Positions 1-42,468 of a DNA stretch of 42,468 nt are shown here, in pieces. The translations under genes and the position numbers were made by a program. The notes under the pieces were generated by a model. The model saw nothing but the letters and a program-made list of their open reading frames with translations. It was not told the origin of the DNA and did not search any database. Source of the DNA: Nitrospirota bacterium (GTDB lineage Bacteria; Nitrospirota; Leptospirillia; Leptospirillales; Leptospirillaceae). Position 1 is the first letter of the stretch; each line of letters begins with the position of its first letter. The stretch spans positions 1 through 42,468 of the forward strand of contig JAJYYA010000023.1 in NCBI GenBank assembly GCA_021801345.1, given 5' to 3'.

Positions 1-2051
1 ATCGTTAGCGCGCCGTTCATCGCAAGCTTCATGTTGCCCGTCCCCGAGGCCTCCGTGCCGGCGGTCGAGATCTGCTCGGAGAGGTCGGCCGCCGGGATGA
101 TGATCTCGGCGTTCGAGACGCTGTAGTTGGGGATAAAGACGACCTTCAGACGGCCGGCAACCCGATGGTCGTGGTTGACGATCTCGGCCACATCGTTTAT
201 CAGCTTGATGATGAGCTTTGCCGTGGCATATCCGGGCGCAGCCTTCCCGGAGAAGATGACCGTCCGGGGAACGACCTCTCCTTCGGGATTTTTGCAGATT
301 CTGGTGTAGGCGGTGACAACGTGCAGAACATTGAGGAGCTGGCGCTTGTACTCGTGGATTCTCTTGACCTGAACATCGAAGAGCGACTCCGCCCGGACCT
401 CGATGCCCACCCTCTCTCCTAAAAATCTGGCCAGACGCTCCTTGTTGGCGCGCTTGACCGCGGCAAACTCCCCACGGAAGGCCGGATCGTCGGCGAACGG
501 AACAAGGTCGGAAAGCCGGGAGAGATCCCGGATCCAGTCCGGCCCGATCCGTGAGGTAATGAGAGCCGAAAGCCCCGGATTCGCCTGCTTTATCCATCGC
601 CGGGGGGTCACACCGTTGGTCATGTTGACGATCTTGCCGGGAAAGATCCGGTCGAAGTCGGAAAAAATCGTCTCCTTCATGAGCTCGGTGTGGATCTTCG
701 CCACCCCGTTGACCTTGTGGCTCCCCACGATCGCCAGATGGGACATCCTCACCCGCTTGCCGCCCGGGGCATCGTCGATGATCGAGACCCGGCGAAGAAG
801 ATCGTTGTCCCCCGGCCAGGCGCGCATGACCTCCTTGAGAAAGCGGTGATTGATCTCGTAGATGATCTGCATATGCCGGGGAAGAGTCCGCTCCAAAAGC
901 TCGAGGGGCCATGTTTCGAGCGCCTCCGGCATCAGCGTATGATTGGTGTAGGCAAAGACGCCGGTGGTGATCCGCCAGGCCCTGTCCCAGTCGACAAGTC
1001 GGATGTCCACGAGGATCCGCATGAGCTCGGCGATGGCGATCGAGGGGTGGGTGTCGTTGAGCTGGATCGCGACCTTGTCGGGGAGCGCATCGCAGCTTGT
1101 GTGATGTTTGTCGAAGCGGTAGAGGATGTCCGCAAGGGAGGCGCAGACGAAGAAGTACTGCTGTTTCAGGCGGAGCTCCCGCCCCATCGAGGTGGAGTCG
1201 TCCGGATAGAGGACCTTGGAGATGTTCTCCGACTGGTTCTTGCTCTCCACCGCCTTGATATAGTTGCCCTCGTTGAAGTAGGTCAGGTCGAACTCGTGGG
1301 AGCTCTTCGCAGACCAAAGACGCATGTTGTTGACCGTCTCCACCCCGTATCCGGGGATAGGGGTATCGTAGGCCATGGCCATCAGGTCTTCCGTGTCGAC
1401 CCAGTGATATCGGACGACGCCCTTTTCGTCGGCGTACTCGACCACCCTCCCGTAAAACTTGACCGGATAGAGGACCTCCTGCCGGGGAAACTCCCAGGGA
1501 TTTCCGTAGCGGAGCCAGTTGTCGGGGCTTTCGACCTGCCAGCCATTCTCGATGCGCTGGTAGAACATTCCATACTCGTAGCGGATGCCGTAGCCATAGC
1601 CCGGGATGCCAAGCGTCGCCATCGAGTCGAGAAAGCACGCGGCAAGACGCCCAAGCCCCCCGTTGCCGAGACCGGCGTCGGGCTCGCTGTCGAAGACCAC
1701 ATCCGGGTCGATCCCCATATCGGCCAAACTTTTTTTCACATCCGGAAGGATCCCCTGATTGTCGAGGCTGTTCGAAAGGGCGCGACCCATCAGAAACTCC
1801 AGAGAAAAGTAGTACACCCTCTTCACGTCCTTGTCGTAGTACCTGCGCATGGTCTCCATCAGCCGGCAGACCATCCGGTCCCGGGAGAGGTGTGCGATGC
1901 TGAGGAAAAGATCGTGGTCGGTCGCCGTCAGGGGATCCTTGCCGGCGGAGAAGGTCAGGTGGTCGGCGATAGACTGGGGAATCGTCTCCTTATTCGTGTC
2001 GACTTCGACGGGGGGAATCGAAAGCTCCCGGGGGCTGTCCTGACGGTCCAT
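1..2051 (-). CDS. glgP: Glycogen/starch phosphorylase, C-terminus cut by window edge
   Basis: Cytosolic PLP enzyme that releases glucose-1-phosphate from glycogen or maltodextrin. Reading the minus strand from ATG 2051 gives 683 codons with no stop; the family is about 820-840 residues, so roughly the last 150 lie outside. Visible family motifs include an N-terminal YYFSLEFLMGRAL, GLGNGGLGRLAACFLDS, the QLNDTHPSIAIAELMR segment, a NMTNGVTPRRW segment, and close to the edge ADLSEQISTAGTEASGTGN, which leads into the PLP-binding region. The start is supported by GGAGG about ten bases upstream. A candidate promoter lies about 85 bases upstream. No glycogen partner gene is visible here, so only storage-carbon breakdown can be inferred. 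Confidence 0.95.
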   Translation of the reverse strand, partial: MDRQDSPRELSIPPVEVDTNKETIPQSIADHLTFSAGKDPLTATDHDLFLSIAHLSRDRMVCRLMETMRRYYDKDVKRVYYFSLEFLMGRALSNSLDNQGILPDVKKSLADMGIDPDVVFDSEPDAGLGNGGLGRLAACFLDSMATLGIPGYGYGIRYEYGMFYQRIENGWQVESPDNWLRYGNPWEFPRQEVLYPVKFYGRVVEYADEKGVVRYHWVDTEDLMAMAYDTPIPGYGVETVNNMRLWSAKSSHEFDLTYFNEGNYIKAVESKNQSENISKVLYPDDSTSMGRELRLKQQYFFVCASLADILYRFDKHHTSCDALPDKVAIQLNDTHPSIAIAELMRILVDIRLVDWDRAWRITTGVFAYTNHTLMPEALETWPLELLERTLPRHMQIIYEINHRFLKEVMRAWPGDNDLLRRVSIIDDAPGGKRVRMSHLAIVGSHKVNGVAKIHTELMKETIFSDFDRIFPGKIVNMTNGVTPRRWIKQANPGLSALITSRIGPDWIRDLSRLSDLVPFADDPAFRGEFAAVKRANKERLARFLGERVGIEVRAESLFDVQVKRIHEYKRQLLNVLHVVTAYTRICKNPEGEVVPRTVIFSGKAAPGYATAKLIIKLINDVAEIVNHDHRVAGRLKVVFIPNYSVSNAEIIIPAADLSEQISTAGTEASGTGNMKLAMNGALT

Positions 2052-2134
2052 GGGCACGGATCCTCCATGAGGGGGTGAGAGAGGGGGGCAAGGGGAACCA
2101 GACTTCGGCCGCGTCCTCTTTTGCAATCGCAGAC

Positions 2135-2163
2135 AGTGTATCCCCCGGGAGGAGGGAATGCAA
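2135..2163 (-). promoter_or_regulatory. Candidate sigma-70 promoter of glgP
   Basis: On the minus strand TTGCAT (2158-2163) is separated by 17 bases from TACACT (2135-2140), about 85 bases before the glgP ATG. Spacing is ideal; both boxes are partial matches. Read by eye only. Confidence 0.4.
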
Positions 2164-2406
2164 AGAGGAAGGGCGGAGGGAGAAGAAGGCTCCTCTCAAT
2201 CTCCCGCCAATAGATCACACCGTCTTCCTTCTGAAACCGTAACCGGCATCACTCTCACGGCCACCCCCGCCCCCCCCAAGGGGGAAGGGCGGCACCAAAG
2301 CGATCCCCGCTTATTTTCGGCATCGAAGGGGAGAAGCCCATTGGCGACTCCCCGAAGATCGGAGAGACGCGCCCATCGATCCGCAGTGCTCCGCCCCTCC
2401 TACCCA

Positions 2407-2446
2407 GTAAAAAAACCTGTAAAAAAACCGATCGTTTGTAAAAAAA
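2407..2446. repeat. Three direct repeats GTAAAAAAA
   Basis: The 9-mer GTAAAAAAA occurs at 2407, 2419 and 2438, spaced 12 and 19 bases, in otherwise GC-rich DNA. CCGAT (2428-2432) and ATCGG (2446-2450) flank the last copy as a short inverted pair. Phased A-tracts of this kind can bend DNA or mark an operator. They lie about 220 bases upstream of the sigma-54 core, a usual distance for an enhancer or a bend, but the link is inferred. Confidence 0.5.
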
Positions 2447-2666
2447 TCGGACACCTTATTGGGTTCTTATCCCTTGATCCCGAAGGACCAGGCCTTGGCA
2501 AAAGACCTCCAGCGAGGCTCTCTTTCGACCGGGGACCGACAACCTCACCGATCGGCGGTCGTCTCTCGAGGAGGTTGGCAACCACGGTCAGAGAGAAGCG
2601 CCGCCTGGCCAGACAAATCGGAATCGATCTTTTCGCCGGGGGAGGAGAAAAAACTTTCCCCCGGCA

Positions 2667-2683
2667 TTGGCACAACAATTGCT
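2667..2683 (+). promoter_or_regulatory. Sigma-54 (RpoN) -24/-12 promoter
   Basis: TTGGCACAACAATTGCT fits the RpoN consensus TTGGCAC-N5-TTGCW. GG (2669-2670) and GC (2681-2682) are exactly ten bases apart, as required. Transcription would start near 2694, about 146 bases before the 119-residue orphan gene, the only plausible downstream target. An enhancer-binding activator site is not identifiable by eye. Confidence 0.75.
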
Positions 2684-2839
2684 TTGATACCGGGAAGAAC
2701 CATAGAAGATCCAGCGTTAAAATGAGGGGCGCGCTGAAAACACACCCTAAGGGGGATCCTTCGCACGAGTTGCGGGGAAGGATCGCTCGGTCGCTGGAGT
2801 CTGTCGCAGCCGGAAATGACACAAGGGGAGATCGCCGCT

Positions 2840-3199
2840 ATGGAAACGAAAACACGCAAGGAAAAGATTTTGCACCGATCCAGAATCGAGGGCCTAAGGG
2901 CGCCGGTGGACTCGGTTCCCGATTTTTCGGAGGGGAATCTTCAGTTCTGGAAGACGCGTTTGCTGACCTACTTCGGGTGTGCTGCGGACAACATCTCCTC
3001 CGAGATGAAGGCCGACAAGGAGATGCGGGGGGAGATCCTCGCCGCCATGAAGGAGGGGTTTAAAGAGCTCATCCTCAGCCAGCCGTATGTCGACGAGCCG
3101 TTCAGCCCCAGGGAATCGGCCCCGCGGACGGAAACGCTCCGGATCATGGAGGAGGTCTTTGCCGAACTTCCCCACAATCCTCATCACTGCTCCACCTAA
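2840..3199 (+). CDS. Hypothetical protein, probable RpoN target
   Basis: I do not recognise this 119-residue protein. ATG 2840 is chosen over ATG 2816 because AAGGGGAG lies nine bases upstream of it and nothing similar precedes the earlier codon. The product is soluble and charged, has no signal peptide or membrane segment, and looks mostly helical (the WKTRLLTYFGCAAD and MRGEILAAMKEGFKELIL segments). It is the only plus-strand gene between glgP and the Sel1 gene and ends 29 bases from the convergent Sel1 stop. The sigma-54 core promoter upstream is the main functional hint: expression probably depends on an enhancer-binding activator. Confidence 0.7.
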   Translation: METKTRKEKILHRSRIEGLRAPVDSVPDFSEGNLQFWKTRLLTYFGCAADNISSEMKADKEMRGEILAAMKEGFKELILSQPYVDEPFSPRESAPRTETLRIMEEVFAELPHNPHHCST

Positions 3200-3228
3200 G
3201 AGCGCTTCCTCCTTCAGAGGGTGACCTC

Positions 3229-4098
3229 TCAGGGCGCCAGTCGAAAGCGCGACCAGCCCGGGCGGTAGCGCACGAGGAACTCCCCCGCTTCCCGGTCGAG
3301 CCGCTTTCGGATCGTCGGAGGTAGCCTCCGGGAGAGTGCGGCATAACGGGCGGCGGCGGAAGGCAGGGTCGCTTTGGCAAGGGCGTCCCAGAAGTAAGCC
3401 TTCTCGAGGCTTTTCGGACCGCCCAGCCCCCGCTCCCAGAGGACGCCCAGCCGGGAAAACGCGTCGGGATTGCCGGAGTCTTTCGCCGCCCGATCGTACC
3501 AGTAGCGGGCCCGGATAAGATTTTTCCTGACCCCTTCCCCCCGTTCGTACCGCAGCCCCAGAAGATCCTGGGACTCTCCGTATCCGTGTCGGGCCGCCCT
3601 CAGATACCAGCGGAGGGCGCGGGCGTCGTTCTTTTTCACCCCTACCCCTCCGGCATAACGGTCTCCCAGCGCGTCCTCGGCCGGGGGATATCCTCCGTGT
3701 GCCGAGCGTCTGAGCCAGAAAACGGCCCTCCGGTCGTCCTGGGGGACGCCCCGACCGATCTCGTAGCGTTGGGAGAGGATCATCATGGCCGAAAGACTCC
3801 CCATGCCGGCAGCCTGCCGGTAAAGCGCGATCGCGCGGGGAAGATCCCGGGGCGTCTTGTGCGCGCCAAAGTCGAAGCGGAGAGCCTCCCGGACCAGCCG
3901 ATCGGGATCGGCCTTGGAAGAGGTCGACCCTCCCTCGTATATTCTCTCCGGCGGCGTCTGAGAGAAGGCCAACAGAGGAAAGAGAAGGAGTCCCAAGCCA
4001 GCATAAAGGAACGACCTGCCCACTCGCCCATCCCCCCGACAAAGGGGGCGAGCCGGGAGCTCGCAAAATATTTTTCCCGAATCTTTCTTGACAAGCAT
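3229..4098 (-). CDS. Exported Sel1-repeat (SLR) protein
   Basis: This 289-residue protein has a basic N-terminus, a hydrophobic segment at about residues 30-44 ending LLAFSQ, then at least four Sel1-like helical repeats (A-x-x-x-L-G-x-x-Y-x-x-G-x-G-V pattern; examples ILSQRYEIGRGVPQD and LLGLRYERGEGVRKN). Such repeats are alpha-alpha solenoids that hold protein complexes together, often in the envelope. ATG 4098 is preferred to ATG 4119 because AAGGGGG lies five bases before it. The hydrophobic segment would make it periplasmic or anchored in the inner membrane. Its specific partner cannot be told from the sequence. Its start region overlaps a divergent plus-strand promoter. Confidence 0.85.
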   Translation of the reverse strand: MLVKKDSGKIFCELPARPLCRGDGRVGRSFLYAGLGLLLFPLLAFSQTPPERIYEGGSTSSKADPDRLVREALRFDFGAHKTPRDLPRAIALYRQAAGMGSLSAMMILSQRYEIGRGVPQDDRRAVFWLRRSAHGGYPPAEDALGDRYAGGVGVKKNDARALRWYLRAARHGYGESQDLLGLRYERGEGVRKNLIRARYWYDRAAKDSGNPDAFSRLGVLWERGLGGPKSLEKAYFWDALAKATLPSAAARYAALSRRLPPTIRKRLDREAGEFLVRYRPGWSRFRLAP

Positions 4099-4115
4099 GA
4101 AATCCCCCTTATACT
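4088..4115 (+). promoter_or_regulatory. Strong plus-strand sigma-70 promoter into an apparently empty gap
   Basis: TTGACA (4088-4093), a 16-base spacer and TATACT (4110-4115) match 11 of 12 consensus bases. Transcription would start near 4122 and run into the 4120-4470 region, away from the Sel1 gene whose first codons the promoter overlaps. Confidence 0.6.
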
Positions 4116-4148
4116 TCATTCACATCTTTGGAGAATAAGGACTCAGAA

Positions 4149-4232
4149 GTGCCCCTTTCGCCCGGGAGACTATCCGGCCCAGACACAGGACGCCGGAAGC
4201 CCCTGTCGGAACGGGGAGAGCTCCTGAGATAA
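4149..4232 (+). CDS. Possible 27-residue leader peptide
   Basis: A short frame starts at GTG 4149, with AAGGA seven bases upstream, and ends at TAA 4232. Its stop codon falls in a perfect hairpin (GCTCCT at 4220-4225, loop GAGATA, AGGAGC at 4232-4237). The peptide is rich in Pro, Arg, Leu and Ser and has no runs typical of amino-acid attenuators. Its position between a promoter and a downstream small gene would suit a leader peptide, but chance is a real alternative. Confidence 0.3.
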   Translation: MPLSPGRLSGPDTGRRKPLSERGELLR

Positions 4233-4320
4233 GGAGCGGGTCGGGAGGATCCGCCCCGCTTCCGCACAGGCTTCCCAACGCAGTGCCCCCAAAGAAGTGA
4301 CCTGAGAGAAGGAGTCGATA

Positions 4321-4446
4321 ATGACAGAGAGACTCGAGCACCCCGCGACAAAGGCGTCAAGAGTTCTCCGCATCCTTCGCCGGACCCTTCGGACGATCGG
4401 AGAGTTCCTCTCCGGACCCGGAGCCACGGGACGCCTCGCCCCCTGA
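4321..4446 (+). CDS. Putative 41-residue basic amphipathic small protein
   Basis: ATG 4321 is preceded by AAGGAG with a six-base spacer, and the frame ends with TGA at 4444-4446. The middle (about residues 14-30, RVLRILRRTLRTIGEFL) is a basic amphipathic helix, followed by a Gly/Pro-rich tail. A terminator-like hairpin starts at the next base after the stop, and a near-consensus promoter lies about 205 bases upstream, so promoter, ribosome site, frame and terminator are arranged as a complete gene. Both neighbours (Sel1 and rlmB) are on the other strand, so it is not an operon by-product. I recognise no family. Membrane binding or nucleic-acid binding are both possible for such a peptide. Confidence 0.5.
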   Translation: MTERLEHPATKASRVLRILRRTLRTIGEFLSGPGATGRLAP

Positions 4447-4472
4447 TCAGACGGGGGCTTGCCCTCGTCTGA
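4447..4472 (+). terminator. Hairpin after the small ORF, probable intrinsic terminator
   Basis: TCAGACG (4447-4453) pairs with CGTCTGA (4466-4472), extended inward by a G-U pair and GGG/CCC to an 11-pair stem with a CUUG loop. A moderately T-rich tail (TTCCTGATTTCT) follows. On the minus strand the G-U pair becomes an A-C mismatch and the tail is G-rich, so the element favours plus-strand RNA. Confidence 0.55.
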
Positions 4473-4570
4473 TTCCTGATTTCTCCCGGAAACCTCCGAC
4501 ATCCCCGAGGCACGCCTCTTGCGACCACGGGCGAGCGGTTCCTCCGCGCCCCGGCCAGTGTCGTCCGGAA

Positions 4571-5338
4571 CTACCCTTCCTGCGGGATCTGCCGATAGAG
4601 GAAGATCCCCGCGGCAACGGAGAGGTTCAGGCTCTGGACCTTGCCGCGCATGGGAAGCCGGAACCTCCAGTCGGAGAGATCGAGAACCGGCCTGGTGACC
4701 CCCTTCTCCTCCGCCCCGACGACCAAGACGATGGGAGCCGGCAGGACTCCCTCCGGGAGGGGCTCCCCTTCGAGGTCGAGCGCCACCACGGCATACCCCT
4801 CCCGCTTGAGCTGGCGAAGGCTTGCCGACAGGTTGCCCACCCGCACGAGGGGAAGGGTAAAAAGGGCGCCGGCCGAGGTCTTGGCCGCCGTCTGGGAAAG
4901 CGGGGCGACCCGGCGTTTCGGGAGAAGAACCCCCGCCACGCCGGCGGCATCGCAGGTCCGGAGAAGCGCCCCAAGATTTCGGGGATCGGAAACCCCGTCC
5001 ACGGCCACAAGGGGAGAGGGCAGAAAGGGCCCCGGTCCGGATGTCGTCGAGCGACCCGAAGGAGCCGAGCTGGCGTCAAGAAAGTCTTCGAGGGAGGGGT
5101 AGGTCCAGACGGCCTGGATCCGGGCAATGACGCCCTGGTGGCCCGGGCCTCCGGGAGCGCCGGGAGTCGATGAGTCGCGGAGGAAGAGCCGGTCGATCGC
5201 GGGGGAAGGAAGGAAGTCGAGGGGGATCCCGCGGGAGCGGGCCAACCGGATGATCTCCCGCCGGCGGGAGTCGTGGTGGTGGTCGTCGCGCAGGTAGAGA
5301 TGGACGATGCTGTCGGGCCGACTGGCAAGGATCTCCAT
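4571..5338 (-). CDS. rlmB: TrmH/RlmB-family (SpoU) RNA 2'-O-methyltransferase
   Basis: AdoMet-dependent enzyme of the knotted SPOUT class; the closest role is 2'-O-methylation of a guanosine in 23S rRNA. Motif 1 (VDGVSDPRNLGALLRTCDAAG), motif 2 (VLVVGAEEKG) and motif 3 (LPMRGKVQSLNLSVAAGI) are all visible in the C-terminal half, preceded by a variable substrate-binding domain with a His-rich loop. From ATG 5338 it has 255 residues, but the in-frame codons just upstream encode GGIHPV, the conserved N-terminal motif of the family, so the true start is probably upstream. The only candidate before the cysS stop is CTG 5380, which overlaps the cysS TGA and would give 269 residues. It is co-transcribed with cysS. 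Confidence 0.88.
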   Translation of the reverse strand: MEILASRPDSIVHLYLRDDHHHDSRRREIIRLARSRGIPLDFLPSPAIDRLFLRDSSTPGAPGGPGHQGVIARIQAVWTYPSLEDFLDASSAPSGRSTTSGPGPFLPSPLVAVDGVSDPRNLGALLRTCDAAGVAGVLLPKRRVAPLSQTAAKTSAGALFTLPLVRVGNLSASLRQLKREGYAVVALDLEGEPLPEGVLPAPIVLVVGAEEKGVTRPVLDLSDWRFRLPMRGKVQSLNLSVAAGIFLYRQIPQEG

Positions 5339-5376
5339 GACGGGATGGATCCCGCCGATGAGACCGCCGGACTCTG

Positions 5377-6840
5377 TCAGATCCTCCGAATCCGTGGGGA
5401 ACCTCCCGGCTGGTCTTCCAGCACTATGCCGGCCGCCCGGAGCTCGTCACGGAGGGCATCGGCCCGTTTGAAGTCCTTGGCCTTGCGGGCCTCCTCCCGA
5501 GAGAGGACCAGCCGCTCGATCTCCTCCGGCGTAAGCTCCGATCCCGCCTTCCCCCCATTTTCGCTTTTGTCGCCCCCGACCCAGAGCGATGCCGGAGTCG
5601 ACAGGATCCCGAGCGTCCGCTCGGCCAGGCGAAAGAGAGCCCGCACCTCGCGGGGATCGACGGGCGGATCCCCTGCCGTCGGGGAGGAGAGCCAAGGGTT
5701 GATGCGGCTTTTGGCCCCGTGCAAAACCGAAAGCGCCACCGGAGTGTCGAGATCGGAGGCCAGCGCCTCCATGAAGGACTGAAGAAGGGGTCCTTCACGA
5801 GGATCCGTCTCCTCCGGGAGGCTCAGAAGGCGTTCGAAGAGGAGGGCGCGGCACTGGTGAAGACCGTCGAGGGCATTCTTGGCGGCGGCGAGCCCTCCGT
5901 CCGTAAAGTCGACCGGACCCCGATAGTGGGTCCCCAGGAAGAAGTAGCGAAGCCATTCCCGGGTGACCGCCTCCGGGAAGGGAGAGTCCTCGAAGAAGGC
6001 GCGGATCCGGCGCGTGTTCCCCAGGCTCTTCGACATCTTCGTCTGGCTCGTGGTCACAAAGCCGTTGTGCATCCAGGTCCGGGCGAAGGTCTTTCCCGTG
6101 GCCGCCTCGCTCTGCGCCCGCTCGTTCTCGTGGTGGGGGAAGAGCAGATCCATGCCGCCGCCGTGGAGATCGAGGGTGGGGCCCAGGTAGTGGAGGCTCA
6201 TGGCGGAGCACTCGATATGCCATCCGGGACGTCCCGACCCGAAGGGGGCCGGATAGCAGGGCTCTCCGGGCTTGGCCCCCTTCCAGAGGACAAAGTCGAG
6301 GGGATCCTCCTTGGCTTCGCCCGGTTCGATCCGGGCCCCGGAGCGAAGCTCCCCCAGCACCTGGTGGGAAAGAGCCCCGTACCCGTCGAAGCTCCGGACC
6401 CGAAAGTAGACATCCCCGCCGGCGCGGTAGGCGGCGCCGAGTTGAAGAAGCCGGTCGATGAGCGCGATCATCGAGGAGAGAAATTCCGTGGCCCGGGGTT
6501 CGTGAAGGGGGGGAAGAATCCCGAGCCGCGCCATGTCCCGGGAGAAGGAGTCGATGTAGGTTCGGGTGATCTCCTCGATGGGGACCCCGGCCTCGGCGGC
6601 CTTGCGAATGATCTTGTCGTCGATGTCGGTGATGTTCCGCACGTAGCGGACCGTAAGTCCCGTCTCGAGAAAGAGGCGGTGGAGGGTGTCGAAGACCATC
6701 TGGCTTCTCGCATGGCCCAGATGGCAGTCGTCGTAAACCGTCACCCCGCAGACGTACATCTTGACCACCCCCTCCTCCTGGGGACGAAAAGGCTCAGACT
6801 GTCGGGAGAGGGAGTTGTAGAGGGAGATCGTCACGGCCAT
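5377..6840 (-). CDS. cysS: Cysteinyl-tRNA synthetase
   Basis: Class I aminoacyl-tRNA synthetase of 487 residues that charges tRNA-Cys in the cytosol. The HIGH-type motif (CHLGHAR, about residue 35), the preceding YVCGVTVYD with the first zinc-ligand Cys, GWHIECSAMS with the second Cys, the HHENERAQSEA ligands and the KMSKSLGN loop are all present. The C-terminal helical anticodon-binding domain ends in an LRDELRAAGIVLED segment. The ATG 6840 start has GAGAGG eight bases upstream. It lies ten bases after the surE stop and overlaps or abuts rlmB, so surE-cysS-rlmB is one transcript. Confidence 0.97.
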   Translation of the reverse strand: MAVTISLYNSLSRQSEPFRPQEEGVVKMYVCGVTVYDDCHLGHARSQMVFDTLHRLFLETGLTVRYVRNITDIDDKIIRKAAEAGVPIEEITRTYIDSFSRDMARLGILPPLHEPRATEFLSSMIALIDRLLQLGAAYRAGGDVYFRVRSFDGYGALSHQVLGELRSGARIEPGEAKEDPLDFVLWKGAKPGEPCYPAPFGSGRPGWHIECSAMSLHYLGPTLDLHGGGMDLLFPHHENERAQSEAATGKTFARTWMHNGFVTTSQTKMSKSLGNTRRIRAFFEDSPFPEAVTREWLRYFFLGTHYRGPVDFTDGGLAAAKNALDGLHQCRALLFERLLSLPEETDPREGPLLQSFMEALASDLDTPVALSVLHGAKSRINPWLSSPTAGDPPVDPREVRALFRLAERTLGILSTPASLWVGGDKSENGGKAGSELTPEEIERLVLSREEARKAKDFKRADALRDELRAAGIVLEDQPGGSPRIRRI

Positions 6841-6850
6841 CGGGAACCTC

Positions 6851-7669
6851 TCACGAAAAGGAGGGGGGAGCGGCCGTCCGCACCGCCCCCCGGGAGACTC
6901 CCTCCCAGCCGCGAAAGCGGGCGAGGGAGGGGTAGTGGGTCAGGTCGAGATGCAGGGGCGTCACCGAGACATAGCCGTGATCCACGGCGTGAAGATCGGA
7001 CTCGGGATCCGGCTCGTAGTCTGTGGGAGAAAGACCAATCCAGTAGTAGGGACGACCTCGGGGATCGGACTTTTTGACGATGTTTCCGGTGTCGAAGATG
7101 CGCTTTCCGAGCCGGGTGATCCGGATCCCTTCGACACGGTCGACCGATCTTGAAGGAATGTTCACCGAGAAGGGCACGGAGGGCGGGGGAGACTCCTCGA
7201 TCATCCGGGTGGCAAGGATCCGGACAAAGTGGCGGGCGGTGTCGAAGGCAAGGGGGCTCTCGGCCTCATCGGGAAGGACGAGGGAGAAGGCCATGGAGGG
7301 CACTCCCAGAATTGAGCCCTCGAAGGCCGCCGAAACCGTCCCCGAATAGGTGACGTCGTCTGCCATGTTGGCCCCGTGGTTGATCCCCGAGAGCAAAATT
7401 GTCGGTCGGCGCGGAAGGACGGTAAAGATCGCGAGGTTCACGCAGTCTGTGGGGGTTCCCGAGACGGCAAAGTGCCGGGGGGAGCGCTCTGTGATCCGGA
7501 GAGGCTTGTGGAGGGTCAGCGCGTGGGAGGCGGCCGAGCGCTCGGTCTCCGGCGCCACCACATAGATCTCGCCCAGACCCTTTACCGCCTCTTCGAGGAC
7601 AGCGATCCCCCGGGAGCCGATCCCGTCGTCGTTGGACAGAAGGATCAGGGGAGAAGGATCGTGTGTCAT
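6851..7669 (-). CDS. surE: 5'/3'-nucleotidase SurE
   Basis: Metal-dependent nucleoside monophosphatase of 272 residues, in the stationary-phase survival family. The N-terminal LLSNDDGIGSRG carries the paired Asp metal ligands; SGTPTDCVNLA and LSGINHGANMADDVTYSGTV complete the active site. ATG 7669 is used because GGAG lies eight bases upstream and the family begins just before the NDDG motif; the frame stays open further upstream to 7810 without homology. In proteobacteria surE often pairs with pcm and sigma-S genes; here it leads a surE-cysS-rlmB transcript. Confidence 0.95.
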   Translation of the reverse strand: MTHDPSPLILLSNDDGIGSRGIAVLEEAVKGLGEIYVVAPETERSAASHALTLHKPLRITERSPRHFAVSGTPTDCVNLAIFTVLPRRPTILLSGINHGANMADDVTYSGTVSAAFEGSILGVPSMAFSLVLPDEAESPLAFDTARHFVRILATRMIEESPPPSVPFSVNIPSRSVDRVEGIRITRLGKRIFDTGNIVKKSDPRGRPYYWIGLSPTDYEPDPESDLHAVDHGYVSVTPLHLDLTHYPSLARFRGWEGVSRGAVRTAAPPSFS

Positions 7670-7963
7670 CGCGACGGCTCCGGTAGGGGTATGGGGGAGA
7701 GGATCCACGGTTTTCGTCCGGAAAAATCGAAGGAGAAAGGCTCCAGCGTCCAAGGGGCCCGCACGTAAAGATGTCGGAATGTCTGCGGAGTGAGAAAAAA
7801 GGAGGGACAAGAGAGGGAATTCACGAAAGGTGTCCTTCCTCGAGGGAATCTATCCGGACACGAACGAACGCTCTCCGACAATGCCGGCAGCCGAGAGGAG
7901 CACGTGCCGCAAGGAGGGACGATCGGGCCGGGGAGGCCAGGTCGCAAGAACAGAAAAAGAAAA

Positions 7964-8040
7964 TGGTCGGGGCGAAAGGATTTGAACCTTCGACCACTCC
8001 CACCCCAAGGGAGTGCGCTACCGGGCTGCGCCACGCCCCG
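7964..8040 (-). tRNA. tRNA-Pro (anticodon GGG)
   Basis: The minus strand folds as a 77-base cloverleaf with C1-G72 acceptor (CGGGGCG/CGCCCCG), a T arm containing GGTTCAAATCC and an anticodon arm CTCCC-TTGGGGT-GGGAG giving GGG. The 3' CCA is encoded, followed by a T-rich trailer (TTTTCTTTTTCTG). The C1-G72 pair with A73 is typical of bacterial tRNA-Pro. It lies 26 bases after merR. Confidence 0.95.
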
Positions 8041-8066
8041 ACAGAAAAAAAACGACATCCCCCACT

Positions 8067-8414
8067 CTACTCGAGCTTCTCATCGTTTTCGGAAAGGATG
8101 GAGAGTCCTTTCCGGACCTCGAGGAGAAGTCCCTCGACGGTCGGAGCGTCGAGCAGGGGGGGACGTTTTTCAAGGATGTTCCGGACGCTGGGAACGGTCC
8201 GGCCCTCGTGCTTCAAAAGATCAATGATCCGGGCGAGAAAGGCGAGATCGCCCTCCGAATACTCCCTGTGCCCTCCCCGAGTCTTGGCGGGAGCCAGCAT
8301 GGGAAAGGCCTTTTCCCAAGAGCGGAGCGTCGTGATCGGAATACCCAGAAGGGCCGACGCTTCACCGATCTTGTACTTTCTTCCGGAGGCAGCCACCCGA
8401 TGTCCTCGCCCCAT
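8067..8414 (-). CDS. MerR-family transcriptional regulator
   Basis: This 115-residue protein has a winged-helix N-terminus ([24 protein letters not shown], then a [17 protein letters not shown] wing) and a short helical C-terminus without cysteines for metal sensing. It matches the small MerR proteins found between ihfA and tRNA-Pro in many Gram-negative bacteria. The ATG 8414 has no clear ribosome site and sits in a 14-base tandem repeat; GTG 8396, with GAGGA six bases upstream, is a good alternative giving 109 residues. No ligand can be assigned. Confidence 0.9.
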
Positions 8415-8436
8415 GATCCGGGCCCCATGATCCGGG
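8409..8436. repeat. Perfect 14-bp tandem repeat over the merR start
   Basis: CCCCATGATCCGGG occurs twice without a gap (8409-8422 and 8423-8436). A partial third copy, TGATCCGG, follows at 8441. Each full unit contains a minus-strand ATG; the two are 14 bases apart and therefore in different frames, so only one matches merR. Adding or losing a unit would move the start signals. Confidence 0.75.
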
Positions 8437-8504
8437 CAATTGATCCGGCCCGAATCCGCGGCCGATTCAGATCGGGCCGCGTTCGGTCAGAATCCCGACC
8501 GGAC

Positions 8505-8825
8505 TCAGCCCTTTCTGGGTGAACCGGAAGATGCGGACCTTCCCGTTTCCTCTTCGCCCCAGAAATGACGAGTCGGCCGAAAGACGACCACACTGTGGCT
8601 CTTGATAAGAAGCGGCTCGCCCGTCTTGGGGTTCCTGCCGAGGCGATCTTCGCGCTTGCGAACCTCGAAGGTTCCAAAACCGGTGAGCTTCACGGATTCC
8701 CCCGCAAGCACGGCATTTGTGATCTCTTCGATCACGAAGTCGAGAGCCTCCCGGACGGTCTTCCGGGGAAGGCTGGCGCCTCCGCCGTTGTTTCGGGTGT
8801 ATTCGACAATGTCAGTTCTGTTCAA
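8505..8825 (-). CDS. ihfA: Integration host factor alpha-type DNA-bending protein
   Basis: HU/IHF-family protein of 106 residues. It shows the helical N-terminus (REALDFVIEEITNAVLAGE), the SVKLTGFGTFEVRKRE strand region, the RLGRNPKTGEPLLI beta arm that inserts in the minor groove with its conserved Asn-Pro, and VVVFRPTRHF. The start is TTG 8825 with AAGGAGG five bases upstream. The order ihfA-merR-tRNA-Pro is a conserved arrangement, which supports the alpha assignment; in proteobacteria pheST usually precedes, and it is absent here. IHF commonly assists sigma-54 promoters, and one such promoter is in this window. Confidence 0.88.
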   Translation of the reverse strand: MNRTDIVEYTRNNGGGASLPRKTVREALDFVIEEITNAVLAGESVKLTGFGTFEVRKREDRLGRNPKTGEPLLIKSHSVVVFRPTRHFWGEEETGRSASSGSPRKG

Positions 8826-8851
8826 GAGCGCCTCCTTCGGTTCAGTCGGAT

Positions 8852-8881
8852 ATCATAAGGGGTTGGCCCACGAAATGTCAA
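8852..8881 (-). promoter_or_regulatory. Sigma-70 promoter of ihfA-merR(-tRNA-Pro)
   Basis: On the minus strand a perfect TTGACA (8876-8881) is followed after 18 bases by TATGAT (8852-8857). Transcription would begin near 8846, about 20 bases before the TTG start of ihfA and just ahead of its ribosome site. Confidence 0.7.
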
Positions 8882-8972
8882 CCTGACCTCGAAAAATAAA
8901 AAAAACGCCTCCGCCCCCTCCTTCTGTCCCACCAAAAGGGGCAAAGACCGGAAGATTCCGTTCGGACTGCGA

Positions 8973-9794
8973 TCAGTCCGCCTCCTCCTCGTCAGTCTTG
9001 CGAAAAGGGCCGCACGGCCTCTTCGGAGCGCAGATGCCCCGCCGGCTTTCAAGGACGAAGGAGACGATCTCCGCCACCTCGGGACAGGGGGCAAGGTAGG
9101 CCGAAAGCGCCCGTCTGTCGAGGGGGCCGGCAAGAAGCCACTCCTTGTAGAACCTCTCCACCGCCTCGATCGTCTCCCGTGGCAGTCCTGCGCGTCTTAA
9201 GCCCACCCGATTGATCGTCCGAAGGGTATGGGTTCCGTCCATGATGGCAAAGGGGGGAACGTCACGACTTGTCCGGGAGCCGCCCCGGAGAAGGGCGAGC
9301 CGGCCGATCCGGACAAACTGGTGAACGAGCACCCCCCCCGAAAGAAAGGCGCCCTCCCCCACGACGACATGGCCTGCCAGAAGAACGCCGTTGGCAAGGA
9401 TTGCCCGGTCTTCCACGAGACAGTTGTGGGCCACATGGGCCCCGGACATAAGGAGGGTACGGGATCCGATGACGGTCGTCGACCCCTCCTTCGTCCCCCG
9501 GTGGATGGTGACATACTCCCGGATCTCGTTTTCGTCGCCGATCGTCGTTCGGGTGGGCGCGCCATGGTAGGAGTGGTCCTGGGGCTCATGGCCGATCACC
9601 GCTCCGGGGTGAACCCGGTTCGCGCGGCCCATCGTCACGAGGGGCCCGACCGAGACCCTCTCCATCAGGACCGACCCCTCCCCGATCGTCGTGGGCCCCT
9701 TGACGACGCAAAAGGGCCCCACCGAGACGCCGGCGCCAAACTCGACCGTCCGGTCGACGATGGCGGTGGGATGGATATCGACCTTACCCGTCAA
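8973..9794 (-). CDS. lpxA: Acyl-ACP--UDP-N-acetylglucosamine O-acyltransferase
   Basis: First enzyme of lipid A synthesis, a trimeric left-handed beta helix acting in the cytosol. Hexapeptide repeats run through the first 180 residues (HPTAIVDRTVEFGAGVSVGP, IGEGSVLMERVSVG). GAHVAHNC carries the catalytic His, and REYVTIHRGT plus a DVPPFAIMDGTH turn lead into the C-terminal helical domain. The start is taken as TTG 9794, eleven bases inside cimA, with GGGAG nine bases upstream; this gives 273 residues, close to the usual 260. The usual lpxD-fabZ-lpxB neighbours are missing: it is the last gene of an amino-acid operon. A T8 run lies downstream. Confidence 0.9.
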   Translation of the reverse strand: MTGKVDIHPTAIVDRTVEFGAGVSVGPFCVVKGPTTIGEGSVLMERVSVGPLVTMGRANRVHPGAVIGHEPQDHSYHGAPTRTTIGDENEIREYVTIHRGTKEGSTTVIGSRTLLMSGAHVAHNCLVEDRAILANGVLLAGHVVVGEGAFLSGGVLVHQFVRIGRLALLRGGSRTSRDVPPFAIMDGTHTLRTINRVGLRRAGLPRETIEAVERFYKEWLLAGPLDRRALSAYLAPCPEVAEIVSFVLESRRGICAPKRPCGPFRKTDEEEAD

Positions 9795-11406
9795 GACGGC
9801 GGGCTCCCGTGGTGAGGAGATAGTGTTCGACGCTGTCCTTGAGGGCGTCGAGAGAGGCTTCGATGACATTTTCCGAGACCCCCACCGTCCCCCACTTGCT
9901 TCGTCCATCGGTGGACTCGACAAGAACCCGAACCCGAGAGGCCGTCCCGGCGATCCCCGAGAGAACCCGGACCTTGTAGTCGAGAAGGGCGATGTGGCGC
10001 ACCTCGGGATAGAAGGTGGCCAGCGCCTTCCTGAGGGCGTTGTCTAAAGCGTTGACAGGGCCGTTTCCCAAAGCCGCCGTGTGCTCGGACTGAGCCCCCA
10101 CCCTCACCTGAACCGTCGCCTCCGAATAGCCTGCCCCCTGCCCTCGCCCCATGGCGATCCGGAAGAAGTCGATGACGAAGTAGGGGGCCGTCTTTTCGAT
10201 CGCTTCACGCATCAGAAGCTCGAAGGAGGCATCGGCCCCCTCGAACTGATACCCCGCAAACTCCATCTCCTTGAGCCGGGCGAGAAGTCCCGCGAGATGC
10301 CCGTCGCCCTCTTCGATCGCGAGGCCGTACTGCCGGGCCTTCTCCACAAGATTCGAGCGCCCCGACTGCTCCGAGAGAAGAATCCTCTGGCGGTTGCCCA
10401 CGATTTCGGGGCGAATATGCTCGTAGGCCCGCGCCACCTTGCGGACAGCGTGCACATGGACTCCGGCCTTGTGGGCAAAGGCCGACTCGCCCACGAAGGG
10501 CATGTTTTTCGGGAGCGCCCGATTGGAGAGCTCCGAAACAAAAGCCGCCGCGTCGCGAAGTCTCGCCATGGCCGCGGGCTCCATGACGGAGAACCCCATC
10601 TTGAGAGCCAAGTTTGGGGCCACCGAGACGAGATTGGCGTTCCCGCAGCGTTCCCCGATGCCATTGATCGTCCCATGGACAGAGCGGGCGCCCGCGGAGA
10701 CGGCGGCAAGAGAGTTGGCCACCGCAAGCTCGGAGTCGTTGTGGGCGTGAATGCCGATCGCCCCCCCCACTTCCTCCGTTACGCGACGGGTGGCCTCTGC
10801 CACATGCCCGGGAAGGCTCCCCCCGTTCGTGTCGCAGAGGACAATCCAGTCGGCTCCGGCCAATTTCGCCGCCCGGACCGTCTCGAGGGCAAAGTCGGGA
10901 TCTTCGGCAAATCCGTCGAAGAAGTGCTCGGCGTCGTAAACGACCTCGCGTCCGTTCTGCTTTAGAAAGTCGACCGTCTCGCCGATCATCGCAAGGTTCT
11001 GTTCCCGGGAAAGCCCCAGGATCTCCCGGACATGGAGACGCCAGGACTTGCCGAAGATCGTCACGACAGGGGTTTGGGCCGCAAGGAGATCGGCCACCAC
11101 CGGATCCTGGGAGACGGAGTTTCCCGCCTTCCGGGTACTTCCGAAGGCCGCAATCCGGGAGGTGTTAAGGTCGAGTTCCCGGACCCGGGAGAAAAACTCC
11201 CGGTCCTTGGGGTTGGCGCCCGGCCAGCCTCCCTCGATGGTCGCGATCCCGAGGGAGTCGAGAAGGGTGACGATCCGAAGCTTGTCCTCGAGCGTGAAGG
11301 AGATGTCCTCCATCTGAGAGCCGTCCCGGAGAGTCGTATCGTAGAGAAAGACCCGGGAGGAAGACTCCTTTTCCGAGTCGCTATCCACGGGGAGGATCTC
11401 CGGCAT
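9784..11406 (-). CDS. cimA: (R)-citramalate synthase
   Basis: Condenses pyruvate with acetyl-CoA to citramalate, opening the threonine-independent route to isoleucine. The catalytic TIM barrel begins with VFLYDTTLRDGSQ and has IEGGWPGANPKDREFF, typical of the citramalate rather than the isopropylmalate branch, plus IHAHNDSELAVANS with the metal-binding His pair and GTINGIGERCGN. The C-terminal part (after about residue 390) is the LeuA-type regulatory domain with GNGPVNALDNALRKAL. ATG 11406 gives 540 residues and overlaps lysC by 26 bases; TTG 11451 is a weaker alternative. The presence of both cimA and a threonine operon suggests isoleucine is uncoupled from threonine. Confidence 0.93.
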   Translation of the reverse strand: MPEILPVDSDSEKESSSRVFLYDTTLRDGSQMEDISFTLEDKLRIVTLLDSLGIATIEGGWPGANPKDREFFSRVRELDLNTSRIAAFGSTRKAGNSVSQDPVVADLLAAQTPVVTIFGKSWRLHVREILGLSREQNLAMIGETVDFLKQNGREVVYDAEHFFDGFAEDPDFALETVRAAKLAGADWIVLCDTNGGSLPGHVAEATRRVTEEVGGAIGIHAHNDSELAVANSLAAVSAGARSVHGTINGIGERCGNANLVSVAPNLALKMGFSVMEPAAMARLRDAAAFVSELSNRALPKNMPFVGESAFAHKAGVHVHAVRKVARAYEHIRPEIVGNRQRILLSEQSGRSNLVEKARQYGLAIEEGDGHLAGLLARLKEMEFAGYQFEGADASFELLMREAIEKTAPYFVIDFFRIAMGRGQGAGYSEATVQVRVGAQSEHTAALGNGPVNALDNALRKALATFYPEVRHIALLDYKVRVLSGIAGTASRVRVLVESTDGRSKWGTVGVSENVIEASLDALKDSVEHYLLTTGARRLDG

Positions 11407-12622
11407 CGCTTTTGTCGAGCCCGAAGGAGGAGTGGATGACCCGGGCGGCAAGCTCTCCGTACTTTTCGTCGATGAGGCAGGAGATCTTGATCTCGGAGGT
11501 CGAGATCATGAGGATATTGATCCCCTCCCCCGCCAGGGTCTCGAACATCCGGGCCGCCACGCCCGAGTGCGAGCGCATGCCGACCCCCACGATCGAAATC
11601 TTGCTGATGTCCTCGCGGCATTTGACCTCGCCGGCCCCGATGCGGGAAGCGACCGCCCCGGCGATGCGAAGGGTCTTCCGGGCCTCGGAGCGGGGCACGG
11701 TAAAGGAGATGTCGGTAAGGTGGTCCTGACCCACGTTCTGGACGATCATGTCCACGATGAGGGCATTGTCGGAGAGCTCGCGAAAAAGTGTCGCCGCAAG
11801 CCCAGGGCGATCGGGGACGTCGCAAACGACCACCTGTGCCTGATTCCTGTCGAGCGTCACCCCTGAAACAACCATCTGTTCCATCGTCCTGTCTTCCTCC
11901 GTAACATAGGTTCCCGGATCCTCGGAAAAGGTCGAAAGGACCCGGAGCGGCATCCGGTAGCGCATGGCGAACTCGACCGAACGCGAATGAAGGACCTTGG
12001 CCCCCAGGGCCGCCATTTCGAGCATCTCCTCGTAGGAGACCTTCTCGAGCTTTTTGGCCCGGGGAACCATGTTGGGATCCGCGGTAAAGACTCCGGTGAC
12101 ATCGGTATAGATGTCGCAGCGGTCAGCCGAAATCGCAACGGCAAGCGCAACCGCGGTGGTGTCGGAGCCTCCCCGGCCCAGCGTCGTCACGTCCTCCGAC
12201 GGCGAAATTCCCTGGAATCCGGCCACCACCGGGACAAGACCATCGGCCATCGCACGCTCGAGGCGCGAGCCGTCGATGTGCTCGATCCGCGCCTTGGTAT
12301 GGGTGCTGTCGGTATAGATCCCCACCTGGCGCCCCGAAAAGGAGCGGGACGGGATCCCGTCAGCCGACAGGGCCATCGACAGAAGCGCGCTCGTGATCCT
12401 CTCTCCCGAGGAGAGCAGCATGTCGAGCTCCCGGTCGGAAGGATCCGGAGTAATCTCCTGAGCCAGACGAATCAGGCGGTCTGTGTCCCCCGCCATGGCG
12501 CTGACCACCGCCACCACCTCGTGGCCCTCGCGCCGGACCCTCGCCACGCGGCCCGCCACGTGGCGGATGCGCTCGACATCCCGGACGGAGGTTCCGCCGA
12601 ACTTCATGACAATACGCGACAT
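11381..12622 (-). CDS. lysC: Aspartate kinase
   Basis: Phosphorylates aspartate, the entry step for lysine, methionine and threonine. The kinase domain starts with IVMKFGGTSVRD and has LLSSGERITSALLS and TTLGRGGSDTTAVALA; two ACT domains follow from about residue 260 (CDVPDRPGLAATLF; ISIVGVGMRSHSGVAARMFE), so allosteric control by lysine or threonine is expected. It has 413 residues, the usual length for a monofunctional class. ATG 12622 has AAAGGA upstream and overlaps the preceding ApgM-like gene by 19 bases. An internal start at Met247 may yield a separate regulatory subunit. Confidence 0.97.
   Translation of the reverse strand: MSRIVMKFGGTSVRDVERIRHVAGRVARVRREGHEVVAVVSAMAGDTDRLIRLAQEITPDPSDRELDMLLSSGERITSALLSMALSADGIPSRSFSGRQVGIYTDSTHTKARIEHIDGSRLERAMADGLVPVVAGFQGISPSEDVTTLGRGGSDTTAVALAVAISADRCDIYTDVTGVFTADPNMVPRAKKLEKVSYEEMLEMAALGAKVLHSRSVEFAMRYRMPLRVLSTFSEDPGTYVTEEDRTMEQMVVSGVTLDRNQAQVVVCDVPDRPGLAATLFRELSDNALIVDMIVQNVGQDHLTDISFTVPRSEARKTLRIAGAVASRIGAGEVKCREDISKISIVGVGMRSHSGVAARMFETLAGEGINILMISTSEIKISCLIDEKYGELAARVIHSSFGLDKSDAGDPPRG
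11882..11900 (-). promoter_or_regulatory. Internal translation start inside lysC (beta subunit)
   Basis: GGAGG (11896-11900) is followed after 11 bases by ATG 11884, codon 247, exactly ahead of the ACT region (MEQMVVSGVT). In Bacillus subtilis and Corynebacterium an in-frame internal start at the same place produces the small beta subunit of an alpha2-beta2 kinase. Use of this site here is inferred. Confidence 0.5.
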
Positions 12623-13938
12623 GGCGTCCTTTCGGTTAAAGTCATCTCCCGGCCGCCGTCGGGCCAGGGGTTCGCCGAAGGCTGCCTGTCGGAGAAAAGC
12701 AGGAAGTTCCAGCGATCGATCGGGAACAGCTCGACGTCGGCCGCACTCTCTTCGGTCATTCTTCGGCCCCCCCCCCGAACCGGATCGGAGGAGTCGCCAG
12801 GACGGAGAACCTGAAGATCCTCCGCTCTCACGAGAAGCGCCGGCACGGGACCGGCCTCGTGGTTGCCCGTCCGAGGAGAGCTCTGGTGGTCGGAGGTGAT
12901 CCCCAGGGCGCCGACCTCTCCCGAACGGAGAGCCTCGACGAGGGGGCCCAGAACCTCCCTGTCGAAGCGTTCGAGAAAGGCCCTCTTCGACAGCGGGTCC
13001 CTCCGGTGGCTCGCCATATCGAAGCCTTCGATGTGGAGAACGACCCGACTCGCGCCCTGTGCCAGGGCCTCCCGAGTCCGGAGAAGCTTTTCGGAGAGAT
13101 CGGTGTCGGTCTCGCCCGTGGCCCGGAAGAGAGGGAGCGTATCGTAGCCTGCCATCTTTCCCAGTGCCCGGACAAGCGGCGCCTGCGCCACGAGGAAGCG
13201 ACCCGGAAGGGGGACGGGAGAAGAGTCCGGCCTCTCCCCTCCCCCCCAGAGCCAGAGACCGGGCTCTCCCTCCTCGCTCCCCTCAGAAAACAGGGTACGA
13301 CATTCCCGGGAAAACCACCCGCAAAGTCCCTCCGAGCGAAGGGCCTCCGTGCCCCTTTTTCCGGACCGGGGAGGCTGTCCCGGAGAGGCAGTCCCGTCGA
13401 GCGTCAGCGGCCCCGGGAAGGCCGCCACCATTCGAAGGATGGCCCCCCCCCCGGTCCGAGGGCCGATCTCCGGAGCCCGGACGGGAAGAAGAACGAACTC
13501 GGGGTTCGGAGGAAGCCGGTCGAGGAGGGCCGTCCAGAGCGACGACTCCCGCTCCGGGTCGTTCACGTAGGACAAGAGGGTCCCATCGGGCCCAAAGCGC
13601 GCCGGAGTCGCGACATAAAACCAGGAGGACGTCCCCCATGGGTCGTTTCTCCCGCTCTCCGACAGAAGCGCCAGAAGCCCCCCGCGAGAGACCCGGAACG
13701 CCCCCTCCTCCCTTGGATCCCCCAGGCCAAGAAGCGCCGAGATCCCCCGCTCGGAGGTCGTCTCCTCCGCACTCGCCCCGCGTTGGGGATCGAGGCGAAA
13801 AAGACGTCCAAGACGCGCCAGGCGGTCAAGATTCGGCGTATCGGCTGAGGCAAGCGTGCTATGGGAGCCTTCCGGTTCGGCCAGGCCGTCGGCGATGATC
13901 AGGAGCGCTCCCCCGGGAAGCTCCCGAGATCCCCTCAC
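12604..13938 (-). CDS. ApgM-like alkaline-phosphatase-superfamily protein; proposed homoserine kinase
   Basis: This 444-residue protein is related to archaeal-type cofactor-independent phosphoglycerate mutase. ALLIIADGLAEPEG holds the first metal ligand, TPNLDRLARLG and SERGISALLGLGDP follow the family pattern with a candidate nucleophile Ser, and near the C-terminus HIEGFDMASHRRDP and GITSDHQSS..GNHEAGPVP supply the remaining metal ligands. It starts at GTG 13938, overlapping the thrC stop as GTGA, and runs into lysC. Between thrC and lysC it takes the place of thrB, which is not found in this window; members of this branch in threonine operons have been proposed as homoserine kinases. A true phosphoglycerate mutase role remains the alternative. 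Confidence 0.8.
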   Translation of the reverse strand: MRGSRELPGGALLIIADGLAEPEGSHSTLASADTPNLDRLARLGRLFRLDPQRGASAEETTSERGISALLGLGDPREEGAFRVSRGGLLALLSESGRNDPWGTSSWFYVATPARFGPDGTLLSYVNDPERESSLWTALLDRLPPNPEFVLLPVRAPEIGPRTGGGAILRMVAAFPGPLTLDGTASPGQPPRSGKRGTEALRSEGLCGWFSRECRTLFSEGSEEGEPGLWLWGGGERPDSSPVPLPGRFLVAQAPLVRALGKMAGYDTLPLFRATGETDTDLSEKLLRTREALAQGASRVVLHIEGFDMASHRRDPLSKRAFLERFDREVLGPLVEALRSGEVGALGITSDHQSSPRTGNHEAGPVPALLVRAEDLQVLRPGDSSDPVRGGGRRMTEESAADVELFPIDRWNFLLFSDRQPSANPWPDGGREMTLTERTPCRVLS

Positions 13939-14999
13939 GAAAACCCCAGAACGGAGAGGACCTCTTCCTTTCTGGCGGGAACGCGGATCTCGGCCGGCTG
14001 GGAGCGAAAAACGGCGTCGGGGTCCTTGAGGCCGTGGCCCGTGAGCGTGCAGACGACACGTTCCCCCCCTGAAAACGCTCCGGCCCTTGCCCTCTTCAGA
14101 AAACCGGCAAGGGAGGCGGCGGAGGCGGGCTCGCAAAAAATCCCCTCCCGGGAAGAGAGAAGATGGTAGGCTTCGAGGATCTCCTCGTCGGAGACCGAAG
14201 AGATCGCGCCCCCCGAGTCTCGGGCAGCGTCGAGCGCTCCCTGCCAGGAGGCGGGGTTGCCGATCCGGATCGCCGAGGCCACCGTCTCGGGCTTTTCCAC
14301 CACGTGGCCCAGAACGATCGGCGCCGCCCCCTCGGCCTGGATCCCCATCATGCGGGGAAGGCCCGCCATGCGGCCGGCGGCGCGGTAGGCGTTGTAGCCG
14401 GCCCAGCTTGCAGTGATATTGCCGGCGTTCCCGACCGGAAGAAAGTGGTAGTCGGGAGCCTCTCCCATCTGGTCGACAATCTCGAAGGCGACCGAGCGCT
14501 GTCCCTCGAGCCGGTCAGGATTCACGGAGTTCACGAGTGCCACCGGATGGGTACTGGCGACCTCGCGGACGATGGCAAGCGCCTGGTCGAAGAGCCCCTC
14601 CACCTGGATGACCGTTGCCCGGTGGACGATCGCCTGCGCGAGCTTTCCCCGGGAGATCTTTCCGTCGGGGATCACCACGAAGACCCGAAGTCCCGCCCGG
14701 ACACCATAGGCAGCCGCCGAGGCGGAGGTGTTTCCCGTGGACGCGCAGATGAGGGCGCGGGCCCCCCGCGCTGCCGCCCGGGAGACGGCCAGGGTCATTC
14801 CCCGGTCCTTGAAGCTTCCGGTGGGGTTGGCCCCTTCGATCTTGGCGTAAAGGGAGAGGGGAACGGGAAGATCCCGGACGATCCGATCGAGGGGAACAAG
14901 GGGCGTCCCTCCCTCCTGGAGGGTGACAACAGAGGCCGGATCGGGAGATCCGAAAAAGGGGGCGTACTCGGCCACGATGCCGCGCCAGGTGGTTCTCAT
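13935..14999 (-). CDS. thrC: Threonine synthase
   Basis: PLP enzyme converting O-phosphohomoserine to threonine. ATG 14999 shares its A with the hom TGA (TGATG), with GGAAGGG upstream; this gives 354 residues, the size of the compact bacterial class. EGGTPLVPLD at the N-terminus, the PLP-lysine motif NPTGSFKDRGMTLAVS, the LICASTGNTSASAAAYG phosphate loop and LPVGNAGNITASWAGY are clear. Its substrate must come from a homoserine kinase, and the next gene is the candidate for that step. Confidence 0.96.
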   Translation of the reverse strand: MRTTWRGIVAEYAPFFGSPDPASVVTLQEGGTPLVPLDRIVRDLPVPLSLYAKIEGANPTGSFKDRGMTLAVSRAAARGARALICASTGNTSASAAAYGVRAGLRVFVVIPDGKISRGKLAQAIVHRATVIQVEGLFDQALAIVREVASTHPVALVNSVNPDRLEGQRSVAFEIVDQMGEAPDYHFLPVGNAGNITASWAGYNAYRAAGRMAGLPRMMGIQAEGAAPIVLGHVVEKPETVASAIRIGNPASWQGALDAARDSGGAISSVSDEEILEAYHLLSSREGIFCEPASAASLAGFLKRARAGAFSGGERVVCTLTGHGLKDPDAVFRSQPAEIRVPARKEEVLSVLGFS

Positions 15000-16351
15000 C
15001 ACGACGGGGACCCTTCCATAGGAGCGGATTCGATGCGGATGACGACGGTCTTCTCGGTCACGTGAGGCGAGGCGTCGATGATGGCAAGCGCCTCCCGGAC
15101 CCGGGACTCCGTCGCCCGGTGGGTGGTGACGACGACAGGAACGGAGCCGCCCTTCTGTCGTCCCTTCTGAATGACCGACTCGATGCTGATGCCCCGTTCT
15201 CCAAGGACCCCGGAAAGATAGGAAAGCGTTCCGGGCTGGTCCTGCGCCATGAACCGGAGGTAGTACTCGGATGTGATCGAAGAGAGCGGGCAAAGCGGCC
15301 GAACCACGCGCAGTGAGACGGGCACCCCCAGAGCGGGAACCTGTCCCCGGGCATTGTGGAAGATCCCCCGGGCGCACTCCATCACATCCCCCATGACCGC
15401 CGTCGCCGTGGGGTCTCCTCCGGCGCCGCGGCCGAAAAGGAGAAGGGGACCCAAGGCCTCTCCCAGAAGCTCGATGGCGTTATAGACCCCGTCGACCTCC
15501 GCGAGCATGCTGGTCTCCTCGGGAAGAAAGCAGGGATGGACCCGGACGTCGATGCTCTCCCCTCCGTCGGTCGCAATCCCAAGAAGCTTCAAAACATAGC
15601 CGAACTCCCGGCCGAAGTCGATGTCGATGGCCTGGATATGGCGGATCCCCTCGACCGGGATCTCCGGGAGGGAGACGGGCGAACCGAAGGCCATCGCCGC
15701 AAGGATGGCGATCTTGTGGGCGGAGTCGATTCCGTCGATGTCGAAGGAGGGGTCGGCCTCGGCATACCCCAGACGCTGGGCCTCCCGCAGGGCCGTCCCG
15801 AAGTCGACCCGATCCCGGCTCATGGAGGAGAGAATATAGTTGCAGGTTCCGTTGATGATGCCCGAGACCTTGAGGATCCGGTCGCCGGCCAGACTCTCCC
15901 GAAGGGTCCGGAGAATGGGGATCCCGCCTCCGACCGAGGCCTCGAACCCCAGATCGACTCCATGGCGGGCGGCGGCCCCGAAGATCTCCTCGCCGTGATG
16001 GGCAAGAAGAGCCTTGTTGGCCGTCACGACGGACTTTCCGGCCCCGATGGCCTCCAGAACGATCGATCGGGCCGGCTCAAGACCTCCCATGAGTTCGACC
16101 ACCAGAGGGATCTCCGGGTCGGCGAGGATCTCCCGGGAGTCGGAGGTCGCACGGCATCCGGAGGGGAGGGCAAGGGAGGACAGAGCCTTAGGGTTCCTGT
16201 CGCAGACGGCGCCGAGAACAAGCGGAAAGCCCAGGCGCTGACGCAGGTGGGAGGCCTCCTTGAGAAGCAGTCGGACAAATCCCTGCCCGACCGTCCCGAG
16301 GCCGATGACGCCGACCTTTATGGAGGCGCTGTCGTTCTGTTTCTTGGTCAA
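14999..16351 (-). CDS. hom: Homoserine dehydrogenase
   Basis: NAD(P)-dependent reduction of aspartate semialdehyde to homoserine. The N-terminal Rossmann motif is VGVIGLGTVGQGF. VVTANKALLAHHG, FEASVGGGIPI and IINGTCNYILSSM mark the catalytic domain, with the conserved YAEADPSFDIDGIDSAHK segment, and a C-terminal ACT domain begins near residue 365 (FMAQDQPGTLSYLSGVLGE). It has 450 residues, normal for the ACT-containing class. The start codon is TTG 16351 with a strong GGAAGGAAG six bases upstream. Threonine feedback through the ACT domain is expected for the family. Confidence 0.97.
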   Translation of the reverse strand: MTKKQNDSASIKVGVIGLGTVGQGFVRLLLKEASHLRQRLGFPLVLGAVCDRNPKALSSLALPSGCRATSDSREILADPEIPLVVELMGGLEPARSIVLEAIGAGKSVVTANKALLAHHGEEIFGAAARHGVDLGFEASVGGGIPILRTLRESLAGDRILKVSGIINGTCNYILSSMSRDRVDFGTALREAQRLGYAEADPSFDIDGIDSAHKIAILAAMAFGSPVSLPEIPVEGIRHIQAIDIDFGREFGYVLKLLGIATDGGESIDVRVHPCFLPEETSMLAEVDGVYNAIELLGEALGPLLLFGRGAGGDPTATAVMGDVMECARGIFHNARGQVPALGVPVSLRVVRPLCPLSSITSEYYLRFMAQDQPGTLSYLSGVLGERGISIESVIQKGRQKGGSVPVVVTTHRATESRVREALAIIDASPHVTEKTVVIRIESAPMEGSPS

Positions 16352-16373
16352 GGGATTCTTCCTTCCGGATCGG

Positions 16374-17051
16374 CTATTGTTTCATGAAGGGGTTGGAGAG
16401 GGGAAGGGGAATGGTCTTGCCCTCGTCGAGGAGCACATCCCGGTAAGCCCGAAGATAGGCGGCGACCGGCGCATCCGGGAGATAGTCGGGGGAGAGGTCG
16501 GCGTTGTAGACAAGCACCTGAAGCTCCCGTTCGCGGCCGTCCGTCCCTTTGTAGTCCCAGATGAGGACCGCATCCTTGGGGAGATTGATCCCCTTGGCCT
16601 GGGAGAGGACATCGGCGTTGATGATCCGGGGGGAGATCCCCTGGAGGGAGACCGGGAGAATATCGCGCAGCCGCCATGTCGGCGGGGCTCCCACCCCTCC
16701 GAAGGAGGCGGTGACGAGGACGGCTTCCAAGCGCTTTTCGCGGAACTCGAACTGGAACTCGGGGGTCATCCGGCCCTGGCCCAGAGAGGTCGGCGAATAA
16801 AACAGAAATCGGTCGGTCGGATGGGCGTCGTAGTCGGTATAGATCCCGCAGGGAAGCTCGGTAGAGCTTCCGCGGCGGGGGACGAGGTTCGGATCCCCCT
16901 TTTTGAAGATCGTCAGAATTCTCTCCGGCGAGTCGCCCAGGTTCCAGCTCCAGGCCGCGGCATTCCCGGGATGAAGGAGCGCAGCCGCAAGAAGGGCCCC
17001 TGTAAAAAGAAAAGAACGATGCGGTCGGCGAAGGATCTCCGAAAGTGTCAT
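16374..17051 (-). CDS. Exported protein of unknown function in the threonine operon
   Basis: I do not recognise this 225-residue protein. It starts at ATG 17051, sharing a base with the alaC stop (TGATG), and has a classic signal peptide: basic start (LRRPHR), hydrophobic core (FLFTGALLAAALL) and AAA cleavage before WSWNLGD at about residue 33. The mature part has two distant Cys at most, many aromatic residues, and beta-rich segments (FQFEFREKRLEAVLV; AVLIWDYKGTDGRERELQVLVYN). It lies 22 bases before hom and is certainly co-transcribed. Why an envelope protein sits within cytosolic amino-acid genes is unclear; the linkage may reflect shared growth-rate control. Confidence 0.85.
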   Translation of the reverse strand: MTLSEILRRPHRSFLFTGALLAAALLHPGNAAAWSWNLGDSPERILTIFKKGDPNLVPRRGSSTELPCGIYTDYDAHPTDRFLFYSPTSLGQGRMTPEFQFEFREKRLEAVLVTASFGGVGAPPTWRLRDILPVSLQGISPRIINADVLSQAKGINLPKDAVLIWDYKGTDGRERELQVLVYNADLSPDYLPDAPVAAYLRAYRDVLLDEGKTIPLPLSNPFMKQ

Positions 17052-18250
17052 CAATGGACTCCCACCATACCTGGCCGGCTCTTCGCAAGGAACCGGCGGA
17101 TGTTCATCGTGGCCTGCCGGATACGGCTCTCGTTTTCCACGAGGGCGAACCGGACGTGATCGTCTCCCATGGAGCCGAACCCCACCCCCGGGGAGACCCC
17201 GACCTGAGCCTCGCTCATCAGGAGCTTCGAAAACTCGAGAGAGCCCATCTCCTCGAACTGGGGAGGGATCTTCGCCCAGAGGAACATCGATCCCTTGGGC
17301 ATGGTCACATCCCACCCGGAGCGGACAAGGCCGTCTGCGAGAACATGGCATCGCCTCTCGTAGACCTTCGCGATCTGGGAAGGAAAGTCGTCCATCTGGT
17401 TTAAGGCGATGATGCTCGCAATCTGGATCGGCTGGAAGGTCCCGTAGTCGAGGTAGCTCTTGAGACGCGTCAATGCGGTGACGATCTCGCGGTTTCCCAC
17501 GCAAAATCCCACTCGCCAGCCCGGCATGTTGTAGCTCTTCGAAAGGGTATAGAACTCCACCCCGACATCCTTGGCTCCGGGCGTCGAAAGAAAAGACGGC
17601 GCCCGATAGCCGTCGAAGGTGATATCGGCATAGGCCAGGTCATGAATGACGTAGAAATTTCTCTCTTTTGCCAGAGCGACGACCTTTTCGAAGAAGCCGT
17701 CGGGGGCGGTGAGCGCCGTCGGGTTATGGGGAAAGCACAGGAGAACCGCCTTGACGGGCCCACCGGCGCGGTCGAGAGCCTCAAGGAGATCCTCCCAGAC
17801 ATCGCGGCCGGGAACCATGGGGTAGTTTGTCACGGTGGCCCCGGCCAGGACAAAGCTGAAGGCGTGGATGGGATAGGTCGGGTTGGGAACCACCACCCGG
17901 TCTCCCGGGTCGATCGTCGCAAGGGAGAGATGGGCCAGTCCCTCCTTGGAGCCGATAGTGACGACCGTCTCGGTATCGGGGTCGAGTGTCACCGAGTGGC
18001 GCCGGGCATACCAGGCGGCGATCGCCTCCCTGAGACGGGGGATCCCCTTGGAGGCGGAGTAGCGGTGGTTCTTTCCGTTTCTTACGGCCTCGACAAGCTT
18101 GTCGACGATAGGCGCCGGGGTGGGCAGATCGGGATTTCCCATCCCGAGATCGATAATATCCTCCCCCCGACGACGGGCGGCCACCTTGAGCTCGTTGACG
18201 GCGCTAAAGACGTAGGGGGGAAGCTGGGCAATCCTCTTGAATTCCATCAT
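17051..18250 (-). CDS. alaC: Alanine transaminase-type class I aminotransferase
   Basis: PLP-dependent aminotransferase of 399 residues, fold type I. It closely follows E. coli AlaC as I remember it: LPPYVFSAVNELKVAARRRGEDIIDLGMGNPD, TIGSKEGLAHL, VVPNPTYPIHAF, FYVIHDLAYADITFDGY and the Schiff-base lysine in TLSKSYNMPGWRVGF, then DHVRFALVENESRIRQA. Pyruvate/glutamate to alanine/2-oxoglutarate is the likely reaction, though homologues placed before hom are often called aspartate aminotransferase, which would fit this operon too. ATG 18250 (or 18247) has GGAAGG 11-14 bases upstream. It is the first gene of the operon. Confidence 0.92.
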   Translation of the reverse strand: MMEFKRIAQLPPYVFSAVNELKVAARRRGEDIIDLGMGNPDLPTPAPIVDKLVEAVRNGKNHRYSASKGIPRLREAIAAWYARRHSVTLDPDTETVVTIGSKEGLAHLSLATIDPGDRVVVPNPTYPIHAFSFVLAGATVTNYPMVPGRDVWEDLLEALDRAGGPVKAVLLCFPHNPTALTAPDGFFEKVVALAKERNFYVIHDLAYADITFDGYRAPSFLSTPGAKDVGVEFYTLSKSYNMPGWRVGFCVGNREIVTALTRLKSYLDYGTFQPIQIASIIALNQMDDFPSQIAKVYERRCHVLADGLVRSGWDVTMPKGSMFLWAKIPPQFEEMGSLEFSKLLMSEAQVGVSPGVGFGSMGDDHVRFALVENESRIRQATMNIRRFLAKSRPGMVGVH

Positions 18251-18617
18251 GGATGAAGGGGCCTTCCTTAATTTGCTTCCGTACGCTGACAGGACGCGAC
18301 CTCTGGGCTCGACCCCGAAACCGCTTCCGGAGCCCCCCATCTTTTAATTATTGCAAATTCTCCTGCCCCCTGCAACGGACCCGCGGCAAAAACACACGAC
18401 CACGTCAAAGTCCCCCCTCGAAGCCTGATTGGAGTTGAAAAAAACGGAGGGAATTTTTAAAAGTCGGAGAGGAAACGAGAAAATTTTCGGGAAGAAGGGG
18501 AGACCCAAGGAAGAAAGTCAGGATTTCCGGATTCTTGTCCCGAAACAAGACGCACCGGGGGCGGCCCTGCCTTTCGGTGAGGAAAAAGGAGTTTAGCTTT
18601 TTTTCCGGGAACCCGGC
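18251..18617. other. Gene-free stretch between operon promoter and insertion element
   Basis: It contains the operon leader and promoter, an AT-rich patch near 18436-18475, a CCGGGAACCCGG palindrome preceded by T7 (near 18598-18617), and no credible frame. I could not find a left terminal repeat of the insertion element here. Confidence 0.5.
18347..18375 (-). promoter_or_regulatory. Promoter of the alaC-hom-thrC-lysC-cimA-lpxA operon
   Basis: On the minus strand TTGCAG (18370-18375), a 17-base spacer ending in TGC, and AATAAT (18347-18352) form an extended -10 promoter. Transcription would start near 18340, leaving about 90 bases before ATG 18250. No T-box, attenuator peptide or riboswitch is evident in that leader. 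Confidence 0.55.
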
Positions 18618-20415
18618 TCAGAATCCGAGGAAAGACACCGCCTGGGAGGGCTTCCAGGAGAAGAACCGTAGGGACTCCGCGATATGATTCCGCCCGGATA
18701 GACGGAGAAGTGCGATGGCGAGATTTCTGAGAAGGGTCATGAAGACGGGCGCGGAACCCTTTCTCGTGGCGCTTTTGTCTTCCCCGAAAACGGCGTCACG
18801 GATCCAGTGATTGGCCTCGATGCCCCAGTGTCGGCGGACGAGAGAGAGGAGGCGGGCGGGGGAAGCCTTTTCTGGAGAGAGGCTGGTGACTCCGTAGACC
18901 ACTTCCGTGGTGGGATGACTTCCATCGAGTTTGGATGTTTGGCGTTCGAGCCGGAAGACCTGCTGGTGTCCGGGAAAGGAAAACTGGGGGAAGAGCTCTT
19001 TCAGTTCGGAACTGACGGTGAGGGTTCGACGCTCGATTCGGCCGTGACCTTTATCGAGGGTCGAAAATGTCCGCCGAGGGGGGAAAAGCCTCCCAGGGGA
19101 GGCTTGCGATGTCTTCGAACATGGTGGGCTGGTTTTTTTTGACCGTGAAGACATAATCGGCCTTTTTGTCTTCGGTGATGAACCGGGCCGTTTCCGTTTG
19201 GGTATGCATGGCATCGGCGATCACGATCTGACCGGAGATCTCCATCGGGGCGAGAAGAGCGCGGAGTTCGGGGATCTCGTTGGTCTTTTCGTCCACGTTC
19301 TTCTGAGCAACAACGACCCCCCGATTGTGAAGGAAGGCGGAGAGGAGGTGGGTCTTCTGACCTCCCTCGGCCTTGGAGGCTCCCCGAACCGTCTTTCCGT
19401 CGACGGAGAGGACCTTCACCTCGCCCGTCAATCCTGACTTGGACAGGATCCGCTCGAGCCAGCCCGAGATTGCCTGCTCGACCTTCAGGACGTCGATCGA
19501 CTGGAGGGCGCGACGCAGGGTCGGTTCGGAAGGGGCGATCAGGAGATTGGTCTCGGGATGTCTCCGGTATCCCAGGCGCTTTTTGAGGGAGTTCGAGAGA
19601 TTGTCGGCCCATTCGGCCATGGCGAGCGTATGGTAGGCGCCGGAGAGAATGGCGCACACGAGGGTGGCGATGAGAGAGGTCTGGGAGTGACGGATTCCCC
19701 GCCGCTTCCGGGGATCCGTCACCTGGGACAGATCGTCCATGAGAGACTGGATGTCTTTTTTGCTGAGGGCCTTGACGGGCACGCGGGCCTCCTTTGTCTG
19801 GAAAATGGGAAGGTGGTCGGGGGAGGAGAGAAGACGAAGCGCATCCTTTCTCAGGGGACGGACGAAGATGCGCTTGACCTCCCCGTGGTAGTCGTACCGT
19901 CCGGCGTTTCTCCGGTACCCTTTGGTTTCGCCGAGATCGCAAAACCCTGCGGCCAGGTAGCAAGTTCCCGAAAAGCGGGCGGGATCGACGAAGGTCTCGA
20001 CGAACAGGATGGGATGGCCGTATCGCTCTTCCCAGTCGGATGAAAGCCGGCGCATGCAAAGAGCCAGCACCTTGGAGGCCAGGTGGGGACGACGGACCCC
20101 CGGAAGAATGAGGTAGCGCAGGTTGTTGGCGAGATAGCACAGACGCCGGGCCCGCTGGGGCGTGGTCCAGCCGATCATCCGGTCCCGGTATCCATTGCTC
20201 CAGGCGGCGGATCCCCAGCCCAGGAGGGCGACCCACTCCCCGCCCAGAAGGGCGACATAGCGGATCGACTCCCCGGGCATGGTCCGGAAGCCGAGGTAGT
20301 GGTGAGTCCGCATCTCTTCGTCCCAGCGAATTCGCTCGGAGGCTTCGACGGGACGGACGATCAGCGTATCGAACCGATGCCGGTCCAGGGAATTGGGGTC
20401 GAAAGAAGGATCCAT
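18618..20415 (-). pseudogene. DUF4338-ISAs1 transposase, broken by a +1 frameshift
   Basis: Two overlapping frames (ATG 20415 to stop 19051; and a frame closing at 18618) make one transposase of about 598 residues if one base is skipped at the TTTTCCCCCC run (19078-19087). Residues 1-200 match DUF4338, the DruA-like domain (GYRDRMIGWTTPQRARRL, NNLRYLILPGVRRPHLAS, VETFVDPARFSGTCY). The rest is the ISAs1 DDE domain: VKVLSVDGKTVRGASK with the first Asp, IVIADAMHTQ with the second, and GIEANHWIRD with the Glu in the second frame. All catalytic residues survive, so inactivation is recent, or the run is a programmed slip site. No clear ribosome site precedes ATG 20415. Confidence 0.85.
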
Positions 20416-20456
20416 GGAGCGAGGATACAGAAGTCGAAGGAAAAAAGCCAGCCCTG
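18618..20456 (-). mobile_element. ISAs1-family insertion element, apparently decayed
   Basis: Unit made of the frameshifted transposase plus, about 40 bases upstream of its start, an inward-reading CAGGGCTGGC (complement of 20447-20456) that resembles ISAs1-family termini. No matching left end and no target duplication were found by eye, so the left boundary is set at the transposase stop and may be wrong. Confidence 0.65.
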
Positions 20457-20876
20457 TTTTCTACAGCTGGCGCGCCCTCTCACAGGGCAGGCTGGGTGCG
20501 GCTGACTTTGACATGGCCGTGGGCAAAAACAAGAGTTCCCCATTTCATGACAAGCGGGCGCTTCTGGGAAGGAATTGGAGGGGCGCTCAGGCTTTCAGGC
20601 TTCCGATCTGTGTCGTTTTCGATTTTCACATGGCAGGATTTCCGAACGCAGAAAAACAGGAGAAATGGCGCTGAATTCCCAAGGCGGCGGAGGGGGGAAC
20701 CGATCTTGTCCGAAAAAGGAAGGCATTGTCTTTCTTTTCGAGCTTCGATCCGAGTCCCTTCTGACCGGATGCAAAAAGAGATTCTCCGCCCGAAAGGGTT
20801 GCCATCGCTTCTGTCTCGAAACGCGGAACGAGCCGATAGATTGACATGTGATGCGAAATGTATTGACATTTGGTGC
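20457..20876. other. Gene-free stretch between insertion element and vapB
   Basis: No supported gene. A second CAGGGC (20483-20488) faces the insertion-element end GCCCTG (20451-20456), making an imperfect inverted pair (CCAGCCCTG / CAGGGCAGG). A 59-codon frame ending at 20844 has AGGAG only two bases before its ATG and no known homology. The right end carries the vapB operator repeats. Confidence 0.5.
20841..20876 (+). promoter_or_regulatory. Tandem direct repeats (operator/promoter) abutting vapB start
   Basis: TTGACATGTGATGC (20841-20854) and TTGACATTTGGTGC (20863-20876) match at 12 of 14 positions, 22 bases apart or two helical turns. The second copy ends at the base before ATG 20877. 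Antitoxins of this class usually repress their own promoter through paired sites. If the first TTGACA is the -35 box, transcription would begin at or near the ATG, giving a leaderless message; there is no ribosome site. Confidence 0.5.
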
Positions 20877-21119
20877 ATGAGAACCACATTGGAAATCGAC
20901 AACGATGTCTTGCAGGCCGCCCGTGATCTTGCCCGCCGCCAAAAGAAGACTTTGGGGGTGGTTATTTCTGAACTCTCCCGGCGGGCACTGACAATTGGAC
21001 CGGAAGGGGCCGATCGTCAGACTCCCGAAACCTGTTTGGGGTTCCGGCCATTTCCTAAGCGCGGCGGCCTTGTCACAAACGAGGCCATCGATGCGTTGCG
21101 CAAAGACGATGCTTACTGA
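20877..21119 (+). CDS. vapB: VapB-family antitoxin
   Basis: Antitoxin of 80 residues with a ribbon-helix-helix N-terminus (MRTTLEIDNDVLQAARDLARRQ) followed by KTLGVVISELSRRAL, and a C-terminal toxin-neutralising tail (CLGFRPFPKRGGLVTNEAIDALRK). The normal VapC toxin frame does not follow; only a fragment of its C-terminus remains directly downstream in the same frame. The gene therefore looks like an orphan antitoxin. It could still bind its operator or neutralise a VapC encoded elsewhere. The location next to a decayed insertion element suggests a deletion event. The start is fixed by homology and by the abutting operator repeat. Confidence 0.85.
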   Translation: MRTTLEIDNDVLQAARDLARRQKKTLGVVISELSRRALTIGPEGADRQTPETCLGFRPFPKRGGLVTNEAIDALRKDDAY

Positions 21120-21230
21120 TACCTTCTTGCTCTTGCCGTTCACCATGGGGGGAGATTTGTGACGTTCGATGGCTCAATTTCACTCGATGCCGTGAAGGGG
21201 GCCGGGAAAAGCTCCATCGTTTTCCTCTGA
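21120..21230 (+). pseudogene. VapC (PIN-domain) toxin remnant, C-terminal tail only
   Basis: Immediately after the vapB TGA the same frame reads YLLALAVHHGGRFVTFDGSI and continues to TGA 21228-21230. This is the final PIN-domain segment, with the last acidic metal ligand in TFD. The first 100 or so residues, which carry the other catalytic acids, are missing, so the toxin cannot be active. The fragment is fused to the end of vapB, which points to one internal deletion. Confidence 0.8.
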
Positions 21231-21564
21231 TTTTCATCCATACAGTGTCGTAGCCGGTCAGCAAGCCTCCTCGTGTCTCTAAACCACCGGACCCCGATGT
21301 CCTTGCCCCCGTGCGACACGAAGGCGCATCAGCAAACTGCCCAGCGCTTAAAAATACGACAGGAAAAGGAATCCCTCTTTCAACCGCGACCTCCGAAGCA
21401 CAGAGATCTCCTCCCGGAAGCCTCTTCCCCATCCGTGCTTATCCGCCTCGCTCCCTAAAAGGGCGACAAAAATCTTCCCTGTCAAAAAAAGGGAATGACC
21501 TTGTCCGTCCCTCCTGATAGAATACGGGGAACAACAGTTTCCCATTCCACAAACAGGACGGCGC
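21231..21564. other. Gene-free stretch upstream of the c-di-GMP gene
   Basis: No supported frame. Near its right end it carries the promoter candidate at 21495-21523 and an A7 tract (21484-21490). Confidence 0.5.
21495..21523 (+). promoter_or_regulatory. Candidate promoter of the GGDEF/EAL gene
   Basis: ATGACC (21495-21500), 17 bases, then TAGAAT (21518-21523), about 40 bases before GTG 21565. The -10 box is good and the -35 box partial. Confidence 0.4.
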
Positions 21565-24500
21565 GTGAACAAAGATCCGAAGGCGGAGGAGCGACGACGG
21601 CGGGGAAGGGACGCCCTCCGGAAAAACGGCGATCTCTTTCTTGCCTTGGCCCAGGACGGAATCCATATCCTCGACGCCACCGGCACCCTCATAGAGGCGA
21701 GCGACTCTTTCTGCCGGATGATGGGCTACTCCCGGGAGGAGATGGAGGGGATGCACCTCTCGGCCTGGGAGGCTCGCTATTTTGGCGAGAGCCTCGATCA
21801 GGCCCTCCGGATGACCATGGAGATCCCCTCGGGCGAGGCCCGGCGTTTTGAAACGCTGCACCGAAAGAAGGACGGGACGGTCTTCCCGGTCGAGATTACC
21901 GCGGCCCCCTTCCGGCTGGGCGACGACCTTTACTCCTTCAACGCCTCCCGCGACATCTCTGCCCGGGTCGCCCGAGAGTCCGAGAACCTCTCTCTCCGGG
22001 AAGACCTCGAGGGGACACTCGAGGCCCTTCCCGACCTGCTCTTCGAACTCGATGGCGACGGCCGCTTCGTCAAATTCCATGCCGGTCCGGAGTCCCTTCT
22101 TTACCTTCCCCCGTCCGCCTTCATCGGAAAGACTCTCTCCGAGGTTCTTCCTCCCGCTGTCGCCGACCTTGGCCGGAGGCTGATCCAGGGGGTCGACCAA
22201 AACGGGAGGGCCACCGGCGCGTACGACATCCCCCTTCCCGAGGGGGTGCGCCACTTCGAGGTGCGGGCCATTTCGAAAAAGTCGAAAGAATCGGACTCCC
22301 CCCGCTACCTTCTTCTCTCTCGAGACGTCACCGAGAGGGTTATCGCCACCCGAAGACTCGAAGCGCTCCTCCGGACCAATGCCTTTTTGGCCCAGGCCAA
22401 CCAGCGCCTCTCCGCCCTCTCCGAGGAGCAGCCCATTTTCGAGGAGATCTGCTCTTTAGCGCGCAAAAGCGGGGGACTCGCCCTTGCGGCACTCTTCGAA
22501 GGGGCTCCGGGGAGCGGGGTTCGTCTCCGGGCCGGGGACTCGGACCACCCCGACATCCTCCCTCGCCTTTCGGAGATCCTTGCCTTGGCCCCTTTGGCCT
22601 CCCCCCAAGAGGCGCAGACCCTCTCTGTCGTCCGGGAGATCCAAAAAGTCCCCTCCTCCCTCCCCTGGCAGGCATTGAAGGAGATCGGCCTCGAAAGCCT
22701 CGCCCTCTTCCCCGTCGCGAAAGGCTCCGCACTCTTCGGCACGCTGGTTCTGGGGGACGCGCATCCGGAGGCCTTCCCCCCGGAGCGCGCGAGCGTGCTG
22801 GGAGAGCTCGCCCGCGATCTTTCAAAAACCCTCGACCGGCTCGATGCCCAGCGGCGAGAAAGGCACCTCTCTGCCGTCCAGGAGGCCATTTTCCAGGGCT
22901 CCCTCTCGGGAATGGCCCTTCTCAGGGACCGAATAATCGTCCGGGCCAACGAGCGGCTTGCGACGATGCTGGGCTACGACAGCGCCGAGGAGCTCGTGGG
23001 ACAGCCGACCCGGATCGTCTACTACGACGACGAGGAGTACCAAAAAGCCGGACATCTCATCTATCCCCGCATCTTCAGCGGATCGGAGGTCAGGATCATC
23101 GACCTTCGGGCAAGAATGAAGGACGGCACCCTTCTCTGGCTCGACACGTCGACGACCCACGTGAAGGTGGGGGAGGAGGGGATCGTTCTCGTCACCCTTC
23201 ACGATGTCACCGAGCGCCACCGGCAGGCCGACCGTCTTCTTCGTCTCTCCACCTTTAACGCACTCCTTGGGCGGGCCGGAGAGATCCTCTCCACATCGAG
23301 CGACGAGAAGGAACTTCTCGCCGCCCTCTGCGATCTGGCCCTCGACGGGACCGGAATCACCCTGGCATGGATCGGAACGCCTGGAGAGGACGGGACCTTC
23401 CGGTATCACGCGATCTCCGGCAACAGCTCCGTCCTCCGGGAGTTCGGCCCGATCTCAAGCCGGGCCGACTCCCCCGCAGGACAGGGTCCGGCCGCCCGCT
23501 CCTGGAGAACGGGGACGCCTCAGTACGAGGGAGACTTCACAGGGGATTCTTCGACCGAAACTGGCCTGCCCACGCCCGTCTGGATCGAGGCCTCAAGACA
23601 CTACGGGATCCGAAGCGTCGCCGCCCTTCCCCTCTTCCGAAGCTCAGCCCTCTGGGGGGTCCTCACCCTCTACCACGGCGCCCAAGACCTCTTCGATACC
23701 GACCTCCGCGACGTTCTCGAGGAACTTGCGCGCTCGATCTCCCGGGGACTCGACCGCCTCGACCTTCTCCTTCGGGAGCGCCGGCTGGGACAGCTTCAGA
23801 AGACCCTTCTCGACACGACGAGCGCCGGGATCTTCCTTCTCAGAAATCGTCGGATCGTCTATGTGAACCCCCGGTTTCTCTCTCTTTTGGGATACGAGAG
23901 CGCGGAGAGCCTCATCGGAGAGTCTACCCGGATCCTCTACCCCGACGACGAGGAGTACCGGCGGGTGGGCGAGGCCTACCGGGATCTCGAGCGTTCCGGG
24001 ACCTTCTCCCTCTCCGAGGTTCGCGCCAGGAGATCTGACGGCGAAATCGTCTACTGCGATCTGAGCGCCGGACTTCTCCCCGAAGAGGGAGCCCTGGAGG
24101 CCGGGGCCCTTATCGTGACGGCCTACGACGTCACCTGGCGACGGCAGCAGCGCAAGCGGATGGAGCGGATCTCCTCCTTCCGGGACCTCCTTGCGCGCGT
24201 CAACCAGACCATCGCCTCCGCCGAAAAGGAAGGCACCCTTTTCCAGGAGATCTGCGATCAGGTCATCGCCAGCGGAGAGTTCTCCCTTGCCTGGATCGGC
24301 GCTCCCGACGAGGCGGGCCTCGTCGGCTACCTTGGGATGGCCGGAAGAACCACCTTTCTTTTGGGTCCCGGCATCTCGGTCGACCCCGCCCACGCCTCGG
24401 GACGGGGGGCGGTAGGGGAGACCTACAGGACGGGAACCCCTCTCTTCAACGTCGACATCCGGGCCCGCGCGGCCTCCACCCCCTGGGAAAGCCGGGTCGA

Positions 24501-27500
24501 GCAGTTCGGCTTTCTGGGGGTGGCCACCCTGCCCCTCTTCCGGGGCGGCCGCATCTTCGGCATCTTCGCCCTCTACCAGGACTCCCCCGAAGGCTTCGAC
24601 CCCGACCTCCGGGAGCTTCTCTCCGAGATGGCCTCCCACATCTCCCAGGGCCTCGACCGTCTCGACATCCGCCGGGAGAAGACCCTTCTCGCCGACGCCG
24701 TCTCTGCCGTGGGAGAGGGGATTTTGATGCTATCGCCTGACCGCCGGGTCTTTTTTTCCAACGAAGCGGCCTCGCGGCTTCTCGAGACTCCCCGGGAGGA
24801 AATTTCCGGCGGACTCTTCCCCCCCGCCGTCGGACCGGAGATCTCCTCAAAGACCCACGGGAAGATCCTCCGGGCGCTGGCGCGCGAGGAGCCCTTCACG
24901 GGAGAGATCGAGATCCGGAGAAAAGACGGGCATTCCCGGTGGATCCTCCTGGGGATCACTCCCATCCGGGAGTCTACGGGAGAGATCCGCCACTTTATCG
25001 CCGTCCTCCGCGATATCTCGACCCTCATCGACCTCACGAAAAAGCTCGAGCACGATGCCATGCACGACGCTCTGACCGGACTTCCCAACCGGAGGGCCCT
25101 GGACGCCTTCCTCGAAAGGACGCTCTCCCGGGCCGACCGGACCCGCACACCGGTGGCCGTGGCGATGATCGACCTCGACGACTTCAAGCCGGTCAACGAC
25201 ACATGGGGACACCCGGCCGGGGACGCCCTTCTCCGGGAGATCGCAGATCGCTTCTCGCGCTCGCTCCGGGCGGAAGACTTCCTCGTGCGGATCGGGGGAG
25301 ACGAGTTTACCGTCGTTCTCGACCTCCAGTCCGCCTTTCCCGCCGAAGAGCAGATCGCGACCTTTGCCGAACGGCTGCACCGGGCGGTGGAGACCCCCTT
25401 CGAGGTGGAGCCGGAGCAACGGGCGACCGTCGGCATGAGCATGGGAGTGGCCCTCTTTCCCCGGGACGGAGAGACCCCGGACGCCCTCCTTCGGCAGGCC
25501 GATGCCGCCCTCTACCAGGCCAAGGCCAGAAAGTCGAACCGAAACCGCTGGTGGCAGTTCGGAAAGGATCTTTCGCCCGTCCGGGAGCCCGAGATCGACG
25601 ACCTCTACGGACCGGGGGCGAGCCGGCTTCTCGCCGCGCACCAGGAGAGCCTGGCGACGGTGGCCCGGGACTTTGTCCGCTCCTTCTATGCCCGCCTCGG
25701 AGAGGTTCCGGAAAACCGGGAGGTCCTGAACACCCTGACGCCGCAGGAGCTTTCCCGTCTCGAAGAGACCCAGCGAGACCACCTGCTCCATCTCCTTTCC
25801 TCCGGGACCACGCGCGAGGATCTCCGGATTCGTGCGGAAAGAGCCGGAGAGGTCCACGCCCTCTGCGGCGTCGACACCGCACGCATCCTCCAGGCCGAAA
25901 ACCTCTACGCGAGCCTCCTGACCGAGAGGCTTCCCAAGATTGTCGCCTCCCCCTCGGAGCGGCACGCCCTCCTCCGGATCGCCGAAGGGCGCCTTCGCAC
26001 CGACATCGAGATCCAGCTCCGCAGACAGTCGACGGTGGTCGAGTCCTACCTCGGAGCCCTTTTTCTCTTCTCGCCTCCTCCCGAGATGACGGGCCACGAC
26101 CTCCTGCGCCTTTTCCAGACAACGCTCGAGAACCTTCCCGGAATCCGGGGGACCTTGCTTACCCGCCCCGACAGCTCCGGAGTCTACCGCTCCGAATCGG
26201 GACCGTCCCTTTTCGGGACGCCGTTCGAACCGGCTATCCGCCATCTTCTCGAGCAGATCGGACCCGGCACGCACGGCGGCGAACAGCTCATCGTCGCCTT
26301 TGAAACCCGCGACATTGCGACCCTTCCCTCCACACACGCGCTTGCGAACCTTCCTCTCCGCGATCTTCTCGAAGCAAACGGAATACGCTCGGCCCTCCAT
26401 GTTCCCCTCCTCGACCCGCTGGGCCATCCGACCGCGGTGCTGACCCTCCTCGGAGCCTATCCGCACCAGTTCGAATCGCGCTGGACAAGGCTTTTCGCGC
26501 AGGGCATCGGCGCCCGCATCAGCCGGATCGCAAACTTCGACGAAGTCCTGGGGCCAGTGATCGACGAGGCGACCGCGCGGAGCTACCGGACAGAGATTTT
26601 TTCAGGGGGACTGTCCGTCTTCTACCAGCCTGTCATGGACCTCGCCACCGGCCGCACCGGCAAGCTCGAGGCCCTCGCCCGCCTTGTCCTGACCGACGGG
26701 ACCGTCGTCTCCCCCGGCCTCTTCCTTCCCCTTCTGGGCCGGTCCGAACAGGACCGACTCTTCCGGATCGTGCTCGACCGGGCCCTGGACTTTCTCGCCA
26801 GCATCAGAAAAACCGGCCGTTCCCTTTCCGTCTCGGTCAACATCCCCCCCGAGACCCTCAGGAACCCCGACTGCCCTCTTTGGGTCTCGGAGGCCCTGTC
26901 CCGGGCCGGCCTTCCCCCGGAAGATCTGACGCTCGAGATCCTGGAGAACGAAAAGATCCTCCACCCCGACCAGTTCACGGCAATCCGCACCCTGTCTAAA
27001 ATCGGGATCCGGCTCTCCATGGACGACCTGGGCTCGGGCTACAGCAGTCTCGAACGCCTCTCCTCCCTTCCCTTCGACATCATCAAGATCGACCAGAAGC
27101 TCCTTCTGCGGATCCGTCAGACCCCGACCGAGGTTCTGGGACTCGTCTCGACCCTTCTCCAGCTCGGACGGGAGCTCTCCCAGGAGGTGGTCGTGGAGGG
27201 GCTCGAAGACCTCGGCATGGTCGAAGCGATGGCGATCCTGGGAGCTCCCCTGGGGCAGGGCTACGCCCTGGGTCGCCCCATGCCCCCGGAAAAGGCCCTC
27301 ATTCAGCTCGACTCCCCCGCCGTGCCCCGGACGCACGACCGGATCGAGACCTGGCTCGGAGCCCTGACCTGGCACTGGAAATTGATGCGCGACTATACAA
27401 ACCATCGGAAGAAGATCCCGCCGCTCTCCGCGTGTCCCCTTACCGCCTTTTTGGCAAAGAACGCCCCGGAGGCAGTCGATGCGGAAAGATGGCACCGGGA

Positions 27501-27594
27501 GTTCCACTCCCGCGGAGAACACAGGAAAAAGGCAAGCGCCGCTCTGATCGAATGGCTGTCGTCGAAGGTCGTCGAGGAGAGAGCGAAGGAGTAA
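21565..27594 (+). CDS. 2009-residue PAS/GAF-GGDEF-globin-GAF-EAL cyclic-di-GMP sensor protein
   Basis: Start GTG 21565 with AGGA upstream. Approximate order: PAS 20-135, PAS 145-258, GAF 270-430, PAS 440-550, GAF 560-740, PAS 745-860, GAF 870-1038, PAS 1040-1150, GGDEF 1155-1325, globin-like 1340-1500, GAF 1505-1655, EAL 1680-1915, C-terminal helices to 2009. The cyclase site is intact (RIGGDEF, motif 1244-1248) with an RAED inhibitory I-site five residues before RI-GGDEF proper. The phosphodiesterase also has its key motifs: EALARL at 1702, LEILENE, DDLGSGYSSL at 1820, EGLED and GQGY. His1431 in the GEVHALCGVD segment is the probable proximal haem ligand. The C-terminus (His, ACPLTAFL Cys, WHREFHS, EHRKKA) resembles a CZB zinc domain. 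No membrane segments, so it is a cytosolic multi-signal c-di-GMP switch. Confidence 0.93.
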   Translation: MNKDPKAEERRRRGRDALRKNGDLFLALAQDGIHILDATGTLIEASDSFCRMMGYSREEMEGMHLSAWEARYFGESLDQALRMTMEIPSGEARRFETLHRKKDGTVFPVEITAAPFRLGDDLYSFNASRDISARVARESENLSLREDLEGTLEALPDLLFELDGDGRFVKFHAGPESLLYLPPSAFIGKTLSEVLPPAVADLGRRLIQGVDQNGRATGAYDIPLPEGVRHFEVRAISKKSKESDSPRYLLLSRDVTERVIATRRLEALLRTNAFLAQANQRLSALSEEQPIFEEICSLARKSGGLALAALFEGAPGSGVRLRAGDSDHPDILPRLSEILALAPLASPQEAQTLSVVREIQKVPSSLPWQALKEIGLESLALFPVAKGSALFGTLVLGDAHPEAFPPERASVLGELARDLSKTLDRLDAQRRERHLSAVQEAIFQGSLSGMALLRDRIIVRANERLATMLGYDSAEELVGQPTRIVYYDDEEYQKAGHLIYPRIFSGSEVRIIDLRARMKDGTLLWLDTSTTHVKVGEEGIVLVTLHDVTERHRQADRLLRLSTFNALLGRAGEILSTSSDEKELLAALCDLALDGTGITLAWIGTPGEDGTFRYHAISGNSSVLREFGPISSRADSPAGQGPAARSWRTGTPQYEGDFTGDSSTETGLPTPVWIEASRHYGIRSVAALPLFRSSALWGVLTLYHGAQDLFDTDLRDVLEELARSISRGLDRLDLLLRERRLGQLQKTLLDTTSAGIFLLRNRRIVYVNPRFLSLLGYESAESLIGESTRILYPDDEEYRRVGEAYRDLERSGTFSLSEVRARRSDGEIVYCDLSAGLLPEEGALEAGALIVTAYDVTWRRQQRKRMERISSFRDLLARVNQTIASAEKEGTLFQEICDQVIASGEFSLAWIGAPDEAGLVGYLGMAGRTTFLLGPGISVDPAHASGRGAVGETYRTGTPLFNVDIRARAASTPWESRVEQFGFLGVATLPLFRGGRIFGIFALYQDSPEGFDPDLRELLSEMASHISQGLDRLDIRREKTLLADAVSAVGEGILMLSPDRRVFFSNEAASRLLETPREEISGGLFPPAVGPEISSKTHGKILRALAREEPFTGEIEIRRKDGHSRWILLGITPIRESTGEIRHFIAVLRDISTLIDLTKKLEHDAMHDALTGLPNRRALDAFLERTLSRADRTRTPVAVAMIDLDDFKPVNDTWGHPAGDALLREIADRFSRSLRAEDFLVRIGGDEFTVVLDLQSAFPAEEQIATFAERLHRAVETPFEVEPEQRATVGMSMGVALFPRDGETPDALLRQADAALYQAKARKSNRNRWWQFGKDLSPVREPEIDDLYGPGASRLLAAHQESLATVARDFVRSFYARLGEVPENREVLNTLTPQELSRLEETQRDHLLHLLSSGTTREDLRIRAERAGEVHALCGVDTARILQAENLYASLLTERLPKIVASPSERHALLRIAEGRLRTDIEIQLRRQSTVVESYLGALFLFSPPPEMTGHDLLRLFQTTLENLPGIRGTLLTRPDSSGVYRSESGPSLFGTPFEPAIRHLLEQIGPGTHGGEQLIVAFETRDIATLPSTHALANLPLRDLLEANGIRSALHVPLLDPLGHPTAVLTLLGAYPHQFESRWTRLFAQGIGARISRIANFDEVLGPVIDEATARSYRTEIFSGGLSVFYQPVMDLATGRTGKLEALARLVLTDGTVVSPGLFLPLLGRSEQDRLFRIVLDRALDFLASIRKTGRSLSVSVNIPPETLRNPDCPLWVSEALSRAGLPPEDLTLEILENEKILHPDQFTAIRTLSKIGIRLSMDDLGSGYSSLERLSSLPFDIIKIDQKLLLRIRQTPTEVLGLVSTLLQLGRELSQEVVVEGLEDLGMVEAMAILGAPLGQGYALGRPMPPEKALIQLDSPAVPRTHDRIETWLGALTWHWKLMRDYTNHRKKIPPLSACPLTAFLAKNAPEAVDAERWHREFHSRGEHRKKASAALIEWLSSKVVEERAKE

Positions 27595-27686
27595 GAAAGA
27601 ATCCGGACCAAACCGGATCGGCCGAACGGGGATGACTGACATCGCCGGAGACGGAAGGAACGGCACCAGACAAAAAGGAGAGACCC

Positions 27687-28016
27687 ATGAGCCGCTACAG
27701 AACGCACCTCTTCCTCTGCACCAACGAACGTCCCGCCGACCACCCGCGGGGCTCCTGCAAGGCCCGCGGCGCCGAACCGCTCCTCGAGATCGTCAAAGAG
27801 GAGGCGAAGAAGGCAGGGGTCCCCGGCCCCTTCCGGGCCAACCGCTCCGGGTGTCTTGACGCATGCGAGTCGGGCCCGGTTTTGGCCGTCTATCCGGAGG
27901 GCGTCTTCTACACCGTCCGCAACCGCGAAGAGATCGCCAGAGTGATGGTCGAACATCTCGTCGGAGGAACGATCGTCCGGGATCTCGTCATCAGCGACCC
28001 GCCCAGGGGCTCCTGA
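27687..28016 (+). CDS. Thioredoxin-like [2Fe-2S] ferredoxin
   Basis: A 109-residue small electron carrier of the thioredoxin-fold ferredoxin family (Clostridium pasteurianum / Aquifex type). The four cluster ligands are Cys11 (FLCTNERP), Cys24 (GSCKARG), Cys56 and Cys60 (SGCLDACESGP), in the spacing usual for the group, and a late PEGVFYTVRNREEIARVM helix closes the fold. ATG 27687 has AGGAGAG four bases upstream. It follows the large c-di-GMP gene on the same strand after about 90 bases. Partner oxidoreductase is not evident. Confidence 0.93.
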   Translation: MSRYRTHLFLCTNERPADHPRGSCKARGAEPLLEIVKEEAKKAGVPGPFRANRSGCLDACESGPVLAVYPEGVFYTVRNREEIARVMVEHLVGGTIVRDLVISDPPRGS

Positions 28017-28092
28017 CAGGGCGAAAGTTCAGACCGAAAGACCCGGGGAATGAACCCGGCCGCCCCCTGCCCGGAAGACGCCCTTTCCCCTT

Positions 28093-28464
28093 TCACCCCT
28101 TCCGGAAGGTCTTGACGTAGTCGAGCAGGTTCAAAATGTCGACCGGCGAGAGCGTGGCCCCCCACCCCGGCATAGGCCCCAATCCGTTGGTGATCACGTG
28201 GAGAAGATAGGAATCGGTCTTGTCCGCCCAGAATGCCGGAGAGGTAAAGTCGGGAGGGGAGGGCGAGAGACCTTTGGCAGAAGGCCCCTTGCCATCTCCG
28301 GCCTCTCCGTGACAGGCGATGCAGGTATTTTTGTAAAGAGTCGCACCGGCACCCGCATCGGCCCAGGAACGCCCCGAAAAAGCGATCGAAAGCCCCGCCA
28401 CAAACATCAAGCCTGCCGCGATCGATCGTCTTCTCCGCGTTAAAAAGGCTCCGATTCCCACCAT
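28093..28464 (-). CDS. Periplasmic monohaem cytochrome c
   Basis: A 123-residue exported c-type cytochrome. The N-terminus is a signal peptide (RRRRSIAAGLMFVAGLSIAFSG, cleavage after SWA near residue 35), then the haem-binding CIACH at about residue 48, an HGEAGDGKGPSAKGL loop and GPMPGW with the probable distal Met; the last helix is ILNLLDYVKTF. ATG 28464 is preferred to 28494 because AAGGGGG lies just upstream. It resembles class I cytochromes of the cbb3/CccA-like short type. It is transcribed towards the ferredoxin gene, 76 bases from it; it probably shuttles electrons in the periplasm. Confidence 0.93.
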   Translation of the reverse strand: MVGIGAFLTRRRRSIAAGLMFVAGLSIAFSGRSWADAGAGATLYKNTCIACHGEAGDGKGPSAKGLSPSPPDFTSPAFWADKTDSYLLHVITNGLGPMPGWGATLSPVDILNLLDYVKTFRKG

Positions 28465-28584
28465 ATGAACCCCCTTTTCATCCTCAGCGCGCATGGGATC
28501 CCCCCCGGACCGCTCCGGGAGGGGATGACCTCGCCTTGTTAAGGGTTGCCCCTCGAAAAAACATCAATCCATCGGTGCCGATAA

Positions 28585-30429
28585 TCACCGATCCCCGCCG
28601 CGCCCCCTCCCTCCGGGAGAGAAGATCTGCGGACGAGGAGGCGTTCCCATCCGATCGGGCCTGTCCGAGAGGATCACAACGCGGTCGAGAAGCGTCCCCA
28701 CACGCTGGAGCACCCACTGGTGGCGAATGGTCCGGTACCGAAGAAAAGCAATGCGGGCATAGGGAATGACCTCGACAGGAAGATCCTCCGACTTCCCCGG
28801 GGGAGCGTCGATCTTCTGGTCGGGAAAGGAAGGCATCATCGCCCGCGTCTTCCCGAAAAATTCGGCCATGCGGACCACCCCTCCCCGCAGGGAGAGGCGG
28901 TAGTTCCGGAGGCGGTAGTCCCAGACCGTATAGCGGCGGGAGAGGACCGGGGCGGTGGAGGGAAGCCCGACCATGTGACGGAGCCTCTCGGAGGAGAGGC
29001 CGGGAAGAAGGGGCGCAGGCAGTGTTTTTCCCAGAAAGGACGGAAGGGGGCGGATCCTCCGGATCCCGATACTCTCCCCCCAGAGTCGGGCGGCCTCCGA
29101 CCAGCCGGGAAGGGAGCGGACCGACTCGAAGCGTTGGGGAGGAAGCGGTTCGCCCAGCCGGGAGAGGATCCCCTGGTCGTAGATGAGGCGGGGATCATAG
29201 CCGGCCACGGCCGTCGCCCTCTTCCACCGGGCCATCCCCAGAACTTTGTGGTCGCGCATCCAGAGCGCCATCCCGAAATCCCCCCTGTACCAGGGAGACT
29301 CGGGGTTGATCCGGGCCGCCCGTCCAAAAAACCGCAGCGCCGTGCGCAGGTCCCCTTCCATCATCACGATCCGTCCCAGACCGTTCCACGCGGGAGAGAA
29401 GCCGGGCCTTTCGATCAGGATCCCCCGCCAGATCTCTCGCGCAAAGTCCCGCTCCCAGAGACGGTCGGAGGCCCGGCCCGGGGGACGTCGCGGAACCGGG
29501 TCGACCGAAAACAGAAGGGTCTCTTTTTCAAGAGGGATTCTTCGGGCATAGTCCCGGTAGTAGGCCAACCCCAGCCAGAACCGCCCCTCGATCGACCGGG
29601 GATGGGCATCGACATAGCGGACAAGAAGCGGGAGAGCCGCGGCAGGACGGTCTCCCAAAAGCAGGTTCACACCGTTTTCAAGAAGGGAGGTCTCCGCAAG
29701 AAGGGCCGCCTTGTTCCTCTCGAGATAGAGGACCGTCGCCTTCCAGTCGGGGCCGTCGCGGAGAAGATCGAAGAGCCGGACCGCCTCCACCGCCCCCGAA
29801 TAATGGAACCCCGCCCTCACCAGGATCTCGGCGGCATTTCTTGCCATGCGGTTGCGCGCCCGGACAAGCTCCGGAAGGGGAGGGCGCAACCGGTCCGCCC
29901 CCTCCCCGATCAGGTCGTGGCGCGACAGGAGAATGGCCACAAGTCCGGCCATCGTGTCGCTGTCTCGCACCATGTGCGAAAAGACGAGCCCCCGTGTCAG
30001 GACGACCGTCTCCCCTCCGAGATAGAAGGCCGCGGGCTTGGGCGCATCGAGAAGGAGGATGTCGACGGGAAATCCCGGATGGAGCAGAAAGGGCGTCAGC
30101 GCACGGGCGATGCGGTCGAGAGACTTGCGGATGGAGCGGCTCCGGACGATCCCGTAACGGAGCTCGAGGTCGCTTGTGACCCGCGAGAGATCCTCCCGCT
30201 CCGTCTCGATGCGGTCCACGGGAGAGAGCCGGAGAAGAGGGGCATAGTCTCCTCGGGCCGTCTCCCCGGAGAAGGCCGAAGAGACAGAATGTGCCTCAGG
30301 AAGAGGAAAACGGTTGGGAGCCGAAAAAGAGAGGTCAGGGCACAGGAGCCCGAGAAGGAGAAAAACGAAAACAAAGTGAGAAGGTCCTCCGCGGGAAAGA
30401 ACGCCCCTCATGCACGACCCGGGGGTCAT
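28585..30429 (-). CDS. Exported M48-metalloprotease-like protein with TPRs, catalytic motif lost
   Basis: A 614-residue exported protein: signal peptide (HFVFVFLLLGLLCPDLSFSA), then an M48 core recognisable by AAFYLGGETVVLTRGLVFSHM and AGLVAILLSRHDLI, where the zinc motif HExxH should be but Ser169, Arg170 and Leu173 stand in the catalytic positions. The downstream EAD-type ligand region is also changed (MARNAAEILVRAGF). TPR-like helices follow from about residue 230 to 430 (WNGLGRIVMMEGDLRTALRFFGRAARINPES), then a unique C-terminal region with basic patches. It resembles BepA/YfgC-type envelope proteases in layout, but would act as a chaperone or scaffold rather than a protease. It lies 17 bases after hldD. 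ATG 30411 is an alternative start. Confidence 0.78.
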   Translation of the reverse strand: MTPGSCMRGVLSRGGPSHFVFVFLLLGLLCPDLSFSAPNRFPLPEAHSVSSAFSGETARGDYAPLLRLSPVDRIETEREDLSRVTSDLELRYGIVRSRSIRKSLDRIARALTPFLLHPGFPVDILLLDAPKPAAFYLGGETVVLTRGLVFSHMVRDSDTMAGLVAILLSRHDLIGEGADRLRPPLPELVRARNRMARNAAEILVRAGFHYSGAVEAVRLFDLLRDGPDWKATVLYLERNKAALLAETSLLENGVNLLLGDRPAAALPLLVRYVDAHPRSIEGRFWLGLAYYRDYARRIPLEKETLLFSVDPVPRRPPGRASDRLWERDFAREIWRGILIERPGFSPAWNGLGRIVMMEGDLRTALRFFGRAARINPESPWYRGDFGMALWMRDHKVLGMARWKRATAVAGYDPRLIYDQGILSRLGEPLPPQRFESVRSLPGWSEAARLWGESIGIRRIRPLPSFLGKTLPAPLLPGLSSERLRHMVGLPSTAPVLSRRYTVWDYRLRNYRLSLRGGVVRMAEFFGKTRAMMPSFPDQKIDAPPGKSEDLPVEVIPYARIAFLRYRTIRHQWVLQRVGTLLDRVVILSDRPDRMGTPPRPQIFSPGGRGRGGDR

Positions 30430-30446
30430 CCGCCCCCCCCCGGACG

Positions 30447-31367
30447 CTACTCTCCCCGGGACTCGAGGATCCGGACATACTCCCGGATGCCCTCGACCAC
30501 GGGGGTTTTCGGAGAATACCCAAAGGCCTCCCCGGCCGATTCGATGGCGGCGTGGGTATGCTCCTGGTAGAAGTCGTAGGGATTGTCGAAATACTCGGTC
30601 TTCACATTAAGTCCCAGCGTCTCGCGAATCGTCTCGACTAGGGTATTGAAGGTGGTAAAGCTCCCGGATCCCACATTGAAGCTCCCGGATCGACGCGAGG
30701 AAAGCGCCAGGATATTCGCCTCGACCACATCCTTCACGTAGACGAAGTCCCTTCCCTGCTCCCCCCATTTAAAAATCCGGGGCGCCAATCCTTTCTTCAT
30801 CTGACGGTACAGCTGGTAGATCATGGAGGCGGCAGGCCCCTTGAAGTCCTCCCCCGGGCCAAAAACATTGAAGTAGCGGAGCCCCACGATCGTCTTCGCA
30901 TACCCCTTCGCAGCCCTCGCAGCGACATTGTCGAGAACAGCCTTGGAAAATCCGTAGACATTCATGGGGGCAGAGGTCTGGCTCTCCGTCTGGGGACTCG
31001 GGTTCGCGCCGTAGACGCCGGCGGAGGAGGCATAGACCACCGGAATGGTATGGCGCAGGGCATAGTCTATCACCCGGTGGAACCCTTCGACATTTTTATG
31101 CATCATGAGCCGTTGGTCCATGACGGTAGTGTCCGTGATGGAGGCCTGGTGGAAGACCGCATCGAAGGAAGGGCGTCCGGAGAAGACGGAGACGAGGTCC
31201 ATCCCTGACAGATCCTCGGCATAAAAGTCCCCGCGAAAGCCGATCAGGTTCTTGAAGTGGCCCGAGGAAAGATCGTCGATCACCGTGACCTCGTGGCCCT
31301 CGGCCTCGAGGCGGGCGACAAGATTGGATCCGATAAAGCCGGCCCCCCCTGTGACAAGATAGCGCAT
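30447..31367 (-). CDS. hldD: ADP-L-glycero-D-manno-heptose 6-epimerase (HldD/RfaD type)
   Basis: Extended short-chain dehydrogenase of 306 residues. The N-terminal VTGGAGFIGSNLV binds NAD(P). ASSAGVYG and the catalytic Tyr/Lys in NVYGFSKAV, then IVGLRYFNVFGPGEDFKGPAASMIYQLYRQM and RDFVYVKDVV follow the HldD pattern more closely than UDP-glucose epimerases. The product supplies inner-core heptose for lipopolysaccharide. ATG 31367 has AAAGGG upstream; the frame is open beyond it to 31559 but without homology. It is divergent from the dTDP-rhamnose reductase gene and co-directional with the M48-like gene. Confidence 0.8.
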   Translation of the reverse strand: MRYLVTGGAGFIGSNLVARLEAEGHEVTVIDDLSSGHFKNLIGFRGDFYAEDLSGMDLVSVFSGRPSFDAVFHQASITDTTVMDQRLMMHKNVEGFHRVIDYALRHTIPVVYASSAGVYGANPSPQTESQTSAPMNVYGFSKAVLDNVAARAAKGYAKTIVGLRYFNVFGPGEDFKGPAASMIYQLYRQMKKGLAPRIFKWGEQGRDFVYVKDVVEANILALSSRRSGSFNVGSGSFTTFNTLVETIRETLGLNVKTEYFDNPYDFYQEHTHAAIESAGEAFGYSPKTPVVEGIREYVRILESRGE

Positions 31368-31598
31368 GAACACCCTTTCATCGTTAATGGGCACCGCCCC
31401 CCCTTTGACCGGGGAAGAGCTCAGGAGCCTTTTCGATCTTGTGCTAAGATACCAGACAGTCCGGTCGGTCCGCCCATATCTGCGACAATTTGGCGGACCC
31501 CCGGGATCTCTTCCGACACAGACATTATGACAGATTGCGCCCCGGATCTCCACGGACACCCGCCCGTATCGGCCACTCCTTCGCAGGAAAGGATCTCC

Positions 31599-32513
31599 AT
31601 GCCGTCGTCTCTTCGCCTAGGTCTTATCGGCTCCCGAGGCCAGTTGGGCTCGGACCTTCTCTCCCGGACCCCCGTCGGGGGATCGCGAAAAATTGAGGTT
31701 GTCCCCCTCGACCGGCCGGACTTCGATCTGACAGACCCCCGCGCCATGGACAGGATTCGCGAGGCGCGCTTCGACCTCGTCGTCAACACGAGCGCCTATA
31801 ACGCCGTCGACAGGGCGGAGACGGAGCTCCGGGAGTGCTTCGAGATGAACGCCTTCCTTCCCCGGGCTCTGGCTCTGGCCTGTCGGGATGCCAAAACAGC
31901 CCTTCTCCATTTTTCGACCGACTATGTCATGAGCGGAGGGATCAACGAGGAGGAGCAGATCCCCTATACGGAGGAGTCCTGTCCCCGGCCCCTCTCCGTC
32001 TACGGGCTTTCGAAGGCGACGGGAGAGCGCCTGGTCTTAGCCGCCTGGGAGCGGGCCACCGTCGTGCGGACCTGCGGCCTCTATGGGGGCCGGGGTTCGG
32101 GCCAGAAAGGGGGGAATTTCGTGACGACGATGCTGGGAGCCGCCCGGGCGGGGCGCCCTCTCCGGGTCATCGATGACTGCCATGTCGGCCCCACCGCAAC
32201 CTGGGATCTGGCGGAGGTCCTTTGGACGATGATCCTCGACCCGCCCGCCCCCGGCCTCTACCACCTGACAAACGCCGGCAGCGTCACCTGGTACGACTTC
32301 GCCCGGCGGATCTTCGAACTTGCGGGCATCGAGGCCTCCCTCTCCCCGGTCTCCCTGAAGGAGTACCGCCCGCCGGCCCCCCGTTCCCCCTACTCCGTTC
32401 TTTCGAACGCCAAGGCCCACCAGGCCGGACTTGTCCTTCGAGGCTGGGAGGACGCCCTCGAAGACTCCCTCAGGCGGGAGGGGGTGACGGGAGGAGGACC
32501 TTCCCCGGGATGA
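31599..32513 (+). CDS. rfbD: dTDP-4-dehydrorhamnose reductase
   Basis: RmlD-family NADPH reductase of 304 residues making dTDP-L-rhamnose for surface polysaccharide. LGLIGSRGQLGSDLL binds the nucleotide; NTSAYNAVDRAE, FSTDYVMSG, the catalytic SVYGLSKATGE (Tyr-x-x-x-Lys), GQKGGNFVTTML and DDCHVGPT are all typical. ATG 31599 has AGGAAAGGA five bases upstream. The other rml genes are not in the window, so this copy stands alone next to the divergent heptose epimerase; the pair suggests a small envelope-sugar locus. Confidence 0.9.
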   Translation: MPSSLRLGLIGSRGQLGSDLLSRTPVGGSRKIEVVPLDRPDFDLTDPRAMDRIREARFDLVVNTSAYNAVDRAETELRECFEMNAFLPRALALACRDAKTALLHFSTDYVMSGGINEEEQIPYTEESCPRPLSVYGLSKATGERLVLAAWERATVVRTCGLYGGRGSGQKGGNFVTTMLGAARAGRPLRVIDDCHVGPTATWDLAEVLWTMILDPPAPGLYHLTNAGSVTWYDFARRIFELAGIEASLSPVSLKEYRPPAPRSPYSVLSNAKAHQAGLVLRGWEDALEDSLRREGVTGGGPSPG

Positions 32514-32818
32514 AAAGAGACCCGGTCCGTCCCGAAGGAGGAGGGGGGCAATACGACAGGGGGGGTTGTCGAGGCAAGAAGACCCGAAAAAACGCGGCTG
32601 ACCGGCGCGAACCCTGCCCCTTGCCCTCTCCCGCAAGCGTTCCGACGCGTTAAGGATCGGCGATGGACCATGATCCGTAACTTTCACATCCCAAGGAGGG
32701 AGATGGAAGAGAGCACGGCAATCAGAACAGGTGAGGCCTTTCGAAGGCATGCACCCGTCCGGGAAAGGGCTAGAATATAGGGACGGAGATAGTGAGGGAC
32801 GCTAAAGAAGGGGGACAA
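32514..32818. other. Gene-free stretch before the DUF29 gene
   Basis: It holds a good -10 box (TAGAAT, 32771-32776) without a matching -35, probably the DUF29 promoter. A 25-codon frame (ATG 32703-32780) sits after AAGGAGG but with only three bases of spacing, so I do not call it. Confidence 0.4.
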
Positions 32819-33379
32819 ATGGCTTTACTGACAACAGGCCTCAAGGATCTCTACGAAAAAGACTACTATTCCTGGGCGATGGAGAATGCTCGGCTTCTCG
32901 AAGAGGGACGGGTTTCGGAAATCGATCTTGAGAATCTGGCCGGGGAGGTGGAAAGCTTGGGGAAAAGGGAGTTTCGCGAACTGGAAAACCGGCTTGAAAT
33001 CGTGCTGGACCACCTGACAAAGCTCCACTGCTCAAAGAGCGAGGTCAGAGATCGCAACGAACGGGGATGGAGGCTCACTCTCAAAGAACACCGTATGCAG
33101 ATCGAAAAAATTCTCGGGGATTCTCCGGGTCTCGTCTCAAAACTGCCAGTCGCCCTGGAAGAGGCATGGAAAAGCGTCTCGCGTCTTTTCTCCGATCGTT
33201 TGTCTCCGGAGGAGCGCGCCCGCCCTCTTCCCCCAGAGTGCCCATGGACACAAGAGCAAACGCTCGATCCGGAATTCTTCCCCTTGTCCGAACGCGCTCC
33301 ATCGAGAAGACCTTCCCGTTCGCATGACGGACTCTCCCCCGCTAAGCCAAGAACCCGTGAGCCAATACCGCACCATTGA
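32819..33379 (+). CDS. DUF29 family protein
   Basis: DUF29 protein of 186 residues, function unknown. The family pattern is complete: LYEKDYYSWAMENARLLEEG at the start, IDLENLAGEVESLGKREFRELENRL, then LDHLTKLHC, and the usual close PPECPWTQEQTLDPEFFP. About 30 Ser/Arg/Pro-rich residues follow that normal end, with no counterpart that I know. ATG 32819 has AGGGGG four bases upstream. The gene is alone and convergent with otsB. DUF29 members are common in cyanobacteria and mobile-rich genomes, and are often near insertion elements. Confidence 0.88.
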   Translation: MALLTTGLKDLYEKDYYSWAMENARLLEEGRVSEIDLENLAGEVESLGKREFRELENRLEIVLDHLTKLHCSKSEVRDRNERGWRLTLKEHRMQIEKILGDSPGLVSKLPVALEEAWKSVSRLFSDRLSPEERARPLPPECPWTQEQTLDPEFFPLSERAPSRRPSRSHDGLSPAKPRTREPIPHH

Positions 33380-33406
33380 CCGATTTCAGATTTTCGAAAA
33401 AGAGGA

Positions 33407-34249
33407 CTATCGGGAGGGGTCCTGGGGCCCGAAAGCGTCGGCCGGGCGCTCAAGAAGCCTCTCGAGGATCTCCCAGAGGTCGTCCGGCGAGGAGAGGACT
33501 TTCGCCTCCGGGGCGAGCCCTGCAGGAGGATCTCCGATCCAGAGACCGATCCCCCCTCGCGTTACGGCGCGGTTGACCGCCTCCAGATCGGTGGTGTCGT
33601 CTCCGGCCATGACGGGAAAGTATCCCGGCCCGCCGTCTTGATCCGCCCGGGAGGCAAGCGCCACGAGAAAAAAGTCCAGCGTTTCCTCTTTTGTAACGCC
33701 CCCGACCGGGCGAACCTCCCAGACCATCTTCCCCTCCGAGATCCGGAAGATCTCCCTCCCCGAAAACTCCCCGAAGATTTGCCAAAGAAGGGCCGAGGCC
33801 TCGGGGACCCGCGAGGGGTCCACCGCACGATAGTGGACAGAGAGGCTGAACTCCTTGGGCTCGACCTTGACCCCGGGAAGGGCCTCCAGGACGGCCTTTG
33901 CCCGGGACGCAAACTCCGGAAGAAGCGCGCCCGCTTTTTGTGCCAAAGGGTGGAGGTGCCGCTCTCCCGCAAAAAGACGCACCGCCCCGTGGTCTCCCGA
34001 GATGCCGGCAAGGTCGGCCGGCGGAAGGCGGGAGAGAAGGTCGGCCTCCCCCCGGCCCGAGATGACAAAGGTCGGAAAACGGTCGGCAAGGCGACAGAGA
34101 AGACGGGCGTGGTCCTCGGAAAGCCGGACCTCCGAAGGGCGAGACGAGATCGGGACAAGCGTTCCGTCGAAGTCGAAAAAGAGGGCCGGAGAGCGCCCCT
34201 GCCCCGTCGGGTCGAAGAGGAGGTTTTCGGACGAGAGTCGGGAGCCCAT
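33407..34249 (-). CDS. otsB: Trehalose-6-phosphate phosphatase
   Basis: HAD-superfamily enzyme of 280 residues that removes phosphate from trehalose-6-phosphate. ALFFDFDGTLVPI holds the nucleophile Asp and general acid; FVISGRGEADL is motif II; MVWEVRPVGGVTKEETLDFF contains the conserved Lys; VMAGDDTTDLEA is motif IV; and an ISGDHGAV loop is typical of OtsB. ATG 34249 shares a base with the otsA stop (TGATG). It completes the trehalose pathway started by otsA. Confidence 0.95.
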   Translation of the reverse strand: MGSRLSSENLLFDPTGQGRSPALFFDFDGTLVPISSRPSEVRLSEDHARLLCRLADRFPTFVISGRGEADLLSRLPPADLAGISGDHGAVRLFAGERHLHPLAQKAGALLPEFASRAKAVLEALPGVKVEPKEFSLSVHYRAVDPSRVPEASALLWQIFGEFSGREIFRISEGKMVWEVRPVGGVTKEETLDFFLVALASRADQDGGPGYFPVMAGDDTTDLEAVNRAVTRGGIGLWIGDPPAGLAPEAKVLSSPDDLWEILERLLERPADAFGPQDPSR

Positions 34250-35844
34250 CAGGCCGGACGGGCGAAGAGGGCCGTTCCCTCGTTTCGGGTGGAGGAGAGA
34301 GGGCCAACGAGATTCTCGGCCATCCAGCGGTAGACGTTGTGCTCCCGGAGATCGGCCAACGCCTGGCGATTCCGACTCTCCCGGATCCGGCGGTCCATGG
34401 CGAGCCCCTGAGCGACAATCCGGGCCGAAAGGGCAGGGTCGGCGGGATCGATCAGCGAGAGCCCCTCCATCGTCATCGCCGTGCCCGTATGCCGGCTCAG
34501 AAAAAGCGGGGCGGAGCCTCCGTCCTGGGACGCAAGAAACTCCTTTGCCACAAGATTCATGCCGTCTCGGGTCGCGGTGACGAGGCATCCCCGGGAGAGG
34601 CGATAGAGCGGGGAGAGAAGGGAGGGATCGAGGGATCGGGCGAGGGTTACCACCGGCCGCCACTCCCCCCGGGAGAACCGTCGGTTGAGATCCTCGGACC
34701 GTCTCTCCACCTCCTCGGCATAGCGGCGGTAGGCCTCGACCGAAAGTCTGGTCGGCGGAGCGATCTGAAGAAGGGCGAGGCGGCCCACAAGGGAGGGATC
34801 GTTTTCGTAGAGCGCCTCCATAAGCGAGAGTCTCTCGAGAAAGCCCTTGGAGTAATCCATCCGGTCAACGGAGATCAGATAGCCTCCCGAGGGTGTTCCC
34901 GGAGCGAGCCCGCAGTCGGAGAGAAGCGAAAAGGCCGGGATCCTCCCCGCCGGATCCCGGGCCATCATGCGGAAGTGGTCGGGATCGACCGAGATGGGAA
35001 AGACCCCCGGATGGAGGCGCCGGAGGCCGAAGGCCGTCGAGACCGAAAGAGTCTCTCCGTCCCAGGAGGCCCGGGAGCCGTAGAGGGAAAAGACCGTATC
35101 GAGAAAGCGGTCCCGGTAGAGCTCGGTCTGAAAGCCCACCTGGTCGTAGGCGAGGAGCCCGGTCACGACCTCAAAGAGCCAGTGAGGGGGGGGAGCCCCT
35201 CCGGCAGGGGCACTCCAGGGAATATGCCAGAAGAAGGCCAGAGGGGGCAGCGCCCCCCCCATCCGGCGCATCTCCTGGCCCACCAGGGCCAGCTGATAGT
35301 CGTGAACCCAGATCATTCTTGGCCGGATCCCCCCCGAAGACGCGTCCCGGAGAGAGTCCAGCACCTTCCCCGCCACCCGGCGGTTGACCTCCCGGTAGGC
35401 CCCAAGGACATTCGAGGCGTCTCCGATCCGGTCCGTCTCGTCATGAAAGAACGGCCAGAGGACCCCGTTGGAAAATCCCGCATAGTGACCGTCGAGAAGT
35501 GCGGGGGGCACCTCCAGCCGGTCGAGACGGTAGCCGGGATCACCGGCCCCTCCGGGGATCCGAAGAAGATCGGGGCCGCCCGAATCCCGAAGGGCCACCC
35601 AGCGCCCCCCGACCTGGCACAGAAGGCGGTGGATCGTCTGGCTCACCCCCCCCGGAGGGAGGACAAAATGCTCCTCTCCCTTCCAGACGACGGGCTCGCG
35701 GTTGGTCACGACGAGAAGAGGCGCCGAGCCGGCCAGTTCGCGGTAAAAATGGACGAGGTCGCCCGGCCCACGAATCTCCGCCACGGGCGAGGATCGGAGG
35801 GTTTCCGGGATGCCGGCATGAACGACAGAAGGAGGCGCGGCCAT
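34249..35844 (-). CDS. otsA: Trehalose-6-phosphate synthase
   Basis: GT20 glycosyltransferase of 531 residues joining a nucleotide-glucose and glucose-6-phosphate. PLLVVTNREPVVW and the GGVSQTIHRLL loop form the N-terminal site; WVHDYQLALVGQEMR, FFWHIPW and ISVDRMDYSKGFLERL mark the acceptor and donor sites, and GCLVTATRDGMNLVAKEFLA is the signature near the C-terminus. About 30 extra residues precede the core (from MAAPPSVVHAG). ATG 35844 shares a base with the stop of the preceding glycosyltransferase. Trehalose protects against osmotic, acid and desiccation stress. Confidence 0.95.
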   Translation of the reverse strand: MAAPPSVVHAGIPETLRSSPVAEIRGPGDLVHFYRELAGSAPLLVVTNREPVVWKGEEHFVLPPGGVSQTIHRLLCQVGGRWVALRDSGGPDLLRIPGGAGDPGYRLDRLEVPPALLDGHYAGFSNGVLWPFFHDETDRIGDASNVLGAYREVNRRVAGKVLDSLRDASSGGIRPRMIWVHDYQLALVGQEMRRMGGALPPLAFFWHIPWSAPAGGAPPPHWLFEVVTGLLAYDQVGFQTELYRDRFLDTVFSLYGSRASWDGETLSVSTAFGLRRLHPGVFPISVDPDHFRMMARDPAGRIPAFSLLSDCGLAPGTPSGGYLISVDRMDYSKGFLERLSLMEALYENDPSLVGRLALLQIAPPTRLSVEAYRRYAEEVERRSEDLNRRFSRGEWRPVVTLARSLDPSLLSPLYRLSRGCLVTATRDGMNLVAKEFLASQDGGSAPLFLSRHTGTAMTMEGLSLIDPADPALSARIVAQGLAMDRRIRESRNRQALADLREHNVYRWMAENLVGPLSSTRNEGTALFARPA

Positions 35845-36938
35845 CAGCGGGCCTCCGACAGAAGGGTCCCGGCCCCGGAGCGAGCCTTTGAGGCAATGGC
35901 CGTGCGGGGGCGAGGTTTTCCGCTTTTTTCCAAGATCTCGCGGTAGAGCCGTTCGTAGGCGTCGACCATGACCTTCGTCGAATAGAGCTCGACCGCCCGT
36001 GCCCGACAGGCCTCCCGGTCGATGGCGGCGACCGGCCCGGCCAGAACCTCGGCCATCTCGGCCTCGCTGTCGACCTGATAGCCGGTCACCCCGTCTTCCA
36101 CGAGCTCCACCGCCGCCCCCCGCCGAAAGGCGATGACCGGGGTCCCGCAGAGCATCGCCTCGATCATCACAAGACCGAAGGGCTCCTCCCAGCGGATCGG
36201 AACCAGGAGGGCACGGGCCCCCTGCAGGAGGGCCACCTTCTGGAGGTGGTCGACTTGACCCAGCCAGTGGACCTCCGGATGCGTCATGAGCCCCCGAAGG
36301 GTTTCGTTGTAGAAGCCCGTGTCGCAAGGATGCACCGCCCCGCCCACATGGAGGGGGATCCCGGCCCGGATCGCCGCGCGGCAGGCGCTGTCCGGCCCCT
36401 TCTCCGGAGCGAGGCGCCCGAGAAAGGCGGCATAGCGGCCGGCCTCGTAGGAAGGAGGATAGGCCCCCGGATCAAGTCCATGATGGATCACCGAAAAGTG
36501 CGGCAGAAAGACCTCCTGGATCCTTTGGGAGTGGCTGATCGCGACATAGTGGTTCTCCGGGTAGTGGCGGTAGATCTCGGAAAAGTCCAGCGTCCGGGAG
36601 TGGTGGAGGGTCACCGCCGCCGGGACGCCCGCGATCGAGGCATAGGGGACGGAGACCGGGGACTGCCAGTGAACGACATCGATATCCCCCCGTTCGAGGA
36701 TCCTCTTTGCGGCAAAGGCCAGGTGGATGTGCTCGTCGCGACCCACGATCGGCCACCGGGCCGCGGGAAAGGAGCACTCGAGGATCGCCCGGGTCCGGGA
36801 GTCCCCGGTGGCGAACAGGACGACCTCGTGGCCCCGGTCGATGAGACCCTCGGCAAGATGATAGAGGAAGAGCTCCGTTCCCCCGTACTTTTTGGGAGGA
36901 ACGCTGACGAAGGGAGTCGAGACCAGAGCGATTCTCAC
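35844..36938 (-). CDS. GT4-family glycosyltransferase
   Basis: GT-B fold enzyme of 364 residues. RIALVSTPFVSVPPKKYGGTE at the N-terminus includes the sugar-nucleotide loop; the C-terminal domain has YAAFLGRLAPEKGP and the GT4 signature RWEEPFGLVMIEAMLCGTPV. It starts at GTG 36938, overlapping the MFS transporter stop as GTGA, with AGGAGA six bases before. Fused by overlap to otsA, it may make a glycoside linked to trehalose metabolism, such as a glucosyl compatible solute or a surface sugar, but its substrates cannot be read from the sequence. Confidence 0.9.
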   Translation of the reverse strand: MRIALVSTPFVSVPPKKYGGTELFLYHLAEGLIDRGHEVVLFATGDSRTRAILECSFPAARWPIVGRDEHIHLAFAAKRILERGDIDVVHWQSPVSVPYASIAGVPAAVTLHHSRTLDFSEIYRHYPENHYVAISHSQRIQEVFLPHFSVIHHGLDPGAYPPSYEAGRYAAFLGRLAPEKGPDSACRAAIRAGIPLHVGGAVHPCDTGFYNETLRGLMTHPEVHWLGQVDHLQKVALLQGARALLVPIRWEEPFGLVMIEAMLCGTPVIAFRRGAAVELVEDGVTGYQVDSEAEMAEVLAGPVAAIDREACRARAVELYSTKVMVDAYERLYREILEKSGKPRPRTAIASKARSGAGTLLSEAR

Positions 36939-38275
36939 AGCTTGTCTCCTTTGACCGACATCTCCCGGCCGGACCCTGCCCGGGCGGGAGAAAGGCCCAA
37001 AAGGGCGGAGAAGAAGGAGGTTGCCGACCGGCAGAATCCCCCCTTGCGGCAACCGGCTTCAATCATGTTGACCGCCCCGAAGGAGAGAACAAGGATCCCT
37101 CCCAGAAGGGCGAGAACCGGACGGATCCCCAGGCTCCTGACGAGACCCGGAAGGCCGACCATTCCGAGAATGGCTCCCCCGAGAAAACCCAGACTCATCG
37201 TGGTGAGGACCCGGGAGAGCATCCGGGAGGGCGCATGGTTCTGCATCAGCGTGTGCGCCAGGGGGTTGACCACCGAGACCGCCATCCCGAAGAGAAGCAT
37301 GTAGACAAGGTCGACCCCGGTCCGGGAGCTCCCCGCCAGAAGAAGCATGACGAAGCCTCCGGAGAGGAACCCTCCCGCGATCCAGCGAAAAAGGTTTTCG
37401 GGAGGACGCACCGTCAGAAGAATGGAGGAGAGCAGCATCCCCACCCCGTAGGCCGAGAGAAGCATCCCGAATCCGGTCGCCCCCGCGTGAAGAACCGTCT
37501 TCGAGAGAACCGGGAGCAGGAGCGTAACGGGACCGCTGATCAGACCATAGAGGGCCATGATCACGAAGAGGCCGAAGAAGAGGGGGTTCCGTGAAAAGAT
37601 GAAGCGGATCCCCTCGCCGACCTCAAGGAGCACTCCGGAAAGACCGGAGACCGGGGGGATTTCCGGGTCGGGGATCTCCCGGATGGCAATGAAGAGAAGA
37701 AAAAGGGCGGAGACGAGGAATGTCGCCCCGTTGACGACCATCACAAAGACCGGATTGTAAAGGGCCGACAGGACCCCTCCGAGGAGCGGGCCCACGAGCA
37801 TCCCGACCTGTCCCGTCGTCTGCATGAGGGCATTGGCCGAAACCCGGCGCGGCTCTTCCACCATGAGCGGAACGACCGAGTAGAGCGCGGGGCCGAAGAT
37901 GCCGCTTGCGGTGGCGACGAGGAAGACCAGGAGGTAGAGGAGGGGAAGGGTCAGCTCATGGAGGAGATAAAGGGCAGGAATGACGAGAACGAGAGCCCCC
38001 CGGACAGCATCGACAACAATCATCGTGCGCCGCTTGGGATAGCGGTCGAGGAGGACCCCGTTGGCCCAGAAAAACAGCATGGGGGGAAGAGTCTGAAGCA
38101 CGCCCACCACAATCAGGGCGCCCGGACTTTTTGTAAAAAGATAGACAAACCAGAGAAGGGCGATCTTGTTGAGATTCTCGCCCAGCTGGCTGACCAGCTG
38201 ACCCAGAAGAAGAAGTCCGAAGTTGCGATCGACGAGGAGTTCCCGGGAGGCTTTGAGATGGACGGAAAAGGACAT
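36935..38275 (-). CDS. MFS transporter
   Basis: A 446-residue inner-membrane protein with about 12 hydrophobic helices (for example NFGLLLLGQLVSQLGENL, VVVGVLQTLPPMLFFWANG, LLLPVLSKTVL). LLDRYPKRRTMIVVDA is the loop 2-3 MFS signature. Similar to the MFS_3/drug-efflux branch that exports siderophores and drugs. ATG 38275 has GAGGAAG seven bases upstream. Its last bases overlap the glycosyltransferase start, so it is translationally coupled to the trehalose genes. Confidence 0.9.
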   Translation of the reverse strand: MSFSVHLKASRELLVDRNFGLLLLGQLVSQLGENLNKIALLWFVYLFTKSPGALIVVGVLQTLPPMLFFWANGVLLDRYPKRRTMIVVDAVRGALVLVIPALYLLHELTLPLLYLLVFLVATASGIFGPALYSVVPLMVEEPRRVSANALMQTTGQVGMLVGPLLGGVLSALYNPVFVMVVNGATFLVSALFLLFIAIREIPDPEIPPVSGLSGVLLEVGEGIRFIFSRNPLFFGLFVIMALYGLISGPVTLLLPVLSKTVLHAGATGFGMLLSAYGVGMLLSSILLTVRPPENLFRWIAGGFLSGGFVMLLLAGSSRTGVDLVYMLLFGMAVSVVNPLAHTLMQNHAPSRMLSRVLTTMSLGFLGGAILGMVGLPGLVRSLGIRPVLALLGGILVLSFGAVNMIEAGCRKGGFCRSATSFFSALLGLSPARAGSGREMSVKGDKL

Positions 38276-38466
38276 CGGACGGCTTCCTCGAAGGTCAACC
38301 CGGCGGCGCTTGCCGGGCAGCGGGCGGAAAAACCCTTCCGGAGCCTCTCTCCGGAGCCTTTCCCGCCACAGAAAACCTAGCAAGAATCGCGCCAGAGAAT
38401 GCCGACTGGAACGAAGGCCGTCCGGCGGAAGCCCCCTTAAAGTCCCGCCCCAAAAAGTGGATCCCC

Positions 38467-39750
38467 TCAGGACAACCGGGAACGAAAAAGCGTTACCAAC
38501 GGTAACAGAAGGAGGCTCACCCCCAGAAGAAGCGTTCCCCCGAGAGTCAGAAAGGAGGAGACCGGATGATGGTGGAGGTAGAGTGTCCCCCCCCGGATCC
38601 CCCCCACGGCAAAGAGGAGAAAGAGCGACATGACAAGACTGAGGAATCGGCCCAGACTCTCTCCGGGAACGACCTGCTGGATGCGGGTCAGGACGAGGGG
38701 TTGGGCCCAGGAGAGGCCAAGGCCCGCAACAAGGAGAAGGAAGAGCCCGGCCGACTCCCGGGGAAGGCGGGGAAGAAGAAGAAACGCGAGCCCGGCCAGG
38801 AGCATCCCGAAAAGAATCATGGGAAAGGGCCTCGGGAGCTTGCGGCCGAGAAGAAGAACGCCTCCCAGAAACGAACCCAGAAAGTAGGCGCCGGAGAGAA
38901 GGGCATAGAAGGAAGGGGGGGCGTGGAAAAGCTGGGAGGACAAAAGCGGGAAGACCAGGGACATGGGAGCGTTGAAGAGGGCAAAAAGGACGAGAAGAAG
39001 CGTGGCAAAGATCAGAAGGGGGGTCCGAACGAGGAGAAGGGCGGTCCTTTGCATCCCCTCGATCTGATCGGAAAGCCCCCGGCCCAGCGTTTGGCTCTCC
39101 GCTCTCGGGGAAACGGGAAGGGGGGGCACGATGAGGGCAAACAGGAAGGCCGAAATCGCAAAGCCCGCCCCGGAGAGAACGAGCAGCCACGGGGCCGGAA
39201 AAAGGAGAAGAAGCCCCGCCGTGGCAAGCGGCCCCAGAAGATAGCCCCCCTGCCCGGCGATCTGGATCCACCCGTTGGCGTGTTCGAGCCGGTCGCGGGG
39301 GACGAACTCGGGAACGGAGGCGTTGAAGGCGGGGCCCACTCCGGCCGAGAGAACGGCCGTCGCCACCACGATGGCGATGAGGGGAAGGGTCCCGATCGGG
39401 GCAAAGAGAGAGAGCAGGGGAACGAGCGCGTAGGTTGCGCCTTTGAAGAGGTTCAGCGCCGCAAGGAGAATCTGCCGGGGAAGCAGATCGATGAGGAGGC
39501 CGGCCGGGATCAGGACAAGGAAGGGAACGATCGTCTGGATGAGGCCGATGCGTCCCACAAGGGAGACGTCGCCGTGCCGGATCCGGAAGGCGATCCATGT
39601 CAGGGCCGTCTGTGTCATCCCCTCGCTGAACTGGCTGATGGCATAGGCCGAGAGCAGGCCCACGAAGGGAGCCTGGGCAAGGGTCCGGCTCAGGAGGCTT
39701 CCGCGCAGCCCCCCCACGACGCCATCGAAGCCGGGAAGAGGCGGCTTCAC
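38467..39750 (-). CDS. MFS transporter
   Basis: A second 427-residue MFS carrier with about 12 membrane helices, in the same branch as its neighbour (LIPAGLLIDLLPRQILLAALN is the loop signature; the segment FVPRDRLEHANGWIQIAGQGGYLLGPLATAGL is shared with MFS_3 exporters). The frame starts at GTG 39750 without a clear ribosome site. It lies 191 bases before the other MFS gene. Tandem, divergent paralogues such as these often arise by duplication; substrate unknown. Confidence 0.85.
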   Translation of the reverse strand: MKPPLPGFDGVVGGLRGSLLSRTLAQAPFVGLLSAYAISQFSEGMTQTALTWIAFRIRHGDVSLVGRIGLIQTIVPFLVLIPAGLLIDLLPRQILLAALNLFKGATYALVPLLSLFAPIGTLPLIAIVVATAVLSAGVGPAFNASVPEFVPRDRLEHANGWIQIAGQGGYLLGPLATAGLLLLFPAPWLLVLSGAGFAISAFLFALIVPPLPVSPRAESQTLGRGLSDQIEGMQRTALLLVRTPLLIFATLLLVLFALFNAPMSLVFPLLSSQLFHAPPSFYALLSGAYFLGSFLGGVLLLGRKLPRPFPMILFGMLLAGLAFLLLPRLPRESAGLFLLLVAGLGLSWAQPLVLTRIQQVVPGESLGRFLSLVMSLFLLFAVGGIRGGTLYLHHHPVSSFLTLGGTLLLGVSLLLLPLVTLFRSRLS

Positions 39751-39792
39751 GGAACGCGGTTTGCCGCGGAAGGGCCCCGGAAAGGAATGGGG

Positions 39793-40104
39793 CTATCCTT
39801 GACCGAAGAGAGCCCGGAGCTCTTCACAGAACTTGACCGGAGAGAATTCCAAAAGCTCGAAGCGGGCCACCTGCGCCTTGTGATAGGGGTCCTCCGCCAG
39901 AGCCCGCTCGACCTCGGTCCGGTCCTGCCCCCGCATGACGAGGAGCCCTCCCGTCCGCGGAACGAGCGGGCCCGACAAGAGGAGGCGGCCGTCGGAAACC
40001 AAACGATCGAGGTGCTCCCTGTGAGGAGCCACCAGCGGTTCGACCTCCGAAAGAGGCCGGAGATAGATCACGTGAACGACAAAAAAACGGGGAGAGGTGA
40101 GCAT
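39793..40104 (-). CDS. YciI-like protein
   Basis: A 103-residue protein of the YCII-related fold (ferredoxin-like, dimeric). FFVVHVIYLRPLSEVEPLVAPHREHLDRL with the conserved His, SGRLLLSGPL type loop (DGRLLLSGPLVP), GGLLVMRGQD and EDPYHKAQVARFELLEF match the family, whose few characterised members have enzymatic or sensory roles. ATG 40104 has GGAG eight bases upstream; GTG 40113 overlaps the apt stop and is less likely. It follows apt by five bases. Function not known. Confidence 0.9.
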   Translation of the reverse strand: MLTSPRFFVVHVIYLRPLSEVEPLVAPHREHLDRLVSDGRLLLSGPLVPRTGGLLVMRGQDRTEVERALAEDPYHKAQVARFELLEFSPVKFCEELRALFGQG

Positions 40105-40109
40105 CTGTG

Positions 40110-40634
40110 TCACTCCGAGACCTGATAGGTGAGGATCGAACGGATCTTCCGGCCGGCGAGTCTCTTCCTGCCCCCGAGGCCCTCGAGCTCGGTCACGAAG
40201 ACCGACTCCACGATGTGGGCGCCGAGCGCCTCGAGCAGGCCGATCGCCGCGTGAGCCGTGCCTCCCGTTGCGAGAAGGTCGTCGATGAGGAGAACCTTTT
40301 CCCCTTTGGTGAGAGCCCCCTCCTGCACCGCGATCGTGTCCTGCCCGTACTCGAGGTCGTAGGAGAGCTCCCGGACCGTCCCGGGAAGCTTTCCCTTCTT
40401 GCGAACCGGAACGAATCCCGCCCCCAGGGCACAGGCGACAGGAGCCGCCAGAATGAATCCGCGGGCCTCGATCCCCACCACATGGGCGATTCCCTGCCCC
40501 CGGTAGGGGGCGGCCAGATGCTCGATCAGACGGGGAAAGGCCTCAGGGGAGCCGAAGAGAGGCATGAGATCGTAAAAAAGGATCCCCTTTTTGGGAAAGT
40601 CGGGAACGGTGCGAACATAGTTTCCAAAATCCAT
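40110..40634 (-). CDS. apt: Adenine phosphoribosyltransferase
   Basis: Purine-salvage enzyme of 174 residues converting adenine and PRPP to AMP. VRTVPDFPKKGILFYDLMPL at the start, VVGIEARGFILAAPVA, FVPVRKKGKLPG and the PRPP-binding VLLIDDLLATGGTA are all family marks. ATG 40634 has AAGGAGA upstream. It lies 54 bases after the sigma factor gene and just before the YciI-like gene. Confidence 0.96.
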   Translation of the reverse strand: MDFGNYVRTVPDFPKKGILFYDLMPLFGSPEAFPRLIEHLAAPYRGQGIAHVVGIEARGFILAAPVACALGAGFVPVRKKGKLPGTVRELSYDLEYGQDTIAVQEGALTKGEKVLLIDDLLATGGTAHAAIGLLEALGAHIVESVFVTELEGLGGRKRLAGRKIRSILTYQVSE

Positions 40635-40688
40635 CTCTGTCTCCTTATGCCGGCAAACGGCCGGATGGGGGGTGCCCCGCGCCCTGTC

Positions 40689-41627
40689 CTACCGACGGTG
40701 GGGAGGGGCGGACGGGGTCGGGGGAAAGAGCGACGGGGGAGAGGCAAAAGGCCTTGCGTCGTCGATGTAGGCCCGCATCTTCGCAAGGGCGACCGCCTCG
40801 ATCTGGCGCACCCTCTCCCGCGTGACTCCCAAACGTTGACCAATCTCCTCAAGGGTCAGGGGATCCTCTCCCGAGAGGCCGAAGCGCAGATAAAGAACAT
40901 CCCGCTCCCGGGGACGAAGAACGGCCAGCGCCTCTTCGAGCGCCTGTCCCTCCTCCCGACGGGAGACCACGTCGAGCGGCGAGACGGCATCGGGATCCCC
41001 GATCACATCCTTGAGAGTGTTCTCCTCCATCTCTCCGACCGGAGCATCGAGAGAGATGGTCGATGCGATCAGGGGGGAGAGGGACTCGAAGTCTTCGACC
41101 GAAAGGCCCGCCTTCCGGGCCGCCTCTCCGGGATCGGGCTCGAGCCCGGCAGCGACCGTCTGTTCGACCGCCGCAAGATAGCGGTTGACCTTCTCCCTCA
41201 TGTGGACGGGAAGTCGGATCATGTGGCCCAGATTGATGACCGCGCGTTCGATGGACTGCCGGATCCACCAGGAGGCATAGGTGCTGAACCGGAACCCTTT
41301 CTCGGGGTCGTAGCGGTCCACCGCCTTCATGAGGCCCAAATTTCCTTCTTCGATCAGGTCGGGAAAGGGGAGCCCTCTTCCGGCATAGCGTTTGGCGATC
41401 ATGACCACGAGGCGAAGGTTCGAGAGGATCATCCGTTCCCGGGCCGAAGCGTCTCCCGCGGCAAGGCGGCGCCCCAGATCGACCTCTTCGGAGGCCGAGA
41501 GAAGAGGATAGTCCCGAAGGGTCCGGAGGTAGAGGGCCAGCGAGCCGACATCTCCCGCCACGCCCTCCGGCGGGAGGTCTCGGGAGGGCTCGAGAGATTC
41601 CGTCTCGTCAGGATACGATTCGTTCAC
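40689..41627 (-). CDS. rpoS: Sigma-70 family alternative sigma factor, RpoS-like
   Basis: A 312-residue group 2 sigma factor. Region 1.2 (ALYLRTLRDYPLLSASEEVDLGRRL), regions 2.1-2.4 (NLRLVVMIAKRYAGRGLPFPDLIEEGNLGLMKAVDRYDPEKGFRFSTYASWWIRQSI), region 3 and region 4 with the TLEEIGQRLGVTRERVRQIE helix-turn-helix are complete; the central STISLDAPVGEMEENTLKDVI is typical of RpoS-like factors. Housekeeping RpoD would have the long region 1.1, absent here. GTG 41627 overlaps the acylphosphatase stop as GTGA with AAAGGGA before it. A Pro/Ser-rich tail follows region 4. It would control stationary-phase or stress genes, possibly including otsAB. Confidence 0.88.
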   Translation of the reverse strand: MNESYPDETESLEPSRDLPPEGVAGDVGSLALYLRTLRDYPLLSASEEVDLGRRLAAGDASARERMILSNLRLVVMIAKRYAGRGLPFPDLIEEGNLGLMKAVDRYDPEKGFRFSTYASWWIRQSIERAVINLGHMIRLPVHMREKVNRYLAAVEQTVAAGLEPDPGEAARKAGLSVEDFESLSPLIASTISLDAPVGEMEENTLKDVIGDPDAVSPLDVVSRREEGQALEEALAVLRPRERDVLYLRFGLSGEDPLTLEEIGQRLGVTRERVRQIEAVALAKMRAYIDDARPFASPPSLFPPTPSAPPHRR

Positions 41628-41923
41628 GGGCAGTCCCTTTCGATTCTGAACTCCGTCCGCTCCGCCGGGGGAAGATCCATGGGCCCGCCCTCTTCACTCT
41701 CGAGAGTCTCTACGCGGGCGCCGGGAGGTCCCGACAGGAGCGCCTCCCTCCAAAGGGAGAGGCTCTCCGACAAAACCTCCGCAACGCCGCGGACCGAGCC
41801 GTCTGGGCAGTTGGCCACCCATCCTCCGACCCCCAACTCCCGCGCCTTCGCAAAGACAAAGGCCCGATATCCGACTCCCTGAACCCGGCCGGTGACGCGG
41901 AAGCGAACGATCATCCTGCTCAC
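41624..41923 (-). CDS. acyP: Acylphosphatase
   Basis: Small enzyme hydrolysing acyl phosphates. RFRVTGRVQGVGYRAFVFAKARELGVGGWVANCPDGSVRGVAEV holds the catalytic Arg (GYRAF) and Asn (VANCPDGSV). GTG 41923, with GGGAG ten bases upstream, gives 99 residues, matching the family; TTG 41992 would add a 23-residue charged tail without homology. It is the first gene of the acyP-sigma-apt-yciI run and overlaps the sigma gene. Confidence 0.92.
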   Translation of the reverse strand: MSRMIVRFRVTGRVQGVGYRAFVFAKARELGVGGWVANCPDGSVRGVAEVLSESLSLWREALLSGPPGARVETLESEEGGPMDLPPAERTEFRIERDCP

Positions 41924-42147
41924 AGGTGCAACGCTCCCTTCACTCTTTTCCTCCTGAATAAGGGACGGATCTTCTTCCCGAATGTCGGCCAAGGACTAAA
42001 GAGAGTAACGAGGGTGTCGGAGCGAGAGACCGGTCTTCTCCGGCACGATCAGGAAAACCGGAAGCGAGCCAGAAGAGGCCAGAAAAGGCCAGAAAAGGAA
42101 AGGTCTTCGGGAGAGGGACGACGATTGCCAAGACGACACAAGAAAAA

Positions 42148-42224
42148 TGGTCGGGGCGAAAGGATTTGAACCTTCGACCCCACCGTCCCGAACGGTGTGC
42201 GCTACCAGGCTGCGCCACGCCCCG
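42148..42224 (-). tRNA. tRNA-Pro (anticodon CGG)
   Basis: A 77-base cloverleaf with the same acceptor and T arms as the tRNA-Pro at 7964-8040 and an anticodon arm CACCG-TTCGGGA-CGGTG giving CGG. The CCA end is encoded, followed by a T5 trailer. Confidence 0.95.
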
Positions 42225-42308
42225 ACATTGCCCCTGAGTCAATCATGCAAAGAGTGTGTCGATCCCGCGGGATGGATCCGGAGATCGATCCGGAGATCAA
42301 ACCGCTTC

Positions 42309-42338
42309 ACTATACATCAGAACGCCCTCGGGTGACAA
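42309..42338 (-). promoter_or_regulatory. Candidate promoter of the tRNA-Pro(CGG) gene
   Basis: TTGTCA (42333-42338), 18 bases, TATAGT (42309-42314) on the minus strand, about 85 bases before the mature tRNA 5' end, which implies a 5' leader for RNase P removal. A 12-base direct repeat ATCCGGAGATCG / ATCCGGAGATCA lies in that leader. Confidence 0.5.
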
Positions 42339-42425
42339 TCCCGCATTCGGATCCGAAACGGCTCCCCCGGCGACTTTCAAACAGGGAGAGCCCTCCTTAC
42401 CTGATCCAAGTCCGTTCCCGGCGAG

Positions 42426-42466
42426 TTTGACCCGGGATCTCTTTTTAGGTAGGGTCAAAAAGATCC
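42426..42466. repeat. Two overlapping inverted repeats at the window end
   Basis: TTTGACCC (42426-42433) pairs with GGGTCAAA (42452-42459), and GGATCTcTTTTT (42435-42446) pairs with AAAAAGATCC (42457-42466) with one bulged base. The two share bases 42457-42459 and cannot form together. Neighbouring sequence is cut off. Confidence 0.6.
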
Positions 42467-42468
42467 TC

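Follow-up and report, generated by a model that had tools for sequence, protein, structure and literature searches.

The plus-strand unit between a Sel1-repeat protein gene and an rlmB-type methyltransferase gene in the analyzed window (the whole stretch of 42,468 nucleotides, contig C14 of the 2.6-Mb genome G000) is interpreted here, as a leaning rather than with assurance, as an orphan copy of the translated leader elements of one bacterial family, which would act as tandem leader-peptide switches. In complete copies of this element a promoter is followed by a short upstream ORF (uORF1), a C-/U-rich tract, a second small ORF (ORF2) and, in most of them, a cation-transport gene or operon. The window copy has kept the promoter, ORF2, and a hairpin at the ORF2 stop, and is devoid of uORF1, the covarying stem, the C-rich tract, and a target gene. 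No Pfam, NCBIfam, or Rfam family covers it, and the family is previously undescribed.

The small-gene unit in the window

The promoter, the 41-codon frame preceded by AAGGAG, the hairpin at its stop, and the opposite-strand orientation of both neighboring genes, all of which had been proposed in a preceding sequence-only reading of this region, were recovered at the positions listed in Table 1. Promoter-like sites are more numerous in the region than expected from shuffled sequences (4 vs. 0.2), and the syntenic copies carry the promoter at the same site with the same spacing, as TTGACA-16-TATACT in G010, TTGACA-16-TATGCT in G003, and TTGACA-16-TATAAT in G013 and G008. The 27-codon leader frame of that reading is likewise present but not conserved: the two nearest relatives have no counterpart, as G010 contains a different 10-codon ATG frame and G003 no start. 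The leader RNA folds modestly better as a whole than its shuffled versions (z about −2) and is not clearly conserved. The 60 nt from the ORF2 stop fold with z = −4.2, and the hairpin, which has a weak T tail (CCTGATTTCT), is a candidate for a weak terminator or an attenuator arm.

Table 1. Features of the unit (window positions) and the second element copy in the same genome
Feature	Position	Strand	Remarks
Sel1-repeat protein gene (PF08238)	3229..4119	−	neighbor, divergent from the unit
Sigma-70 type promoter TTGACA-16-TATACT	4088..4115	+	11/12 consensus matches; overlaps 5' end of the divergent Sel1 frame
Leader RNA	4122..4308	+	5' end predicted
27-codon GTG frame	4149..4232	+	present, no conservation; probably non-functional
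Shine-Dalgarno AAGGAG of ORF2	4309..4314	+	6 bases 5' of the ATG
ORF2, 41 codons, MTERLEHPATKASRVLRILRRTLRTIGEFLSGPGATGRLAP, TGA stop	4321..4446	+	ATG start; candidate arrest leader peptide
C-terminal motif L-x-x-P-G-x-x-G-[RK]-[LI]-x-P-stop	4408..4446	+	conserved
Hairpin, 5' arm starting inside the ORF2 stop codon	4445..4474	+	13 pairs, G-U allowed
rlmB-type SpoU methyltransferase gene (PF00588)	4571..5338	−	neighbor, convergent with the unit
Second element copy, complete	G000:C63:2202-2315 (L060)	−	ORF2 profile

Conservation and composition of ORF2

A comparison of synonymous and nonsynonymous change across relatives, as the sequence-only reading had suggested, confirmed that ORF2 is conserved. 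Over 19 aligned copies the conserved positions are P(−1), [RK](−4), G(−8), P(−9), and L(−12), with P(−1) missing in one copy, and in 22 of 25 copies the stop codon follows immediately after the last proline of the motif. In the NRAMP-linked copies the reading frame stays open beyond the motif, and the last proline is missing from one outer-membrane (OM) copy. Within the last 14 codons, all four proline and all four glycine codons are in use at the invariant P(−9) and G(−8), and pN/pS is 0.47 in frame vs. 1.90 and 1.73 in the shifted sense frames. The antisense frames are excluded by their ratios (1.39 and 1.49) or by stops, which occur in 7 of 22 copies in the sole wobble-matched antisense frame. 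Judged by this pattern of codon change, ORF2 is a real, translated protein gene conserved through synonymous change.

The length of ORF2 is mostly 33–46 codons, and constraint is restricted to approximately 12 residues at the C-terminal end, whose distance from the stop is fixed, while the N-terminal part varies freely. This part is basic and amphipathic. The mean hydrophobicity of the peptide is near zero, and a search of it for a transmembrane stretch or an N-terminal membrane or export signal found none. CXXC is absent from every ORF2 tabulated. The earlier description of the peptide as basic, amphipathic, and without a known family also holds, as four ORF2 peptides tested against Pfam gave no match up to E = 5 and NCBIfam likewise yielded no family. 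A hairpin 1–8 nt after the ORF2 stop is clear only in the subgroup of CDF-linked and rlmB-site copies (CDF/rlmB subgroup); right after ORF2 it is missing in the mgtA copies, most OM copies, and G003. In G010 (L002 1878-1950), the end of ORF2 is duplicated in tandem just 3' of the gene (GACGCCTGGCCCCCTGAGAT), and this duplicate supplies the hairpin. The conserved tail of the neighboring Sel1 protein oddly resembles that of ORF2 (EFLVRYRPGWSRFRLAP-stop in the window Sel1 protein vs. EFLSGPGATGRLAP-stop in ORF2), and the Sel1 orthologs (L166-L172) end with LRP or LLP-stop.

Distribution of the element family

What the sequence-only reading had missed is that ORF2 is one of about 25 paralogs or orthologs. 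The unit between the Sel1 gene and rlmB is also present in G010, G003, G013, and G012, and at the same site in G002 and G008 it is followed by a cation-diffusion-facilitator (CDF) gene. It is absent from this site in G009, where a DNA match (L004) lies in an unrelated gene region and was discarded. In G011 only a piece of the leader remains (L006), a remnant that is common to G003 (TGATTCTTTCACCGGGAGG..GATCGTCAACCGC) and from which the promoter and ORF2 have been lost. Searches with a peptide profile detected further ORF2 copies in the order, including the second copy in the window's own genome (Table 1), and a sequence model built on the uORF1 region revealed copies in additional genera of the family. 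The resulting table comprises 25 elements, which stem from 15 of the 21 genomes of the order. The second copy in G000 is followed by an uncharacterized outer-membrane protein gene with a Fur-box-like sequence (GATAATGACTCTCATTACC) upstream.

When 396 genomes of the phylum were scanned, matches to the ORF2 profile were restricted to one family, apart from a single weak one in G170 that is internal to a 529-amino-acid frame and was rejected. A match in a viral contig (L049) was attributed to chance, as it falls inside a long phage protein and has no P-stop tail, and a second viral scan for ORF2 found nothing. The relatives with names are Nitrospirae metagenome-assembled genomes such as WH5.bin21, UBA4572, and LSA1.bin22, and are probably Leptospirillum-like acid-mine bacteria.

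uORF1 and a covarying stem in complete copies

In complete copies, uORF1 comprises 15–28 codons and is located approximately 225–315 nt 5' of ORF2. A Shine-Dalgarno sequence precedes it in all 17 copies examined, and the encoded peptides start with MDDGPSP, MESDPSR, MDGDSSP, MGQDSSP (MGQDSSPRRK), or MDAGSC. For the MDDGPSP and MESDPSR groups, pN/pS of the first codons is 0.30 in frame vs. 1.75 and 0.74 in the other frames; the members of the MDAGSC group are too similar to each other to be informative on codon change. As far as such comparisons can tell, both uORF1 and ORF2 show the codon change of protein genes.

A covarying stem of approximately 20 bp is formed between the 3' half of uORF1 and the downstream C-/U-rich tract. 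Cognate uORF1-tract duplexes have a mean of −32.0 kcal/mol vs. −27.7 kcal/mol for non-cognate ones, and none of 10,000 permutations was as good. The stem sequences are lineage-specific and compensatory, for example in the pairs GCGGACAGGA/UCCUGUCCGC, GGCGGAAGGGA/UCCCUUCCGC, and ACGGA..GGAAAAGGAGG/CCUCCUUUUCC..UCCGU. Every uORF1 copy also has a C-over-G tract (C 31–45%, G 8–17% over 78 nt), and a C-over-G bubble of this kind is taken as the sign of a Rho site (PMC9426467). Pairing of the C-rich tract with the Shine-Dalgarno region of ORF2 was weaker, at a mean z of −1.6, and we do not assert it. In four loci (L035, L045, L048, L069), the uORF1 stop is overlapped or directly adjoined by a very short ORF (MRI, MKTV, MMKRT, MKKI) located behind a GGAAAGGAGG tract, which gives the impression that another, tiny leader peptide is made there.

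The covarying stem, together with some nucleotides around uORF1 that are invariant beyond coding needs, might suggest that the element is a riboswitch or a dual-function regulatory RNA in which the ORFs are incidental. This explanation is very improbable given the protein-type codon change in both ORFs and a window leader that lacks the stem, and no Rfam family matched the window or 20 related loci at the gathering score, including the M-box, Mg_sensor, yybP-ykoY, and NiCo riboswitches in the latter. Sub-threshold Rfam matches of the window were regarded as chance only and lie on the other strand. Because the window leader closes with UCUUUGG/CCAAAGA, 6S RNA (RF00013) was considered as well, but it had no match in the window and the genome's own 6S RNA candidate is located elsewhere, at C69 (41 bits, below the family cut-off). 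The dual-function RNA that the sequence-only reading had considered for the window unit found nothing in its support.

Genes downstream of the elements

The genes 3' of the elements include five CDF genes (PF01545), NRAMP genes (PF01566) in two copies, and a CzcC/B/A-type RND operon (OEP/HlyD/CusA-CzcA TIGR00914). In G015 and G020 the element is directly followed by MgtA (TIGR01524; 1249 and 1247 bits, respectively), and outer-membrane/lipoprotein operons also occur, one of which leads into mgtA. The targets of elements E11 and E21 were recognized by their sequence similarity to the Pfam-tested targets of E12 and E20. Three of the four mgtA genes of the order thus have an element (two directly, one at the operon head), and none was found upstream of mgtA in G018. 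Most of the 35 CDF genes found in the order have no element directly upstream, so the association is with particular transporters and not with CDF proteins as such.

An outer-membrane protein family with the signature WGPNTSGPxFTGTAEVEP (L082, L083, L087, L127, L132) is encoded 3' of many elements and precedes mgtA in G014 and G018; where tested, it had no Pfam or NCBIfam match. Several elements have a gene for a CsoR/FrmR-type metal-sensing repressor just 5' (L069, L063, L106, L108; PF02583 was confirmed in L082, which covers the L069 locus), and a protein sensor may therefore act alongside the leader.

The association with cation-transport genes also bears on the idea of ORF2 being a type I toxin gene that comes with a leader of its own. 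Small, basic, amphipathic peptides encoded in multiple, dispersed copies of patchy occurrence would suit such a gene, yet apart from its transporter association ORF2 encodes no hydrophobic transmembrane peptide and is constrained at a C-terminal Pro-stop, and neither an antisense promoter nor a paired RNA was seen. We regard the probability of a toxin as next to negligible.

The regulated small protein envisaged by the sequence-only reading is supported insofar as the window contains a real plus-strand small gene with its own promoter. As complete copies have another uORF, a covarying long-range stem, and mostly a downstream cation-transport gene, this gene would however be a cis-acting leader peptide rather than a stand-alone protein.

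The orphan state of the window copy

The ORF2 tail is kept without a downstream gene in five genomes (G000, G010, G003, G012, G013). Between the window and G010, the last 15 codons of ORF2 are identical at 42 of 45 bases, compared with 119 of 163 aligned bases in the leader and 49 of 97 in the downstream region. Changes in the tail amount to 3.0 synonymous vs. 0 non-synonymous between G000 and G010, and pS is 0.47 vs. a pN of 0.14 between G000 and G003, which by the measure of codon change places the tail of the window ORF2 still under purifying selection. With promoter, ORF2, and hairpin retained as well, the window copy probably still makes the peptide. In the rlmB tree G000, G003, and G011 group together, and the orphan state is thus probably older than their split.

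We consider it improbable that the window copy is what remains of a transporter leader in decay and has no function today, although the copy has lost the other parts of the element and its target gene, ORF2 is wholly lost in G011, where a leader remnant is left, and the hairpin is absent in G003. Such decay is at odds with the synonymous character of the tail changes and with promoters that still hold 11 or 10 of 12 matches. For the window copy, a role of the peptide without a cis target is weakly favored over a slowly decaying relic.

A purely cis-acting role does not explain why orphan copies without a downstream gene have kept the tail. The small proteins MntS, MgtS, and MgtR act in trans on cation transporters or at the membrane, and ORF2 might similarly encode a protein acting in trans, with its leader position being a mere matter of operon organization. 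The orphan copies and the basic amphipathic helix of the peptide are consistent with this alternative, which we nevertheless consider rather unlikely. A common protein partner is unlikely, as the peptide is found before transporters of unrelated types (CDF, NRAMP, RND, P-type ATPase), and the element additionally comprises uORF1 and a covarying RNA stem. Moreover, conservation confined to the last approximately 12 residues at a fixed stop distance, with a free N-terminal part and no transmembrane segment, is not what a trans-acting protein would lead one to expect.

Comparison with known leader peptides and proposed mechanism

The interpretation as a tandem leader-peptide switch draws on likenesses to several known systems. 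At low Mg2+, ribosomes translating MgtL drop off at its EPDP start, with refolding of the leader (PMC11282234; PMC11552253). Like MgtL (the mgtA leader peptide of Salmonella and E. coli; cf. corA/corL), uORF1 is a short leader ORF with acidic and proline residues in its very first codons, an ORF that the window copy lacks, and a Mg2+ transporter lies downstream at the mgtA loci of G015 and G020, which is not the case for the window copy. Alternative structures around a pyrimidine-rich tract may be a further likeness to the mgtA leader: the elements described here have the covarying uORF1-tract stem and the C-over-G tract, and the alternative state and Rho dependence are predicted for them. The elements differ from that leader in having a second leader ORF, CDF, NRAMP, and RND targets as well, and no Rfam match. 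Two consecutive leader ORFs (mgtM and mgtP) also control the Mg2+ transporter operon mgtCBR of Salmonella, by attenuation (PMC3641672). There, however, the MgtM peptide is not conserved and mgtP senses proline through consecutive Pro codons, whereas here both peptides are conserved and ORF2 ends with Pro-stop.

For ORF2, the closest parallels are arrest peptides. Pro-stop arrest uORFs stall in vitro with the stop codon in the A site and need residues −1 and −3 (PMC10987492); they share with ORF2 a conserved proline directly before the stop and a conserved residue nearby, but precede secA/secDF in Bacteroidota and have membrane signals, whereas ORF2 precedes cation transporters and has no such signal. 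SecM stalls at R-A-G-P with the proline in the A site (PMC10951299). The RAGP of SecM, the RAPP of ApdA/ApdP, and the RAPG of ApcA resemble the [RK]-[LI]-x-P of ORF2 in the Arg three residues before the terminal Pro, but the motif interior differs and the ORF2 proline precedes the stop codon in nearly all copies. Metal can act through an arrest uORF, as exemplified by the metal-responsive RAPP uORF CruR (PMC9426467). In CruR (DUF2946), as in ORF2, the arrest motif is located at the C-terminus of an upstream ORF, and a metal-related (copper) operon is under its control via transcription termination; CruR has approximately 145 amino acids with CXXC and RAPP, in contrast to the shorter ORF2, which has no CXXC and, in the four peptides tested, no DUF2946 match in Pfam.

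Ribosome stalling and metal sensing by the elements are predicted by analogy to these systems. uORF1 would sense a divalent cation by its acidic/Pro/Ser start in an MgtL-like manner. Early ribosome drop-off on uORF1 would allow the uORF1-tract stem to form and to hide a Rho loading site, and full translation of uORF1 would open this stem. ORF2 would be an arrest peptide on which the ribosome stalls at Pro-stop (or at the Pro codon). As the hairpin of the CDF/rlmB subgroup starts 1–8 nt past the stop, a ribosome held on ORF2 would cover its 5' arm, and read-through could result. Several observations speak against this explanation: Sec-related arrest peptides usually have an N-terminal membrane signal and ORF2 has none, a hairpin right after ORF2 is clear in the CDF/rlmB subgroup only, and the NRAMP copies and one OM copy depart from the Pro-stop ending. 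A more far-reaching version of the tandem-switch reading, which we put forward only tentatively, is that of a portable switch of one lineage, in which an MgtL-like cation-sensor ORF and a Pro-stop arrest ORF have been placed before at least four unrelated classes of cation transporters, and orphans keep the arrest peptide alone, possibly for a role in trans.

Implications

To our knowledge, metal-responsive leader peptides are known from few systems, namely MgtL, CorL, mgtCBR, and CruR. The finding is best filed as a conserved small gene and a new leader-peptide family within the known kind of leader and arrest peptides, with stalling as a prediction. Having no Pfam or NCBIfam match, the ORFs are likely to be overlooked by annotation. 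If the interpretation is true, a cassette of two leader ORFs and a covarying stem before mgtA, NRAMP, CDF, and RND genes would extend the logic of these systems to another lineage and to metal efflux, and the tail of ORF2 would represent a new Pro-stop arrest motif.
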